This document shows positions 1-64,000 of a stretch of 64,000 nt of DNA, piece by piece. The DNA lies in assembly GCF_002836775.1 (NCBI RefSeq), contig NZ_PJAQ01000066.1, positions 62,001-126,000 of the forward strand, written 5' to 3'. The first letter of the stretch is position 1. Every line of letters begins with the position of its first letter. This DNA comes from Colwellia sp. 12G3. Lineage in GTDB: Bacteria; Pseudomonadota; Gammaproteobacteria; Enterobacterales; Alteromonadaceae. The notes under the pieces are model-generated. The model was given only the letters and a program-made list of their open reading frames with translations. It was not told the origin of the DNA and searched no databases. Made by a program: the position numbers and the translations under genes.

Positions 1-1389
<1,389 letters not shown>

Positions 1390-2535
1390 CTAATTGAAAT
1401 TGAGCTTAATGTGATCAATATCGCTTTTTTTCAGTAGTGCTATTTCCTCGGGTGTTAAATTAACCGCACTGAGCAATGTTTTACTTTCCTCACTGTCAAT
1501 AAGCTCTTCTTTTGCCAAGGCGCGAAATGCGACATAAGCTTTAGCTTTAGCAACAATTTGTGCAACAGGATGCATTTTTTCAGCACTATCAGCATAGGCT
1601 AAATCAAAAATAGGCTCGGTTATATTTAGTCGTCTAAAATGCATTTTTTCAATTAAATCAGCCGACAGTTGCGCGCTTCGCATAATAAGTTGTTCAAGAA
1701 GTAAATCTTCACTTGCTTCAATTTTTGACAATACATTATGCAAACGTTTGTCTTTACTTTCAAAAGCCTCGCGTACTTCTCTTTTATACATCTCACTAAA
1801 CGTTGTTAAATAACAGCGAGTGACCGCAAGTCTACCTATATTTGACAGCATAGCGGTAGTGAAGGCCGTAAACTCATCGAGCCCTTGCTCTTTGGCTAAT
1901 AGTCGAGAAGCGAGTGCAATAGATAAACTATCATTCCATAACTTTCTTTTCATTAGACCATAGGGCGCAGTGCTTGTTGGTAACCAATGTTTAAGGGTAA
2001 AGGTAGGCATGACTAACTTTAAGTTATCTAATCCAATATAACTTAACGCTAATTTAGCATCAGTCATTTGTACATCAGCACGTTTTCGGTATTGCGGTTT
2101 ATTTACTAAGTTTATTAAATCAATGGTTAGCCAAGGTAATGAAGCCGCAAGGTTTTTGATTTGGTTAACTGACGCTGCGCGTGCAGATAAAATATCAAGA
2201 ATAGCAGGGCAAGCCTCTTCAATACCTAAAATGTTATGGTAAAGGTGCTCTTTATTGTCAAAATCACTATTGATTTTCGTGCGAACCCGATTAAAAAAAC
2301 TCTGTTCTGTTTGTTTACGAAAATGCTCTTCACCATGTTCAGCAATAATTTTTTCTTGTTGGGCTTGCACTTCAACAGATAACAATTCTCGGCGACGATT
2401 TTTTTGCTCGCTACCTTGATGGTCAACCATAGTGATTTTTCCACTTTGCTTTTCCGCAAAATCTTTACAGATAGAGAGGCTAATAGCACGTTGGTATATA
2501 GTGGCGACAGCTTGATTGTTTTCAAAAATTTGCAT
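1390..2535 (-). CDS. HDOD domain signalling protein
   Basis: This 381-residue soluble protein has an HDOD domain, a catalytically dead relative of the HD phosphohydrolases found in bacterial signalling proteins. From about residue 105 to 300 it shows the usual order: ILSARAASVNQIKNLAASLP, then VQMTDAKLALSYIGLDNLK, then the WNDSLSIALASRLLAKEQGL helix and FTTAMLSNIGRLAV. The first 90 residues are charged and contain no domain I recognise. There is no receiver or output domain, so its role is unknown. HDOD proteins often take part in stress, motility or c-di-GMP networks. The gene follows pabA on the same strand after a 154-bp gap that contains a heptanucleotide repeat. It ends 401 bp before argD and is probably transcribed on its own. 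Confidence 0.75.
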   Translation of the reverse strand: MQIFENNQAVATIYQRAISLSICKDFAEKQSGKITMVDHQGSEQKNRRRELLSVEVQAQQEKIIAEHGEEHFRKQTEQSFFNRVRTKINSDFDNKEHLYHNILGIEEACPAILDILSARAASVNQIKNLAASLPWLTIDLINLVNKPQYRKRADVQMTDAKLALSYIGLDNLKLVMPTFTLKHWLPTSTAPYGLMKRKLWNDSLSIALASRLLAKEQGLDEFTAFTTAMLSNIGRLAVTRCYLTTFSEMYKREVREAFESKDKRLHNVLSKIEASEDLLLEQLIMRSAQLSADLIEKMHFRRLNITEPIFDLAYADSAEKMHPVAQIVAKAKAYVAFRALAKEELIDSEESKTLLSAVNLTPEEIALLKKSDIDHIKLNFN

Positions 2536-2640
2536 AGAGATTTTGTTGCTTACCTAGGGGATGAAATTCAGCATTGAATATGTAAGTCTAACGCTTAAAT
2601 GCACTAAATTACTACTTTATCTGGCTTTAATCTAAAAATA

Positions 2641-2689
2641 TTTGTTATTTGTTATTTGTTATTTGTTATTTGTTATTTGTTATTTGTTA
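2641..2689. repeat. Seven perfect copies of the 7-bp repeat TTTGTTA
   Basis: TTTGTTA is repeated seven times without a mismatch. On the minus strand it reads TAACAAA. It abuts the pabA stop codon (TAA at 2692-2690) and lies in the 154-bp gap before the HDOD gene. A perfect tandem array of this kind can change copy number by slipped-strand pairing. It lies outside both reading frames, so any effect would be on the HDOD promoter or leader spacing, or on the 3' end of the pabA mRNA. Confidence 0.95.
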
Positions 2690-3289
2690 TTAGTTTATAG
2701 GATGATTTTTAAATTGCTTGATAAAATTTGCTAATAAATTTTGGCCTTGCTCCGTGAGTATCGATTCTGGATGAAATTGTACGCTGCTAATAGCTAGGGT
2801 TTTATGCTCTAGTGCCATAATTTCATCAACTTCACCTTGTTCATTCTGACTCCATGCCGTCATGGTGAGTTCTGCGGGTAATGATTGTTTATTTACAATT
2901 AATGAATGATAACGAGTGACTTGCAGCGGTAGATTCAATTGGCTAAATAAGCCTTGTTGATTATGGATAATCTGGGATGTTTTACCGTGCATCACTTGTT
3001 TTGCTTTTTCGACACGAGCGCCAAAATGTTGCGCAATGCATTGATGCCCTAAGCAAACACCTAATAATGGTATTTTACCGGCAAACTCTTTCACCACTCC
3101 AAGAGATATACCTGCAGAGTCAGGATCACAGGGGCCAGGAGATATAACAATATATTGGGGGTTTAATTGTTTAATTTCATTAAGGCTAATTTCATTATTT
3201 CTATAGACAACAACCTCTTGACCTAGCGCTTGAAAATAATGCACTAAATTAAAAGTAAATGAGTCGTAATTGTCGATCATTAATAACAA
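2690..3289 (-). CDS. pabA: Aminodeoxychorismate/anthranilate synthase glutamine amidotransferase
   Basis: This 199-residue class-I glutamine amidotransferase supplies ammonia to chorismate-using PabB (folate synthesis) or TrpE (tryptophan synthesis). The protein opens with MLLMIDNYDSFTFNL, typical of PabA/TrpG. It has the oxyanion segment SPGPCDPDSAG, the nucleophile Cys79 in LGVCLGHQ and the His173/Glu175 pair in VQFHPES, so the triad is intact. The length is normal for a stand-alone subunit. There is no trp operon around it, and argD lies 1.7 kb away as in other gammaproteobacteria, which supports pabA, possibly with a dual role. The stop codon is directly followed by the TAACAAA tandem repeat. 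Confidence 0.88.
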   Translation of the reverse strand: MLLMIDNYDSFTFNLVHYFQALGQEVVVYRNNEISLNEIKQLNPQYIVISPGPCDPDSAGISLGVVKEFAGKIPLLGVCLGHQCIAQHFGARVEKAKQVMHGKTSQIIHNQQGLFSQLNLPLQVTRYHSLIVNKQSLPAELTMTAWSQNEQGEVDEIMALEHKTLAISSVQFHPESILTEQGQNLLANFIKQFKNHPIN

Positions 3290-3365
3290 AAAAAGTCGCC
3301 TAACAGCTAATAAAATTCGCCGCTATTCTAATGCTTTTATTGTAATGGGGCAATGCAGTAAGGGG

Positions 3366-3402
3366 ATTAAAAAGTAAGAAGCCAGCGTATTTACTGGCTT
3401 CC
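3366..3402 (-). terminator. Rho-independent terminator of the porin gene
   Basis: An 8-bp perfect stem (GAAGCCAG at 3378-3385 with CTGGCTTC at 3394-3401) encloses an 8-nt loop. On the minus strand it is followed by TTACTTTTTAATC. It lies about 115 bp beyond the porin stop codon and upstream of pabA, so it should end the porin transcript. Confidence 0.65.
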
Positions 3403-3514
3403 TAATATATTGTTTAACTTTCTATTATAGCTAGAGTAATTAAAGGAGTACTGTTATGAATAATCATGTAAGCACTTATCTTGTTATTTTCTAGCTATTT
3501 AACAATAGTAATGC

Positions 3515-4711
3515 TTAGAACTTAGCGGTCATTTGAACCCATATTTTGTTGGTGTCAGTTGGTGCTATACCTGAATCACCTTCGCTGTAGTTAGCAGCTT
3601 TAACTAAAACACCGTAGTTTTTGTTAATTTGGTAAGTGGCAACTAAATCTAGCTCGTTACCAAAATCAATACTACCTTCATCAGATGAGAAATCATGGTA
3701 AGTTGCAGCCCATTTAACGCCTGAAACTTTACCTTTGGCAGTTAAATAAATATCTTGTAGACCTTCTTTTGGTGTACCTAAGAATTTATCAGCCCAACCG
3801 TTAAACTTATGTTTAGTTGCTAATGGCGTGTTAAAGGCAACTTTACCATCATCACTGCCCAATAATTCATAACCACCTAAAACAGTTACCGGACCAAAGT
3901 TATAACCAGCTTCTGCATTTACATACATTGCAGAGTAGCTAGTAGGGTTATCACCATTATCACTTTGACTTGCTAAGCTAGCGTTAACTAGGAATTTACC
4001 AAACTTACCGTTATATAATGCGCCTAATGTGCTGCTAGAGTTAGCTACGGCTGTATCGTAATCTAAAAGGTATGCAAATCCTGATATTTTATGGCTATTG
4101 TTAATTTTGTAAATACCGTTAACTAGGTGGAAATCACCTTTAGTATTGCCAGAAGTGATGCCGTTGATATTGTGAATCAAGCTATAATCTACAGAAAACG
4201 ACTCTGCTTTATATTCTGCACGAACACCATCATAGGTTTGTTCATTTTGACGCCAGCCAACACCACCAACAAAACGTTGGTTGTTGTGTAAAACACGTTG
4301 ACGGCCAACAATCGCGCTAAAACCATCGTTTGCATATTTGATAAAAGCTTGGTTTACATCAGTACCTTGTGGATCAGCAACGACTGGATATTCTGTTTGG
4401 CCATTTTGTGTGTTGTTATAGTTATCAACTAAAGCGTCAACTTTATCCACTTCTAAACCGAGAGAGAAATTGCTATAGCTACCAGTATCAACCGTGATAC
4501 GGCTTTTTAATGTTAATGCGGAAGCATTTTTGTCTATGCCATCTTGATCTACACTTTCATAACGGGCACGTAAATTAACTTTAACAGTACTCTCGCTAAG
4601 TGCTTTAGTAATGCTATTGCCATGTTCAGTTTCACCTGCAAAGGCGGTAGGAGCAGCTAAAATTGCTGCACTAATTAATGTTAAGGTAAACTTATTTACT
4701 ACTGTTTTCAT
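3515..4711 (-). CDS. Outer-membrane porin
   Basis: This 398-residue protein begins with a clear signal peptide (MKTVVNKFTLTLISAAILAA ending AFA-GETEHG). The rest looks like a beta-barrel: alternating polar and hydrophobic strands and a terminal aromatic residue (VQMTAKF). Segments such as KVNLRARYESVDQDG, VGRQRVLHNNQRFVGGVGWR and YDGVRAEYKAESFSVDY resemble porins of the alginate-export/OprD-like type common in Alteromonadales. The substrate cannot be read from the sequence. The gene stands alone. Two perfect FNR-type sites lie upstream and a terminator follows, so oxygen-dependent expression is likely. A -10-like TATACT at 4774-4769 on the minus strand gives a leader of about 50 nt. Confidence 0.75.
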   Translation of the reverse strand: MKTVVNKFTLTLISAAILAAPTAFAGETEHGNSITKALSESTVKVNLRARYESVDQDGIDKNASALTLKSRITVDTGSYSNFSLGLEVDKVDALVDNYNNTQNGQTEYPVVADPQGTDVNQAFIKYANDGFSAIVGRQRVLHNNQRFVGGVGWRQNEQTYDGVRAEYKAESFSVDYSLIHNINGITSGNTKGDFHLVNGIYKINNSHKISGFAYLLDYDTAVANSSSTLGALYNGKFGKFLVNASLASQSDNGDNPTSYSAMYVNAEAGYNFGPVTVLGGYELLGSDDGKVAFNTPLATKHKFNGWADKFLGTPKEGLQDIYLTAKGKVSGVKWAATYHDFSSDEGSIDFGNELDLVATYQINKNYGVLVKAANYSEGDSGIAPTDTNKIWVQMTAKF

Positions 4712-4819
4712 AATAATATCCTGATTTCATTTGTTATGTTTTATAAGAAGGACGTTAGCTTTATTATTAGTATAGTTAACTGATAGGGGGGATTTTTGCA
4801 CTGCATCGAGTTGAATTGT

Positions 4820-4833
4820 TTGATTTACATCAA
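4820..4833. promoter_or_regulatory. Perfect FNR-type site, promoter-proximal
   Basis: TTGATTTACATCAA matches the FNR/Anr/EtrA consensus TTGAT-N4-ATCAA in every position. It centres about 52 bp upstream of a minus-strand TATACT (4774-4769), which would put it near -62 to -65 from a predicted start, the class-I activator position. It lies 109-122 bp before the porin start codon. The promoter itself is inferred. Confidence 0.75.
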
Positions 4834-4879
4834 GTTGTTAATATATGTTTCCTACGGATAAGTGAATAGCTTCGATAAG

Positions 4880-4893
4880 TTGATTTGCATCAA
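4880..4893. promoter_or_regulatory. Perfect FNR-type site, promoter-distal
   Basis: TTGATTTGCATCAA is a second perfect FNR consensus, exactly 60 bp upstream of the first. The two therefore sit on nearly the same face of the helix, about six turns apart. The flanks after both sites start AAGTT, which suggests a local duplication or selection for an extended site. The nearest downstream gene on the minus strand is the porin. Confidence 0.75.
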
Positions 4894-5071
4894 GTTCTGT
4901 CGCGATTTTAAGTTCAATAACCTCAACTCGCTTACTAAGTGGTTAAAAAGGAGTTAACGCTTAAACAGAGTTGAGGATAAATTAAACAGGGCATAAAGCC
5001 CCCCTGTCTAAAAGTTGCATTATTTAGCATAGTGAGCCATTTTTAATACAGATGATTATATTTTATGCTGG

Positions 5072-5311
5072 GTGGATATAGTGCCAGAGGAAAGACGTAA
5101 ATTAGAAGAAAGAATAGGAAAGCTATTGAGAGAATTAACTGTCGCCCAACAATGCTCCTTAAGTAAAATAAGTAGTTATGGTTATACGTTGTCTTTTGTT
5201 CGAACAACAACGAATGGTAAACTGGCGGTTGTACAATTAGATGATGGCGCAATTACGGTTGATGATGAAGGCGAAATAGATCATCATCCGAATATTAAAG
5301 TGCGCAATTAA
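5072..5311 (+). CDS. Small hypothetical acidic/basic protein (79 aa)
   Basis: This is a 79-residue soluble protein of unknown function. It starts with a helical charged segment (PEERRKLEERIGKLLREL) and ends with a short beta-rich part (SFVRTTTNGKLAVVQLDDGAITVDDEGEIDHHP). The assigned start is GTG at 5072 with a weak ribosome-binding site. A second GTG in frame at 5081 is possible. The glutaredoxin gene follows 45 bp later on the same strand, so the two may be co-transcribed. There is no signal peptide or membrane segment, and I do not recognise a family. Confidence 0.55.
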   Translation: MDIVPEERRKLEERIGKLLRELTVAQQCSLSKISSYGYTLSFVRTTTNGKLAVVQLDDGAITVDDEGEIDHHPNIKVRN

Positions 5312-5356
5312 ATTTTTCAGTTGTTAGTTGAAACACACCAATATTAAAGGCTATAA

Positions 5357-5584
5357 ATGAAACGCGTTGTTTTATATACCATGGAAAAATGTCCACATTG
5401 TCAAACAGCAAAACGTTACCTAGAACAACAGGGTATTGCATTTAGGTTATGTAATATTAAAACAGCAAAAGGCCAAAGAGAGTTCGCTGGCACGGGGCTG
5501 CGTGGCGTGCCTGTTTTAAAAGTAGGAGACCAACTGTTAAATGGTTTTTCAATAAAGGATTTTACTGCGCTTTATAATAACTAA
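5357..5584 (+). CDS. Glutaredoxin-like thiol-disulfide protein
   Basis: This 75-residue thioredoxin-fold protein has the glutaredoxin active site Cys-Pro-His-Cys (residues 12-15, EKCPHCQTAKRYL), the cis-proline in RGVPVLKVG and the C-terminal GFSIKDFTALY helix. The length and absence of a signal peptide fit a small cytoplasmic glutaredoxin or NrdH-type redoxin that reduces disulfides with glutathione or a reductase. CPHC differs from the more common CPYC but is seen in this family. The start ATG at 5357 follows a run of AAAGG at a usable distance. No nrd genes are nearby, so the partner is unknown. Confidence 0.8.
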   Translation: MKRVVLYTMEKCPHCQTAKRYLEQQGIAFRLCNIKTAKGQREFAGTGLRGVPVLKVGDQLLNGFSIKDFTALYNN

Positions 5585-6124
5585 AGAAACGCCTAGTCTA
5601 CGCCTTAACTTGTTCCCCCCCTTTCAACATCCCATTATTTTAAACACTGATCACCACCACTTAAGTTGAGAATGGTTCACACTACTGCCTTATAGTTTGA
5701 GATTTATTACAATATTTCAATATCTTGTAGATACTACTGTAGGAAGTATTTAACGAGAAATTAAGAGGTTGCATACAGTACACAAACAAAAGCACGCTAG
5801 CAAGAATGAACAAGATCTAGTTATGTTTGTTGTGATAATTACTATCGGAACATATTAGGGGGATAAATTTATATAAAAGTAGGGTTAATAAGTGATTTTT
5901 CAGTTTATACAGGAATTATGAACTTAATTGTCGAAAACTTATTTATATAAAGTATTAATACTAAAATACTTTAATTGAGTTTGCTTATCAAATTAAACGC
6001 CAAATAACCCTTTATTGAAATAACATTATTGCCTTCCATCACTTGACGTTAACTTTGAGTCTAATAGGCATAAACCAGATGAAATACTTAGACCAATTGG
6101 CGCTTGGGAATGAATATTAGCAGG
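5585..6124. other. Gene-free margin of the accessory region
   Basis: These 540 bp between the glutaredoxin gene and the sigma factor gene show no credible reading frame. They contain one copy of a 26-bp repeat (5648-5673) found inverted at 23155-23180, and a small inverted repeat pairing AAAGTATT with AATACTTT near 5949-5972. The composition is AT-rich and looks like decayed DNA. Confidence 0.5.
5648..5673 (+). repeat. 26-bp dispersed repeat, left copy
   Basis: The segment starting TGATCACCACCACTTAAG and ending TTGAGAAT matches the reverse complement of 23155-23180 at 25 of 26 positions. The next bases (GGTTCAC here, TCAC there) also resemble each other. The two copies mark the two ends of the gene-poor accessory region. 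It could be the end of an insertion sequence, but no transposase is seen. Confidence 0.75.
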
Positions 6125-6688
6125 CTAAATATCAATATCTTTGATGATGATTGCAATTTGTTGTCTGATTCGGTGCAAGTAACCCTTTATGGTTCCTTGC
6201 GTAATTAACAGGTGTTTCGATACTTCCTGTGTTGTTTGTCCCTGCCAGTAATACATATATAGTACCGTGCGATATTGAAGTGGCAATTGTTCTACAAATT
6301 CATTAATCGACTGGTTGACTGACTCACTTATCTCTTCGTTGGAAGTCTTCCAATCAATCATTTCTTCATCTTCATACGCATGGGTTGCAAGATGACGTAT
6401 ATTTTTACGCTGATAATCAATGGCGGTATTTTTTACTAAACGATATAACCAAGTGCTAAACTTACTTTTTCCTGTATAGCTTTTAGCTCTTTCATAGAGC
6501 TTTATATAGATTTCTTGGCAAGCATCATCAACTTCACTCCGAAAATGGATACCAAGGGTAGAGATAACAATACTCTTTATCGATGATTGGTGCTGTTTTA
6601 GCAAACGAGAGAAAGTATTATTATCACCTGATTCAAGAAACTCGGCGACCAATAGTTCATCAGCACCCTGTACGATTTCCCCAGGCAT
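6125..6688 (-). CDS. ECF-type RNA polymerase sigma factor
   Basis: This 187-residue sigma-70 family protein is reduced to regions 2 and 4, the hallmark of ECF sigma factors. Region 2 covers about residues 22-95 (VDDACQEIYIKLYERAKSY, then KFSTWLYRLVKNTAIDYQRK). Region 4 covers about residues 128-180 (LPLQYRTVLYMYYWQGQTTQ, then a helix-turn-helix around ITQGTIKGYLHRIRQQI). It is the second gene after a small membrane protein, with only 2 bp between them. Two copies of a GGCAACC-N16-CGTC promoter precede this operon and the serine hydrolase gene. I infer that this sigma factor recognises that motif and regulates itself. Confidence 0.88.
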   Translation of the reverse strand: MPGEIVQGADELLVAEFLESGDNNTFSRLLKQHQSSIKSIVISTLGIHFRSEVDDACQEIYIKLYERAKSYTGKSKFSTWLYRLVKNTAIDYQRKNIRHLATHAYEDEEMIDWKTSNEEISESVNQSINEFVEQLPLQYRTVLYMYYWQGQTTQEVSKHLLITQGTIKGYLHRIRQQIAIIIKDIDI

Positions 6689-6690
6689 GT

Positions 6691-7116
6691 TTATTTCAAG
6701 TACCTATTACTAATGAAGTTAGTAACCAGCAGAGGAATACCAAGCAATAGAGGAGCTATGGCCATACGAACCATGCCAAACCTTAATTCAACTTGTGCTA
6801 TCACTGCTATCAATACAAAGGTCAACCCCATTAAACTGAGTGCAATAAAAAATACACCTAGTCTAAAGCTTACTTGATGCCATATTCTCATAAAGGTTGT
6901 AGATGTTGTAACCGATTGGCTCATCATCTGATCCATTGTTTCCAGTTCAAAGTTAATATCAATCGGTTCAGCACCAGTTTCTAGGCTTTTTACTCGTTCT
7001 ATATGTAACATCTCTCTGACTTTGACAAACTTCTGTTGTTTAAGGTGAATGTTGATACTTCTAATGACCAGCCATAAAGCGATTAGCGATATGATAAAAA
7101 TCCAAATAGTGTTCAT
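6691..7116 (-). CDS. Small membrane protein encoded with the ECF sigma factor
   Basis: This 141-residue protein has three predicted membrane segments: residues 3-20 (an uncleaved N-terminal anchor), about 85-107, and 112-134. Between the first and second is a 60-residue charged cytoplasmic-type stretch (VREMLHIERVKSLETGAEPI). It sits directly upstream of the sigma factor gene, 2 bp apart, in one operon. The position suggests an anti-sigma or signal-sensing partner. It lacks the zinc-binding HxxxCxxC motif of ZAS anti-sigma factors, so this is inference from context only. The ribosome-binding site TGGAG lies 8 bp before ATG. Confidence 0.7.
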   Translation of the reverse strand: MNTIWIFIISLIALWLVIRSINIHLKQQKFVKVREMLHIERVKSLETGAEPIDINFELETMDQMMSQSVTTSTTFMRIWHQVSFRLGVFFIALSLMGLTFVLIAVIAQVELRFGMVRMAIAPLLLGIPLLVTNFISNRYLK

Positions 7117-7152
7117 AGCGTTACTCCAGTTTTGCGTTTAGTTTAAAATACA

Positions 7153-7185
7153 TTAGACGGACGACCCGATAAACCGGTTGCCTGA
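7153..7185 (-). promoter_or_regulatory. Predicted ECF sigma promoter of the membrane protein-sigma operon
   Basis: On the minus strand this reads TCAGGCAACC, a 16-nt spacer counted from AACC, then CGTCTAA. An AAC-containing -35 element with a CGTC -10 element is the usual architecture of ECF sigma promoters. It ends 37 bp before the start codon at 7116. The same motif with the same spacing occurs at 8850-8882. Confidence 0.7.
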
Positions 7186-7327
7186 TAATGTATAAATATT
7201 TGCACTCTATTTCCAAAATGTTAATTGAGATAATAAATTAATCCACTTAGACACATATTTGAAAATCTAAGGTGCTACAAAAAATTTGGTTATCAACTAT
7301 TTGTAGCACGTCCTTTAACTAAAGAGG

Positions 7328-8815
7328 TTATTGCTTTAATCGCAAGACACCTTCTTTCGCAGACTCAAAATCAGAATCCAATGAAAGTGCTTTTTGATAA
7401 TTCAATAAAGCTTTATTGTTATTTCCTGCTTTTTCATAGGCAGAAGCCAAACTGTCAAAAGTATTCGGATCTTCCGAGAATATCTCGGTATTAACAATAA
7501 AAGCACTAATTGCTTGGTCAAGTTGATTGTTATTAATAAGCGCAAAACCTAATTTGTTTAAAGGTCTTGCAGTAAATTTTAAAGGTCTAGCTGTAAATTG
7601 ATCATATCCTGCTTGAGAGAACTCACGTTTAGCATTTTCTACAAAGTAAGCATCTCCTTTATTTTCTAATAACTTTGCCGCAAATAACCCTATAGGTAAC
7701 AGAACCTTTTTATATTGTTTGCCTTGATGAACTTCAATCACTCTTTGGGTAATGCGCTCTGCTACCACTCCATCAGTATTTGCTAAGGCGATCACCATAA
7801 ACTTATCTTTTATTAATATCTCTACAGCAGCACTTACTCCAGGTCCTCCGCCATAAGAGATCACTTTAGTCTTATCATTATCTAAAAATTCAGACCATGG
7901 TTTGATTGATTTTTTGTAATGATTTATCATCATTGCTTTTGATTGGTCGTTAAGTAACTGGTTGCTATAATAAAGCTTTGAAAAAAACATCGCCAGGTCG
8001 TAAGGCGTTGAATACATTCCACCATCAGGTGTTAAATTCTCCAAACGACTCGTTCTATCTATTTTTGTCCCCATTGGAGTGAACTGATAACTTTTAGCTT
8101 TATCTTTAACGTTTTCAGTCAAGGCGTATTGGGTATTATCAGCCTTAATTACTTTTAAAATATTTTCATCAATAATCGATTGAAAGCTCTTTTTTTCAAG
8201 TTTCTCTAAAATAGCGCCCAAAACAATATAACCATAGTTTGAATAGCTGTATTGTTTACCTGGCTCAGAAATTAGAGGCTTGTTTAATAATAAAGGTAGT
8301 TTGTCATTGATAGTTTTTAATGAGCGGTATGTTTTATAATATTCATTATTAAATATGTCAGCAAAACCTGAAGTATGCTTCAGTAAATGACGCACCGTTA
8401 TTTTCTTCGCAACGTCTTTTGGAAAGCCCAACTCGAACTTTTCTAACGTATCATCTAGTGATATTTTTCCTGACTGAACTTTTTGCATTATTAAAGTTGC
8501 AGTAAAGCTTTTATTTATCGAACCGATTCTGGTTTTTGTTGCAGAAGTATTTTTTACAGTATTATCTAAATCAGCTAAACCAAAGCTCTTATCATAAATA
8601 ACTTTGTCACCTTTAAATATCACCACACTGCCAGAAAACCAACCAGGGTCTGTGTACTGTTTAATTATTTCGTCTGTCTTACTAATTAATAATTTATTTG
8701 ACGCTTGTGGAAGTGATTTTTTTTCGTCAGCATTTGCGATATTTGAACTAGTGCTAATCAGTAAAAAAATAACGAGTAAATAGGTTAACTTGGATCGAAT
8801 TGTTGTTTGCTTCAT
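7328..8815 (-). CDS. Serine beta-lactamase-like hydrolase with C-terminal TPR
   Basis: This exported 495-residue protein carries a class-C beta-lactamase/PBP-like domain (about residues 55-350) and a short C-terminal TPR segment (about 415-490, NPNTFDSLASAYEKAG). The signal peptide ends near ANA-DEK at residues 28-30. The catalytic SxxK is Ser99-Ile-Asn-Lys102 and the Tyr-Ser-Asn motif is residues 191-193. The third motif, usually HTG, HGG or KTG, appears as YGGGPG, so the basic or histidine residue is missing. Relatives act as D-aminopeptidases, esterases or DD-peptidases, and true antibiotic resistance is unlikely. An ECF-type promoter lies 35 bp upstream, which places the gene in the regulon of the adjacent sigma factor. 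Confidence 0.8.
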   Translation of the reverse strand: MKQTTIRSKLTYLLVIFLLISTSSNIANADEKKSLPQASNKLLISKTDEIIKQYTDPGWFSGSVVIFKGDKVIYDKSFGLADLDNTVKNTSATKTRIGSINKSFTATLIMQKVQSGKISLDDTLEKFELGFPKDVAKKITVRHLLKHTSGFADIFNNEYYKTYRSLKTINDKLPLLLNKPLISEPGKQYSYSNYGYIVLGAILEKLEKKSFQSIIDENILKVIKADNTQYALTENVKDKAKSYQFTPMGTKIDRTSRLENLTPDGGMYSTPYDLAMFFSKLYYSNQLLNDQSKAMMINHYKKSIKPWSEFLDNDKTKVISYGGGPGVSAAVEILIKDKFMVIALANTDGVVAERITQRVIEVHQGKQYKKVLLPIGLFAAKLLENKGDAYFVENAKREFSQAGYDQFTARPLKFTARPLNKLGFALINNNQLDQAISAFIVNTEIFSEDPNTFDSLASAYEKAGNNNKALLNYQKALSLDSDFESAKEGVLRLKQ

Positions 8816-8849
8816 TGGTTTTCCTGTTCTGTTGTTGGCTTAAAGCTGT

Positions 8850-8882
8850 TTAGACGGACGATCGGAAAAAGTGGTTGCCTGA
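8850..8882 (-). promoter_or_regulatory. Predicted ECF sigma promoter of the serine hydrolase gene
   Basis: TCAGGCAACC and GTCCGTCTAA on the minus strand are identical to the elements at 7153-7185, and the start-to-start distance between the two blocks is the same (23 bp). Most of the intervening bases differ, so selection on the two boxes is likely. The predicted leader is about 27 nt and the AGGA ribosome-binding site lies just before ATG 8815. Confidence 0.7.
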
Positions 8883-9364
8883 AGAAGCAAAAAAGTTATC
8901 AATTATTATGCGTTGATAATGAAGGTTAGAGAGCGGGAAATTGAATCTTTATGCTTTTACCACCCATGCAAGAGAACCTCTTATCGAGTGACGTATGCCA
9001 AATCTGGGAAACGTCATTCGGCAAGAGAATCTCTTTCATCGGAAGTCTAGCCCTATCTGACATGTGAATTTTTACTTTTTTTATTTACTTCATTCGTAAA
9101 GAGATTTATTTGCATTTTTTTCATTCCAAAAGAGATATTTTACCAAGCTAGGTAATAAATGCATTAACAGCATCGTTCATAACGACTTAATGATTACTAT
9201 AGCGGCAATCAGCATTTGACTGGAGTGAAAAGTCAGTGGTTCTAATGGTGTTTTAGTTAAATAAGATGAGTGGAGTGGGAGAAAAGCATACACTCTCAAT
9301 ATGAATACAAAAAATATAGGGTCTAGCTTTAGGCACTAAATCCATTAGCGCTAAAGACTCCTCT

Positions 9365-9417
9365 GTGCGCTTAGTTGACGTTAGCTACTGGCTGTTGTTT
9401 AGGTCAAAATATAGCCA
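9365..9417 (-). repeat. 53-bp dispersed repeat, copy A
   Basis: Read on the minus strand, it contains GACCTAAACAACAGCCAGTA followed by GCTAACGTCAACTAAGCGCA. Two more copies lie on the plus strand at 20400-20452 and 20732-20784. The shared core is GACCTAAAGAA, AGCCAGTAGCTAACGTCA and GCGCAC. The repeat is non-coding in all three places. Confidence 0.7.
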
Positions 9418-9818
9418 AAAGCGGAAGTAGAGCAATCATCAACACAGTTCAGGTCATGCCACACTGAAGACATTAGCATTTGAGAATATTGACTAAGAAA
9501 TTGGTATATTTTGATCTACAGCGGAGATAGTTCAACAATTACATTCCTCTAGCAGTTTCCCGACAGCTGACATTCCCCAAAGGTGAGAGCGGTACTTGCT
9601 GAAAATGCTCTTTTACCAATGAATCGCTCTTACCTTGCTTAACGAATGACTGCGTGCAAATAATTGAAAACATATTTCTGTTAGAAGCTCATGTCTTCCT
9701 TAGCAACGCATTCACTACGTATTCTTTCTTTTTTTGTCTCACAACTACTATAGTTGTGATGAAGCATCTTCATTGATCACAGCATAGACGTGAAAAGAAT
9801 TTAGTTTTAAAGAAATGG

Positions 9819-9914
9819 TTGATGTTTTGCTACTTGCAACGCAAAAAAAGAGGCGTTCTGCATGAACCCTGATTTATAAATAGAGGGCTGTGGGTCATCA
9901 ATTTATATTTATCT
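9819..9914 (+). repeat. ~95-bp repeat flanking the signalling cassette, left copy
   Basis: Starting with TTGATGTTTTGC and including AACGCAAAAAAAGAGGC, CTGCATGA and GGGCTGTGG, this segment aligns along its whole length with the reverse complement of 18853-18946, with a few single-base gaps. The two copies face each other across the 8.4-kb block of signalling genes. It is non-coding and I could not identify the element type. Confidence 0.7.
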
Positions 9915-10066
9915 CTCTACATACAAAGAGTTACAGTGGTTTTATAAGCTGGCATTAATAATGCTTGGTCTTGTCTGACATGAAATTTTAATGCTGGAGT
10001 TGACATGGTTCAAGAAAATAATGAAGGGTAAAGTTCCGATAACACCTTACTATAGGAGTGTGGAGT

Positions 10067-13000
10067 GTGGATAGTAAAATAAAATCCCCCATAGTTATTT
10101 ACTCTATATGCGCAAGCGCAATTGCGATTTTTGGTTTGCTTGGATATCTTCCAGGACTTGGAGTGTTGGCTAGCATAAGTGAGTCTGACATTCCTATGGC
10201 CCCGAGTACTGCTATCAGTTTCATTGTGCTGTCTGGAATTTTATTTACCCTTTCTCTGCGTTCTTCATCACAATCAAGCTTGCGTGTATCCTTTTCTCTA
10301 ACCATGGTAGTTACCTTATTTGCAGCCCTTGAAGTTGTTGGTTATTTCACCGGCTTAGACCTCAACTTCGAGGATGCTTTGGTTCCAGCTGCTGGACAGC
10401 TCGGCGAGATACCTATCGGTCGTATGTCTGTGTACACAGGAGCCTTGTTCTTGCTTTCCGGTCTAGCTGTACTTGCCTTACTTTGGCGCGTCCGAGGAAA
10501 TAACAGCAAAATCAATCTGACGGACTTAATCGGCGTACTGGGTGCTCTAACATTTAGCACAGCCTTCATTGTCTGTCTTACCTATTTCTTTGGCAGCCAT
10601 CTTCTATACGGACAAGGTGCTACTATTCCGATGGCCTTGACGACGGCATTGGCCTTTATCATGCTGGGTGCTGCAATAGTTGGTGCTTCTGGGAAAGGCT
10701 CTATTCCTCTATGTTGGCTCTCTTCCACCATTAACGTTGGAACTAGCGCTGAAATAAGTGAAGGAAAAAGATTATTTTCATTGGCCATGGTGATGGTCCT
10801 AGTATCTTTAATGGTGATGACCATCACTATTGTCATACTCTATCGTCAAAATATCACGGAGCACAGAATGCTTCTAACGGATACAGTCCAAAGCCAAGCC
10901 CGCTTAATTGAAGCGGTTGCGCGATACGATGCAATTAATGAGAAAGAAACACAAGAAGCGTCTTTGGCCACTATAGGCCAAGTTATCGATGCCCATAAAA
11001 ATTACAAAGGGTTTGGTGATACGGGGGAATTTGTATTAGCTCAGCTAGACGGGGATAAAATCGAATTCATCATACAAAATCGTTCCGATTCAGCAGCCCC
11101 CCCTCAGTCAGTGCCTTTTAACTCCGAGCTGGCAGAGCCAATGCGATTAGCCTTGAAGGGGCTCTCAGGTACAATCATTGGCCTTGATTATCATGGTGAA
11201 ATAGTAATGGCAGCTTACGAACCGGTTGCAATACTAAACATGGGGCTAGTGGTCAAAATTGACTTAGAAGAAATCCGTAAACCTTTTATACAAACCGCTC
11301 TCACAACAACCGTCATTGCTTTTATACTTATTCTTGGCGCTACGGCTATATTCTTCCGACTAGGTCAGCCAATTATTACTCAGTTGAGGAAGCACAACAA
11401 GAACATCAGCGAACTCAGACAAGCAGAAGAGTCAGTAGCAAGTTTAGGCAAAATAATTACAGAATCGCTTAATGAAATTTTTATATTCGATGCTGAGTCT
11501 TTTGAATTTATATATGCAAATAATAGGTCCCTGGAAAATCTTGGATATACTATTGATGAGCTTAAATCTCGAACTCCAGTTGATATTAAACCTGAATATA
11601 CATTAGAAAAGTTTACAGAGTTGACGCGACCACTTCGAACAGGTGCAAAGGATCATTTAGTCTTTACAACAACCCACAAAAGAAAAGACAAGTCTCTTTA
11701 TGATGTTCAGATTCATTTGCAACTATCAGAATATATTGAGCAAAAGGCTTATATTGCAACAATCTTAGACATGACAGAGCGTAAGCAGGCGGAGAAAGAG
11801 AAAGCAAAGCAGGCCTGGGAATTAATTTTCGCCAATAATCAAGTTACGGCACATAGAAAGCGTCTTTCTGCCATCATCAATAATCTTATGGATGCCCTGA
11901 TTACGATTAGTGAGCGCGGAATTATTGAAATATTCAATCCGGCTGCAACGAAAATGTTCGGCTACACAGAAGAAGAAGTCATAGGTCAAAATATCAAGAT
12001 GCTGATGCCAGAGCCTTATCATAAAGAACATGATGGTTATCTAGATAACTACATCACAACAGGCGAAAAAAAGGTAATGGGGATCGAGCGAGAGGTTAAA
12101 GGACGCTACAAGGATGGCACAACCTTTCCTATGGTGTTGTCAATAAGTGAAACTTATATCAATGGTGAAAGACTTTTTATTGGCATCATCCGTGACATCA
12201 CCGAGCATAAGCGAACAGAAGAATTACTTCGACGTTCCCAGAAAATGGAGACAATTGGTGAACTAACAGGCGGTATTTCCCATGACTTCAATAATTTACT
12301 CGGCATTATCATAGGTAACCATGATCTGATGCGACGCGAAATTGAGGATGGAAGCAAGCAGCAAAAAAGATTAAACAATGCACAGAATGCAGCGCTACGA
12401 GGCGCTGAGATAACGCGTCGACTGCTTAACTTCTCAAGACAATCTGAAGAAGCACATAGCCCAGTGAAAATTGATAAAATAATCGCTGAATTTGAGGATT
12501 TCATTCGCAAATCAATCACTGCCAGCATAAACCTTGAGATACATATTGAAAAGGATATCTGGTTGGTTGACCTCAACCCGGGTGACTTTCAGGATGCAAT
12601 TATTAACCTAACCCTCAATGCACGAGATGCCATGCCCTCAGGTGGACGTTTAATCATTGAGGCTAGAAATATAATTTTGGATCATAATATGGCCGACTTA
12701 AAATATGGCATAAAGGCAGGTGAATATGTGCAAATATCGGTCAGTGATTCAGGAACGGGAATGACAAAAGCAACCGCGGATAAAATTTTTGACCCTTTTT
12801 TTACTACCAAGGATAAGAGTAAGGGAACCGGTCTGGGTCTGGCAATGGTATTCGGCTTTGTCAAAAGATGTAATGGCAGCATTAATGTCTACTCAGAAGA
12901 AGGTGAAGGTACATCCTTTAAAGTATATTTACCCCGTTCTCTGAGTGCGGCAGACTCTTATAAAAAGCGTACTGATATAGACAAAATACTGCCAACGGGT

Positions 13001-13366
13001 AATGAAACGGTTCTTATTGTAGATGACGAGGAAGATCTTGTGGCCATAGCAAAAAGTGTGCTTGAGAATCTTGGCTATACTACATACTGCGCCTCTAGTG
13101 GAGATGAGGCTCTGGAAATAATAACTCATAATAATAAAATTGACATTATATTTTCAGATGTTGTGATGCCTGGGTACTTGAGTGGCTTTGATTTAGCTGA
13201 AGCTGTGGTTGCAGTAAAGCCAGAGATTAAAATATTATTAACTTCAGGGTTTACAGGTAAAATGAAACAGCAGGAAGCTCACCAAAAATGGTCACTCAAT
13301 TTATTGAACAAGCCATACCGGGATCTGGAGCTTGCTGAGGCGATCAGAAAAGCGTTGGACAATTAG
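10067..13366 (+). CDS. Hybrid sensor histidine kinase (membrane sensor, PAS-PAS-HisKA-HATPase-REC)
   Basis: This is a large inner-membrane hybrid kinase. The first 220 residues contain about seven membrane helices. A further helix near 240-260 leads into a periplasmic sensor of about 130 residues, closed by another helix near 415-430. Two PAS domains follow (about 470-580 and 610-735). The phospho-acceptor His is near residue 739 ([12 protein letters not shown]), and the ATP-binding domain shows the N box ([11 protein letters not shown]), [20 protein letters not shown] and [13 protein letters not shown]-terminal receiver has its phospho-Asp near 1031 ([10 protein letters not shown]). I place the start at GTG 10067, because the AGGAG at 10054-10058 overlaps an earlier GTG at 10058 but is 8 bp from this one. 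A receiver-EAL gene follows 9 bp later, probably as the output. Confidence 0.88.
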
Positions 13367-13375
13367 GCTTTTATT

Positions 13376-14548
13376 ATGAGCAAACTAAAACTATTGGTTG
13401 TGGATGATGAAGTAGACTTCGCTGAATTCGTTGCCGATGTCGCTGAAAATATGGATTTTGATGTAATATCGACAGATGATCCAACGGAGGTCAAAACACT
13501 TTCCCTCCAAAATTTGAATATCATTGTGCTCGATCTTTTCATGCCAAATATAGATGGTATTGAACTACTGCGACTCTTGTCTAAATCTAAGAGTAACGCG
13601 TCTATCGTACTTATGAGCGGTAAAGATAAAGGCGTATTGCATTCAGCACAAAAAATTGCAGAAGAACAAGATATTACCGTGTTGGGCGTTTTGCAAAAAC
13701 CATTTTTTGCACAACAGTTAGAAGTTATTTTGGCTAAATATGTGGATGAATCACCTCAACGAAAACTGGGTTCATTTCTCTTACCATCAGCAAAAGAAAT
13801 TAGCTCGGCTATTGTAAATAAAGATTTATTTGTCGTATATCAGCCACAAATTAACATCACTAATCGTAAAGTAATTGGTGTTGAAGCTCTGGTTCGCTGG
13901 AAACATTCAGAAAGGGGCTTGATACCTCCGGATATTTTTATCCCCATCGCCGAAGGTAATAATTTAATTAAAGATATCAGTACTTTTGTCACTAAAACAT
14001 CTATTCGACAACAAGCAGAATGGTTAAAAAATGGTATTGACCTACGAATGTCTATCAACATGTCACCAAAAATACTAACCGATCTTGATATGCCTGAGAA
14101 ATTATCTTCTTGTGCAAAGGAAATGGGTGCCAACATTAAAAATATTGTGATTGAGGTAACAGAAACTGCGCTTATGTCAGATGTTGTTCGTTATATGGAT
14201 ATTCTAGCTCGACTGAAAATGAAAGGCTTCAATCTATCAATTGATGATTTTGGAACCGGTTATTCATCACTACAACAACTGATTCGAGCGCCATTTAATG
14301 AACTTAAAATTGATCAAGCATTTATTAAAAATATTGATACGGATAAGGAATGCAAAACAATTACAGCAATATCAATCATGCTCGCCCATAAACTTGGTAT
14401 GACGGTAGTTGCAGAAGGAATAGAAACTGAAAGTGTCTGGAATATATTGAGAGAACTCAAATGTGACGAAGGACAAGGTTACTGGATGGCAAAGCCGATG
14501 TTGCCAGAAGAAATTGAAGCATGGAAAGATAATTGGGATAAAACTTAA
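13376..14548 (+). CDS. Response regulator with EAL (c-di-GMP phosphodiesterase) domain
   Basis: This 390-residue protein joins a receiver (residues 4-120, acidic pair Asp10/Asp11, phospho-Asp53 in VLDLFMPNIDG) to an EAL domain (about 140-385). The EAL catalytic residues all appear intact: Glu170 in VEALVRW, Asn in SINMSP, Glu in EVTETAL, the Asp pair in IDDFGTGYSSL, Lys in ELKIDQAFI and Glu in VVAEGIET. It should therefore hydrolyse c-di-GMP when phosphorylated. The gene begins 9 bp after the hybrid kinase, so it is the likely partner of that kinase. Similar receiver-EAL proteins act in biofilm and motility control. The target here is unknown. Confidence 0.9.
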   Translation: MSKLKLLVVDDEVDFAEFVADVAENMDFDVISTDDPTEVKTLSLQNLNIIVLDLFMPNIDGIELLRLLSKSKSNASIVLMSGKDKGVLHSAQKIAEEQDITVLGVLQKPFFAQQLEVILAKYVDESPQRKLGSFLLPSAKEISSAIVNKDLFVVYQPQINITNRKVIGVEALVRWKHSERGLIPPDIFIPIAEGNNLIKDISTFVTKTSIRQQAEWLKNGIDLRMSINMSPKILTDLDMPEKLSSCAKEMGANIKNIVIEVTETALMSDVVRYMDILARLKMKGFNLSIDDFGTGYSSLQQLIRAPFNELKIDQAFIKNIDTDKECKTITAISIMLAHKLGMTVVAEGIETESVWNILRELKCDEGQGYWMAKPMLPEEIEAWKDNWDKT

Positions 14549-14693
14549 TTTACAGACCCTAATAATATTCATTAAATTGAGCTATTTGAAAATATAATAC
14601 TCATAATGACTTAACTACTTATTGTAATTAATGATGAACCTTATATGGCTGAATTTATTAGCGTTCAGGCTAAATATTTGGTTTGTAAGTTAT

Positions 14694-14870
14694 CTATAAA
14701 CGAGAGTAGCGCTTAAAAACAACACTGTTTTGAGTATCCCTACGAAGAAAATCGAGCCCTTCTTCACCGTTTGATTCTTCAAAGTAAACGAAGCTGCCAT
14801 CAGTTAGACATTCGACCAGCTCTTCGCGAATTTAGTCCTCATCTTCAGCAATAAGTATCTTTGTAATCAC
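14694..14870 (-). pseudogene. Remnant of a response regulator receiver domain
   Basis: Reading from GTG at 14870 on the minus strand gives VITKILIAEDED, then a TAA stop, then an open frame IREELVECLTDGSFVYFEES that ends at TAG 14694. The beginning is the typical first strand and acidic pocket of a receiver domain, so this is the truncated start of a third regulator gene. It lies directly downstream of the intact receiver gene (14876-15274), with an AAGGA ribosome-binding site still present in the gap. Confidence 0.65.
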
Positions 14871-14875
14871 AATTA

Positions 14876-15274
14876 TTATTCCTTAGTCTCTAACACTGAA
14901 TCGACCATTTCTATCAGGTTTTCAATATCTAGCGGTTTTCTTAAAAAGGGATATAAGTCAAGGTCTATGTCGTCTGTTTCAATAGTGGGAAAAGCATGCC
15001 CTGACATTACGATAAACTTTATGTCTTGCCCAAACTTTTCTTCAACCATCTTGATCAAGTCAGCACCCGATTCCCCCGGCATTCTCAAATCTGTGAGAAT
15101 AAGACTGATCCCGGGCGTGGTTTCAATGATTTCAACTGCAGCTTTAACGCCGATTGCAACAAAACATTCGTAACCTTCCTCAGTTAACGTTTCTGACGCT
15201 TCCTCAAGAATAATCTCTTCATCGTCAACTATAAGAACTTTGATTGAAATAGTATTTCTCCTTTCAATAATCAT
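14876..15274 (-). CDS. Single-domain response regulator (receiver only)
   Basis: This 132-residue receiver protein has the acidic pair Asp17/Asp18 in LIVDDEE, phospho-Asp62 in LILTDLRMPG, the Ser of IVMSGHA and the Lys of LRKPLD, so it should be phosphorylatable. There is no output domain. The gene follows the MASE1 kinase with only 2 bp between stop and ATG 15274, which makes that kinase its likely partner. The strongest ribosome-binding site, GAAAGGAG, lies inside the frame, 7 bp before an ATT at 15250-15248. A start there would give [11 protein letters not shown], a more typical receiver start. Initiation at ATT is speculative. ATG 15274 is the safe choice. Confidence 0.85.
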   Translation of the reverse strand: MIIERRNTISIKVLIVDDEEIILEEASETLTEEGYECFVAIGVKAAVEIIETTPGISLILTDLRMPGESGADLIKMVEEKFGQDIKFIVMSGHAFPTIETDDIDLDLYPFLRKPLDIENLIEMVDSVLETKE

Positions 15275-15276
15275 GA

Positions 15277-18200
15277 TTAACTCACACTCGGCAGAGTGAT
15301 CGTGAACCGGGCGCCACCATCGATATTTTCAGCGACGAGGGTGCCGTTCATATCATTGATAATACCATAACTGACCGACAACCCTAAGCCCGTACCCTTA
15401 CCCATTTCTTTGGTTGTGTAGAACGGATCGAAGATACGCGGTAGTACATTTTCTGGAATACCGCCACCGGCATCATCAGCGGTAATGTGGACACATTTAT
15501 CGTCTTCAAATACCCGCAATGTAATCTTCTTATCGCCATCGCTTTCAGCCATGGCATCACGGGCGTTGGCAAGTAAATTCAAAATTACCTGTTCCATTTG
15601 GATGCTATGACCTAAAACTGAGGGACAGTCTTCAGAAAATTCGGTCACAATATCAATACCAGCCAGGCGAAATTGCTCACCCACCAGGTCAAGCGTATTG
15701 GTAACCACTGCGCGAGCATTAATCGCTTTGAGTTCTTCCTTAGCCTCGCGCCCGAACATACGCATATGATCAATGATTGCGGCTGCTCGTACAGTCTGCT
15801 CTTCAATGCGTTCCAGCTTGGCATTCAGATATTCTAAGTCAGCCGTGCCTTTAGAAATCTTCCGCCTGCTATTCCCTGCAGCCATGCGAATGACGTTCAG
15901 GGGTTGATTCAATTCATGTGCAATTGATGTCGACATTTCCCCCAGTGTTGCTAATTTTGAAGCTTGGATTATTTTGGCGGTGGCTTCTTTGCGTTCACCT
16001 TCCTGTTCTAGCCGTATTTTGTTCAGCTCTGTAATGTCTTGACCAACCCCAACCACTCCAACGATTTTACCGCTGGCATCACGCCGTGTTGTCGAATTAA
16101 GCAGCACATCAACGCGCTCTCCCGATTTGGTGTACAACGGAAATTCATAGTTCGCTGTTTCTTCGCCCTCAAGTGCTTTGTTCAGAACCTCGCCTACCGG
16201 AGCCTTATAGTCATCGGTAATGAAATTGGCCACAAGCTCCTGACCTAGAACCTCTGCCTTAGTATAGCCTGTGATTTGTTCTGATTGCTTATTCCATTCA
16301 TTGATATGTCCATGCGCATCGATACCAAAAATCGGTGCGTTCGCAGTATCAACCAACAGTGTCATGTCCAGCGCAATGCTTTCCTGTTCTAGCCGTATTT
16401 TGTTCAGCTCTGTAATGTCATAGCCTTGAGCAATAGTCGCTATCGGTGAAGCATTGTCGCCAAGAACTGAAGAGACATTCCATAAAACCGTTCTAATCGT
16501 TCCGTTGACATGCAAGATAGGCAATTCCAAGGACTCCCTGTGTTCACTTCTAAGTGATGTTTTGAACAACTTAGGGTATCTGTTGATATCGCTATCTCGG
16601 AAAATTATGACTATATTCTTTGCGAGGACCTCTTCGGCACTCCGTCCGCTGAGTAATTCAAACTGCTTGCTGAAATGGGTGATCTTGTTAGTAGAATCCC
16701 AAACGATGATCGGTACATTGGCGTTGTTGAAAAGATTATCTAGAGAGGCGTTCACAGCCTCATTCGTCCACCTTATTTCGCTCATACGTCCGTTTATGCT
16801 GATGAGCAGAAGCTGAATCAGTCCTGTGATAACGATTGCAACCCCTCCCATAAACCAGGCCAGTAGAGGGCGATGTTGTTGCAAGTATGCATCGGTGGCA
16901 CGGACGGTAAGTAACCAGTCGCGATCACCCATGCGCAACCCTGTTGTCAAGTCGCCTTGGCGCTCTGACACCTTGTCGCTGTCACTCCAACTCTCTGAGA
17001 AGTAGAGCAACTCTTTTCCTTTAGGTGCAGCTCGGTCGGTTATCCGAAATAGCAGTCCCGAAGGTACTATTCCTCGGGTGGATATTTCTATCATTTCGCC
17101 TATCTTGACCACCGATACGGCAAACCCAAGTAAGCGCGGTATATTTTGCTCCTTATCAGCAACCAGCTGATTATCCAGAACCGGCATAATCTCCAGCACA
17201 CTAATCTGTTTTTTCTGCTCCTGCATCAACTGAATAGGCCCAGTCACAGCCATGTTATTCGTAGTTATCGCTCGATTGATGGCATCACGACGAATCGGTT
17301 CGGCATTGATGTCGAACCCCACCGCTGGAAGATTACTTTCCAGTGGGACTATGTAACGAACAGGTACGTATTCCCCTCGTTCTGCCGCGGCGCTTAGATG
17401 TCCTTGGCTATCTCGTTCGGTAATCTGGAACTGACCGAGCGGCGACAATGCACTGATCCGTTGTTCGTAGACCGAACGCTGGTCAATGGTGACCAGATCG
17501 TTGAAACTCAAAGCAAAAATATCAGGGTTGTCCTGCAGGGTTATTCTGGTAAACAACTTGAACTGCTTGAAGCTGAATTCGGGGGTTACCTCAATAAAGT
17601 TACGCAGGGATGTTAGTAGTTCTCGGTGGGTTAGCAGACGGTCGGCAATATTTTTTGTAAGAGCTTGGGAATCGCTTTCCAGCTGATATTGCTGCTCTTT
17701 TATTATCCAATGAGTTGCGCCGTAAAAAGCCAGCCAGAGCAGACCTAGTATCAGCAGCATAGGCATCAATAGGTTGATTTTCCAGTTTATCCTGCTCTTT
17801 TTGTTGAGTAGGTGTATTAGCAGTGGTAAAAATACCAGCACACCCAAAATATCACCGACATACCAATTCAAATATGAAAAAATATAATCACCCGGTTGTA
17901 TCACTCCGGCTACATATAGTCCGGTAACTCCAACAGCTGATGCCAGCAGACAGGGAAGAAGCCCACCAAGGAGCAGAAATATAAAGGCATCCGACCCCCG
18001 ATCCAGATCGCGCCAATCGGATGTCTGCCAGTGGTTCACTAGCGACGCTCCCACCCAGGCTTGCAAGGTTGAACCACTGGCTATCAGAAGCGCTATTACT
18101 GCGGTGATAGGATCGAGTGTTTGTTGCAGCAAAGCAACCATTACATTCAAGACAACCGATCCCAACCAAACACCTAGTAACGCCCGGTGGCCGGAGTAGA

Positions 18201-18384
18201 GAACCACCACCAGCGAAAGACCTGCGGCAGGAAATATCGGGCTTGCGTATCCGGGACCGACAGCCAGCATAAGTCCAAAGGCTCCTAGCAGCAGATAAGA
18301 TAGGGCAATGCATATGGTCAGGCGGGCGGTTGATATATAACCCGACTGCCAGTCTTCGAGTCTATTGTTTATAGATTTTAGAAT
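15277..18384 (-). CDS. MASE1/CHASE sensor histidine kinase with two PAS domains
   Basis: This is a membrane-bound histidine kinase. It has a MASE1 multi-helix sensor (about the first 220 residues), a periplasmic CHASE-like domain (about 250-470, with the FALSFNDLV and YEQRISALSPLG stretches), a membrane helix near 510, PAS domains near 550-660 and 680-790, and a HisKA/HATPase pair (His near 823 in TSIAHELNQPL, then NLLANARDAM, DDAGGGIPE, GKGTGLGLSVSYG). The first ATG is 18270, but it falls inside the first MASE1 helix. The frame stays open upstream to an AAGGAG at 18396-18391 followed 6 bp later by ATT (18384-18382), with no ATG, GTG or TTG between. I give the longer form. The start codon is therefore ATT or a mutated ATG. 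The two PAS linkers share an exact 39-bp repeat. Confidence 0.8.
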   Translation of the reverse strand: MLKSINNRLEDWQSGYISTARLTICIALSYLLLGAFGLMLAVGPGYASPIFPAAGLSLVVVLYSGHRALLGVWLGSVVLNVMVALLQQTLDPITAVIALLIASGSTLQAWVGASLVNHWQTSDWRDLDRGSDAFIFLLLGGLLPCLLASAVGVTGLYVAGVIQPGDYIFSYLNWYVGDILGVLVFLPLLIHLLNKKSRINWKINLLMPMLLILGLLWLAFYGATHWIIKEQQYQLESDSQALTKNIADRLLTHRELLTSLRNFIEVTPEFSFKQFKLFTRITLQDNPDIFALSFNDLVTIDQRSVYEQRISALSPLGQFQITERDSQGHLSAAAERGEYVPVRYIVPLESNLPAVGFDINAEPIRRDAINRAITTNNMAVTGPIQLMQEQKKQISVLEIMPVLDNQLVADKEQNIPRLLGFAVSVVKIGEMIEISTRGIVPSGLLFRITDRAAPKGKELLYFSESWSDSDKVSERQGDLTTGLRMGDRDWLLTVRATDAYLQQHRPLLAWFMGGVAIVITGLIQLLLISINGRMSEIRWTNEAVNASLDNLFNNANVPIIVWDSTNKITHFSKQFELLSGRSAEEVLAKNIVIIFRDSDINRYPKLFKTSLRSEHRESLELPILHVNGTIRTVLWNVSSVLGDNASPIATIAQGYDITELNKIRLEQESIALDMTLLVDTANAPIFGIDAHGHINEWNKQSEQITGYTKAEVLGQELVANFITDDYKAPVGEVLNKALEGEETANYEFPLYTKSGERVDVLLNSTTRRDASGKIVGVVGVGQDITELNKIRLEQEGERKEATAKIIQASKLATLGEMSTSIAHELNQPLNVIRMAAGNSRRKISKGTADLEYLNAKLERIEEQTVRAAAIIDHMRMFGREAKEELKAINARAVVTNTLDLVGEQFRLAGIDIVTEFSEDCPSVLGHSIQMEQVILNLLANARDAMAESDGDKKITLRVFEDDKCVHITADDAGGGIPENVLPRIFDPFYTTKEMGKGTGLGLSVSYGIINDMNGTLVAENIDGGARFTITLPSVS
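16000..16419. repeat. 39-bp exact direct repeat inside the MASE1 kinase gene
   Basis: Positions 16000-16038 and 16381-16419 are identical over 39 bp (starting TTCCTGTTCTAGCCG). Both encode the linker DITELNKIRLEQE after a PAS domain, 381 bp (127 codons) apart. This points to a recent PAS module duplication or gene conversion. Recombination between the copies would delete one PAS domain in frame. Confidence 0.9.
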
Positions 18385-18576
18385 ACTAATCTCCTTTCTT
18401 GAACGACCTTACTCTGTCTGTTCAACGCTCACATCACGCCACCGCTAGCTAACATTTTGTTAAACAGCGCGCATTAATAGTGAAGCACCCATGGCATAGT
18501 CTCTTTTATTCACATGTCCTAGTGATGCGTTAAGTGTAGGTGTAAATTATTCATGATACCAACTCATCACTTCACC

Positions 18577-18670
18577 TTACTCCAACACTCGGCAGATTGA
18601 TCATCAATAGGGCGCACCATTAATATTATCAACGACTAGAGTACCGTTCCTACCCTAATGAAAATTATAG
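18577..18670 (-). pseudogene. Remnant of a histidine kinase C-terminus
   Basis: The DNA resembles 15283-15375, the last 30 codons of the MASE1 kinase gene, with shared blocks such as ACACTCGGCAGA, TGATCAT/TGATCGT, GGGCGC and GAGTACCGTTC/GAGGGTGCCGTTC. On the minus strand it reads GTLVVDNINGAP against GTLVAENIDGGA, then meets stop codons. It is the decayed tail of a second, related kinase. Confidence 0.6.
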
Positions 18671-18852
18671 GCGACAAGTAGTCTGACGCAACTTTATTGA
18701 TTTCGTTGTTGTCACCCTGCGACATAGTCACTCTTATAGTAAGGTTTTATCAGAACTCTACCATCTATTATTTCCTTGAACCTTGCTCCATATAAAAGAA
18801 TACATTATTCATACCACCTTACAAGAAAGTGCCGTAACTCGTTGTATAAAAA

Positions 18853-18946
18853 TAAATAAATATAGACTGGCGAGCCACAACCCTTATTTTTAATTAGGAA
18901 TCATGCAAAAAGCCTCTTTTTTGCGTTACAAATTGCAAAACATCAA
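18853..18946 (-). repeat. ~95-bp repeat flanking the signalling cassette, right copy
   Basis: The reverse complement matches 9819-9914: TTGATGTTTTGC, AACGCAAAAAA, GAGGCTTTTTGCATGA, AAGGGTTGTGG and TATATTTAT occur in the same order. It lies about 40 bp before the MITE-like element. Together with the left copy it brackets the two kinase operons in inverted orientation. Confidence 0.7.
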
Positions 18947-18986
18947 GCATAACTCTGAGTTGGGAAGAAATTTAATCAAATTGGTA

Positions 18987-19252
18987 TATACCCGTTCCAT
19001 TTGAAGATGCTCGTTTCAGGAAATCTGAGCGAATCATAATCAAGGCATATTTTTTATTAATGGTTGCCTCCTTAAAAACAAATGTAACGATGTGTATGGT
19101 TTGCTCAGACTTCCCCAAAGGGCTGGTTTATAAACGCTTTATGCTGCGTTATTGATTTCCTCAATAGAATAACTATTCTCTTCAATCAATGCCTTGCTTA
19201 AAGGTGTTTATAATTCCAGCTGAATCCTGCATCTTCAGGTCGAACGGGTATA
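18987..19252. mobile_element. 266-bp MITE-like element
   Basis: The ends are TATACCCGTTCCATTTGAAG (18987 onward) and, on the other strand, TATACCCGTTCGACCTGAAG (19252 downward). They form 24-bp terminal inverted repeats with 21 matches. The symmetry continues inward, for example CAAGGCAT on the left and ATGCCTTG on the right, so the whole element could fold as a long hairpin. There is no coding potential. The size, terminal repeats and TA-rich flanks fit a miniature inverted-repeat transposable element. The transposase that moves it is not in the window. Confidence 0.65.
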
Positions 19253-19344
19253 AATAGGTATTTGAACCGACGCACTAATTAAAGTGAATACTCACATTGA
19301 AAGCATTGTACTCTTTAGTGTTTTATTTACTTATGGTGTGACGC

Positions 19345-19482
19345 GATGATGACATCATTCTGGAAGAAATTTTAGAAACGCTTGAAGATGAAGGATTTAA
19401 TACTCTTGCTACTAACAATGGTGCAGATGATAACATCACCAAACTTTTTAGCCCTTGGAAATTACTAGCTAGATGTCGCTAG
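19345..19482 (+). pseudogene. Remnant of a response regulator receiver domain
   Basis: The plus-strand frame reads DDDIILEEILETLEDEGFNT and then LATNNGADDNITKLF before a TAG at 19480. It begins directly after a TGA and lacks the first strand and the phospho-acceptor half. The sequence resembles VDDEEIILEEASETLTEEGY of the receiver at 14876-15274, so it is a piece of a related regulator gene. Confidence 0.6.
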
Positions 19483-19589
19483 GTTCTCCTGCGAACAAAG
19501 CTACACACTTTTATTACCGCTGAATACAGCACAATAATTTAGTTTAAATCTCTGTAAATGACGTATTGATACTGGTAGTTATGAGCGGT

Positions 19590-19988
19590 TTACTCAGGAG
19601 GGAGATATCCAGCATCTAAAATCTCCTGCAGCAGAAGCTCTAAATCCTCAAGTCGTATGGGCTTAGTAATACCTCCTATAATAATATTACCACTCGCTTT
19701 ACCTAACATTTTTGCAACTTGAATGTATTTACCATCATGTCCACTAATTAGAATAATTGGGGTAAATCTATTTTGTAGGCCTACCCATTCTAGTAGTTCA
19801 TTGCCATCCATTTCAGGCATGACAATGTCCATAACAATACCTACTGGATTAGTGGCAAGATATGTCTCCTGAAATTTCTTTGCACTCGTTTCAAATTTCA
19901 CTTCAAAACCCATATCTTCAGCAAGCTCACATAGAGGTTCTTCCAAATCCCGGTCATCATCAACTACAAGAAGCAGTGGTTTAGTCAT
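19590..19988 (-). CDS. Single-domain response regulator (receiver only)
   Basis: This 132-residue receiver has an acidic triplet at residues 10-12 (LLVVDDDRD), phospho-Asp54 in GIVMDIVMPEMDG, Ser in LISGHDG and Lys in GITKPIRLED. It has no output domain, so it probably passes phosphate to or from a kinase, or acts by protein contact. An AGGAT ribosome-binding site precedes ATG 19988. No kinase adjoins it, and the nearest intact one is the MASE1 kinase 1.2 kb away across decayed kinase DNA. It is therefore an orphan, possibly left from a lost operon. Confidence 0.85.
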   Translation of the reverse strand: MTKPLLLVVDDDRDLEEPLCELAEDMGFEVKFETSAKKFQETYLATNPVGIVMDIVMPEMDGNELLEWVGLQNRFTPIILISGHDGKYIQVAKMLGKASGNIIIGGITKPIRLEDLELLLQEILDAGYLPPE

Positions 19989-20399
19989 TATAATATCCTA
20001 TTCATAGATAAATTAAATGTATACACTCAGAGCTCTTAAGTCAAAACAATGGAGGAGGATAGTTATATTTTTAATTAATTGTCGCATATCAAATATTATT
20101 ATATCTATCGCAATGTCTAGTTACAGTCGATATTCAAATCAAACGACAGAATCCTATAATCTCAATCTTTACCCTCATAATTTTCTTAAATTAATACTCT
20201 AATTTGTGTGTAAATAGCATATAGGATTTGCCAAGGCAGGCATATCGTAAAATAAGGAATGATTTATTTTGAGCCCATCAAGAGAAAAACTACGAACGAC
20301 TAGTTTTAGTCAAAACACGTCACACAGCCGAATATTAAATCTTGGCTAATATTCTTCTAAATAAGATCAAGGATTCACAAGAAATTAATGACTATATAG

Positions 20400-20452
20400 T
20401 GGCTACCAGTTGGCCTAAAGAAGAACCAGTAGCTAAAGTCAGAAATGCGCAC
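20400..20452 (+). repeat. 53-bp dispersed repeat, copy B
   Basis: It contains TGGCCTAAAGAAGAACCAGT, AGCTAAAGTCA and GCGCAC. It aligns without gaps to the reverse complement of 9365-9417 and with one gap to 20732-20784. It is the most diverged of the three copies and shows no coding potential. Confidence 0.65.
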
Positions 20453-20731
20453 ACTAAGTGATAATCAATTCTATGGCGCAATGTGCCCCGAAGCGTCATA
20501 GAATTTAATACTTAAAATCATATTAATCTAATGTCCGCTTTGGTATTTTTTAATCAAATTAAAATTTTTGACTTTATAGATTCCTGATGAAATTTAGAAC
20601 AACTATATTATCTACGCAGAGCTGATTTGTATCGGTTCAAATGTCGCTAGATAAGCCAAGGCTAAGGTCTTCTTTCGTATCAAAGTGATCCTTATAAACG
20701 ATGATTTGGGTTCATGAAAAGGGTCGGCTTT

Positions 20732-20784
20732 GTGGTAACTATTGACCTAAAGAATAGCCAATAGCTAACGTCAACAAAGCGCAC
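20732..20784 (+). repeat. 53-bp dispersed repeat, copy C
   Basis: It contains TTGACCTAAAGAATAGCCA, ATAGCTAACGTCAAC and AAAGCGCAC, matching copies A and B. The GTTGAC/GTCAAC-like half-sites inside the unit form a weak inverted repeat, which could be structural. Confidence 0.65.
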
Positions 20785-21200
20785 AAGGTAATCATTAAGG
20801 TTGTTGACTGAATATCAGACATTATGATCGAACAAAAAACCCATAAACTCTCATTTGTTTTGGCCCATCAAAATAAACATAATAATTTTCTGATGATTTG
20901 TGACGTTATGACTGTTTTTCTTAGTAGTTTTGACGCGAAAATCATAAATGATTTCACATGTCCACTTACAGGACTTATCAAGCCAGATAATCCATTCTCG
21001 AAATTTTCGAAGCTCTTCACGTGTGTGGAGGTGTCATAGAAAATGAGAATTGCGGAACACGTTGCGGATCAAAATATTATAGTGGCTGATTTGAAATAAT
21101 TAAGCTAAATAATTGAGTGGCTCATAATAATAGTCTTAGCTGTTATTACATTATCCAAAACTGAATAACAAAAATTAGGCTTGATAACCTTAGCCTAATG

Positions 21201-21230
21201 CTAAAAATATTTACATACAAATTCGATCAT
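21201..21230 (-). pseudogene. Copy 1 of the small-peptide gene, truncated by one extra T
   Basis: ATG at 21230 follows GGAGG by 7 bp and encodes MIEFVCKYF before TAG. Copy 2 at 21684-21761 has four T where this copy has five. Removing one T would extend the frame to about 27 residues (MIEFVCKYFSIRLRLSSLIF and on to FWIM), closely matching copy 2. I therefore read it as a recently frameshifted paralogue. The leader contains the same conserved elements as copy 2, including a leader frame MTNVCKATISF at 21352-21317. Confidence 0.5.
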
Positions 21231-21385
21231 GATTTATCCTCCGTTTACTTAAAAGTTGAAATTATGAAGTAAACGAAAGATAAACTATTCACCAAAAAAA
21301 TGTTGAATCTGAACCGCTAAAAACTTATAGTGGCTTTGCATACATTTGTCATCTTTCGATTTACTTCGATTATGTTGACTTTAAA

Positions 21386-21423
21386 AAACCTTAAGCGCCT
21401 GAGAAACTCTTAAGGTTTTTTTG
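21386..21423. terminator. Strong bidirectional hairpin at the border of small-peptide unit 1
   Basis: AAAACCTTAAG at about 21386-21396 pairs perfectly with CTTAAGGTTTT around a 13-nt loop, and T-runs follow on both strands. On the plus strand it could end a transcript antisense to the small-peptide unit. On the minus strand it insulates the unit from upstream transcription. Unit 2 has a degenerate equivalent at about 21897-21933. Confidence 0.6.
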
Positions 21424-21629
21424 TGCCTAAAATCGGCCTGTTTACTTTCCTTAGAACAACGAAATTTAGGCTTAATGCGAATCAAGTTAAGAGAGTTACG
21501 CTCGTATAATAATCTTAAGTAGTCCTTTGAACCCGAAAAGTATTTGCCCAATTGATTTGTATATTAATAACTTTCTATTTGAGGTTTATGTACCCAGCTT
21601 TAAGATAACTACATAAATAAACAAGCATA

Positions 21630-21662
21630 AAAAAGCCACTCAATAAATTGAATGGCTTTTTA
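21630..21662. terminator. Bidirectional terminator after small-peptide unit 2
   Basis: AAAAGCCACTCAAT and ATTGAATGGCTTTT form a long near-perfect stem with T-runs on both strands. It lies about 22-54 bp beyond the stop codon of the 25-residue frame on the minus strand, so that small gene has its own terminator. Unit 1 keeps only half of this structure. Confidence 0.65.
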
Positions 21663-21683
21663 ATTATGAAGTCTTAGTTGCTA

Positions 21684-21761
21684 TTACATCATCCAGAACG
21701 TAATAATAAAACTTGATAGATTTAGCTTGATGCTAAAATATTTACATGTAAATTCAATCAT
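21684..21761 (-). CDS. 25-residue hydrophobic/cationic small protein with structured leader (copy 2)
   Basis: ATG 21761 lies 6 bp after a perfect AGGAGG. The frame encodes 25 residues (MIEFTCKYFSIKLNLSSFII, then TFWMM) and ends at TAA 21684, followed by its own terminator. The N-terminal half is short and cationic, the C-terminal half is hydrophobic with Trp near the end, as in many small membrane peptides. A 9-bp hairpin (TTTACTTCA/TGAAGTAAA, 21773-21793) abuts the ribosome-binding site. Its distal arm can alternatively pair with 21866-21881. A second short frame, MTNVCKPR, lies in the leader at 21866-21840. A tandem paralogue lies 450 bp away. The family is not known to me. A type-I-toxin-like or attenuation-controlled peptide is inference. 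Confidence 0.55.
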   Translation of the reverse strand: MIEFTCKYFSIKLNLSSFIITFWMM

Positions 21762-21784
21762 GGTTATCCTCCTTTACTTCAAAG

Positions 21785-21881
21785 TGAAGTAAACGAAAGA
21801 GAAACTGTTCAAAAAAAGTGAACATGTACCACTAAAAAATTATCGTGGCTTGCATACATTTGTCATCTTTCGATTTACTTC
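21785..21881 (-). promoter_or_regulatory. Alternative-pairing leader of small-peptide unit 2
   Basis: GAAGTAAACGAAAGA (21786-21800) can pair with TCTTTCGATTTACTTC (21866-21881) to form a long-range stem. It can instead pair with TTTACTTCA next to the ribosome-binding site. The two pairings exclude each other. In unit 1 the same arms occur at about 21266-21280 and 21352-21367, and the 33 bp around 21338-21370 are identical to unit 2. A leader frame starting MTNVCK begins inside the long-range stem in both units. This layout fits translational attenuation, a riboswitch or antisense control. Confidence 0.5.
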
Positions 21882-22544
21882 GGTTATGTTTATTTAAAAA
21901 GCCTTTGCGCCTGAGAAACTCTTAAGCTTTTTATAATTCTATATATTAGCCATTTGGTATATATAGGTTTTTTTATAATTCTAGACACAAGATAGTGAGG
22001 TTTGACCTGTTTTGCAAGAGATAAAATAAGTTGATCTTTGTCTTTATTTTAGCCATGTTTTAAGGGGTAGTGATGACTAACCTAGTAAGACTATTTGATT
22101 TTGGAATTTACTAAAAGCAACGATTATTTTATTTATTTTAACGCTAATTATTTTTATAAATTATTTTTGGTCAATATATATTTTCGCTATAGCAAATTAA
22201 CATAAATTAAATAAAACTCATATTTTACAGTTGGTTATTATTACTAGCTAAGTGCAGAGCAATGTATAAACAACTTGATTGTTTATACAACAATTATTTT
22301 ACTCCTATCTGAACCATCGAATTTACTAAGTTTTGAACTTTATGAACAAGTAAAGGTAGTTATTTTTAAAGCTTACGACAGCGCAATATATAATTAACAC
22401 ACAGTGAGTCAGCTAACTTATGATTTCCTGTCATTGAATACACCTATTATCATACCCACCATTAGTAATAACAATACAGATATAATATATCTAAAACGTC
22501 CCTATTTTTCGTGGAAGTGGTGAAGGGCGAATAAACTTATCATT

Positions 22545-22655
22545 GTCTAATATACCGCCACCACAACCGACATCAATAACCTACTTATCATAAAGACAGT
22601 TAATTTGATGTAATGGTTTAAAGTCACCAGTTAAATCCCACCATTAGCTATCAAC
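22545..22655 (-). pseudogene. ubiG: Fragment of ubiG (ubiquinone methyltransferase)
   Basis: On the minus strand the fragment reads WWDLTGDFKPLHQINCLYDK, then a stop, then VIDVGCGGGIL. This is the UbiG N-terminal WWD-x2-G-x-FKPLHxIN signature joined to methyltransferase motif I (LDVGCGGGIL), with the intervening ~20 residues deleted and stop codons inserted. Just upstream, KF and VDS before WWD also fit UbiG. Nothing after motif I is recognisable. It is a decayed partial copy. Confidence 0.65.
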
Positions 22656-23154
22656 TTATTAAAATTTCAACTTTCTCTTCATTTACGTTAAGAGATTGGG
22701 TTGACATGCATTCACTACAATTTAATCCATGTGCTTCTGCCTGCCCCCCCCCTATAATTTAAGGTTAATAAACTGCTCACATGTGGATCGTCACAAATAA
22801 TGAGAAACTCGTCACCGGATGAGAAAATTTAATTGTGAATTGATCACCATAAATCTGATCCGCAATATAGTAAAAGAAGACGTAATCCCCACATCTAATC
22901 CTATTTATATTTGATTGCTCAGCTTCTGTAGGCTAACTCTATATTTTATTAACGGCTCTTTTACAGAATTTAACTATGCCGGACAAAATTCAGAAGTAAA
23001 CTGGAACCCACACATATGAACCTATATATACGTAATCGTCTAGTGCGATTATTATCAGTCTGTATATACCAACACATATAGACCCTTGAATTTTATTTAA
23101 CTATTTAAGCCTCAAAAAATTATCCTGTTATTATTAATTCTCATGTTGCCGTGA

Positions 23155-23180
23155 ATTCTCAACTTAAGTGGCGGTGATCA
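23155..23180 (-). repeat. 26-bp dispersed repeat, right copy
   Basis: The reverse complement of 5648-5673 with one mismatch. It lies 40 bp upstream of the predicted NtrC site of glnK and so marks the right-hand end of the gene-poor region. Confidence 0.75.
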
Positions 23181-23220
23181 ACACCACATTGCACCAGATG
23201 ATCTCAGTCGGGTGCTTTTA

Positions 23221-23237
23221 TGCACGTTCTTGGTGCG
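23221..23237. promoter_or_regulatory. Predicted NtrC-binding site
   Basis: TGCACGTTCTTGGTGCG fits the NtrC dyad GCAC-N5-TGGTGC. It centres about 75 bp upstream of the predicted sigma-54 promoter, a normal distance for an enhancer. Further half-sites (TTGCACC at 23189 and GGGTGC at 23210-23215) lie just upstream and may form a second, weaker site. Confidence 0.7.
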
Positions 23238-23298
23238 ATTAAAGTAATTATAAATTTTAGCATCTGCTTAAGTTGTTAATTTATATCGTAAATTCATG

Positions 23299-23315
23299 TT
23301 GGCATATGAATTGTA
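23299..23315 (+). promoter_or_regulatory. Predicted sigma-54 promoter of glnK-amtB
   Basis: TTGGCATATGAATTGTA fits TGGCAC-N5-TTGC with the conserved GG and the correct spacing. The -12 element has GT instead of GC. With the NtrC site upstream and glnK starting 46 bp downstream, nitrogen-limitation control is likely. Confidence 0.7.
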
Positions 23316-23351
23316 TTATCTGGTTATCAGAAAGATAAAAACTATAACTAG

Positions 23352-23699
<348 letters not shown>

Positions 23700-23711
23700 A
23701 GGAGAATGATT

Positions 23712-24992
23712 ATGGAACAAAATATATTTCAATTACAGTACGCTTTAGATACCTTTTATTTTCTTATTTGTGGTGCTTTGGTTATGTGGATGGCTGCGGG
23801 CTTCTCAATGCTTGAAGCTGGCTTGGTACGAGCTAAAAACACTACCGAAATTTTGACGAAAAACGTCGCGTTATATGCAATCGCTTGCATCATGTATCTT
23901 ATCGTCGGTTACGATATTATGTACGGCGGTGGTATTTTCTTAAATGGTATAGCGCTTGACGGTGCTAGTGATGCAGAAGCACTTGTTGGTGCTGTATTAG
24001 CTGAATCTGCTGAAGCCGGCTTTGATGGTGGTGCGGTTTATTCAAACGCTTCTGATTTCTTCTTCCAAGTAGTTTTTGTTGCAACGGCGATGTCGATTGT
24101 TTCAGGTGCTGTTGCAGAACGTATGAAATTATGGGCTTTCTTAGCATTTACCGTGGTATTAACTGGCTTTATCTATCCGATGGAAGGTAGCTGGACTTGG
24201 AACGGTGAGGCAGTCTTTGGTTTGTATACGTTAGGTGACTTAGGGTTCTCAGATTTTGCTGGTTCAGGTATTGTTCATATGGCTGGTGCTTCTGCAGCAT
24301 TAGCGGGTGTTTTATTACTTGGCGCTCGTAAAGGAAAATACGGTAAAGACGGCAAAGTTAATGCCATTCCAGGTGCTAACTTACCAATGGCAACATTAGG
24401 TACCTTTATTTTATGGATGGGTTGGTTTGGTTTTAATGGTGGTTCAGTGTTAAAACTTGCTGACATTAATAGTGCTAACTCAGTAGCTATGGTGTTTTTA
24501 AATACCAACGCAGCAGCTGCAGCAGGTGCAATTTCAGCACTTATCTTCGCTAAAATACTATTCAAAAAAGCAGATTTAACCATGACATTAAACGGTGCTT
24601 TAGCAGGTTTAGTAGCGATTACTGCTGAGCCTTCGACACCATCACCATTACAAGCAACAATCTTTGGTGCTATCGCTGGCGTTATTGTAGTGATGTCCAT
24701 TTTAGCATTAGACAAAATTAAAATTGATGATCCTGTAGGTGCTATCTCTGTACACGGTGTTGTTGGCTTCTTTGGTTTGATGATTGTGCCAATCACTAAC
24801 TCAGCCTCTAGCTTCAGTGGTCAGCTCATTGGTGCAGCAACTATCTTTGTTTGGGTATTTGGTACTAGTTTTGTTGTTTGGTTTGCTCTGAAGAAGATTA
24901 TCGGTATTCGAGTTAGTGCTGAAGAAGAGTATGAAGGTGTTGATATCTCTGATTGTGGTATGGAAGCTTACCCAGAGTTCACACGAGGTTAG
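23712..24992 (+). CDS. amtB: Ammonium transporter
   Basis: An integral inner-membrane Amt/Rh channel of 426 residues with eleven predicted helices. Recognisable segments are MWMAAGFSMLEAGLVRAKNT, the GSGIVHMAGASAALAGVLLLG region with the first pore His, WMGWFGFNGGS, NTNAAAAAGAISAL and the second pore His in GAISVHGVVGFFG. The C-terminal tail (YEGVDISDCGMEAYPEF) is the part that PII grips in related transporters. I prefer ATG 23712 to ATG 23706, because GGAG at 23701-23704 is 7 bp from the former but only 1 bp from the latter. It forms an operon with glnK and ends at a terminator at 25055-25094. Confidence 0.93.
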   Translation: MEQNIFQLQYALDTFYFLICGALVMWMAAGFSMLEAGLVRAKNTTEILTKNVALYAIACIMYLIVGYDIMYGGGIFLNGIALDGASDAEALVGAVLAESAEAGFDGGAVYSNASDFFFQVVFVATAMSIVSGAVAERMKLWAFLAFTVVLTGFIYPMEGSWTWNGEAVFGLYTLGDLGFSDFAGSGIVHMAGASAALAGVLLLGARKGKYGKDGKVNAIPGANLPMATLGTFILWMGWFGFNGGSVLKLADINSANSVAMVFLNTNAAAAAGAISALIFAKILFKKADLTMTLNGALAGLVAITAEPSTPSPLQATIFGAIAGVIVVMSILALDKIKIDDPVGAISVHGVVGFFGLMIVPITNSASSFSGQLIGAATIFVWVFGTSFVVWFALKKIIGIRVSAEEEYEGVDISDCGMEAYPEFTRG

Positions 24993-25054
24993 TACTTCAA
25001 AGGTTAATAATATTCGAAGTTAGAAGATTAATACTGATAGCTAAGAATTAAACA

Positions 25055-25094
25055 AAAAAAGCAGCGAAATCACTAGATGATACGCTGCTTTTTT
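25055..25094. terminator. Bidirectional terminator between amtB and the cyclophilin gene
   Basis: AAAAAAGCAGCG and CGCTGCTTTTTT pair over 12 bp around a 16-nt loop, with T-runs on both strands. It ends the glnK-amtB transcript and the convergent cyclophilin transcript. Confidence 0.85.
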
Positions 25095-25114
25095 ATTGAC
25101 TTTTTTTGCTTAAC

Positions 25115-25978
25115 TTAACGCTTTAAAATACGTTTTCGTGTTGATACTAGCGCTAACATAACAATTGAAAACCAAGCAATAGAACCACCATCGCTTTCTT
25201 CAGCTTCCTTTAAATATTTATTAGCATCACTTGGGAAAGCATCAGCTATGTCTATCACGCCATCACCATCACTATCAGGTTCTTTTGATTTTAATGGGAT
25301 TAAGTCGCTGTCAGTTACTTTTGTATTATCAAAAATACCTACGTATTCAATAACAACAAAATTTTCCATGCCAGGCGCACTCATATCACCACATGTTTGA
25401 CTGTTATCCATCACCATAGGAATGCCTTCTAGGCCTTCAGATGTACATAGCGTAAGTAGGGTTATATTTTCTATAATATCCATACCGCTAATTACTTGGC
25501 CAAAAACGGTAAAACCACCATTTTGTCTATCTAAGTTGTCGCTATTATCTTTTAAGTTAAAAAACCATTGGTTGGTAGCACTATGAACATTGTTGCCTTT
25601 TTTCGCCATGGCGATGGTGCCTTGGACATTAGAATAAACTGGCTCGTTTATTACAGGGGCATCAGAAACTAAAGCGGTTAAAGGCCATTCACCAGTAAAT
25701 TCAAAGCCACCGCCTTGAACAATAAAGTCAGGAACAGCACGATGTATTACTGAATTAGTATAATGCCCTTCATTTAAATAGTTGAGGAAATTTTTCACCG
25801 TCTCAGGTGTCGTTGTATCAAACAAGTTAACTTTAATACTTTCTGTACTGAGTGATGTTTTAATTTCAACAATAGTAGCATTAGCTGTGTTGGCAAGGGT
25901 TAAACTTGCAGTCGCTATACCGATAAGAGAAAGAAGCGTTCGGGTATTTTTCTTTGTTATTTGATTAAACATGGACAA
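25115..25978 (-). CDS. Exported cyclophilin-type peptidyl-prolyl isomerase with GlyGly-CTERM tail
   Basis: This 287-residue protein has a signal peptide (TLANTANA-TIVEI, cleavage near residue 35) and a cyclophilin domain from about 36 to 205 (TVKNFLNYLNEGHYTNSVIH, RAVPDFIVQGGGF, GTIAMAKKGN, ATNQWFFNLKDN, GGFTVFGQVISGMDII). The catalytic Arg of the FIVQGG region is replaced in context by HRAVPDF, the normal arrangement in bacterial cyclophilins. A calcium-binding-like DSDGDGVIDIADAFPSD linker follows. The end, SDGGSIAWFSIVMLALVSTR then KRILKR, fits a GlyGly-CTERM sorting signal, which rhombosortase cuts before export by type II secretion. A surface or secreted foldase is therefore likely. Confidence 0.85.
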   Translation of the reverse strand: MSMFNQITKKNTRTLLSLIGIATASLTLANTANATIVEIKTSLSTESIKVNLFDTTTPETVKNFLNYLNEGHYTNSVIHRAVPDFIVQGGGFEFTGEWPLTALVSDAPVINEPVYSNVQGTIAMAKKGNNVHSATNQWFFNLKDNSDNLDRQNGGFTVFGQVISGMDIIENITLLTLCTSEGLEGIPMVMDNSQTCGDMSAPGMENFVVIEYVGIFDNTKVTDSDLIPLKSKEPDSDGDGVIDIADAFPSDANKYLKEAEESDGGSIAWFSIVMLALVSTRKRILKR

Positions 25979-26164
25979 CCTAGTTTTGCGGTAAATGGTT
26001 TTATATTATGTCTCATAGTAAATGCTGTAATCGGCGTTAACAAGTAGCAGTTACACTTTAGTAACTTCGATTAAAAGAATAACTTTATCTGTTGCTAGGT
26101 TAGTGCTGGTGATAGTGATAATATCGGAACATAATTATAAGAAATACTCTGCAGTAAATACCTT

Positions 26165-26977
26165 ATGTTCAAATCTTTAAATCATCTTTGGCGGATTGTA
26201 GCAACAGGCTTTTGTTTCGCATTTTTTGGTCTAGGTGGCGTATTTTTATCCTTTTTTATTTTCCCTTTGCAAAAACTATTTATTAACGATGTAGCTAAGC
26301 AAAAAAAAATAGCGCGTAAAACTGTTCATTATATTTTTAAATTCTTTATCGGTATGATGGCTTTTACTGGCGTTTTTAGTTTTGACTTGGTCAGGGCTAA
26401 AAAGTTAAGTAAAATCAATGGTCAGTTGGTGCTTGCTAACCATCCATCATTGATAGATGTTGTGGTACTCATATCAATAATTCCTAATGCTGATTGTGTA
26501 GTCAAAGCGCATTTATTTACTAATCCCTTTTTACGTCGAGTTTTTAAAAATACCGGTTATATCAGTAATGCTGAGCCTGAAGGGCTATTGATTGATTGTA
26601 AAAAATCTATAGCTGCTGGTAATAACTTGATAATTTTTCCTGAAGGAACGCGCACTAAACCAGGACAAGACATTAAATTCCAACGCGGTGCTGCTAATAT
26701 TGCTTTACGCTGTTTATCGGATAATGCACATCTCACTAATCAAGAATCCGGTATAAGTACTGTGCTCATTCAAGTCAAACCGACCACATTAACCAAATCA
26801 GAGCCTTGGTATAAAGTACCAGCATATAAGGCACAATTTAGTGCTGAGTTAATTGATAATTCGCTGAGACCACCAAGTTTTGATAGTACGTTTGATAGCA
26901 ATAATATCAGCAAGCAAGTACGTCAGTATAATCAAAGACTGGAAAGTTTTTTTGTTGAGGCCATTGCCAAAAGTTAA
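26165..26977 (+). CDS. Lysophospholipid acyltransferase family (PlsC-like) protein
   Basis: This 270-residue membrane-associated acyltransferase has N-terminal hydrophobic helices (about 10-35 and 55-75). The catalytic H-x4-D motif is His93 to Asp98 (LANHPSLIDVV), and the substrate-binding block FPEGTRTKPGQ falls near residue 159. Such enzymes transfer acyl groups from acyl-ACP or acyl-CoA to lysophosphatidate or similar alcohols. Relatives are also found in aryl polyene clusters, but this gene lies 7 kb from the pigment cluster here. It stands alone, divergent from the cyclophilin gene. The ribosome-binding site is weak. The exact substrate is not readable. Confidence 0.8.
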   Translation: MFKSLNHLWRIVATGFCFAFFGLGGVFLSFFIFPLQKLFINDVAKQKKIARKTVHYIFKFFIGMMAFTGVFSFDLVRAKKLSKINGQLVLANHPSLIDVVVLISIIPNADCVVKAHLFTNPFLRRVFKNTGYISNAEPEGLLIDCKKSIAAGNNLIIFPEGTRTKPGQDIKFQRGAANIALRCLSDNAHLTNQESGISTVLIQVKPTTLTKSEPWYKVPAYKAQFSAELIDNSLRPPSFDSTFDSNNISKQVRQYNQRLESFFVEAIAKS

Positions 26978-27156
26978 TTGTGGGCAAGTGTTGAGTCTGA
27001 ATTAGCTAATAATAAATGTAGCTCTTAGCAAGTAGAACAAGATGATTTTTTTGCAAGAAAAACTCATTTTTGCTAGTCTAGCGCTAATTTTCTGTCTGTT
27101 GTAATCCAGTTTAGCTCTTAGGTGTTCGCCAATTTAACTAGGTTATTGAGTATGTT

Positions 27157-29187
27157 ATGTCCTTTCCCCATTTATTAAAGCCACTCGCCTTAGCAAACAT
27201 CGTACTTAAAAATCGTGTGGTGATGGGCTCTATGCATACTAGCTTAGAAGAAACCGATCAAGGTTTTGTTAGAGTTGCTGCTTTTTATCGTGAACGCGCA
27301 AAAGGTGGTGTCGGCTTGATTATCACCGGAGGAATATCACCTAACCAAAGTGGTATTGTTGCGCCAGATAGAGCTATTATGCAACAGCAAAGTGATGTTA
27401 AAGATCATCAAGTGATCACTGATGCCGTACATGAATTTGACTGTAAAATTTGTATGCAAATTCTCCATGCCGGTCGTTATGGTTATCACGCTAATCAAGT
27501 TGCGCCATCAGCTATTCAAGCACCTATCAGCTTATACGCACCTCGCGCGTTAACCGTTAATGAAATAGAAAACCAAATTCATGATTTTGTACAAAGTGCC
27601 GTTCTTGCTAAACAAGCTGGCTATGACGGTGTTGAAATTATGGGCTCAGAAGGTTATCTCATTAACCAATTTATTGTTAAAGCAACGAACGAGCGCACAG
27701 ATAATTGGGGGGGCAGCTTTGAAAACCGTATTCGTTTCGCACTAGAAATAGTTAAACGCACCCGTGCAGCAGTGGGTAATGGCTTTTTATTAATTTTCCG
27801 TTTATCCATGATTGACTTAATTGAGCAAGGTAGCTCAGCAAAAGAAGTGATCACTTTAGCTAAATTGCTAGAGCACCATAGCGTAAATATTATTAATACC
27901 GGTATTGGCTGGCATGAATCGAGAGTGCCAACCATTGCTGCTTCTGTGCCCAGTGGTTTATTTGTGCCGTTAAGTGAAAATATTAAACAACATATTAGTA
28001 TTCCGGTGATCACCAGTAATCGCATCAACACGCCAGAGCAAGCGGAGCAAATAATTGCCAATAATCAAGCTGACTTAGTTTCAATGGCTCGGCCTTTTTT
28101 AGCTGATAGTAATTTCGTTAACAAGGCCATGGCGGGAAAATCAGATGAAATTAATACCTGCATTGCCTGTAATCAAGGCTGTTTAGATAAAATATTTGTT
28201 CGCAAAACAGCTTCATGTTTGGTTAATCCAAGAGCCTGTAATGAAACTACCCTGAATTTTACTGCGGCTAAACAGGTGAAAAAATTAGCTGTGGTTGGCG
28301 CTGGGCCTGCAGGATTAGCCTTTGCAAAATATGCGGCACAACGTGGTCATCAAGTTACCCTTTTTGAAGCCAATGATAAAATTGGTGGTCAATTTAACTT
28401 AGCGAGTAAAGTGCCTGGCAAAGAAGAGTTTTTACATACCTTACGTTATTTCAAAGCGATTCTACCTAAGTTAGGGGTCGAAATTAAGTTAAATGTTCGT
28501 GTTAGCAGTAGTGATTTAGCAGATTACGATGAAGTTGTTTTAGCCACAGGTGTACGTGCTAGAGTGCCTGATATTCCTGGTTTAGTCGAGGGGATAAATA
28601 GCGGTAAAGTACTAAGTTATCAAGATGTATTGCTGAGTAAAAAACAAGTGGGTCAACATGTCGCTATTATCGGGGGTGGTGGTATCGGCTTTGATGTTGC
28701 GCTTTTCCTCGTAAATGAGACTGGCGATCCAAGCAATAGAGCACCAAGCATCGAAAATAAATTTATGCAAGAATGGGGCATTGACCTCTCCCTTAAACAA
28801 GCTGGTGGTTTAACGGAAAAAGCTATTGAGCCAGCGTTGCGTACCATTACTATGTTACAACGGCGCTTACGAAAACCAGGGGCTGATTTAGGGAAAACCA
28901 CTGGCTGGATTCATCGCCAGCATTTGAAAAATAAAAAAGTGAAAATGACCGTTGGTGTGACTTATGAAAAGATAGACCAGCAAGGTTTACATCTTTTAGT
29001 GCGCGGTAAACCTAGATTATTAGTAGTTGATCATATTATTAACTGCACAGGCCAGCTTGAAGAAAATAGCTTGGCTGAGACGATTACCGATAAGCCTTGT
29101 CATTTAATTGGTGGCGCTAAAAACGCCAGTAGTGTTGATGCTGAACGCGCTATTTTAGAGGCGGCGCAATTAGCGCAAGTTATATAA
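27157..29187 (+). CDS. fadH: 2,4-dienoyl-CoA reductase / NADH:flavin oxidoreductase
   Basis: This 676-residue protein matches the two-part FadH architecture: an FMN-binding old-yellow-enzyme barrel (1-330), an iron-sulfur segment with four cysteines (CIACNQGC and TASCLVNP, about 336-355), and an FAD/NAD(P)H domain (about 370-676, VVGAGPAGLAFAKYAAQRGH and the second Rossmann motif IIGGGGIGFD). FadH reduces the 2,4-dienoyl-CoA formed during breakdown of unsaturated fatty acids. Active-site residues around HAGRYGYH and the EIMGSEGYLINQF stretch are present. It is a single-gene unit. A related oxidoreductase acting on another enoyl substrate cannot be excluded. Confidence 0.88.
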   Translation: MSFPHLLKPLALANIVLKNRVVMGSMHTSLEETDQGFVRVAAFYRERAKGGVGLIITGGISPNQSGIVAPDRAIMQQQSDVKDHQVITDAVHEFDCKICMQILHAGRYGYHANQVAPSAIQAPISLYAPRALTVNEIENQIHDFVQSAVLAKQAGYDGVEIMGSEGYLINQFIVKATNERTDNWGGSFENRIRFALEIVKRTRAAVGNGFLLIFRLSMIDLIEQGSSAKEVITLAKLLEHHSVNIINTGIGWHESRVPTIAASVPSGLFVPLSENIKQHISIPVITSNRINTPEQAEQIIANNQADLVSMARPFLADSNFVNKAMAGKSDEINTCIACNQGCLDKIFVRKTASCLVNPRACNETTLNFTAAKQVKKLAVVGAGPAGLAFAKYAAQRGHQVTLFEANDKIGGQFNLASKVPGKEEFLHTLRYFKAILPKLGVEIKLNVRVSSSDLADYDEVVLATGVRARVPDIPGLVEGINSGKVLSYQDVLLSKKQVGQHVAIIGGGGIGFDVALFLVNETGDPSNRAPSIENKFMQEWGIDLSLKQAGGLTEKAIEPALRTITMLQRRLRKPGADLGKTTGWIHRQHLKNKKVKMTVGVTYEKIDQQGLHLLVRGKPRLLVVDHIINCTGQLEENSLAETITDKPCHLIGGAKNASSVDAERAILEAAQLAQVI

Positions 29188-29396
29188 TTAACGGGTCTTA
29201 GTTAACAGAAGACAATGAATGATAATAAAAAATTACTTAAGTTAGTAACTCTGAAAAATGCATTATCAAGGAGCTTGGGTATAATACCAAGCCCACTAGC
29301 TAACTATTGGTCAATCAAACGCGCTAACCTTGTTTAGGTATTTAAAATCGTTACAATAGCGCCAATTTATTAGAATAATTTTAACTTAGGATTAAA

Positions 29397-29792
29397 ATGA
29401 AAAATATCATATTAGTAAGCATGCTAGTGCTTTCATTATTTTTATCGAATATTGCTAAAGCAGACGTAAAGCTGGGTGTCGCGCTTGATATGGATTTAAG
29501 TCTTGTTGCTCAAATCGATCGCTATAATATTGTCTTAGGTGATAGTGGTTTTGCGGTTGATTACTTGGTTAAAAAAGGACGATTTGATAACACAACACCA
29601 TTGTCTTGGTATTTTGCTGGCGGCGGTTGGGCTGGCTGGGATCATGGTTTTGGAGTACGTGCGCCAGTGGGAGTTTCTTGGTACTTTGCAAAGGGCTGGG
29701 ATTTATATGGACAAGTACAACCCGTAGCTGATTTTGATGATGACTTTAAATTCAGTGTGGATGCCGCAATTGGTGTGCGTTTCGCCTTCTAA
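29397..29792 (+). CDS. Small outer-membrane beta-barrel-like protein
   Basis: This 131-residue protein has a signal peptide (VLSLFLSNIAKA-DVKLG). The mature ~110 residues consist of amphipathic beta-strands with many Gly, Trp and Asp residues (WYFAGGGWAGWDHGFGVRAP, VSWYFAKGWDLYGQVQP) and end with VRFAF, a typical barrel C-terminus with terminal Phe. It is probably a small outer-membrane protein of about eight strands. No specific function is readable. It stands alone and is followed by a clear terminator at 29831-29854. Confidence 0.7.
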   Translation: MKNIILVSMLVLSLFLSNIAKADVKLGVALDMDLSLVAQIDRYNIVLGDSGFAVDYLVKKGRFDNTTPLSWYFAGGGWAGWDHGFGVRAPVGVSWYFAKGWDLYGQVQPVADFDDDFKFSVDAAIGVRFAF

Positions 29793-29830
29793 TTTATTTA
29801 ACCTACCTTGGTTAACGTGTCGATGAAATA

Positions 29831-29854
29831 AAAGAGCTTTAAGGCTCTTTTTTT
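29831..29854 (+). terminator. Rho-independent terminator
   Basis: AAAGAGC pairs with GCTCTTT around a 6-nt loop and runs into seven T. It lies 40 bp after the small outer-membrane protein gene. Confidence 0.85.
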
Positions 29855-29926
29855 ATGCCAAATCAATAACCATTAATTTTATTTGAAATACACTGATACT
29901 CATTAAACCAAACAGAGTGCTTAGAT

Positions 29927-30781
29927 ATGCGTTGGCGTTATTTCATTATTTTACAAGCTATTATCCTGTTAGTAGTATCAGGACTCGTTTATAAGCATCA
30001 AGATAAAGTTAAGTTAGTTAAAAAACCGCCAACTGAATTGGCACAATGGTATAAACCTGAAAATAAGCGTCAAGTTTGGCTGCATAATATGTTTAAACTG
30101 CGCCGTGAAATGCAGGCTGTAGCATTTTATGCAGAAACAAAAAATGCAGAGTATTTACAAAAGTGGGTGGTGCAGCTGGATAAGCACTACTTTAAAATTG
30201 CTGAAATGGTGCCAAATTGGCAAAAAAAATTAGCAGTGAGTACTATGGCGGATTTGAGTAATGCTAGTGACAAAAAAGATTTCTCTTCAGTATTAGTTCA
30301 GCATAAAGTTTTGCAGGAAAGTTGTGATTCTTGCCATGATGACTATCAAGCCCTTACGGCTTTGACTTATAGAACACCAGATTTTTCAAAAATTCAGATC
30401 ACTCCCCAACTTAGCTTTGTTAATCACATGGATACACTAACAAGACAAATCAATCAAATAAAAATATCAGCGCAAGATGGTAATAAATCACTGGCATTAA
30501 CTTCATTAGCTGAGCTCAATCATGGAATGAATACGCTTGGTGAAACTTGTGTTGATTGTCATAAAAAAGATCGCAAGCCTTACCCTAATGAAGCGATGAA
30601 AAAAACATTGAGTAGTTTAAATGAGTCATTAGAGTCAGGTACAGCGAAACAACAGGGGCGAGATCTTGGTACTTTAGCCGTCTTAGCGTGTGCACGTTGT
30701 CATGGTACACATCGCATTGCGTATGGAGCGAAACAAAAGCTAGTTAAAGAGGAGAGTTTTAGCGATTTGATAAAACATTAA
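29927..30781 (+). CDS. Membrane-anchored tri-haem c-type cytochrome
   Basis: This 284-residue protein has an N-terminal membrane helix (RYFIILQAIILLVVSGLVY) and a periplasmic part with three CxxCH haem-binding motifs: CDSCH, CVDCH and CARCH. The first two repeats sit in similar surroundings (VLQESCDSCHDDYQ, LGETCVDCHKKDRK), which points to an internal duplication. Each repeat resembles a cytochrome c-prime-like four-helix unit with the motif near the end. It probably carries electrons or senses redox state in the periplasm. No oxidase or reductase gene adjoins it, and its partners are unknown. Confidence 0.8.
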   Translation: MRWRYFIILQAIILLVVSGLVYKHQDKVKLVKKPPTELAQWYKPENKRQVWLHNMFKLRREMQAVAFYAETKNAEYLQKWVVQLDKHYFKIAEMVPNWQKKLAVSTMADLSNASDKKDFSSVLVQHKVLQESCDSCHDDYQALTALTYRTPDFSKIQITPQLSFVNHMDTLTRQINQIKISAQDGNKSLALTSLAELNHGMNTLGETCVDCHKKDRKPYPNEAMKKTLSSLNESLESGTAKQQGRDLGTLAVLACARCHGTHRIAYGAKQKLVKEESFSDLIKH

Positions 30782-30984
30782 ATAAATAGTACGAGTCATC
30801 ATTTTAATTACTCCCAATCCAAGTTACCGTAATTCCCGAGTTGTCTTATCGGGATCTATTATATTAATTGTTTGGTAATCTGATTTTGGCTTAAATAACC
30901 GTTGACAATGCAAGGCCTTATTGGCTCTGAACTTTTCAGCATATTGGTGAGGTGATGTTGATAAGTAAGGGATATTTTATTTAA

Positions 30985-32943
30985 TCAACTCGCTAGCGAT
31001 ATACGATTTCTACCGTTATTTTTAGCTTGGTATAAAGCAATATCCGCTTCATGAAATATTTGATTAAAGTTTGGCTGATTTTGGGCTAACTGAGATATAC
31101 CAAAACTTGCCGAGATATTGACTACCTGAGTACCCAGAGTAATATCTTTGGTCTCAATCGCTTTTCTGATTCGTTCTGCGATTTCATAGGCCTGTTTTGA
31201 AGAGGTGTTTGGCAGTATGACTAAAAACTCTTCGCCACCAATTCGACCTAATATGTCGTTTTTTCTAACATATTCATTAGCTATACTGGCAATATCCTTC
31301 AACGCAATATCCCCCGCGGGATGGCCATAGGTATCATTAATTTTTTTAAAATGATCAATATCGAAAATGATAATGGCAAAGTTTTGTTTATACTTCTTGG
31401 CTTGAGCTAACATGCTTTCAGCATAGATAAAGGTGCAACGACGGTTAGCTAGTTCAGTTAGCATATCGGTATTGGCTAGTTTGTGTAGTCTTTCACTATT
31501 TATACGTTGTCGGTAAATAAAGAATATTAAACCAAGAGCGAGTAGGGAAATGACAACGGTAAGTAATGTTTGTAATTTCTGTTGTTGGGCCGCGCTTTCA
31601 AGTTCCGCCTTATCTAATAGTTTATCGCGCTCAAGTAGTTGGTTTTTTAACAGTGCTTGGTCGGTATCAAACATCACTTTATATTTGGAACGTACTTTTT
31701 CTCGTTCGTTATTTTGATAGCTGCGAAACAACTTACGCGCTTCTTTTTGGTATTGATAAGCGTTTTGGTAGTCTTGGTGAAATACTGCGATATCAGCCTT
31801 TAGATCTAATATTTGAATGTACCAAGAGAGCACGGTTTCTTTTTCTAAGGGAGATAAAATAGCTTCGGCTTGTTTTATATTCTGCTGAGCTAATACAATA
31901 TCTTTGTCAGAGAAAGCAATTAATGCGCTGAGAAATAAGTCATCAATTTGAGCAAAGGGGCTATCAGAGTAGGCGTGTACTTTTTGGTATAAAGAAAAGT
32001 AATGACGTGCCTTATTATTGTCTTTTTTCCGCTGGTAAGCTTTAGCTAAACCTAAGTAAGCGACGTCTATTAGATTCTCTTGACCTTCTAACTGTGATAG
32101 CTCTATAACGCGTTGATAGGTGTTAATCGCATTATCGAATTCTTTCATTGCCATATAATTTCTGGCTAAGGTATTTTGAGCAAATAGTTCGTCAAAATAA
32201 TATTCATGTTGGTTGAAGTAATCAATGGCTTCTTTTGCCAAGCTAATCGCTTTTTCATCGTCATGAATATAGGAGTATGCGCTAGACATTTGTATTTTTA
32301 AATAAGCTAGCTCTAATTCGTCACCTAACTCTTTTAGGTGTAAATAGGCTTGATGAAAATATTTTATTGCCTCACTGTCGTTATGGTTACCAGAGTACCA
32401 GATGGCTATTGAACTATAAGACTCAGCGAGTAATTTTTTATTCTCTGTGGCTTTTGCATTCTTTTCTGCTTGTAAATATAAATCCATTGCTTGCTTTGAT
32501 TTACCTAATTCATCAAGAACACCACCATGAATAAGCAATAATGAAATGCCCTCACTACTGCTTAAATCGGGAGATAATGCATAGAACTGATCGATATGTT
32601 TTAGGCTTTCTGCAATATTTCCTAAGTAATATTGATATGCCGCTAGCCGAGAAATTAATGCCGATTTTGCCGATGACGTTAATTTATTGTTGTGCAGGTT
32701 AAATAAGTCTTGAGTAAATTCAAGTGCTAGAGCCGGATTTTTATCATTAAGTTTGTCTGCTTTAGCAAGAGATTCTTGCAGCCAAGCAGGGTGAACGGTT
32801 AATGCAAAAGATTGCACGCTAATAAAAAACATAAAAACGAGTAGAAAAACTAACGTCAAATAGGATTGGTTAGTGGGGCTATACCTAGGGAACACGGCAA
32901 TCTTATTAAGCATATCTAGATTTCTAATCATTATTACTCTCAT
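30985..32943 (-). CDS. Periplasmic TPR sensor diguanylate cyclase (GGDEF)
   Basis: This 652-residue protein has an N-terminal signal anchor (LVFLLVFMFFISVQSFA), about nine TPR-like helical repeats from residues 50 to 420, a coiled-coil stretch (RDKLLDKAELESAAQQQKLQ), a membrane helix near 465 (LLTVVISLLALGLIFFIY) and a C-terminal GGDEF domain. The active-site motif is GGEEF (GRIGGEEFLVIL), preceded by FDIDHFKKINDTYGHPAGD, so it should make c-di-GMP. The periplasmic TPR part presumably senses a ligand or partner protein. Three in-frame ATG codons lie within the first 31 bp and the start is uncertain. No RxxD inhibitory site is obvious. Confidence 0.88.
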   Translation of the reverse strand: MRVIMIRNLDMLNKIAVFPRYSPTNQSYLTLVFLLVFMFFISVQSFALTVHPAWLQESLAKADKLNDKNPALALEFTQDLFNLHNNKLTSSAKSALISRLAAYQYYLGNIAESLKHIDQFYALSPDLSSSEGISLLLIHGGVLDELGKSKQAMDLYLQAEKNAKATENKKLLAESYSSIAIWYSGNHNDSEAIKYFHQAYLHLKELGDELELAYLKIQMSSAYSYIHDDEKAISLAKEAIDYFNQHEYYFDELFAQNTLARNYMAMKEFDNAINTYQRVIELSQLEGQENLIDVAYLGLAKAYQRKKDNNKARHYFSLYQKVHAYSDSPFAQIDDLFLSALIAFSDKDIVLAQQNIKQAEAILSPLEKETVLSWYIQILDLKADIAVFHQDYQNAYQYQKEARKLFRSYQNNEREKVRSKYKVMFDTDQALLKNQLLERDKLLDKAELESAAQQQKLQTLLTVVISLLALGLIFFIYRQRINSERLHKLANTDMLTELANRRCTFIYAESMLAQAKKYKQNFAIIIFDIDHFKKINDTYGHPAGDIALKDIASIANEYVRKNDILGRIGGEEFLVILPNTSSKQAYEIAERIRKAIETKDITLGTQVVNISASFGISQLAQNQPNFNQIFHEADIALYQAKNNGRNRISLAS

Positions 32944-33265
32944 CTTTAATAATGCTTTGTGTTGTTTAAATTTACAAGTAAATAAAGCTTACTTTAAGTG
33001 TAGTTTAACTTAAGAGAGATATATTTTTCTTTCTTGTTAATCTGGAGCCATTTTCGACCATGAATTTCTCTGAATGATGGTGTTTTTTTCATGTTTTTTA
33101 GCGAGGGTAATGTAAGTTAAATGCACGAATTTAGCTTTAATGGTGAGTAAAGTTGCGGAATATGCATTTATCTTTCACTAAAAGTGGCTTTTAACTTGAA
33201 TAGGTATGCATGCTTAGGTAAAATTCTGAGCCATATTTTATCACGGTTTTAAAGAGTGCTTTAGC
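32944..33265. other. Intergenic region upstream of the pigment cluster
   Basis: These 322 bp separate the divergent GGDEF gene from the first gene of the biosynthetic cluster and should carry both promoters. The region is AT-rich, with runs of T around 33090-33100. I could not assign -35/-10 boxes or a known operator with confidence. No coding potential was seen. Confidence 0.5.
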
Positions 33266-34006
33266 GTGGATTTTACCATTAAACAGTGTGTTGCTTGGGG
33301 AGGAGGTTTAACCACTATCCAAGATTGGCAAAGCTATGCTCAAGGTGAAATTTCACTGAGTGATGCGCAAGAATTACCACCGTTGAAGCAAATACCTGCA
33401 ATGCAGCGTCGTCGCTTAAGTCCTTTTGCTAAATTGGCCTTACATTGTGCGTTAAGTGCTGCTGATGAGTGTATAACTACTGTGCCAAGTGTTTTTGCTT
33501 CTCGCCATGGAGACCTTATTAAAACTAATAAGCTGATTAATGATGTCGCCGCGAAAGAAGACTTATCACCAACACTGTTTGGCTTGTCTGTTCATAATGC
33601 GGTAGGTGGTTTGTTTAGTATTTATACGGGTAATAAAGCGCCGTTAACGGCAATTTCTGCAGGTGAAGATACCTTTTTTACCGCTATAATTGATGCTTTA
33701 TGTAAGCTTTCAGCTAATGAGTACTCGCAAGTATTAGTGGTTTTCACCGAAATATTGGTACCTGAAATATACAAAAAATATGTTGCTCAAGATGAGGTCG
33801 CTATAGCCTGTGCACTTTTATTAGCACCTGCAGGGCAGGGTGATGAAGTCTATTCATTAACTTTGCAAGCTAATGAAGACCATCAGCAAATAGAAAATAA
33901 GCGCATGCAGGTTTTAGATTTTTTAAATTTTTATTACAGTAACAGTAAACAAGTTAATGTTAAAAGTAAGCGTCATTCATGGCAATTGAATCGAGCCGTA
34001 AGCTAG
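33266..34006 (+). CDS. Ketosynthase-like chain-length-factor protein of the pigment cluster
   Basis: This 246-residue protein resembles the short ketosynthase-like proteins (beta-ketoacyl synthase, N-terminal type 2) of aryl polyene clusters that pair with a true ketosynthase as chain-length factor. It keeps the fold (LSPFAKLALHCALSAADE, FGLSVHNAVGGLFSIYTG, AISAGEDTFFTAIIDAL), but it has Ala-Gly-Glu-Asp where a ketosynthase has its catalytic Cys. It is only half the length of a full ketosynthase, so it is not catalytic alone. Translation starts at GTG 33266 after AAAGAG. It is the first gene of a long plus-strand cluster, followed 38 bp later by two carrier protein genes. Confidence 0.8.
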   Translation: MDFTIKQCVAWGGGLTTIQDWQSYAQGEISLSDAQELPPLKQIPAMQRRRLSPFAKLALHCALSAADECITTVPSVFASRHGDLIKTNKLINDVAAKEDLSPTLFGLSVHNAVGGLFSIYTGNKAPLTAISAGEDTFFTAIIDALCKLSANEYSQVLVVFTEILVPEIYKKYVAQDEVAIACALLLAPAGQGDEVYSLTLQANEDHQQIENKRMQVLDFLNFYYSNSKQVNVKSKRHSWQLNRAVS

Positions 34007-34044
34007 TCACATTAACTTAAAGTTGTTAAAGGAATTGTTGGAAA

Positions 34045-34302
34045 ATGAATAATTTAAGTGAAGAAGTAAAGCAGTTAATTATTGAGACCTTAGATCTCGA
34101 AGACATAGAGCCGGCAGATATTGATGATGAAGATGCTCTTTTTGTTGATGGTTTAGGGTTGGACTCAATTGATGCCTTAGAGCTAGGTGTGGCAATCAAA
34201 AAAGCCTATGAAGTAAAGATAGATAATAATTCTGATGATAGTAAAAAACACTTTTATTCAGTAAAAACCTTATGTGAATTTATTGCGGCGAGTCGTACTT
34301 AA
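34045..34302 (+). CDS. Acyl carrier protein 1 of the pigment cluster
   Basis: This 85-residue acyl carrier protein has the phosphopantetheine attachment site at Ser41 (GLGLDSIDALELGVAIKK). It is acidic and four-helical, as expected. The ribosome-binding site AAAGGAATTG precedes ATG 34045. It is followed without a gap by a second carrier protein gene. In aryl polyene synthesis, one carrier protein typically receives the aryl starter and the other the growing chain, but which does which here cannot be read. Confidence 0.9.
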   Translation: MNNLSEEVKQLIIETLDLEDIEPADIDDEDALFVDGLGLDSIDALELGVAIKKAYEVKIDNNSDDSKKHFYSVKTLCEFIAASRT

Positions 34303-34557
34303 GTGAGTAATGCAATGACAAATGAACAACTATTTACCATGCTTAGTAATATTTTAGAAGAAGCTTTTGAAGTGGAAGCTGAAGATATAACGCTCGAAGC
34401 AAATTTGTATGAAGATCTTGATTTAGACAGTATTGATGCCGTTGATCTTGTGGTTAAGTTAAGAGAGCAAACGGGTAAAAAAATCGAACCAGATGATTTT
34501 AAACAAGTCCGTACTGTTGAAGATGTCATCGTTGCGATCAAAAAATTATTAGATTAA
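34303..34557 (+). CDS. Acyl carrier protein 2 of the pigment cluster
   Basis: This is a second carrier protein with the DSID attachment motif (DLDLDSIDAVDLVVKL). The Ser is residue 43 from GTG 34303 or 39 from ATG 34315. GTG 34303 directly follows the TAA of the first carrier gene, so the two are translationally coupled. ATG 34315 (MTNEQLF) gives a more typical start. It differs strongly from carrier 1 outside the motif, which suggests separate duties. Confidence 0.9.
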   Translation: MSNAMTNEQLFTMLSNILEEAFEVEAEDITLEANLYEDLDLDSIDAVDLVVKLREQTGKKIEPDDFKQVRTVEDVIVAIKKLLD

Positions 34558-34632
34558 ATGCTCGCTAAACCGCTAACTATAACAATGCGTTAGCGGTAAT
34601 CTTGCCTATTTGAAACACTCTAGTTAAAAATT

Positions 34633-35217
34633 ATGAAAAACGCGTTACTGGCTCTTTTGCTCATAACCTATCCTGTCGCGGTATATTTCGGCTTACAATA
34701 TATCGAACCTGGTATTCTTGCCGCATTTTTTGCCATCCTTTTTATTGTACGACATCTCAACTCTCCCGGTAAACGCGTTACAATTCCTCATGCAAATATT
34801 GTCTTAGTTACCGTATTATCGCTACTCACTTTTAGTATGGTTGCTAATTCAGCGCTTGCACTAAAATTTTACCCTGTCGTAATGAGTCTGAGCTTTTTAG
34901 CTATTTTCGGTTACTCCTTATATAAACCACCGAGTGTTGTTGAAATTATTGCTCGTTTACGTGAGGAACTTGATGAGCACGGTGTCGCTTATACTCGGCG
35001 AGTAACGCAAGTTTGGTGTGGATTTTTTATACTTAATGCGCTTATTGCTACGGGCACTATTTTTCATGAAAATGAACAAGTATGGCTCGTTTATAATGGC
35101 TTGATTTCTTATGTATTAATGGGCTTATTGATGGCAGGAGAGTTTGGAGTACGTTTTGTGGTAACAAAGCGTAATTTAGCGAATAAAACCAGTAAATCAA
35201 TAGATAGATGTAAATGA
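34633..35217 (+). CDS. Integral membrane protein of the pigment cluster
   Basis: This 194-residue protein has about six membrane helices (4-22, 26-42, 54-72, 80-96, 130-147, 153-172) and a basic cytoplasmic tail. A conserved-looking stretch, LREELDEHGVAYTRRVTQVW, lies between helices four and five. Similar small membrane proteins recur in aryl polyene clusters next to the carrier protein and ligase genes. Their exact role is not established. It may anchor the synthesis enzymes at the membrane or help move the product. It follows the carrier genes by 75 bp. Confidence 0.75.
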   Translation: MKNALLALLLITYPVAVYFGLQYIEPGILAAFFAILFIVRHLNSPGKRVTIPHANIVLVTVLSLLTFSMVANSALALKFYPVVMSLSFLAIFGYSLYKPPSVVEIIARLREELDEHGVAYTRRVTQVWCGFFILNALIATGTIFHENEQVWLVYNGLISYVLMGLLMAGEFGVRFVVTKRNLANKTSKSIDRCK

Positions 35218-35296
35218 CTTTTAGCAAAATAATCATATAATCATATAATCAATTATTTAATAAATCACTTTTAATCGTTAAAAAAATTAGCCAAAT

Positions 35297-36700
35297 ATGA
35301 AGTTTCCAAAGCAATCATCACATTTTATCGAACAAGGTGTCAGCTTTTCTCTGTGGCAGCAGCAAGTCATTTATTTGAAAGATAAATTTAGTGAGCAACC
35401 ACAAAAAACTTGGTTGCTTTTTTGTCAGGATAGTTATCTTTTTTCTCTCTATTTTTTTGCTTTAGTTGCTGCCAATAAACGCATTGTTTTACCACCTAAT
35501 GGTCAACCTTTGCAGCTTGAGCAATGTATGGTTCATGCCGACATTTTTTTAGGGGATCGTAATGAATCGCAAAACCCTGATAATAGAGACTTAGTTGATG
35601 AATATCCTTATTTTGATATTAGCGCCTTAAATGACTTATTAACTCATAATACCGATACCGCTATAAATGATGTAAACCTAGTACTTAACCCTGAGAGTGA
35701 TATTGTTTTTTTTACTTCAGGCTCAAGCGGACAAGCTAAAGCAATTTATAAAAAATTTAATCAACTCATTATTGAAGTTGAGCAATTAGAAAAAACATTC
35801 TCCAAGCAGTTAGATAATGGTGATAGTGATGCTGCATTGGTGATGGCGACAGTCTCGCATCAACATATTTATGGTCTGTTGTTTAAATTATTATGGCCTT
35901 TGTGGTCAGGACGAGATCTGTATCTACAAGCCTTTGCTTACCCTGAACATTTAGTGCAAAAAATTAAGCAACTACCTAATCGTGATATCTGTTTAATCTC
36001 AAGTCCTGCGTACTACCACCGCTTACTCAACGATAATGTCTTGGCTGAAGTTCGTGATCAGTTACACATGTTGTTTTCTTCAGGGGGTCCACTTAACGCA
36101 GCGGCATCTGTTGCCTTGTATAGTGAATTAAATATCAGACCAATAGAAGTCTTTGGTAGTACAGAAACGGGTGGTATTGCTTGGCGACAGCGTGTCTCAC
36201 TTGATGATGAAAGCTGGCAAGTGTTTAGTGAAATACAATGCCTTGCTGATTCTGAAACGCAGCGGCTTGCTATATTATCCCCTTATGTTGATAACCAGCA
36301 ATGGTATCAAACCGATGACAGAGTTGAGTTAATCGATAAACAAAGATTTAAACTCTTAGGTAGGGCTGATAGAATTGTCAAAATTGAAGAAAAACGCTGC
36401 TCATTAGATGAGTTAGGCGCACGCTTAACTGAGCACGAATGGATTGCACAAGCTTATGTACTTGTTCACGACCAAGCAGATAAAAGACGCTGCTTAGCCG
36501 TCGTTGCTGAGTTGTCTAGTGCAGGCGAAATCGCTTTTTCTGAAGACAAAAAATTTAATTTCGACCGTCAATTAAAAGCGTATCTTAAACAATATTTTGA
36601 AGCGATTGTTGTGCCTAGAAAATTTAGATACCTTGAACAATTACCCTACAACAGCCAGGGTAAATTGAATAAAAAATACTTGGAGAGTTTGTTTGACTGA
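35297..36700 (+). CDS. AMP-forming acyl/aryl ligase of the pigment cluster
   Basis: This 467-residue member of the adenylate-forming family is shorter than the usual 500-550 residues. The P-loop-like motif reads FFTSGSSGQAKAIYK near residue 145. Further blocks are the SSGGPLNAAA segment, the FGSTETGGIAWR motif, YQTDDRVEL and the LGRADRIVKIEEKRCSLDEL hinge. The C-terminal lysine is probably in YNSQGKLNKKYL. It would activate an aryl acid such as a cinnamate, made by the ammonia-lyase downstream, and load it on a carrier protein. Its end overlaps the next gene by 8 bp. Confidence 0.85.
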   Translation: MKFPKQSSHFIEQGVSFSLWQQQVIYLKDKFSEQPQKTWLLFCQDSYLFSLYFFALVAANKRIVLPPNGQPLQLEQCMVHADIFLGDRNESQNPDNRDLVDEYPYFDISALNDLLTHNTDTAINDVNLVLNPESDIVFFTSGSSGQAKAIYKKFNQLIIEVEQLEKTFSKQLDNGDSDAALVMATVSHQHIYGLLFKLLWPLWSGRDLYLQAFAYPEHLVQKIKQLPNRDICLISSPAYYHRLLNDNVLAEVRDQLHMLFSSGGPLNAAASVALYSELNIRPIEVFGSTETGGIAWRQRVSLDDESWQVFSEIQCLADSETQRLAILSPYVDNQQWYQTDDRVELIDKQRFKLLGRADRIVKIEEKRCSLDELGARLTEHEWIAQAYVLVHDQADKRRCLAVVAELSSAGEIAFSEDKKFNFDRQLKAYLKQYFEAIVVPRKFRYLEQLPYNSQGKLNKKYLESLFD

Positions 36701-37043
36701 TTTTGTTTATCAAGCGGAGCTTGAGTTAATTGAGCATAGTAGTAACCGTGTTGAGTTGAACTTAACTATTCCTGAAAATTTATATTACTTTCAAGGTCAT
36801 TTCTCCGAAGCACCAATTCTTCCCGGAGTGACTCAGCTTGATTGGGTGATGAACTATTTAGCGCAATATTTTGCTATCGACATCAGCACACTTGTTAGTG
36901 TTGATGCATTAAAATTTCAGCACATTGTTAGACCGGGTTATCAAGTTAACTTAACGCTTGAAAAAATAAAGCCAAATAAATATAGCTTTAGTTATCTCTC
37001 TGATCATGGTCAACATGCCTCAGGCAAAGTGGTTTTCGCTTAA
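36693..37043 (+). CDS. Hotdog-fold 3-hydroxyacyl-ACP dehydratase (FabZ-like) 1
   Basis: This 116-residue single hotdog-domain protein has the FabZ-like motif FQGHFSEAPILPGVTQLDWV, where the His is the likely catalytic residue. It starts at TTG 36693, 5 bp after GGAGAG, inside the end of the ligase gene. Its stop overlaps the next gene in TAATG. In aryl polyene clusters a dehydratase of this size acts with a second one to form the conjugated double bonds. This gene and the one at 47462 probably play those two parts. Confidence 0.82.
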   Translation: MTDFVYQAELELIEHSSNRVELNLTIPENLYYFQGHFSEAPILPGVTQLDWVMNYLAQYFAIDISTLVSVDALKFQHIVRPGYQVNLTLEKIKPNKYSFSYLSDHGQHASGKVVFA

Positions 37044-37852
37044 TGACTAAAATGACGCAAGTAGTTGAACAAACGGTAACTCAGCAACAGGGAAAAACAT
37101 TAGCATACGGTTTTGTTATTCCTAATTACAATCACCACTTGGTTATAGCTGACACGATTAAAGCGTTAGTGGTTTTTGGTTTACCTATTATCTTGGTCGA
37201 TGACGGTAGCAATGACGATACTCAGCAAGTGTTAGCGGCTATTGATACAAACTTTCATCAAGTTATCCTTATTCGCAGAGCACAAAATGGTGGTAAAGGC
37301 GCTGCAGTAAAAACAGGTTTAACTGCCGCCTATCAAGCGGGTTGGAGTCATGCATTACAAGTGGATGCCGATGGACAGCACGATCTTAGTGATGTTGACC
37401 GAATGCTTAAGTTATCACTTGCCAATCCGCAGGCTTTATTAAGCGGTCAGCCAATTTATGATGACAGTATTTCAAAAGGCCGTTATTACGGGCGTTTTAT
37501 TACCCATTTTTGGGTTTATATTGAAACACTCTCAATCGATATTAAAGATTCAATGTGCGGCTTTCGTGTTTATCCGTTAGCGGCATATCATCAGCTTACC
37601 CAATCGAGCCATTTAGGGAATAAAATGGACTTTGATATTGAGGTGATGGTGAAGTTACATTGGCAAGGTGTGCCTATGCATTTTGTCAAAACGAAAGTAC
37701 TTTATCCTGAAAATGGTCTGTCTCATTTTAATGTTTTTGATGACAATGTGTTAATTTCATTGATGCATACCCGATTGTTCTTTGGCATGTTATGGCGCTT
37801 ACCGAGAATTATATTTAGAAAATTCACGGATCAGCCTACGGTAAGTAATTAA
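37043..37852 (+). CDS. Family 2 glycosyltransferase of the pigment cluster
   Basis: This 269-residue GT-A fold glycosyltransferase has the nucleotide-sugar-binding starts VIPNYNH and ILVDDGSNDDT, the KGAAVKTGL stretch and the metal-binding DADGQHD (DxD-type) motif. A later conserved block is KDSMCGFRVYP. It resembles dolichol-phosphate-mannose-synthase-like enzymes. In aryl polyene clusters such a gene accompanies the acyltransferase and may attach a sugar or similar head group to the lipid anchor. No membrane helices are evident apart from a hydrophobic C-terminus. It starts in the TAATG overlap and abuts the next gene with no gap. Confidence 0.85.
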   Translation: MTKMTQVVEQTVTQQQGKTLAYGFVIPNYNHHLVIADTIKALVVFGLPIILVDDGSNDDTQQVLAAIDTNFHQVILIRRAQNGGKGAAVKTGLTAAYQAGWSHALQVDADGQHDLSDVDRMLKLSLANPQALLSGQPIYDDSISKGRYYGRFITHFWVYIETLSIDIKDSMCGFRVYPLAAYHQLTQSSHLGNKMDFDIEVMVKLHWQGVPMHFVKTKVLYPENGLSHFNVFDDNVLISLMHTRLFFGMLWRLPRIIFRKFTDQPTVSN

Positions 37853-38836
37853 ATGAAAAAGCAACAGCATTGGTCAAAAGTGACTGAACGTGGCTCTATG
37901 TTCGGCATTGAAACCTTAATATTTATTTACAAAATCTTTGGTAAAGGTCTATTCAAAGTATGTCTTACACCAGTGATGTTTTATTTTTATCTAACAGGTC
38001 GTAGTGCAAGGCAGGCTGTTTGGTATTATTTAGATAATTATCATGTCTGCCAGGGACAAGCTAAAAAAACAGGTTTAGCTAAATTTAATGAGGGCTTTAA
38101 AGTATTCTTCTCCTTTGGTTTATCCATTATTGATAAATTTGATGCGTGGCTTGGAAAGGTCAGTATTGACGATATAGATATTGTTGGTGATGAGGGTTAT
38201 AAAATGCTCTCTTCGGGTAATAAAGGCGCGGTGATTTTTAGTGCTCATTTAGGTAACATGGAAGTATGTCGTGCTATTTTTAGCCATGGCGACAATAAAA
38301 AGCCGCTGAATGTCATTACTTATAACGAGCATACCCCTTCATTTAATAACTTCTTAAAAAAAGTTAATGCTGAGTCGGCCATTAACTTTATTCACATTAA
38401 TAACTTTGGTCCAGATGATAGCATCAAGCTAAAGCAGAAAATTGAAGATGGTGAAGTGGTGGTTATTTTTGCCGATAGAACGTCTGTCAACAATCCCAAT
38501 TCCGTTAGTTTCGCACCATTTTTAGGGGAAGACGCTCCCTTTGCTGTAGGACCTTTTGCCTTAGCCACCATTATGGACTGTCCCGTATTTACTATTTTCT
38601 GTCTTAAAGAAAAAGGTCGTTATCGGACCTACATCGAAAAACTCGCCGACCCTGTTAAGGTAAAGCGTAAAGAAAGACAGCAATATTTTAATGACTTAAC
38701 TAAGCGTTTTGCACAACGTTTAGAAAAACATGTTCTGTTAGCCCCATATCAGTGGTATAACTTTTTTAATTTTTGGCAAACAGTGGCTAAGCCTGCAGAG
38801 CTGCCGCAAGAAAAGCCTAATACAAACAATGAATAA
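37853..38836 (+). CDS. HtrB/LpxL-like acyltransferase of the pigment cluster
   Basis: This 327-residue lysophospholipid/lipid-A-type acyltransferase has a hydrophobic N-terminal segment (GLFKVCLTPVMFYFYLTG) and the catalytic H-x4-E motif (FSAHLGNMEVCR) near residue 131. ADRTSVNNPNSVSFAPF and FALATIMDCPVFTIF match the substrate-binding region of the LpxL/HtrB family. It probably acylates the lipid anchor or joins the polyene chain to it at the inner membrane. It overlaps the ammonia-lyase gene by 8 bp. Confidence 0.83.
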   Translation: MKKQQHWSKVTERGSMFGIETLIFIYKIFGKGLFKVCLTPVMFYFYLTGRSARQAVWYYLDNYHVCQGQAKKTGLAKFNEGFKVFFSFGLSIIDKFDAWLGKVSIDDIDIVGDEGYKMLSSGNKGAVIFSAHLGNMEVCRAIFSHGDNKKPLNVITYNEHTPSFNNFLKKVNAESAINFIHINNFGPDDSIKLKQKIEDGEVVVIFADRTSVNNPNSVSFAPFLGEDAPFAVGPFALATIMDCPVFTIFCLKEKGRYRTYIEKLADPVKVKRKERQQYFNDLTKRFAQRLEKHVLLAPYQWYNFFNFWQTVAKPAELPQEKPNTNNE

Positions 38837-40421
38837 TTTGGCTGATGAAGCCAAAATGGAGATGTACGTGAGTAAAGCACCGCAAAATAAGCTTGTATTT
38901 GGTTATGGTCGTTTGACTATCGAAGATATTGTTAGCGTAGTGAAAGATGATGCCAAAGTAAGCTTAAGTGATGATGCCCATTTTCATGAAAAAGTAGATA
39001 AAGGTGTAGCATTTTTAGATAAACTTCTTAGAGAAGAAGGCCACATTTACGGTGTAACCACAGGTTATGGTGATTCTTGTACTGTAGAAGTGCCTATGTC
39101 GCTAGTCGACGAGCTTCCGATACATTTAACCCGTTTTCACGGTTGTGGTTTAGGACGATTCTTTACCATAGAACAAGGTAAAATGATTTTAGCGACACGT
39201 TTAGCTTCCTTATCTCAGGGATTCTCAGGCGTAAGTTGGGATTTACTTAATTTACTCGTCGAATTAGTAAACCGAGAAATAGTCCCTGTGATCCCAGAAG
39301 AAGGCTCTGTTGGGGCTAGTGGCGATTTAACACCACTTTCTTATGTTGCAGGCACGCTTATTGGCGAACGTGATACTTACTATAAAGGTGAAATCGTCAA
39401 CTCTGCGCAAGCATTTGAACAAGAAGGTTTAAAACCAATCAAGCTAAGACCTAAAGAAGGGTTAGCTATTATGAACGGTACCGCTGTTATGACAGCACTT
39501 GCTTGTCAAGCCTTCGACCGTGGCCAATATGCCAGTAAATTAATGACACGTATTACCGCCTTATCAAGTTTGGCTTTGAAAGGTAATAGTCATCACTTTG
39601 ACGACATTTTATTTAGCGTTAAACCCCACCCGGGACAAATAGAAGTTGCTCGACGTATTCAAAATGATTTAAACCATCATGAGCATCCTCGTAACTCTCA
39701 TCGTTTACAAGATAGATATTCGATTCGTTGTGCACCCCATGTTATTGGCGTACTCGAAGATAGCTTGCCTTGGTTACGTAGCATGATTGAAAACGAATTA
39801 AATTCTGCTAACGATAATCCAATTATTGATGGTATTGGTGAACATGTTTTACATGGTGGACACTTCTACGGTGGTCACATTGCCATGGCAATGGATTCGA
39901 TGAAAAACTGTATCGCGAACTTAGCTGATTTGGCTGATAGACAAATAGCGACGTTAGTTGATGTGAAAATGAATCATGGTTTGCCATCTAACCTAAGCGC
40001 AGCGACAGCAGAACGTCGCTATATTAATCACGGCTTTAAAGCGATTCAAATTGGTTGTTCAGCGTGGACTGCTGAAGCATTGAAATTAACGATGCCGGCA
40101 AGTGTGTTTTCGCGCTCTACTGAATGTCATAACCAAGATAAAGTAAGCATGGGTACCATAGCGGCTCGTGATTGTTTACGTATATTAGAACTAACCGAGC
40201 AAGTACTTGCGGCAACGTTATTAGCCAGTGTGCAAGGCATACGTATCCGTATCATTAATGGTGAAATAGATGAAAAATCACTTACACCAGATATTCGCGA
40301 CATGTTAAATGATATCAGCGGATTCTTTGAATTACTTGAAGAAGATCGCCCAACAGATAAACTACTTAGACAAACTATTAGTTATATTCAATCACAACGT
40401 TGGTCGCTATATGACGCCTAA
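38829..40421 (+). CDS. MIO-type aromatic amino acid ammonia-lyase (HAL/PAL/TAL family)
   Basis: This 530-residue enzyme has the self-forming MIO cofactor triad Ala163-Ser164-Gly165 (GSVGASGDLTPLSYVAG) and the catalytic Tyr74 in IYGVTTGYGDS. The substrate-selectivity position, Ser-His in histidine lyases, His-Leu in bacterial tyrosine lyases and Phe-Leu in plant phenylalanine lyases, reads Phe103-His104 (LTRFHGCGLG). It lacks other hut genes around it and sits inside the pigment operon, overlapping its neighbours by 8 and 11 bp. Making cinnamate or coumarate as polyene starter from Phe or Tyr is therefore much more likely than histidine degradation. Which amino acid it prefers is open. Confidence 0.88.
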   Translation: MNNLADEAKMEMYVSKAPQNKLVFGYGRLTIEDIVSVVKDDAKVSLSDDAHFHEKVDKGVAFLDKLLREEGHIYGVTTGYGDSCTVEVPMSLVDELPIHLTRFHGCGLGRFFTIEQGKMILATRLASLSQGFSGVSWDLLNLLVELVNREIVPVIPEEGSVGASGDLTPLSYVAGTLIGERDTYYKGEIVNSAQAFEQEGLKPIKLRPKEGLAIMNGTAVMTALACQAFDRGQYASKLMTRITALSSLALKGNSHHFDDILFSVKPHPGQIEVARRIQNDLNHHEHPRNSHRLQDRYSIRCAPHVIGVLEDSLPWLRSMIENELNSANDNPIIDGIGEHVLHGGHFYGGHIAMAMDSMKNCIANLADLADRQIATLVDVKMNHGLPSNLSAATAERRYINHGFKAIQIGCSAWTAEALKLTMPASVFSRSTECHNQDKVSMGTIAARDCLRILELTEQVLAATLLASVQGIRIRIINGEIDEKSLTPDIRDMLNDISGFFELLEEDRPTDKLLRQTISYIQSQRWSLYDA

Positions 40422-40923
40422 TGAACAGGGCAATACCTCAAGCAAAACATTAAGCCAAGCAGCAAGTATTGTCTTGGGAAAAACGGCTGAAAAGGCTTTG
40501 ATATCAAGTTATATTGATATTAAAGTACCCTTTTATGATGTTGATTCTATGCGTATTGTTTGGCATGGGCATTATGTGAAATACCTTGAAGATGCCCGTT
40601 GTGTATTACTTGATAAATTAAGTTATAACTACCTGAGCATGGAAGAGTCAGGTTATATTTGGCCTATTGTTGATATGCGTCTTAAGTATGTAGCTTCGGC
40701 TAAGTTTGCCAATAATATTCGGGTTTATGCTTTCTTGGTTGAATATGAATCGAGAATGAAAATTGCTTATGAAATTTATGATTTAGCCACAGGAAAGGTG
40801 CTTAATAAGGCACATACCATACAAGTTGCTGTCGATATAAAGTCAGAAGAAATGCAATTTGAAAGCCCTGATGTTTTTATTAATAAAGTAATCGCGCAGC
40901 TAAACAAAGAAGCAACAAAGTGA
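40411..40923 (+). CDS. 4-hydroxybenzoyl-CoA thioesterase-like hotdog protein
   Basis: I start the gene at ATG 40411, inside the last 11 bp of the lyase gene, giving 170 residues. Longer forms would overlap the lyase by over 100 bp. The region from residue 38 shows the YbgC/4HBT pattern: IKVPFYDVDSMRIVWHGHYV with the catalytic Asp, then KYLEDARCVLLDKL. Such thioesterases release acyl chains from carrier proteins or CoA. In this cluster it could free the finished polyene acid or clear misprimed carriers. The next gene begins 10 bp later. Confidence 0.82.
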   Translation: MTPNEQGNTSSKTLSQAASIVLGKTAEKALISSYIDIKVPFYDVDSMRIVWHGHYVKYLEDARCVLLDKLSYNYLSMEESGYIWPIVDMRLKYVASAKFANNIRVYAFLVEYESRMKIAYEIYDLATGKVLNKAHTIQVAVDIKSEEMQFESPDVFINKVIAQLNKEATK

Positions 40924-40933
40924 GTAAGTTTTT

Positions 40934-41647
40934 ATGATGCAGCTCGGTCGGTTTTTGCCTTTAATAGTGTGGTTATGGCTTAGTTTCATGCCTGCGCAGT
41001 CATATGCCCAATCAGTGGTTAAAGAAGTCAGTACTGATGAGCTCCAAACGGATAGCGAAGTAAAGGTCAAACCCTCAAAAGAGATTGTTGATCTACTTAA
41101 AAAGTTGGCTGTTAATCAAGGCAAGGGCCAATTTACTCAGCAAAAACACTTTAGCTTTATGTCAGTGCCTATAACCTCAATGGGATACTTTATTGTTAAA
41201 GGTGAGTCTGCATTATGGCAAACACAGCAACCAGTATTTTCTGCATTATTGCTAACCCCTGACGCTATTTATCGTCGTTTATCCCTTGATGAAAATTATC
41301 AATTACTCACCGATAGTGCCGAGTTTTCAGCAATCTTATCGACTATTTTTACTGGAAAAGTCAATACAGATGACTGGCAGCTGAAGAGCCGCGCAAAAGC
41401 TAGTTGTCTAGAGTTAACGCCTAAGTCGGGGCAACTTAAACAGTTATTCAGGCAAGTAGATTTATGCTTAGTTAATGAAGCTACCGAATCTAGCAGCCCG
41501 CAACAGCAAAGACAGATCACCTTAACGGACAGTAAAGGCGATAAAACCGTTATCACTATGACGTTAAGTCAGGATGCGTTCATTGCCAGTGATCTCGAAG
41601 CACTTAAGCGGTCAACAAGTCAAAGTGGAACAATGAATGCTCGCTAA
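40934..41647 (+). CDS. LolA-like periplasmic lipid carrier of the pigment cluster
   Basis: This 237-residue exported protein has a signal peptide (LGRFLPLIVWLWLSFMPAQS ending AYA) and a LolA-like fold: GKGQFTQQKHFSFMSVPITS, MGYFIVKGESALWQTQQPVF, then alternating strands. LolA proteins ferry lipoproteins from the inner to the outer membrane. The paralogues in aryl polyene clusters are thought to shuttle the lipid-linked pigment. It is followed by an MMPL exporter in an 11-bp overlap, which supports a transport pair. Confidence 0.8.
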   Translation: MMQLGRFLPLIVWLWLSFMPAQSYAQSVVKEVSTDELQTDSEVKVKPSKEIVDLLKKLAVNQGKGQFTQQKHFSFMSVPITSMGYFIVKGESALWQTQQPVFSALLLTPDAIYRRLSLDENYQLLTDSAEFSAILSTIFTGKVNTDDWQLKSRAKASCLELTPKSGQLKQLFRQVDLCLVNEATESSSPQQQRQITLTDSKGDKTVITMTLSQDAFIASDLEALKRSTSQSGTMNAR

Positions 41648-44132
41648 GTTGCCGACACTTAGCACTGCCACCAAAGCCATTTTATGGACAGTACAATTTT
41701 TACTGGTACTTTTTTTACTGATACTTAGTCAATTTAATAGCACTAATTTCTTAGGCTCGCCGCTGAAGATCAATGCCGATTTAACTTCACTTTTTGATAG
41801 CTCTCTTGCTAGTGATAGTAGCGATAATGATGTAGTGGTTCAAAAACAGGTGACTGAGCAAATCTCCCAAGCAGCCAGTAAGAGCAACATTGTGCTCGTT
41901 GGCGCTTCACGTCTTGATATTGCAATTAAACAGGCTGACTTATTTGCTAAAAAGCTAAGCAGTTTGCCTTTGGTTTCATCTGTACAAGTTAACTTTTCAA
42001 AGATGGCGCAATTGAGCGATATCAGTAACGACTACTTACCCTTTAAACAGCAATTGCTTAGCCAAGAAATGAGGCGACTGCTAACCGAAGGATCTAACGA
42101 AGAACTTTTTAGTTATCAATTTTCTTTGTTGAATCAAGTGGCAAACCAAACCGTCAGCTTAACCATTGAACAAGCGCCACACCTAGCGTTAGCTGATTAT
42201 CTATCTCGTCCTATGTTTGGTAGCTCTGCACTTAGTTTTAAAAATGAACATTTGGTCAGTCAATTTCAAAATAAGCACTATGTTTTAGTTTCTTTTAGTA
42301 CTGACAGTGATGGTATAAATATCAATACGTCTCAGCAATTTGTCAGCCAGTTTAAAAAAATCATAGGTCAAAAAGCTCTTAACGAGAAAAATCTAACCGA
42401 GCAAGCCCTAGGCCAGAATAGCTTAGACCAGCAAGCTATAGCCGATGATAAAGTAGAGTATCTGTACACTGGTGCTATTTTTTATACCAGTAAAGCCAGT
42501 AGCACTGGGCAAGGTGAAATGATGTTATATGGTGGCATTTCGTTATTTGCTACCTTGTTACTCATCGCTTTAGTCTATCGTAATATTACCGCTATGTTGG
42601 CCACGTTCACGCTCATTGGCATTAGTTTTGTTTATGGTTATTTAGCGCTATCGTTGTTTTATGCGCAAATCAGTGTCATTGCGCTTATATTTTCCGTTAC
42701 CCTTATTGGTATTGCTGCGGATTACAGTTTTCATGCGTTAACACAATTAAAGTTCACCCAATTTACGTCAAGTACTCATAAGCAACCACTGGCCATTATT
42801 CGGTCCTCTTTACTGATGAGTTACCTAACTACGGGAGCTGGTTATTCTTTGTTACTCTTAGCGCCATTTGCCTTGTTTCAACATATTGCTGTCTTTACTT
42901 TGTTTGGCTTATTGGGCGCTCTGATCACGGTGTTACTGTTATATCCTTTATTTTTACCGCTACTTAAAAGCAACAATGAAAATAATACGGCTATCCCTTC
43001 ATTCGCTAAAAGACTAAACAAACTGCAACAACGCTTTGTCGCTATAGTGGCTCATTATAAAATTTTCGCTATTACTCTCTTTGCTGGCGCTATGCTAGCA
43101 ATGACCTTAGTAGAGTTTGATAATGATATCCGCCGTTACTACACCGCAGATGCACAATTACAAGCCAGTGAAACAAAAGTCAAAGCGGTATTAAAGCAAA
43201 AGTGGGATTTACAATACTTTTTACTGCAAGCCAATTCATCGCAATCACTCCTCGTTTTAGAAGAGGAGTTAGTCACTAAGCTAACGCCGATAGTGAAGCA
43301 AGCGCAGTTAGCTGGCTTTTCCGCCGTGAGTCAATGGTTACCCTCAATAGCAAAGCAAGAGTCTAACAAACTTTTGCTGAGCCAAGCTATCGAGCAGGGT
43401 AAAATGGCGAATTTGCAAAGCATGTTAATTCAAGGTGATTGGCAATTTGAGCAAACATTTACGCCATTATTACCCGCAGACTGGCTAGAAAGTCACTTGG
43501 GTAAAATGTATAAAAATCAGTGGCTACAACGTGATAATGCCTTTTTCTCTGTTGTACGCTTAGCGGGTGTGAAAAATACGGCTGTATTAACCGACATCGC
43601 TGCGCAAATGGACATTGAACAAAGCACTGCAGGGCAAGTGATCTTAATTGATAAAGCTGGCAGTATCTCAGCGCAACTGACCCAATTTAGTCAACACCTT
43701 ATTTGGGTGATATTGGCCGCTGTGGTTGCCGCTTTACTGGTGTTTATCACCCGTTATGGCTTGCCAGTCGCACTATTAGCAGTAGCAACACCGGTGTTTT
43801 CATTAATGCTAGCTTTATTATTTAGCTTTTATTTACAAGAACAGTTAACCATATTTAATTTAGTTGCGGGTATTTTGATTTTAGCGTTAGGACTTGATTA
43901 TTCTGTGTTTTATGCAGAACATGGATTACATAAAAAAGTGACTTTAACTACTGTAATGTCGGCATTAAGCTCGGTATTTGTGTTTGCTATTTTAATGCTT
44001 AGTAGTATGACCGCGATAAGCAGTTTTGGCTTAACGGTATTTATTGGCGTGTTTTTTACCTTCATTTTAGCGCCAATTGTTACTCTCGCAAACGGACAGT
44101 CGAAGATTAATAAGGGAATGATTCATGAGTAA
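41637..44132 (+). CDS. MMPL/RND-family exporter of the pigment cluster
   Basis: This 831-residue inner-membrane protein is built as two homologous halves, each with a large periplasmic loop after the first helix and a bundle of about five more helices (first bundle near 295-460, second near 685-825). Conserved-looking helices include LIGIAADYSFHALTQLKF and ILALGLDYSVFYAEHGLHKK, carrying the Asp-Tyr pairs typical of MMPL proton relays. It probably extracts the lipid-linked polyene from the inner membrane and passes it to the LolA-like carrier. It overlaps the genes on both sides. Confidence 0.87.
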   Translation: MLAKLPTLSTATKAILWTVQFLLVLFLLILSQFNSTNFLGSPLKINADLTSLFDSSLASDSSDNDVVVQKQVTEQISQAASKSNIVLVGASRLDIAIKQADLFAKKLSSLPLVSSVQVNFSKMAQLSDISNDYLPFKQQLLSQEMRRLLTEGSNEELFSYQFSLLNQVANQTVSLTIEQAPHLALADYLSRPMFGSSALSFKNEHLVSQFQNKHYVLVSFSTDSDGININTSQQFVSQFKKIIGQKALNEKNLTEQALGQNSLDQQAIADDKVEYLYTGAIFYTSKASSTGQGEMMLYGGISLFATLLLIALVYRNITAMLATFTLIGISFVYGYLALSLFYAQISVIALIFSVTLIGIAADYSFHALTQLKFTQFTSSTHKQPLAIIRSSLLMSYLTTGAGYSLLLLAPFALFQHIAVFTLFGLLGALITVLLLYPLFLPLLKSNNENNTAIPSFAKRLNKLQQRFVAIVAHYKIFAITLFAGAMLAMTLVEFDNDIRRYYTADAQLQASETKVKAVLKQKWDLQYFLLQANSSQSLLVLEEELVTKLTPIVKQAQLAGFSAVSQWLPSIAKQESNKLLLSQAIEQGKMANLQSMLIQGDWQFEQTFTPLLPADWLESHLGKMYKNQWLQRDNAFFSVVRLAGVKNTAVLTDIAAQMDIEQSTAGQVILIDKAGSISAQLTQFSQHLIWVILAAVVAALLVFITRYGLPVALLAVATPVFSLMLALLFSFYLQEQLTIFNLVAGILILALGLDYSVFYAEHGLHKKVTLTTVMSALSSVFVFAILMLSSMTAISSFGLTVFIGVFFTFILAPIVTLANGQSKINKGMIHE

Positions 44133-45420
44133 AGCCAATATGTTCGATATTACTATTATCGGTGCGGGTCCATCGGGTGCCATTGCCGCTAGTTTGTTAA
44201 TGCAAAAGGGTTGGTCGGTGTGTATTCTTGAACGTGAGCACTTCCCACGTTTTTCTATTGGCGAAAGCTTATTACCGCACTGTATGGAAATGATTGAGCA
44301 AGCCAATATGCTTGATGCGCTATTAGCTAATGCCGAAAAATTGGGTTTTCAATTTAAAAATGGTGCGGCCTTTCATCGCGATGGTGATGATTGTCATTTT
44401 GACTTCACCAAAAAATTTACTCAAGGTACAGGTACTACTTTTCAAGTTAAGCGTGCTGATTTTGACAAGCTACTCGCTGATGAAGCACAAAAGCAAGGCG
44501 CCGAAATTCGCTATGGTCATAGTGTAACTGCCTTTGAATCAACTAAAAAAGGTACTTCGCTGTCGGTGAAAGGGCCGGAAGGGGATTATCAGATTAATGC
44601 CCAATTTACTCTAGATGCCAGTGGTTTTGGTCGCGTATTACCGCGACTCTTAAAGCTAGAAAAAGATAGCGTGTTAACCAATAGAAAAGCCATATTCACC
44701 CATTTTAAAGATAACATCGCTCAAACATCGATTGGGGAAAACTTCGATCGTAATAAAATATTAATCACAGTGCATCCTACTAAAGCGGATGTTTGGTATT
44801 GGCTAATACCCTTTAGTGATGGCACAGCAAGTATTGGTGTTGTTGGTGAAGATCATTACTTTAATGACACCAAGCAAACCGATCTGACTAGCGAGCAATT
44901 AGCGGTAACACTTTTGCAGTATATTAATGAAGATGCCAACCTAGCAAAATTACTCGCTAAAGCAGAGATCATTGCGCCAGTACGAACTATTGGTGGTTAC
45001 TCTGCCAATGTCAGTTCTTTGCATGGTGAAAATTTTGCTTTATTAGGCAATGCTGGTGAGTTTCTCGACCCAGTATTTTCGTCAGGTGTTACTATTGCTA
45101 TGCATTCAGCCATGTTAGCGGCAGAAGTAGTAGATCAACAATTATCCAATAAAACAGTAGATTGGGATAATGATTACAGCTTACCTTTATCTAAAGGTAT
45201 TGAAACGTTTAAGCACTTTGTTATGTCTTGGTATGATACTAGCTTGCAAGACGTTATATTTTTCTCTGATGAAGACACCGATATTAAACCTATGATTTGC
45301 TCAATATTAGCGGGTTATGCTTGGGATGAAAAAAATCCTTATGTGAGTAATACTAAACGTCGTTTAAATGTATTGGCAGAAATATGCCAAGATGAACAAA
45401 CTACCGTCGTGGCAAAATAG
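44125..45420 (+). CDS. FAD-dependent oxidoreductase (halogenase/geranylgeranyl-reductase-like) of the pigment cluster
   Basis: This 431-residue flavoprotein starts with a Rossmann motif (DITIIGAGPSGAIAASLLMQ), followed by LEREHFPRFSIGESLLP, the block shared with flavin-dependent halogenases and related monooxygenases. The second FAD motif appears as GEFLDPVFSSGVTIAMHSA. The halogenase WxWxIP motif reads WYWLIPFSDG, so halogenation is unlikely, and hydroxylation or saturation of the aryl or polyene part is a better guess. Similar oxidoreductases occur in flexirubin-type and aryl polyene clusters. It overlaps the exporter gene by 8 bp. Confidence 0.82.
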   Translation: MSKANMFDITIIGAGPSGAIAASLLMQKGWSVCILEREHFPRFSIGESLLPHCMEMIEQANMLDALLANAEKLGFQFKNGAAFHRDGDDCHFDFTKKFTQGTGTTFQVKRADFDKLLADEAQKQGAEIRYGHSVTAFESTKKGTSLSVKGPEGDYQINAQFTLDASGFGRVLPRLLKLEKDSVLTNRKAIFTHFKDNIAQTSIGENFDRNKILITVHPTKADVWYWLIPFSDGTASIGVVGEDHYFNDTKQTDLTSEQLAVTLLQYINEDANLAKLLAKAEIIAPVRTIGGYSANVSSLHGENFALLGNAGEFLDPVFSSGVTIAMHSAMLAAEVVDQQLSNKTVDWDNDYSLPLSKGIETFKHFVMSWYDTSLQDVIFFSDEDTDIKPMICSILAGYAWDEKNPYVSNTKRRLNVLAEICQDEQTTVVAK

Positions 45421-45428
45421 AGTAACTT

Positions 45429-46175
45429 ATGTCGATACAGCTATTAGCAAGGGTAAACATAGCCATTGAAGGTACTAAAGTGCTGGTAAAGTTTAATGAA
45501 AGTATAAAATTACTCATCATGGTCTCTAGCTTGATTTTCTTAACGGCTTGTAGTGTATTGACCCAAGGAAGTCCTAGTCATAATGCTAATGTATACTCAA
45601 AAATTATGCCGTTATTGCCTGTGCCTAATGCATTACAAAACAGGGTTTGGTTAGAAAAATTCACCTTCTCATTTGATAAATCTACTAGCAGTAAAAGCAG
45701 TAGTCAAAACTCAGCTAAAGCATCAACAGATAAAGTAAGTGGTTATGCTAAGCAAAGCATGCTGCTACAAACAGAGCTTTCTAAACAAGGTATTAATATT
45801 GCCGCGATGAGCTTTGATGGTATACCGCTTGCTCAAGCGAGTTGGCACGGTGGTAGTCAAGCGGTTAAAAGTGAGCTGACAGTGGCGAAACACTTCGATG
45901 CTAAACAGGTACTTCATGATCTGCAGATAGTCAATTGGCCAATAAATAGCATTGCCCCAGCTTTGGCAAAGAACATGAGTGTTGATGAAAAAATAGTGCC
46001 AAATTCAATCACAGGCATAAAAATTAAAACGCGACGCTTTTATCATCAAGGTGAAGTGATTATAATTATCCGCTATCAAGCAAAAGAAATCAGCTTTGAA
46101 CAACTCAGTGCGGGCTATAGTTTACTGATTACTCGTTTAACTGATAATGATTTAACGGCTGTATTAAAGCCGTAA
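45429..46175 (+). CDS. DUF3261-type lipoprotein of the pigment cluster
   Basis: This 248-residue putative lipoprotein has a lipobox LTAC with Cys41 after the hydrophobic stretch IKLLIMVSSLIFLTAC. The N-terminus is long for a signal peptide, so translation may begin at a later codon such as GTG 45480. The mature part has no enzyme motif. Outer-membrane lipoproteins of this kind (DUF3261) recur in aryl polyene clusters next to the LolA-like and MMPL genes and probably help place the pigment in the outer membrane. It follows the oxidoreductase by 8 bp. Confidence 0.7.
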   Translation: MSIQLLARVNIAIEGTKVLVKFNESIKLLIMVSSLIFLTACSVLTQGSPSHNANVYSKIMPLLPVPNALQNRVWLEKFTFSFDKSTSSKSSSQNSAKASTDKVSGYAKQSMLLQTELSKQGINIAAMSFDGIPLAQASWHGGSQAVKSELTVAKHFDAKQVLHDLQIVNWPINSIAPALAKNMSVDEKIVPNSITGIKIKTRRFYHQGEVIIIIRYQAKEISFEQLSAGYSLLITRLTDNDLTAVLKP

Positions 46176-46209
46176 CAAATAGTAATAAACAAGTAGAAAG
46201 AAAACGCTT

Positions 46210-47415
46210 ATGAAAGAAACGTTATACATTAATGATTTTGCACTAGTGAATGCGCTAGGTAGCGACAAAGAAACGATTAAGAGTAAGCTATTAGCTGGTT
46301 CACAATCTGGCTTGAGCTGTGTCGAAAATTTATTACTTGAAGGACCTATTACCGTAGCTGACGTAACAGAGTCATTACCTGACTTAAGTGATAAGCCTAA
46401 ACATTTACAAAGTAGAAATAATCAATTAGCCGCGTTGGCACTTAATCAAATTAAAGCGCAAGCTCAAGCGTTGATTGAACGTTTAGGCGCTGATCGTGTT
46501 GCTATTATCGTTGGTACCAGTACTTCAGGTATTAGTGAAGGTGAGCAAGCCATGCAAGTGCTGCAACAGCAAGGTGAATTTCCTGAGCACTATGATTATC
46601 GTCAACAAGAAATTTATAACTTAGCTGAATTTATCAGTGAAGAACTGGCAACAACAGGCATCTGTTTGACCATTTCTACTGCGTGTTCATCAAGCGCTAA
46701 AGCCTTTAAAACGGCGAGCGAAATCATTGATGCCGGTATGGCTGATGCCGCTATCGTTGGTGGTGTCGATACTTTATGTGGTATGACAGTAAACGGCTTT
46801 TATGCACTTAACTCTACCGCTAGCGGAACATGCCAGCCTTCAAGTGCTAATCGTGATGGTATTAACATTGGCGAGGCGGCTGCTTTAGCTATTTTAACTA
46901 AAGATGAAGCAAGCTCTTCACATAGTGTCAGATTATTGGGCGTAGGTGAATCAAGTGATGCTCATCATATGTCAGCACCGCACCCAGAAGGTGAAGGGGC
47001 CATTGTCGCGATGCAAAGTGCACTTGCCGAAGCTGGCATTAAGGCAAGTGATGTTGATTATATTAATTTGCATGGCACGGCAACACCAAAAAATGACGCT
47101 ATGGAAGCGGCCGCAGTTGCGCATGTGTTTGGTAAAGAAATACCTTGTAGCTCAAGCAAAGGACTTATTGGTCATACACTTGGGGCTGCAGGCGCTACCG
47201 AAGTTGGCTTATGTTGGTTGTTACTTTGTCAAGAGGGCGATGACGAGGGAAACTATAGCTATGCTCCACAGGTTTGGGACCATGTTATTGATGAGAGCAT
47301 GCCAGCGCTTAAGCTTGTTGCCATAGGTGATAAGAAAACTAGCCCGATTCGATGTTGTTTATCAAATTCATTTGCTTTTGGTGGTAACAACGTCAGTGTA
47401 CTCATTGGGCGTTAA
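46210..47415 (+). CDS. Beta-ketoacyl-ACP synthase 1 of the pigment cluster
   Basis: This 401-residue condensing enzyme of the FabF/KAS-II type has a complete Cys-His-His triad: Cys159 in ISTACSSSAKAF, His in NLHGTATPKND and His in GLIGHTLGAAG. It should extend the aryl polyene chain with malonyl units, possibly as a heterodimer with the chain-length-factor-like protein encoded at 33266. The C-terminal FAFGGNNVSVLIG is typical. Two ketosynthases in one cluster fit known aryl polyene systems. Which one performs elongation and which performs initiation is not readable. Confidence 0.9.
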   Translation: MKETLYINDFALVNALGSDKETIKSKLLAGSQSGLSCVENLLLEGPITVADVTESLPDLSDKPKHLQSRNNQLAALALNQIKAQAQALIERLGADRVAIIVGTSTSGISEGEQAMQVLQQQGEFPEHYDYRQQEIYNLAEFISEELATTGICLTISTACSSSAKAFKTASEIIDAGMADAAIVGGVDTLCGMTVNGFYALNSTASGTCQPSSANRDGINIGEAAALAILTKDEASSSHSVRLLGVGESSDAHHMSAPHPEGEGAIVAMQSALAEAGIKASDVDYINLHGTATPKNDAMEAAAVAHVFGKEIPCSSSKGLIGHTLGAAGATEVGLCWLLLCQEGDDEGNYSYAPQVWDHVIDESMPALKLVAIGDKKTSPIRCCLSNSFAFGGNNVSVLIGR

Positions 47416-47461
47416 GCCTAAAGACGCTAAATTATAAATACGATAAAAGTATAAGTTTTAT

Positions 47462-47929
47462 ATGACCATGAAAAAAAATAGTTACCCGATTGAAGCCGTT
47501 GTACCACACAAACACCCGATGATCCTCATCGATGAGTTAGTCGCGTACAGTGATCTTATTGCCCAATGTTCGCTGAAAATAACGAGCAAAAGTAATTTTT
47601 ATAATGACTCTACGCAAAGTGTGCCAAGTTATGTTGCCATTGAATATATGGCGCAGAGTATTGCCGCTTTTGCTAATGCCAATGAAAAAGATCAAGGTGG
47701 TAAAGTCGCCATAGGTTTTTTAGTCAGTAGCCGAAAACTGAAAGTATTTGTCAGTGAATTTACCTTAGGCATGCAACTTATAGTATCAATTGAGCAACTG
47801 TATGCTGAAGAATCAGGCTTGTCAGCTTTTGATTGTTTTATTGAACATGACGGGAAACGCGTGGCTGAGGCGAAAATAAACATATTTCAACCGCAAGATG
47901 CTAATGCTTTTTTGGCAGAACAATCTTAA
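47462..47929 (+). CDS. Hotdog-fold 3-hydroxyacyl-ACP dehydratase 2
   Basis: This 155-residue hotdog protein starts with SYPIEAVVPHKHPMILIDEL, where the His before PMILID fits the dehydratase active site of the FabA/FabZ-like proteins in aryl polyene clusters. The helix segment reads YVAIEYMAQSIAAFANA. It probably pairs with the dehydratase encoded at 36693. ATG 47462 and ATG 47468 are both possible starts. It lies between a ketosynthase and the ketoreductase gene. Confidence 0.83.
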   Translation: MTMKKNSYPIEAVVPHKHPMILIDELVAYSDLIAQCSLKITSKSNFYNDSTQSVPSYVAIEYMAQSIAAFANANEKDQGGKVAIGFLVSSRKLKVFVSEFTLGMQLIVSIEQLYAEESGLSAFDCFIEHDGKRVAEAKINIFQPQDANAFLAEQS

Positions 47930-48000
47930 GTAGTACCTCGTAATACGAAATTAAGTTAAGCAGTAGTCAGTTTAATAAAACAAAAAAAAATGGAAAAATA

Positions 48001-48726
48001 ATGTCTAGACGCATTTTAGTAACAGGTTCAAGTAAAGGAATAGGCAAAGCAATTGCTTTGAAATTAGCACAAGATGGTTTCGCTATTACCGTACATTGCC
48101 GCTCTGGTGTTGCAGACGCAGAGCAAACGATTAGTGAAATTGTCGCGCTAGGCGGTAATGCCGACCTATTACAGTTTGATGTCAGCGATAGAGCAGCAAC
48201 CAAAGCTGCATTGGAATCGTATGTTGAAAAAAATGAAGTCTTCTATGGCGTAGTATGTAATGCCGGTATTACCGCGGATACGGCTTTCCCTGCAATGACT
48301 GATGATGAGTGGGATAATGTCATTCATACTAACTTAGATGGCTTTTACAATGTATTACGCCCGCTAGTGATGCCTATGGTACAAACGAGACGTGGCGGTA
48401 GAATTGTTACTATGGCTTCAGTGTCTGGTGTTATTGGTAATCGCGGTCAAGTAAATTACAGTGCCTCAAAAGCTGGCGTTATTGGCGCAACTAAAGCGTT
48501 ATCACTCGAGTTGGCAAAACGGAAGATTACCGTTAATTGCGTAGCACCGGGTTTAATTGATACCGGTATGACTGATGACTTACCTATGGATGAAATCAAA
48601 AAAATGATCCCGTTAAAGCGTGCAGGCACAGCCGAAGAAGTCGCTCATACGGTGAGCTTCTTAATGTCTGATGGCGCAGCTTACATAACAAGACAGGTTA
48701 TATCCGTAAACGGAGGTATGGCATAA
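48001..48726 (+). CDS. 3-oxoacyl-ACP reductase (FabG-like) of the pigment cluster
   Basis: This 241-residue short-chain dehydrogenase/reductase has the NADPH-binding TGSSKGIGKAIA motif, NAGIT, the catalytic Ser in ASVSGVIG and the Tyr-x3-Lys pair in VNYSASKAG. The C-terminal VISVNGGMA is typical of FabG. It would reduce the beta-keto group after each condensation, preparing it for dehydration. It lies between the dehydratase and the second ketosynthase, separated from the latter by 227 bp that contain a long palindrome. Confidence 0.9.
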   Translation: MSRRILVTGSSKGIGKAIALKLAQDGFAITVHCRSGVADAEQTISEIVALGGNADLLQFDVSDRAATKAALESYVEKNEVFYGVVCNAGITADTAFPAMTDDEWDNVIHTNLDGFYNVLRPLVMPMVQTRRGGRIVTMASVSGVIGNRGQVNYSASKAGVIGATKALSLELAKRKITVNCVAPGLIDTGMTDDLPMDEIKKMIPLKRAGTAEEVAHTVSFLMSDGAAYITRQVISVNGGMA

Positions 48727-48848
48727 TAATCTCGACCTTGTCGTTTTAGTAAGGTAATTCATGCGTTAAAAGTACTCATTGACTAACGTCAACTCCGTGC
48801 TTTTGCCTTTGAATTACCTCCTACAACTTAAAGGTCGGCATTATTGGT
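48723..48848. repeat. ~125-bp imperfect palindrome inside the pigment operon
   Basis: The region folds on itself around TTGAC-TAAC-GTCAA (48779-48792). Matching arms outward are AAAAGTAC/GTGCTTTT, GGTAATTCA (48753-48761)/TGAATTACC (48810-48818) and CGACCTT (48733-48739)/AAGGTCG (48831-48837), all sharing one centre near 48785.5. No T-run follows the outer stem on the plus strand, so a simple terminator is unlikely. It could be a MITE-like insertion or an mRNA-processing/stabilising structure between the ketoreductase and ketosynthase genes. Confidence 0.75.
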
Positions 48849-48953
48849 TGAGAATAATAGTATTAAAGATAAGTATTTCTTTTAAAATATTAGCTTTAGT
48901 TAGAAAAATCAGTTAGAAAACTAATTGAAAAATATAACCGTGCAGGAAAGAAA

Positions 48954-50183
48954 ATGAACAGAGTTGTCGTTACAGGTATGTCAGTAATCACCGCATTAGG
49001 TGATGATTGGTCAACATTTAAAGAGGCCTTAATTAAAGGCGAAAATGCTGTACAGCTAATGCCACAATGGAGCAAGATGGACGGCTTGAATACCCAAGTG
49101 GCAGCACCTGTTAATCACTTTGAAAAACCAGCGCATTATAAACGTAAACAAGTTCGCTCTATGGGGCGAGTTTCTTTAATGGCAACTCGCGCAACAGAGT
49201 TGGCGCTTGAACAGGCTAATTTACTTGACGATCCTGCACTAACCGATGGTAATACGGGTATTTCTTATGGCTCTTCTATTGGTTCAACAGAGCCACTAAT
49301 ATCTTTTGGTCAAATGTTAGAAAATGGTAATATGACCGGCGTTACTGCGACCAGTTATATTAAAATGATGTCACATACTGCGCCTGTGAATGTCGGTGTT
49401 TATTTTGGCTTGAAAGGGCGAGTGATAACCACTAGCTCTGCGTGTACCTCAGGCTCTCAAGGCATAGGTTATGCGTATGAAGCGATAAAGTTTGGTCGAC
49501 AGAAGCTGATGGTTGCTGGCGGAGCTGAAGAGCTTTGTGTAACCGAAGCAGCAGTTTTTGATACGTTATATGCCACGAGTATTAAGAATGACACGCCAAA
49601 ATTAACACCAAGGCCTTTTGATAAAGACCGTGATGGATTAGTTATTGGTGAAGGTGCAGGTACGTTGATCCTTGAAGAATACGAACATGCAAAAGCACGC
49701 GGTGCGACGATATTGGCTGAAGTAGTCGGTTTTGGTTGTAATTCAGACGGCGTTCATGTGACTCAACCAACAGCACAGACCATGAGAGTCGCAATGGATC
49801 AAGCATTAGCCGACGCAAATATCGAGGCCTCTGCTATTGGCTATGTAAATGCCCATGGTACCGCCACCGAAAAAGGTGATATTGCCGAAACAATTGCTAC
49901 AGCAAATGTTATGGGCAAAGTTCCCATCAGCTCATTAAAAAGTTACTTAGGTCATACGTTAGGTGCTTGTGGCAGTATTGAGGCGTGGGCCAGTATTAAT
50001 ATGATGACGGATAATTGGTTTGCGCCAACTATCAACTTAACGTCGATAGATACCGAATGTGGCGATTTAGATTATATTCAAGGGCAGGGACGTCAGATCA
50101 ATACAAACTATGTAATGAGTAATAATTTTGCCTTTGGCGGTATTAATACCTCATTAATATTCAAACGTTATACCGAAGATTAA
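48954..50183 (+). CDS. Beta-ketoacyl-ACP synthase 2 of the pigment cluster
   Basis: This 409-residue FabF-type condensing enzyme has Cys164 in TTSSACTSGSQG, His in NAHGTATEKGD and His in SYLGHTLGACG, so it is catalytically complete. It differs clearly from ketosynthase 1 and carries the start VVVTGMSVITALGDDWSTF and end NFAFGGINTSLIF. It is preceded by the palindrome-containing gap, and its own ribosome-binding site AGGAAAG lies 5 bp before ATG. The MipA/OmpV gene follows 4 bp later. Confidence 0.9.
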   Translation: MNRVVVTGMSVITALGDDWSTFKEALIKGENAVQLMPQWSKMDGLNTQVAAPVNHFEKPAHYKRKQVRSMGRVSLMATRATELALEQANLLDDPALTDGNTGISYGSSIGSTEPLISFGQMLENGNMTGVTATSYIKMMSHTAPVNVGVYFGLKGRVITTSSACTSGSQGIGYAYEAIKFGRQKLMVAGGAEELCVTEAAVFDTLYATSIKNDTPKLTPRPFDKDRDGLVIGEGAGTLILEEYEHAKARGATILAEVVGFGCNSDGVHVTQPTAQTMRVAMDQALADANIEASAIGYVNAHGTATEKGDIAETIATANVMGKVPISSLKSYLGHTLGACGSIEAWASINMMTDNWFAPTINLTSIDTECGDLDYIQGQGRQINTNYVMSNNFAFGGINTSLIFKRYTED

Positions 50184-50187
50184 GTTT

Positions 50188-51030
50188 ATGTCTCAACATG
50201 TGAGCCTTTTATTATTCATATTACTTTTATTTGTTTATCCTAGTCAGGCTAAGCAAAATGAAGAGTCAAAATCCGAGGCGATAATTGAAGTGGGTATTGG
50301 TGCTTTTGCTATGCATTTGCCGCAATACCTCGGCTCAGACCAATCTGATAGTTATGTTGTACCGCTTCCATATTTCTATTATCTAGATGATGACTTTAAA
50401 GTGGACCGTAATCAGTTTACCGGTAAGCTTTGGCAGGATAATAACTTTTACTTAGACCTTTCGGCGTCGGGCGGAGTAAAGGTGAACAGTGAAGACAACC
50501 TAGCACGAAAAGATATGCCCGATCTTGATTGGGTGTTTGAGTTAGGTCCCTCCATCAAGTATTACTTTACCGGTGACCCACAACAAAGCAGTTACTTTTA
50601 TGCGGAATTTTTTACCCGTAAAGCGACCGCTACCGATTTTAGCTCCTTCACTAATGCTGGTTGGCGCTACGGACCAAGTATTACCTATCAACAGGCATTT
50701 TCTTCTCCTTGGCTCAATCAAGGCAAAGGCGAGTTTGAGTTTACTACGCGCGCTAATGTCAATTTTTCCGATAGTAAGTATATTAATTACTATTATGGCG
50801 TCTCCCCACAGTACCAACAAACAGCTCGGCAAACTTATCAAAGTGATGGTGGTTATGCGGGTAGCGATATTTCAGTTGGCTTAACCTATAAAGTTAATGA
50901 TTGGTGGTTGGGCGGCTTTGCGCGTTATTATTATTTATCTGGGGCTGAATATGAGGCGAGTCCTCTAATAAAACAACACAGTAACTGGTCATTAGGATTT
51001 GGTGTCGCTTGGATTTTTTATAAAAATTAA
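50188..51030 (+). CDS. MipA/OmpV-family outer-membrane protein
   Basis: This 280-residue protein has a signal peptide (LLLFILLLFVYPSQA-KQNEE) and a beta-barrel body. MipA/OmpV-type features are the early FAMHLPQYLGSDQSDSYVVP segment, LDLSASGGVKVNSEDN and the closing WSLGFGVAWIFYKN with an aromatic-rich end. Relatives are outer-membrane scaffolds or small-molecule pores. It lies 4 bp after ketosynthase 2, apparently as the last gene of the pigment cluster, where it could host or pass the product. Confidence 0.8.
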   Translation: MSQHVSLLLFILLLFVYPSQAKQNEESKSEAIIEVGIGAFAMHLPQYLGSDQSDSYVVPLPYFYYLDDDFKVDRNQFTGKLWQDNNFYLDLSASGGVKVNSEDNLARKDMPDLDWVFELGPSIKYYFTGDPQQSSYFYAEFFTRKATATDFSSFTNAGWRYGPSITYQQAFSSPWLNQGKGEFEFTTRANVNFSDSKYINYYYGVSPQYQQTARQTYQSDGGYAGSDISVGLTYKVNDWWLGGFARYYYLSGAEYEASPLIKQHSNWSLGFGVAWIFYKN

Positions 51031-51146
51031 TACCACAACATTTAATTATTAGCCACTTGGGCAGGTTAAAATATCCTTACCGCGCCAGCCTTGATTTATG
51101 CTCTTTACGCATAACAAGATCACACACTTAATAGAAATGATATAAC

Positions 51147-51160
51147 TTGATCAATATCAA
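51147..51160. promoter_or_regulatory. Perfect FNR-type site upstream of feoA
   Basis: TTGATCAATATCAA matches TTGAT-N4-ATCAA exactly. It centres about 50 bp before a TACAAT -10 box at 51204-51209, near the class-I position (about -62), as at the porin promoter. Activation of feoAB by FNR is known in enterobacteria. Confidence 0.75.
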
Positions 51161-51212
51161 GTGAGTAGCCCAGCTTTTACTTTTGTATTTGTGGACTAAC
51201 TGCTACAATCTA

Positions 51213-51231
51213 AATAATAGTAATTATCATT
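51213..51231. promoter_or_regulatory. Possible Fur box of feoAB
   Basis: AATAATAGTAATTATCATT matches the 19-bp Fur consensus at about 13 positions and overlaps the predicted transcription start of feoA. Iron-dependent repression of feoAB is the rule in related bacteria. The match alone is moderate. Confidence 0.5.
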
Positions 51232-51284
51232 TGCTCTTAGGTTACGACCTTGAGTAAGATCGATTTATCTTTTGGATTTATATC

Positions 51285-51506
51285 ATGACCCTAGCCGAAC
51301 TTCCCCTTAATAAACCAGCCAAAATTAGTGCTTTGCCTAAAGATGAAGCTATCGCCGCTCAATTGATTGAACAAGGATTTACGCTCAGATCACACGTATC
51401 ATTAGCACACAAGGCTCCCTTTAATGGTCCTATGGCGTTTCGTTTACACAATACTAAAATTAGTATTCAACGTACTATCGCAGAGCAAATTGGCGTTAAT
51501 TTCTAA
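51285..51506 (+). CDS. feoA: Ferrous iron transport protein A
   Basis: This 73-residue SH3-like small cytoplasmic protein supports FeoB. It has the family pattern LAELPLNKPAKISALPKDEA then LIEQGFTLRSHVSL and ends FRLHNTKISIQRTIAEQIGV, where the RxxxA segment is typical. It is followed 7 bp later by feoB. FNR-like and Fur-like sites upstream suggest induction when oxygen is low and iron scarce. Confidence 0.88.
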   Translation: MTLAELPLNKPAKISALPKDEAIAAQLIEQGFTLRSHVSLAHKAPFNGPMAFRLHNTKISIQRTIAEQIGVNF

Positions 51507-51513
51507 TTAATTA

Positions 51514-53745
51514 ATGAATAGTAAGCAACCTCAAAAGAATCTTTCCGTGAAACAATCAAAACATTTCGCACTGGTTGGCTTTGCCAACTCAGGTAAAAGC
51601 ACTTTATTTAATCTGTTATTATCCGATAACCCAAGTAATAAAAAGCAAAGTAAGCAAAACGTAGGCAATTGGTCTGGTGTAACGGTTGCCGCTAAAAAAA
51701 CGAGTTTTACCTTAAATAAGCAAGCAGCCTATTTATCCGATTTACCTGGCTTAAGTTCATTGGAAAGCCATGCAGAGCAAGGTAAAGACCTCACTATTTC
51801 CCAATCCTTTTTACAAGATAATGATATTGATTGCTTAGTCAATGTTGTTGATATTAATCAGTTGAGTCGCCAACTTTATTTAACTAGTCAGTTGCTCGAG
51901 TTGGGCGTACCTATGATAGTGGTACTTAATAAAACTGATCGTCAAAAGCATTTAGATATTGATATCTCTCAGCTAGCAACCGAATTAGGTTGCCCTGTTA
52001 TTGCTATTAGCGCGCAAAAGAATGATGCCTTAGCAAAAGTGCAACTGGCATTAGGTCAAATGACAGCTAAGATATCTGCCAATCATCAAAACATTGTTGA
52101 TAGTGCTCGCTTAGAAGAAACTCAAGAACAAAAACTACAACCTAAAAAAAGCGTTAAGGCAATGCAAGCCCGTTATGATTACATCAGCGATATGCTTGCC
52201 CGTGTCAGTAGTGTTGATGCAACTAACGCTGCTTTTGCCAATCCCGCTTCGGCCAATCAGCCCTTTTCAGAAAAAATTGATACGGTTGTGTTACATCCAT
52301 TAATGGGCGTGCCGGTATTTCTTGGCGTGATGTACTTACTCTTTATGTTTGCCATCAATGTTGGTAGTGCCTTTATCGATTTTTTCGATATTCTCAGTGG
52401 TACCTTATTTGTTGCTTACCCGCTGCACTTTCTCGCGCCGTTAGATTTACCGCAATGGATCCTGACAATCGTTGAAGGCTTTGGTAGTGGTTTGCAAACA
52501 GTGGCGACGTTTATACCGGTAATTGCTTGTTTATTTATTGGTTTATCACTACTTGAAAGTTCAGGTTATTTAGCGCGTGCTGCCTTTGTGGTAGACAGTG
52601 TCATGCAAAAAATTGGCTTACCCGGTAAAGCTTTTGTTCCTTTGATTGTCGGCTTTGGCTGTACTGTTCCAGCGGTAATGTCAGCAAGAATTCTTGATAG
52701 TGAACGAGAACGTATTACCACCGTAATGATGTCGCCCTTCATGTCATGTGGCGCAAGGTTACCTGTTTATGCGCTATTTGCTGCAGCATTTTTTCCTGAT
52801 AACGGTCAAAATTTAGTGTTTTTATTGTATTTAGTGGGTATTGCCGCCGCTATATTTACCGGCTTCTTATTAAAGAAAACGGTATTATCAGGCTCTACCT
52901 CATTAAATATTATGGAATTACCTAATTATGAGATGCCAAAAATTAGCAATCTAAGTAAGCGAGTGTGGCAGCGTACCAGTAGTTTTGTCACTGGTGCAGG
53001 TAAAACTATCGTGATTGTGGTGTGTTTATTAAACTTTTTGAATTCTATTAGCACTGATGGTCAATTTGGTAACCAAGACAGTGAAAACTCGGTATTAAGC
53101 CAAGGGGCAAAAATAGTTATGCCCCTACTCGCACCTATGGGCGTTCAAGAAGATAACTGGCAAGCAGGCGTAGGGATTATCACCGGAATATTTGCCAAAG
53201 AAGTGCTGGTTGCTACCTTTAATAATTTATACTCCCCACATGCTTCAGAGGGCGAAGCCGAGCCATCGTTATCACAAAGTTGGCAGGATGCTACTGCCAG
53301 TATAAAAGAAAATTTATTAGGTATTGCCCCAGATGATCCTTTAGGTTTCAGTGTTGGTGAAATCAGTGACTTAAATCTTGCAGCACAAGAACAAGGCGTT
53401 GAATTAACTACTTATCAGCGTATGCAGTTAGCTTTTGTCAGTCAGTTAGGCGCTTTTAGCTATTTATTATTCATCTTACTTTATACACCTTGCGTTGCGG
53501 CAATGGGAGCAATTAAAAATGAAGTAGGTAGTCGTTGGGCAGGATTTGCCGCGATTTGGAGTTTTACTTTTGCTTATTTAGTAGCAACCTTATCTTATCA
53601 AGTTGGTACTCTTTTGGTTACTCCTGTTAGTTCTAGTATCACCATTGCCCTTGCTTTATTAACCTTTGTGCTGATTTATTTTTGGCTCAAACATAAAGGC
53701 AAACGGGTGTTAACTATTCCCGTTCGAGTCAGTTATTCTTCTTAG
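51514..53745 (+). CDS. feoB: Ferrous iron transporter
   Basis: This 743-residue inner-membrane iron transporter has an N-terminal GTPase domain with G1 GFANSGKSTLFN, a switch region NVGNWSGVTV, G3 DLPGL and G4 NKTD. A GDI-like helical linker follows (to about 235), then a large membrane domain from about 255 to 740 with the duplicated Gate motifs (VPLIVGFGCTVPAVMSAR, MSPFMSCGARLPVYALF). The usual lysine/proline of GNWPGVTV is a serine here. A FeoC gene is not seen. The gene is the second of the feoAB operon. Confidence 0.93.
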   Translation: MNSKQPQKNLSVKQSKHFALVGFANSGKSTLFNLLLSDNPSNKKQSKQNVGNWSGVTVAAKKTSFTLNKQAAYLSDLPGLSSLESHAEQGKDLTISQSFLQDNDIDCLVNVVDINQLSRQLYLTSQLLELGVPMIVVLNKTDRQKHLDIDISQLATELGCPVIAISAQKNDALAKVQLALGQMTAKISANHQNIVDSARLEETQEQKLQPKKSVKAMQARYDYISDMLARVSSVDATNAAFANPASANQPFSEKIDTVVLHPLMGVPVFLGVMYLLFMFAINVGSAFIDFFDILSGTLFVAYPLHFLAPLDLPQWILTIVEGFGSGLQTVATFIPVIACLFIGLSLLESSGYLARAAFVVDSVMQKIGLPGKAFVPLIVGFGCTVPAVMSARILDSERERITTVMMSPFMSCGARLPVYALFAAAFFPDNGQNLVFLLYLVGIAAAIFTGFLLKKTVLSGSTSLNIMELPNYEMPKISNLSKRVWQRTSSFVTGAGKTIVIVVCLLNFLNSISTDGQFGNQDSENSVLSQGAKIVMPLLAPMGVQEDNWQAGVGIITGIFAKEVLVATFNNLYSPHASEGEAEPSLSQSWQDATASIKENLLGIAPDDPLGFSVGEISDLNLAAQEQGVELTTYQRMQLAFVSQLGAFSYLLFILLYTPCVAAMGAIKNEVGSRWAGFAAIWSFTFAYLVATLSYQVGTLLVTPVSSSITIALALLTFVLIYFWLKHKGKRVLTIPVRVSYSS

Positions 53746-53904
53746 GGATTCGTTATATTCATTTTGTTTTTATTGTTACAAATTATCAAACGTTAAATCA
53801 GGGTGAAAATGGAAATCCCAGTCAGATGAATCATACTTGTGAGGTGAAATTATGCTTCTATGCATAACTTAATAAGTGTTTTTTATTAGATTGGAGGAAT
53901 TACT

Positions 53905-54219
53905 ATGATGATCGCAAAATGGTGTATTGATGCTAAATTTGGCCACAAACCAGAAGTAGTAGAGTCATTAACTCAGTGGTTTGAAGAAATAGGTTCTCAA
54001 ATAGGTTGGACTAAAGATAACTCTAGAATTTTAGTAGGCTCTGTTGGCGCGCTTGAGTCGAGTATTATTTCGGAAATAACGATAGAAAGTTTGACCGACC
54101 TCAATGATGCTTGGCAGAAACTAGGTGATATTGAAGAACATAAAGCTTGGAGTAAAACCTTGGAGCCCCATGTGGTTTCTGGCACGCCCAAGTGGGAAAT
54201 ATATCGAATAATTGATTAG
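53905..54219 (+). CDS. Small hypothetical protein (104 aa)
   Basis: This 104-residue soluble protein has a good ribosome-binding site (GGAGGAATTACT before ATG). Its pattern of strand, helix, strand and helix (MIAKWCIDAKFGHKPEVVES, then SRILVGSVGALESSIISEIT, then LNDAWQKLGDIEEHKAWSKT) resembles a dimeric alpha-beta barrel of the NIPSNAP/EthD kind, but I do not recognise a family. No catalytic motif is seen. It lies 160 bp after feoB and only 12 bp before the phosphofructokinase coding region, so it may share that transcript. Confidence 0.6.
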   Translation: MMIAKWCIDAKFGHKPEVVESLTQWFEEIGSQIGWTKDNSRILVGSVGALESSIISEITIESLTDLNDAWQKLGDIEEHKAWSKTLEPHVVSGTPKWEIYRIID

Positions 54220-54231
54220 AAGGACTGAGTT

Positions 54232-55275
54232 ATCACTAGCAATACAGCGATAAAAATCAAACGAATTGGTATTTTAACCAGTGGTGGTGATGCGCCAGGA
54301 ATGAACGCCGCTATTCGTGCGGTTGTGTTAGCAGCTCACCACCATCATATAGAGGTGATTGGTTTCTATCATGGTTTTAACGGCTTAGTATGTGAAGAGC
54401 ATATTGCCATGGCTGAATCATTAACCTTGGTAAAGGTAAATAGCATCATCCACCTAGGTGGCACAATATTAAAGAGTGCTCGCTGTCAGTTAATGCATGA
54501 AGAGAAAGGCTTAAAGTTAGCGGCAAACACGTTAAATGCACACAATATCGATGCCCTTGTCGTCATAGGTGGTGATGGCTCTTTTTCTGGCTTGCTGGCG
54601 CTTAAACAATATTGGCCGGGTCAGATGATTGGTATTCCTGGGACGATAGATAATGACTTAGATGGTACTGACTACACCATTGGCTTTGCTACAGCCGTTA
54701 ATACGGGCATAGAAGCGATTGATAAGATTCGTGATACCGCCGATGCTTTTGAGCGAATATTTATTGTTGAATTGATGGGGCGTCACAGCGGTCATATTAC
54801 CTTTAATGTCGGTATTGCCTGTGCCGCTGAGCAAGTGCTCTCTTTTGAGAATTTCCCTGTCGATGATCAACAAGTGAGGTTATTGCAGTTAGCTAACGAA
54901 ATTAAAACGGCACAAAAAAATCGTCACGGTAGTTATATTATTGTTATTGCAGAAAACCTTTGGCCTGGTGGCGCTTTTGAGCTGGCTAAACAATTAAATA
55001 AACAAGCTGACATTGAATGTACCGCTTGTCTTCTCGGGCATATTCAACGAGGTGGCTCACCTATTGCTAAAGATAGAATATTAGCAACAAAAATGGGCGT
55101 GGCTGCTGTTCAAGCTATTATTAGTGGTGAAACTAATGTCATGGTGGCAGAGAAAAATAATGCCATGCACCTCATCGTTCTTGATGAGGCGATTAAGCAC
55201 CAAAAGCTAGTAAGTAAGCAACTTATTGATGCGCAGCAAAATATCTTGGCGTTAACGGCGCAGACGCAATGTTAA
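54232..55275 (+). CDS. pfkA: 6-phosphofructokinase with a non-standard start codon
   Basis: This ATP-dependent phosphofructokinase converts fructose 6-phosphate to fructose 1,6-bisphosphate in glycolysis. The body shows GGDGSFSGLLALK, PGTIDNDLDGTDYTIGFATA with the catalytic Asp, the LMGRHSGHI block and HIQRGGSP. The nucleotide-binding start, RIGILTSGGDAPGMNAAIR, lies before the first ATG (54301). The frame is open upstream to a TGA, with no ATG, GTG, TTG or CTG. AGAAGGA stands 7 bp before ATC at 54232, which resembles an ATG changed in its last base. Starting there gives 347 residues. Non-AUG initiation, a mutated start or an assembly error are all possible. Confidence 0.82.
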   Translation: MTSNTAIKIKRIGILTSGGDAPGMNAAIRAVVLAAHHHHIEVIGFYHGFNGLVCEEHIAMAESLTLVKVNSIIHLGGTILKSARCQLMHEEKGLKLAANTLNAHNIDALVVIGGDGSFSGLLALKQYWPGQMIGIPGTIDNDLDGTDYTIGFATAVNTGIEAIDKIRDTADAFERIFIVELMGRHSGHITFNVGIACAAEQVLSFENFPVDDQQVRLLQLANEIKTAQKNRHGSYIIVIAENLWPGGAFELAKQLNKQADIECTACLLGHIQRGGSPIAKDRILATKMGVAAVQAIISGETNVMVAEKNNAMHLIVLDEAIKHQKLVSKQLIDAQQNILALTAQTQC

Positions 55276-55373
55276 ACTAGCTTAGCTTCTCGCTTAAAAC
55301 CCAGACTACTGATAATTCAACCGAGAATGACGCGGAGCTGACTATACGGCAAGATTCTTGCTGCTACACTAAT

Positions 55374-55405
55374 CTACTGTATGAATAGGCGTATACATAC
55401 AGTAG
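55374..55405. repeat. 10-bp stem hairpin
   Basis: CTACTGTATG pairs perfectly with CATACAGTAG around a 12-nt loop. It lies between the convergent phosphofructokinase and LacI genes. No T-run follows directly on the plus strand, so I call it a structural repeat and not a proven terminator. Confidence 0.55.
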
Positions 55406-55454
55406 GAGGACCGTCATTTAATTTGTGCTTTTTAAAGCGACCAAAAAAATTCGA

Positions 55455-56471
55455 TTATTTTTTTATCCCTGCAAGCACTTTTACCACAGATTCTCTTTTA
55501 ATGAGTTCAGGGGAAAATAAATTCTTTATATCTAGGTCTTTTTGCTTATACACATTTTTTAATATCCATTGTGTGGACATTTTTGCCATTGCTTTAATCG
55601 GGTTGTTAATTGTCGATAATTGAGGAAATAAATACTCGGTAAAATAAGCGTTATCAAAACCAATAATTGAGCAGTCAGAAGGAATGTCAATATTATTATC
55701 TCTTGCGCCTCTCATTGCTCCTGATGCCATTTCATCATTTGCACAAGCTACCGCAGTGAATAAAACTTTATTTTTGATAAAATCGTTAATTCCGTCTCTA
55801 CCACTTTGGGTCAGATAATCACCTTCATAAAATAAAGCCTTGTTAAAAGGAATTTTAGCTTCGATTAATGCTTTTTTATGACCCGTGAAACGTTCAGTCG
55901 AATCTTGTTTTGATAATGGACCCGAGATATATGCGATATCTTTATGGCCACACTCTATTAAATGTTTCGCGGCTAAATAGCCGCCTAATTCATTATCTAA
56001 ATAAAAGCAGTTTCCTCTTATTTCTGGGATATTACGGTTTAAAATAACGAAAGGTATTTTTTTTCGACTGAGTGTAATTAAGTCGTCATCTGACATTGCA
56101 TCCACTAATAATATAAGCGCATCGCAATTTCGGTCTATTAAAAAATCTAAACCCTCCTTTTCACTTTCTTCATCACTGTGACCTGCTGTTATCACAGCGT
56201 GCTTGCCTGCATTTCTTAGTGCTAATTCAATACTACTTAACATGTCACCAAAAAAGGGTCCGTGAAGTTCTGAAACTAAAACACCGATACTGTCTGAACG
56301 GCTGGAAGCTAAAGAGCGAGCAACAGAATTTGGGCGATACTCTAATTCAGCCATTGCCGCCATGACTTTCTTTTTAGTTTTTTCACTAACGTGTTCATGA
56401 TCATTTAAAACTCTTGATACAGAAGATAGTGATACGCCTGCAAGTGCTGAAACTTCGTAAATGGTCGCCAT
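55455..56471 (-). CDS. LacI-family transcriptional regulator of the beta-glucan locus
   Basis: This 338-residue regulator has the LacI helix-turn-helix and hinge at the N-terminus (TIYEVSALAGVSLSSVSRVL, then YRPNSVARSLASSRS) and a periplasmic-binding-protein-like sensor domain (about 62-338, ISGPLSKQDSTERF, VACANDEMASGAMRGARD). It is divergent from the sugar transporter gene. Two palindromic sites, GGAAGCGCTTCC and GAAAGCGCTTCC, lie between the two genes and fit LacI-type operators. It probably represses the transporter, GH3 and GH16 genes until a glucan-derived sugar binds. Confidence 0.88.
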   Translation of the reverse strand: MATIYEVSALAGVSLSSVSRVLNDHEHVSEKTKKKVMAAMAELEYRPNSVARSLASSRSDSIGVLVSELHGPFFGDMLSSIELALRNAGKHAVITAGHSDEESEKEGLDFLIDRNCDALILLVDAMSDDDLITLSRKKIPFVILNRNIPEIRGNCFYLDNELGGYLAAKHLIECGHKDIAYISGPLSKQDSTERFTGHKKALIEAKIPFNKALFYEGDYLTQSGRDGINDFIKNKVLFTAVACANDEMASGAMRGARDNNIDIPSDCSIIGFDNAYFTEYLFPQLSTINNPIKAMAKMSTQWILKNVYKQKDLDIKNLFSPELIKRESVVKVLAGIKK

Positions 56472-56593
56472 TACTGTCCTTTAGCGTGATACTGAATAAA
56501 AATATTTTGGTTACTTTAACATGAAAGTAGAAGGCATACCCGGCTGAATACCTGATGTAACATAAGTTTACTATCCCATAGGTCTTTATAAAA

Positions 56594-56607
56594 TGAAAGC
56601 GCTTCCA
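56594..56607. promoter_or_regulatory. LacI-type operator 1
   Basis: TGAAAGCGCTTCCA is a near-perfect palindrome with the central CG typical of LacI-family operators. It lies 60 bp from operator 2, centre to centre, in the divergent region between the regulator and the transporter. Confidence 0.75.
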
Positions 56608-56653
56608 GTATTTTGGGGAAATGTGTTGCAATTTGTACCGTATGGATCAAGAA

Positions 56654-56667
56654 TGGAAGCGCTTCCA
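56654..56667. promoter_or_regulatory. LacI-type operator 2
   Basis: TGGAAGCGCTTCCA is a perfect 14-bp palindrome. It lies 81 bp upstream of the transporter start codon and is in helical phase with operator 1, which would permit looping or co-operative binding. Confidence 0.8.
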
Positions 56668-56747
56668 ATTGTATGGCAGGCGCAAAAAAAAACTAAAAAT
56701 CATATTAGTTAACACATAAAACAAAGAACTTACGCGGGGAGAAAAAG

Positions 56748-58016
56748 ATGGCGAGCTCATCAATACAGACACAGAATATTGAATATTCAACGAAAGGTGG
56801 TAGTGAAAATTATACTTTTGCACTAACGTCATTAACCTCTTTATTTTTTATGTGGGGTTTTATTACCTGTTTAAATGATATTTTAATTCCGCACTTAAAA
56901 GGTGTTTTCGACTTATCTTATAGTCAGGCTATGTTGGTACAATTTTGCTTTTTTGGTGCTTACTTTATTGTTTCTCTGCCTGCGGGTTTACTGGTTAAAA
57001 AACTTGGTTATCAAAAGGGCATTGTTTTAGGCTTGGTCATCGCAGCCATTGGTTGTTTATGTTTTTATCCCGCGGCCAACATGCACAGTTATCCGGTTTT
57101 CTTGATGGCACTATTTATCCTTGCCAGTGGTATTACTGTATTGCAAGTATCCGCTAACCCTTATGTCAGTATGTTAGGCGATGCTAAAACAGCCTCATCT
57201 CGTTTAACCATGACTCAAGCGTTTAATGCTTTAGGTACTACCGTAGCACCATTTTTTGGCGCATTTTTGATATTAAACCATGCCTCAGAATCAATGTCTG
57301 CTCAAGCGTCAGCAGAAGCGGTGCAAATGCCTTATGTATTTCTTGCCGCAATGTTATTAGGGCTTGCTGCTATTTTTGCTTGGTTAAAACTACCTAACTT
57401 ATCGATTGCAGATGATATAGATGATAAAGACTTATCTAAAGACACGGGTAGTGCATGGCAATATAGCCATTTAGTACTCGGTGCTGTTGGTATCTTCGTT
57501 TATGTTGGTGCCGAAGTCGCAATAGGGAGTTTTTTAGTTAGCTTTTTAGCCGACCCTACTATCGCTGGTCTGGAAGAATCTGAGGCGGCAAAGTATATTG
57601 CTTATTACTGGGGCGGAGCCATGGTTGGCCGTTTTGTCGGTGCTGTTGTTATGCAGAAGGTAGCGGCGGGTAAAGCGCTATTTTTTAACGCTACTCTGGC
57701 TGTTATATTGATTTTAGTGGCTATTTTATCCTCAGGCACACTTGCGATGGTGGCCATTTTATTGGTTGGATTATGCAATTCAATTATGTTCCCAACCATT
57801 TTTAGTTTAGCGATTAATGGTCTAGGTAAACATACCAGCCAAGGGTCGGGTATTTTATGTTTAGCGATTGTTGGCGGAGCCATTATACCTCTTTTTCAAG
57901 GGCTTTTAGCTGATACTATTGGTGTTCAGCAAGCGTTTTTCTTACCAATATTGTGCTATTTCTTTATCGCTTATTACGGTCTATCAGGCAGTAAAGTCAA
58001 AGTGATCGCTAACTAA
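56748..58016 (+). CDS. Sugar MFS transporter (glucose/galactose, FucP-like)
   Basis: This 422-residue permease of the major facilitator superfamily has twelve predicted helices. The FucP/GluP-like signatures are [20 protein letters not shown] in helix 1, the [20 protein letters not shown] region, and [12 protein letters not shown] followed by [14 protein letters not shown]. It imports glucose or a similar hexose released from beta-glucans. It is divergent from the LacI regulator, with two operators upstream, and a GH3 gene follows 76 bp later. Confidence 0.87.
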
Positions 58017-58091
58017 ATAATATTCACGATTTTTCACCTATGGAATATTAATAATTAGCGTCAATTATTAACGTAAATAAGAAACAACTTT

Positions 58092-60704
58092 ATGAAACAT
58101 ATAATTAAAAACAACCTACTAAGTTCTAAAGCTAGTGCCGGCATACTATGCTTAGCTGTAACATCGCTGCTAGTTGGCTGTAATGGCACAAAGCAAGAGA
58201 CTGCTCCTACCATAACGCTTGCTCAACCCGCATCATTGCAACAAACAAAAGCCTCAACCAATGTGGAGATCTGGCCAAAACTTGATATAGCAGTAAAGGC
58301 AGATCCGGTTATTGAAGCTAAAGTCGCATCATTATTAGCTACCATGACGCTTGAACAAAAAGTGGCACAAATGATTCAACCAGAGATTAAAGATATTACT
58401 GTTGAAGATATGCGCAAATATGGCTTTGGCTCTTACCTTAATGGTGGTGGTGCTTTTCCAAATAATGATAAGCATGCAACACCGGATGACTGGGTCAATT
58501 TAGCTGAAGACATGTACCAAGCATCAATCGACGATAGCTTAGATGGCAATAGTATTCCCACTATCTGGGGCACAGATGCAGTTCATGGCCATAACAATGT
58601 TATCGGCGCTACCTTGTTTCCTCACAATATTGGTTTAGGGGCAACAAATAATCCTGAGCTAATTGAAAAAATTGCTGCTATCACCGCAACAGAAGTCATG
58701 GTAACCGGCATTGATTGGGTTTTTGCACCCACAGTTGCTGTTGTGCGTGATGATCGTTGGGGCAGAACGTATGAAGGTTACTCTGAAGATCCTGAAATAG
58801 TTAGAACATATTCATCAGCGATAGTAGAAGGGCTGCAGGGCGCTGCTAATAAAGATTTTCTTGGTGATAAGCGAGTTATTAGTACGGTAAAACACTTTAT
58901 CGGCGACGGCGGGACTGAAGGCGGCGATGACCAAGGAAATAATATTGCATCCGAGCAAGCGTTACTGGATGTACATGGTCAAGGTTACGTTGGTGGTTTA
59001 ACTGCTGGCGCTCAATCTGTTATGGCATCGTTCAATAGCTGGCACGGTAAAAAGAACCATGGCAATAAATACTTACTTACTGATGTGTTAAAAGATCGTA
59101 TGGGATTTGATGGCTTTGTTGTAGGTGATTGGAATGGTCATGGACAAATTAAAGGTTGCTCAAATGAAAGCTGTGCACAAGCGGTAAATGCGGGGTTAGA
59201 TATTTTTATGGTGCCAACAGATGCTTGGAAGCCACTTTATGAGAATACTATTGCCCAAGTGAAAAGAGGTGAAATTGCGCAAACTCGTATCGATGATGCT
59301 GTGAGTCGAATATTACGTGTTAAATTTAGAGCGGGAATTTTCGATAAACCAAGCCCAGCCAAAAGAGCACTTTCAGGAAAAACAGAACTTATTGGTGCTA
59401 TTGAGCACAGAGAAGTTGCCAGACAAGCAGTAAGAGAGTCGTTAGTTTTATTGAAGAACAAAGGCAACTTATTACCTCTATCAGCAAATCAGCATATTCT
59501 TGTTGCGGGTGATGGCGCCGATAATATTGGCAAGCAGTCAGGTGGTTGGACTATTACTTGGCAAGGCACGAATAACGTTAATGGTGACTTTCCCGGTGGC
59601 AGTTCTATTTATGAGGGCATTGAGCAGCAGATTAAGACTCAGGGAGGTAGTGTTGAACTCAATGCTGATGGTATTTATAAAACTAAACCCGATGTGGCTA
59701 TTGTAGTCTTTGGTGAAGAACCCTATGCAGAAGGCGTAGGTGATATTGAAAACCTAGAATACCAACAAGGTGTTAAACAAGATTTAGCATTATTAACTAA
59801 GCTTAAAGCAGAGGGAATACCTGTTGTTTCATTATTTATTAGTGGCCGTCCACTATGGATTAATGCTGAGCTTAATGCGTCAGATGCGTTTGTTGCCCTA
59901 TGGTTACCAGGTTCAGAAGGTATTGCTGTGGCTGATGTGCTGTTTACTCAGAAAAACGGTGCAATCAATTATAACTTCACCGGTAAATTATCATACTCTT
60001 GGCCTTCAACAGCTAACCAAACCAAGGTAAATCGCTTTGATAAAGAATATCAGCCATTACTGCCTTATGGTTTTGGTTTGAGCTATGGCGATAAAAATAT
60101 ATTAGCCGATGACTTAGACGTTATATCCCAACAAACTACCGCAAGTTTACAAAAAATCACCCTCTTTGAAAGCGCTATTAAGGCACCATGGAAAATGGTG
60201 ATAACAGATAGTGATTCGTCGCGTGTTATGACCAGCAGTATTATTGAAAATAAAGCGGTATATTTGCGAACCATTGATAAAAATGTTCAAGAAGATGCAA
60301 GAAGAGTTGTATTTAAGGGCTCAGCAAAGGGTAGCGTCGCTTTTACCAGCTTACATGCAATTGATTTAACGGCTTATAAAAAGGCTAACTCGATACTTGA
60401 GCTAACGGTGCGCTTGCCTGAGACGCAAGATGTATTAGCGCAACAAGGCACGTATGTATCAATGGGCTGTGGTGAGCAATGTTTAGGTAAAGTGAATATA
60501 GCTCAAGCACTATCATCATTAAAAGTTAACCAATGGCAGACGCTTACTATTGATTTACAGTGTTTTGAAAAAGCGGGCGCAGACTTAAGTAAAATTATGA
60601 GTCCATTTGCTTTATCTACGGAAGCACAATTGAATATCGATTTTATGGATGTTTTTATTAAGCCAAATAGTGCTGATTCAGCAAACGTTTCTTGTCATGA
60701 ATAA
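58092..60704 (+). CDS. GH3 beta-glucosidase/exo-glucanase lipoprotein
   Basis: This 870-residue glycoside hydrolase family 3 protein has a lipobox at Cys30 (SLLVGC) and should sit in a membrane facing the periplasm or outside. The GH3 barrel (about 85-420) has the substrate-binding GTDAVHGHNNV, the WGRTYEGYSEDPEIV block and the nucleophile Asp in FDGFVVGDWNGHG. The second domain (about 440-680) has ESLVLLKNKGNLLPL, and a C-terminal jelly-roll-like part reaches 870. The order fits ExoP-like enzymes that remove glucose from 1,3- or 1,4-glucans. It probably finishes oligosaccharides made by the GH16 enzyme encoded downstream. Confidence 0.9.
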   Translation: MKHIIKNNLLSSKASAGILCLAVTSLLVGCNGTKQETAPTITLAQPASLQQTKASTNVEIWPKLDIAVKADPVIEAKVASLLATMTLEQKVAQMIQPEIKDITVEDMRKYGFGSYLNGGGAFPNNDKHATPDDWVNLAEDMYQASIDDSLDGNSIPTIWGTDAVHGHNNVIGATLFPHNIGLGATNNPELIEKIAAITATEVMVTGIDWVFAPTVAVVRDDRWGRTYEGYSEDPEIVRTYSSAIVEGLQGAANKDFLGDKRVISTVKHFIGDGGTEGGDDQGNNIASEQALLDVHGQGYVGGLTAGAQSVMASFNSWHGKKNHGNKYLLTDVLKDRMGFDGFVVGDWNGHGQIKGCSNESCAQAVNAGLDIFMVPTDAWKPLYENTIAQVKRGEIAQTRIDDAVSRILRVKFRAGIFDKPSPAKRALSGKTELIGAIEHREVARQAVRESLVLLKNKGNLLPLSANQHILVAGDGADNIGKQSGGWTITWQGTNNVNGDFPGGSSIYEGIEQQIKTQGGSVELNADGIYKTKPDVAIVVFGEEPYAEGVGDIENLEYQQGVKQDLALLTKLKAEGIPVVSLFISGRPLWINAELNASDAFVALWLPGSEGIAVADVLFTQKNGAINYNFTGKLSYSWPSTANQTKVNRFDKEYQPLLPYGFGLSYGDKNILADDLDVISQQTTASLQKITLFESAIKAPWKMVITDSDSSRVMTSSIIENKAVYLRTIDKNVQEDARRVVFKGSAKGSVAFTSLHAIDLTAYKKANSILELTVRLPETQDVLAQQGTYVSMGCGEQCLGKVNIAQALSSLKVNQWQTLTIDLQCFEKAGADLSKIMSPFALSTEAQLNIDFMDVFIKPNSADSANVSCHE

Positions 60705-60722
60705 ATAGGCTAAGTTTACGTA

Positions 60723-61583
60723 ATGCATAATTTATATCGTGTTTTTATAGTTCTTTTCTTCTCAATTAGCAGTGTAGCTCATGCTACGGATACTATATTT
60801 TATCCTTGGTATGATGAAGGGAAGTTCAAAGAGGATGGTTATTACTTAGCATTACTTGAACTGGCGCTTGAAAATTCTAAAGAGGAATTTGGTGAATATC
60901 AGTTGCAAAAAGCGATTCAACCTATGTTTCAAAATAGGGCGATAGTAGAGATTAAAAATAACCGAAACTTAAGCGTCATCTGGACGATGACGTCGCAAAA
61001 GCGTGAGCAAGAATTAAATGCTATCAGGATACCGATACTCAGAGGTCTAGGTGGCTACCGCATTTTTTTGATACAAGAGGGACAACAAGATAAATTTTCT
61101 AAAATCAAAAGTGCTAAGCAACTTAAAAAACTCTATGCTGGACAAGGGTATGATTGGCCAGATTCTTATATTTTAACCGATAACCAATACCGATTAATCA
61201 CCGGTCCTGGTCATACAACTTTATTTAATATGCTCCAGCACGGTCGTTTTGATTATATGCCTAGAGCATTGCATGAGCCTTGGAATGAAGTAGCTATGTT
61301 TAAAGGACTGCAAGTAGAGTCGTCACTGGCGCTACACTATCCTTCGCCCTATTATTTCTTTGTCAGCAATGACAACCCGAAACTAAAAAAACGGATAGAA
61401 ATAGGTTTAATCAAAGCTGAAAAAAATGGAAGTTTTCTACGACTATTTGATAATCATCCTGTGACGAAAAATATGCTGGCTACAGCAAAACTAGGTCAAA
61501 GAAAAATATTAAAACTAAAAAATTCATTTTTGTCTAGGGAGACTCGACAGGTTATTGAAAAAGTAGCGCCTCTAACATTCTAG
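60723..61583 (+). CDS. Periplasmic solute-binding-like protein
   Basis: This 286-residue protein has a signal peptide (VFIVLFFSISSVAHA-TDTIF). The pattern of strands and helices resembles a family-3 extracellular solute-binding protein (YYLALLELALENSKEEFGEY, then IWTMTSQKREQELNAIRIPI, then GHTTLFNMLQHGRFDYMPRA). No ABC transporter genes lie near it, so it may act as a sensor or scavenger rather than a transport subunit. It starts 18 bp after GH3 and lies before GH16, as part of the glucan locus. Confidence 0.65.
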   Translation: MHNLYRVFIVLFFSISSVAHATDTIFYPWYDEGKFKEDGYYLALLELALENSKEEFGEYQLQKAIQPMFQNRAIVEIKNNRNLSVIWTMTSQKREQELNAIRIPILRGLGGYRIFLIQEGQQDKFSKIKSAKQLKKLYAGQGYDWPDSYILTDNQYRLITGPGHTTLFNMLQHGRFDYMPRALHEPWNEVAMFKGLQVESSLALHYPSPYYFFVSNDNPKLKKRIEIGLIKAEKNGSFLRLFDNHPVTKNMLATAKLGQRKILKLKNSFLSRETRQVIEKVAPLTF

Positions 61584-61711
61584 AGTCTCTGCTTTTTATA
61601 AAAATTTACCTAATGAAAATGAACGAATAATAGACTTTTATAAAGTCATCTCAGGTGTTTACTGGCGTTTAAGAATATAACTACAATAATAACTAAAATA
61701 GAGATAAAAAT

Positions 61712-62845
61712 ATGAAACAGTTCTTACAAGGGGTGATTATAGTTTGTGTTGCCATCGGCTTAACTGCTTGTGGTGGAAGCAGTGCTGAATCAACAGCAGT
61801 TGCAGAATCAACAACTCCAGATAATTCAGCAACACCTGATACCATAACGGATACTACAACGGAAAATCCTCAAGATCCTACCGACATGGTATTAATCAGT
61901 GACCAATGGCAACTGGTTTGGCAGGATGAGTTTGATAATGAAATCATTAATTTAACTAAGTGGTCTTTGGAAGTGAATTGTTTTGGCGGAGGCAATAACG
62001 AGCAGCAATGTTATACCGACCGTGCTGAAAATGCCTTTATTGAGCAAGGCGTTTTGAAGATAGTCGCTTTGAAAGAAAACTTTATCGGTCCGGCGGCTCA
62101 AGATGATGATGCTAATTATAATCCGAGTAATACCCGTACTTTACCTTATACATCAGCTAGATTACGCAGTAAAAACAAAGGCGATTGGACATTTGGTCGC
62201 TTTGAAATTCGCGCGAAATTACCCCAAGGACAAGGGACTTGGCCTGCTATTTGGATGTTACCGACAGACTGGGCTTACGGCGGCTGGGCTGGATCAGGTG
62301 AAATCGATATTATGGAAGCGGTTAACTTAAAAGCAAAATCTGATGAAAGTGGTGCCTCAGTAGATCAAGAAGAATCAAGAGTTCATGGCACCTTACATTA
62401 TGGACGAGCATGGCCTGAGAATGTGTATTCGGGTCAAGGATTTAATTTACCTGGAGGTATAAACCCAGCAGATGATTTTCATGAATACGCGGTTGAATGG
62501 CAAGCCGGAGAGATTCGCTGGTATGTTGATGATATTCATTTTGCTACGCAACGGGATACTGGATGGTACTCACAATATATGAATAATGATGGCGTATTAG
62601 TTAATGGTGACGATGGTGCCCCCTTTGACCAAAAATTTCATTTATTGTTAAACTTTGCTGTGGGTGGTGCTTGGGCAGCTAATGTTAATAACAAGGGCAT
62701 TGATGAAAGTGTTTTTCCGCAATCATTAGAAATTGATTATGTCCGAGTCTATGAATGTTCTGTTTCGCCATCAACAGGAGCAGGTTGTGAAGCGATTGCT
62801 GATGATGCTGCGTTGGTAGAAGGCCATCAAGCACCAGCGCTGTAA
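61712..62845 (+). CDS. GH16 endo-1,3-beta-glucanase (laminarinase-like) lipoprotein
   Basis: This 377-residue lipoprotein (lipobox LTAC, Cys20) has a Ser/Thr/Asp-rich linker to about residue 60 and a GH16 domain from about 65 to 355. The catalytic motif is Glu197-Ile-Asp199-Ile-Met-Glu202 (GSGEIDIMEAVN). FGRFEIRAKLPQGQGTWPAI and HEYAVEWQAGEIRWYVDD are typical of bacterial laminarinases, and EIDYVRVYEC closes the domain. It would cut laminarin from algae outside the cell. A terminator follows at 62902-62947. Confidence 0.92.
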   Translation: MKQFLQGVIIVCVAIGLTACGGSSAESTAVAESTTPDNSATPDTITDTTTENPQDPTDMVLISDQWQLVWQDEFDNEIINLTKWSLEVNCFGGGNNEQQCYTDRAENAFIEQGVLKIVALKENFIGPAAQDDDANYNPSNTRTLPYTSARLRSKNKGDWTFGRFEIRAKLPQGQGTWPAIWMLPTDWAYGGWAGSGEIDIMEAVNLKAKSDESGASVDQEESRVHGTLHYGRAWPENVYSGQGFNLPGGINPADDFHEYAVEWQAGEIRWYVDDIHFATQRDTGWYSQYMNNDGVLVNGDDGAPFDQKFHLLLNFAVGGAWAANVNNKGIDESVFPQSLEIDYVRVYECSVSPSTGAGCEAIADDAALVEGHQAPAL

Positions 62846-62901
62846 TTGCTCAAGTACTCTGAAAAATGCTTATTGATTGATAACGGATATATAGAACGAT
62901 T

Positions 62902-62947
62902 AAATGCTAATTAAGACTTTAAAAGGTATTAGTTAGCATTTTTTTTT
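62902..62947 (+). terminator. Rho-independent terminator after the GH16 gene
   Basis: AAATGCTAA (62902-62910) pairs with TTAGCATTT (62933-62941), followed by nine T. The right arm overlaps the last codons of the convergent deacetylase gene. Confidence 0.8.
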
Positions 62948-63717
62948 ACGTATAAACTTATATTTCGATAAGTATCTACCCAATAAATAGCTTTATTATT
63001 AACTAGGTAATCTAATAACTCTTGATGAGCATGTTTTGATACCGAAAGGTGATCGCTACCAACGCCATGAAAAGTAAAGTTAGCGATAGTGCCATGCAGA
63101 GCCGCTTTTTGTGCGTAAGCTATTAGTTCAGCGCCTGAGTTTCCTGACGGCGTCCAAACTGGCGCATCCATAACATTTATTGAGCGACGATTTTGTGGGA
63201 TTTTTCCTACATGCGACTTAATACCAACAAAAGTGTTATGAAGAGCAGCTACGTAGTTTTTATTTTCTACAATTTGATCGGTACAAGGTACCGTAAAAGT
63301 TCTGACGGTTTCACCATCAATTGCTTTTAAAAATGAGTTGGCTGTATGCACTTCTTGAATAATTTCAGCAAAGTACTTTTTATCTAAATCATTATGTTTT
63401 GGTACCCATGCTCTATTGGGCAATGATCCTCGACAAGCATGATTAATAGAATGATTTCCTAATTCATGGCCCTGTTGAGCCGCTTTTCGCCAATCAGTTA
63501 AACGATCTGCCACAGTAGATGAATTAAGTGTTAAATAGAAAGTCGCTTTAAGGTTGAGCTTATTAAGGGCAGGTAAAACATGATCAAGTTGACTGTTTAA
63601 AGCATCATCATAGGCAAGGTTTACCGCTGCTTTGGCATTATTGGGCCAAAGCAATTTCTCATTAGCTAATGAGGGAAGCGATAGTATTACCGGTAAAACA
63701 ATCAAATATTTAACCAT
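62929..63717 (-). CDS. Polysaccharide deacetylase (NodB-type)
   Basis: This 262-residue exported protein (signal peptide MVKYLIVLPVILSLPSLA) has a NodB-homology domain: AVNLAYDDALNSQLDHVLPA with the catalytic and metal-binding Asp pair, LKATFYLTLN, ELGNHSINHACRG with the two metal-binding His (HSINH), and the closing VGSDHLSVSKHAH. The first motif reads AYDDA where TFDDG is usual. It would remove acetyl groups from an acetylated glucan or chitin fragment. It is convergent with the GH16 gene and may belong to the same polysaccharide locus. Confidence 0.85.
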   Translation of the reverse strand: MVKYLIVLPVILSLPSLANEKLLWPNNAKAAVNLAYDDALNSQLDHVLPALNKLNLKATFYLTLNSSTVADRLTDWRKAAQQGHELGNHSINHACRGSLPNRAWVPKHNDLDKKYFAEIIQEVHTANSFLKAIDGETVRTFTVPCTDQIVENKNYVAALHNTFVGIKSHVGKIPQNRRSINVMDAPVWTPSGNSGAELIAYAQKAALHGTIANFTFHGVGSDHLSVSKHAHQELLDYLVNNKAIYWVDTYRNISLYVKKNAN

Positions 63718-63947
63718 GTTTTTCCTTAATTTTCTTAGTCATCTATTTATAATATTGAATATAAAGATATATATCAAATGGATAAAAAACCTTGAGGTTT
63801 TCATTTGATAATTCGACAAATGAATCTCTCTATGGTCTAACAATCCACCCATATTTTCATAAGCCTGAACATATAGCTATTCTCTCTACGATATCTAACG
63901 TGGCCAATTCATATGCTTAAATAGGTATTTAGTGGGTGTAAATCGGT

Positions 63948-64000
63948 ATGATTTTAAGTGCCATTGATAATGGAATTACCGCTGATATGATAATTGCTGG
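63948..64000 (+). other. Possible start of a gene running off the window
   Basis: From ATG 63948 an open frame MILSAIDNGITADMIIAG runs to the edge. There is only a weak GTGGGT upstream and too little sequence to recognise. The preceding 230 bp (63718-63947) show no other feature besides the deacetylase promoter region. Confidence 0.2.

Follow-up and report, generated by a model that had tools for sequence, protein, structure and literature searches.

The window, a stretch of 64,000 nucleotides from Colwellia sp. 12G3, belongs to a genome (G000) of 5.06 Mb in 68 contigs. Three genes and two promoter-like sites on its minus strand form the locus described here.

6125..6688, minus strand: ECF sigma factor of 187 aa, with PF04542 at residues 30-96 and PF08281 at 127-177
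6691..7116, minus strand: small membrane protein of 141 aa that presumably pairs with the sigma factor and restrains it, remotely DUF6249-like, with orthologues 77-84% identical
7153..7182, minus strand: putative ECF promoter of the membrane protein-sigma operon, GGCAACCGGTTTATCGGGTCGTCCGTCTAA, 36 nt before the ATG
7328..8815, minus strand: serine hydrolase of the beta-lactamase family (PF00144) with C-terminal TPR, 495 aa, recognised by its domain match, motifs and signal-like N-terminus
8850..8879, minus strand: putative ECF promoter of the hydrolase, GGCAACCACTTTTTCCGATCGTCCGTCTAA, 34 nt before the ATG

Read along the minus strand, the hydrolase gene lies upstream and is followed by the membrane protein gene and, after a gap of 2 nt, by the sigma gene, the membrane protein being the sole neighbour of the sigma factor within the same operon. 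A Pfam scan of the 187-aa sigma protein found sigma-70 regions 2 and 4 only, which identifies it as an ECF factor, and a sigma search with 8 matches in G000 shows that the genome holds other ECF genes as well. This check of reading frames and Pfam domains agrees with the first-pass annotation, which had recognised an ECF sigma factor, a membrane protein and a hydrolase.

The hydrolase matches PF00144 with an E value of 5.5e-48 and carries both family motifs, SxxK as SINK at residue 99 and YxN as YSN at residue 191, which places it in the family; its N-terminus is signal-like as read by eye. It scores 57.5 bits against the class C beta-lactamase cut-off of 415 (NCBIfam bla_class_C), and among solved structures it is matched best by a Pbp-related beta-lactamase and D-alanyl-D-alanine carboxypeptidases. 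Because of these motifs, the structural matches and the score far below the class C cut-off, the enzyme would more probably act on the cell wall or on a peptide than confer classical beta-lactam resistance. A general link between this hydrolase subfamily and ECF factors was rejected, as 25 non-orthologous relatives (L158-L182) have no ECF gene within about 1.5 kb.

The membrane protein belongs to no Pfam or NCBIfam family in profile scans and contains no anti-sigma domain recognisable in either collection. The earlier statement that it lacks a known anti-sigma signature is thus right by Pfam and NCBIfam, yet a remote relative, the DUF6249 family, is tied to ECF genes. A profile-profile comparison with DUF6249 gave a probability of 91.6 and an E value of 8.3e-7 for a single comparison, a link that rests on a four-row profile and is confined to the hydrophobic TM2-TM3 segment. 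Against the gathering cut-off of 33 bits for DUF6249 (PF19762), the window protein had no match, and of the two orthologues scanned, one (L036) had none and the other (L037) reached 14.3 bits (E 0.04). The AlphaFold model, of modest confidence (mean pLDDT 70, pTM 0.43), places helices at residues 3-46, 55-67, 69-106 and 113-140, and the topology read by eye suggests that the first two membrane helices are linked by a cytoplasmic stretch of about 60 residues.

Paired promoter-like sites and their conservation

The motif GGCAACC-N16-CGTCTAA occurs on the minus strand ahead of both the operon and the hydrolase gene, and the coordinates bear out the earlier claim that one copy precedes the membrane protein-sigma operon and the other the serine hydrolase. 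The spans first assigned to the two copies (7153-7185 and 8850-8882) were 3 nt too long, the true ones being 7153-7182 and 8850-8879. A distance of 35-37 bp to the start codon had also been proposed; counted from the last box base to the ATG, this holds for the operon (36 nt) and fails for the hydrolase (34 nt). The boxes are identical as reported, over blocks larger than those described, namely TCAGGCAACC and TCGTCCGTCTAA. Passages of PMC8103513 describe AAC (-35) and CGT (-10) as classical ECF promoter elements, and both are contained in the window boxes; in the same account, an autoregulated promoter of this AAC/CGT type is not required of every ECF factor.

With the looser pattern GGCAACC-N14-18-CGTC, the 64-kb window gave 2 matches against 0.07 expected, a count that none of 100 shuffles reached, and the whole genome contained two further sites besides these two, 4 in all, compared with 2 of the reversed pattern. 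The exact pattern GGCAACC-N15-CCGTCTAA was found genome-wide at these two sites only, with no site at one mismatch and 11 sites, against 7 for the reversed pattern, at two mismatches. Extra regulon targets were sought with two mismatches in 27 genomes (27 sites against 29 reversed in G000), and because this search gave background only, no further targets are claimed.

Orthologues of the sigma factor, 74-85% identical, are present in three further genomes, a Colwellia MAG (L035), Litorilituus lipolyticus (L036) and a Colwelliaceae MAG (L037). Within the genus, 2 of 39 genomes (G000 and G005) hold a close copy, the next best match among those listed having 27% identity. A profile of the membrane protein matched in 5 of 295 family genomes, strongly in the four sigma holders and weakly in G069. 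Both copies of the motif are kept in all four genomes with orthologues, which carry three genus codes. Over the eight sites of these genomes, every one of the 15 box columns is invariant, compared with 12 of the 125 other columns (5/60 upstream, 2/15 in the spacer and 5/50 downstream; p = 3e-13). Spacers and flanks have diverged around boxes that are the same in all four genomes, which upholds the earlier impression that the motif is under selection. In L035, the sequence ahead of the hydrolase gene can be aligned with the operon promoter plus the first part of the membrane protein gene (69% over 148 nt), and a duplicated operon promoter may be the origin of the hydrolase promoter.

When 395 family genomes were scanned for exact GGCAACC-N16-CGTCTAA, 20 sites were found in 16 genomes, and the reversed pattern gave 15 matches. 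The genomes with two sites are exactly the four sigma holders among the 395, both sites always lie at this locus, and these four genomes have no site elsewhere at zero or one mismatch. The 12 other genomes have one match each, and at none of these 12 loci does a gene for a sigma factor, a DUF6249 protein or a hydrolase lie within about 1.5 kb. The proposal of a small regulon with a non-random motif has thus come through a genome-wide scan: the exact pair is restricted to this locus, and the single matches are about as frequent as those of the reversed control.

DUF6249 modules in other genera

A PF19762 search of 118 family genomes, of which 36 matched at E values up to 0.01 and 22 over the cut-off, returned 30 loci. 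The 25 with small DUF6249 proteins were kept; five loci with long frames (L098-L102) and ten rows without a locus, all below the Pfam cut-off, were left aside. An ECF sigma gene is the next gene downstream of the small DUF6249 gene in all 25 family loci, with L119 counted by the coordinates of its PF19762 match. Fourteen of these loci, and none of 28 other ECF loci, have a hydrolase of the same superfamily no further than about 1.5 kb away (p = 1.9e-6); the remaining 11 have none in that range. Of 30 loci collected with the window promoter pattern, four had a hydrolase, and these are the four window-type loci. The genome of L035 carries a second module as well, composed of a hydrolase, a DUF6249 protein, an ECF sigma factor and a small membrane protein. 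A small third membrane protein encoded after sigma could be aligned from 17 of 26 DUF6249 loci (the 25 and that of L035), 6 of the 17 matching DUF5056 at E values up to 0.01; this third gene is absent from all four window-type loci.

In a sample of the class, DUF6249 was rare (4 of 229 genomes at E values up to 1e-5). An ECF gene stood beside it at 4 of 4 matches over the cut-off (three genomes) in other families of the class, and none of five DUF6249 loci from those families had a hydrolase within about 1.5 kb. In a tree of 45 ECF proteins, from which 14 of the 28 other ECF rows were left out, the four window-type sigma factors form a supported clade of their own, outside a clade that holds 24 of the 26 DUF6249-linked sigma factors. 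A position of the window sigma inside the DUF6249-linked clade was not supported, and a single clade of all 30 was not rejected (AU p = 0.36). Because the resemblance of the window's membrane protein to DUF6249 is remote and the window sigma factor falls outside the DUF6249-linked clade, the locus is not filed with the DUF6249 modules.

The window form AACC-N16-CGTC is not used in other DUF6249 modules. Upstream of many of them we read by eye a different motif, TGCATCY-N19-TCTAA; when the sequences preceding the hydrolase genes of L035b, L111, L125 and L127 were aligned with MAFFT, no common block stood out clearly. Across 26 loci (338 kb) a loose regular expression had 23 matches, of which 10 preceded DUF6249 genes, 7 preceded hydrolase genes and 6 lay in other places, a count that is post hoc because the pattern was picked after looking. 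The pattern thus precedes the DUF6249 gene in only 10 of 26 loci, and in five (L114, L116, L118, L121 and L123) it stands before the DUF6249 gene and the hydrolase gene alike. In 30 genomes (14 DUF6249-positive, 4 window-type and 12 others), TGCATCYA-N18-TCTA occurred 21 times, with 14 of the occurrences in module loci and the other 7 outside them, compared with 5 matches of the reversed pattern; this count is again post hoc.

The scan was extended with TGCATCYA-N18-TCTAA to all 395 genomes, including those from which the motif came and without restriction to DUF6249 loci, and gave 55 sites in 43 genomes, 19 in module loci and 36 elsewhere, against 21 for the reversed pattern. As the 36 sites outside modules exceed the 21 reversed ones, there may be additional targets in the TGCATCY regulons, or else the control may be an imperfect one. 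Eight genomes have two such sites within 5 kb, and seven of the pairs (G313, G099, G268, G556, G093, G202 and G135) lie at loci with sigma, DUF6249 and hydrolase genes. Four of these seven (G313, G268, G556 and G202) are new from the scan, G268 and G556 sharing a genus code with G093. In the eighth genome (G077) the sites are 123 bp apart, with no module gene within 11 kb. Taking one locus each in 30 of the 43 genomes, all three genes were present in 7, sigma and DUF6249 in 1, the hydrolase alone in 1, other sigma-like frames in 1 and none in 20.

A candidate two-promoter regulon and its alternatives

Our main reading, to which we assign a probability of about 0.78, is that the locus would constitute a private ECF sigma regulon of two promoters, restrained at the membrane, autoregulated and with one exported effector. 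The sequence directly shows the three genes and the pair of sites, as well as how well these sites are conserved and that they are confined to the locus; the reading of the sites by sigma, the restraint, the signal and the substrate we infer. The sigma factor (6125-6688) would recognise GGCAACC-N16-CGTCTAA and thereby transcribe two units, its own operon and the hydrolase gene. At rest, the membrane protein would tether sigma at the inner membrane through its cytoplasmic stretch; an envelope signal would release it, and positive feedback would then build up the pair of membrane protein and sigma. The exported hydrolase would act on a cell-wall peptide, an ester or a beta-lactam-like substrate. 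We likewise infer the envelope response itself. The first step, in which sigma reads both promoters, is well supported by co-occurrence of the gene and the paired sites. The initial proposal that the sigma factor autoregulates its operon and drives the hydrolase as a small regulon gains support from the conserved pairing of the sites and from the same plan, with a different promoter, in other genera.

The role of the membrane protein admits a competing account that we consider a real, if less probable, option. The sites would still be ECF promoters of this sigma factor, and the membrane protein would be a co-regulated effector or sensor, with sigma controlled at the level of transcription or by a different protein, which in the DUF6249 modules could be the DUF5056-like product of the third gene. 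Consistent with this account, neither Pfam nor NCBIfam recognises an anti-sigma domain in the membrane protein, and the small membrane protein encoded after sigma in 17 of the 26 DUF6249 loci, 6 of them DUF5056 matches, could be the anti-sigma factor there. Against it, the four window-type loci have no such third gene, and the membrane protein is the only gene product encoded beside sigma in the operon. From this position and the missing third gene, the membrane protein most likely restrains the sigma factor.

It is improbable that the motif is read by another regulator, whether a different sigma factor or a DNA-binding protein, with the ECF gene merely one of its targets. The other ECF genes of G000 supply candidates, but the coincidence of two-site genomes with sigma holders among 395, the lack of any other site at zero or one mismatch in those four genomes, and the AAC and CGT boxes ahead of the sigma operon, which fit autoregulation, all speak for this sigma factor. 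Still more improbable is that the two sites resemble each other merely through a promoter-region duplication, with the operon site alone functional: the alignment in L035 would agree with it, but spacers and flanks have diverged around hydrolase boxes that are invariant in all four genomes, and other genera have paired promoters before DUF6249 and hydrolase genes.

We find the wider DUF6249-ECF-hydrolase plan more interesting than the window regulon. We tentatively suggest, as a conjecture we hold less probable than its opposite, that DUF6249 proteins and their remote relatives could be a class of small membrane proteins, not described before, that regulate ECF factors. In one family of marine bacteria they would form 'one sigma, one effector' switches, each sigma factor controlling the operon it belongs to and a single exported hydrolase of the beta-lactamase family. 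In that case the window would carry a divergent form of the switch that uses a promoter code of its own and whose membrane protein fills the role of the missing third gene. Our searches found no literature on DUF6249 with a sigma factor, on DUF5056 or on the DUF6249-ECF-hydrolase plan, part of which a published ECF group may cover, and DUF6249 by itself led only to a plant paper; among the matches listed, none was relevant to Colwellia and ECF factors or to TGCATCC and ECF factors.

Significance and relation to known systems

Many genomic ECF factors have no known targets; in this case the targets seem so few that they can be named directly. DUF6249, a domain of unknown function, gains a testable role beside ECF factors, and exported beta-lactamase-like enzymes are tied to a dedicated regulator in marine bacteria.

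The locus resembles the classical ECF/anti-sigma operons described in passages of PMC8103513, which combine autoregulation with a co-transcribed anti-sigma factor: its sigma factor has no sigma-70 regions beyond 2 and 4, AAC and CGT occur in the boxes, sigma shares an operon with a membrane protein, and a promoter-like site precedes that operon, a position that fits autoregulation. It differs from the operons of that account in that the partner has no anti-sigma domain and is encoded upstream of sigma, and in that the regulon seemingly comprises two promoters. The nearest functional analogue in the sources consulted is SigmaP/RsiP of Bacillus thuringiensis, an ECF system described in parts of PMC8791391, PMC8844934 and PMC8092216 as controlling beta-lactamase and penicillin-binding-protein genes. 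The common point would be an ECF factor with a beta-lactamase-type target; the regulon of 8 identified members, the degradation of the anti-sigma factor RsiP and the beta-lactam signal are features that these accounts give for SigmaP.

With the DUF6249 (PF19762)-ECF modules the locus shares a membrane protein gene directly upstream of sigma, a hydrolase neighbour (14 of 25 loci there) and a cognate promoter before both units, as seen in several of those loci. In contrast to them, the window type has no third gene, its sigma factor lies outside their clade, its membrane protein stays below the Pfam cut-off, and its promoter reads GGCAACC-N18-TCTAA rather than TGCATCY-N19-TCTAA. The same plan is therefore spelled in other letters (GGCAACC versus TGCATCY, with 18 versus 19 nt to TCTAA), which makes sigma-promoter specificity testable by swaps between the two types.

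Paired promoter-like sites in genome G077

L232 (G077:C67:8500-19500) 4516 and 4639, + strand: two TGCATCC-N19-TCTA sites, located by pattern match

These two sites are spaced 123 bp apart, and no sigma factor, DUF6249 or hydrolase genes were found within the 11 kb around them. The gene at 3745-4446 (- strand) of the same locus is similar to that at 7754-8446 of L106, a gene of the module locus in genome G116. G077 seems to have lost the module and kept its promoters.

An orphan ORF and a gene fragment in genomes G221 and G069

L184 (G221) 5034-5417, - strand: orphan 128-aa ORF with similarity to the window's hydrolase
L185 (G069) 5337-5540, + strand: fragment similar to the window's membrane protein, by sequence match

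The orphan ORF, perhaps a relic, shares 55% identity with the C-terminal TPR part (residues 373-494) of the window's hydrolase, and beyond it the 10.5-kb L184 contains no further match to the window's three proteins. The L185 fragment is interrupted by an in-frame stop and matches the window's membrane protein at residues 72-139 with 35% identity; the window's sigma factor found no match across the 11 kb of this locus.

Additional genes at window-type loci

L037 (Colwelliaceae MAG) 6576-7037, + strand: small gene 3' of the sigma gene, product with signal-like N-terminus
window 10058-13366, + strand: ORF of 1102 aa
L035 (Colwellia MAG) 215-3321, - strand: second ECF module, with genes for a hydrolase, a DUF6249 protein, a sigma factor and a small membrane protein

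The L037 product bears weak similarity to SnoaL_2 (E 0.044), and no counterpart of its gene was observed behind the sigma gene in L035, L036 (Litorilituus lipolyticus) or the window. Judged by eye, the product of the window's 1102-aa ORF resembles a hybrid sensor kinase. In L035, the second ECF module adjoins the window-type module in divergent orientation.
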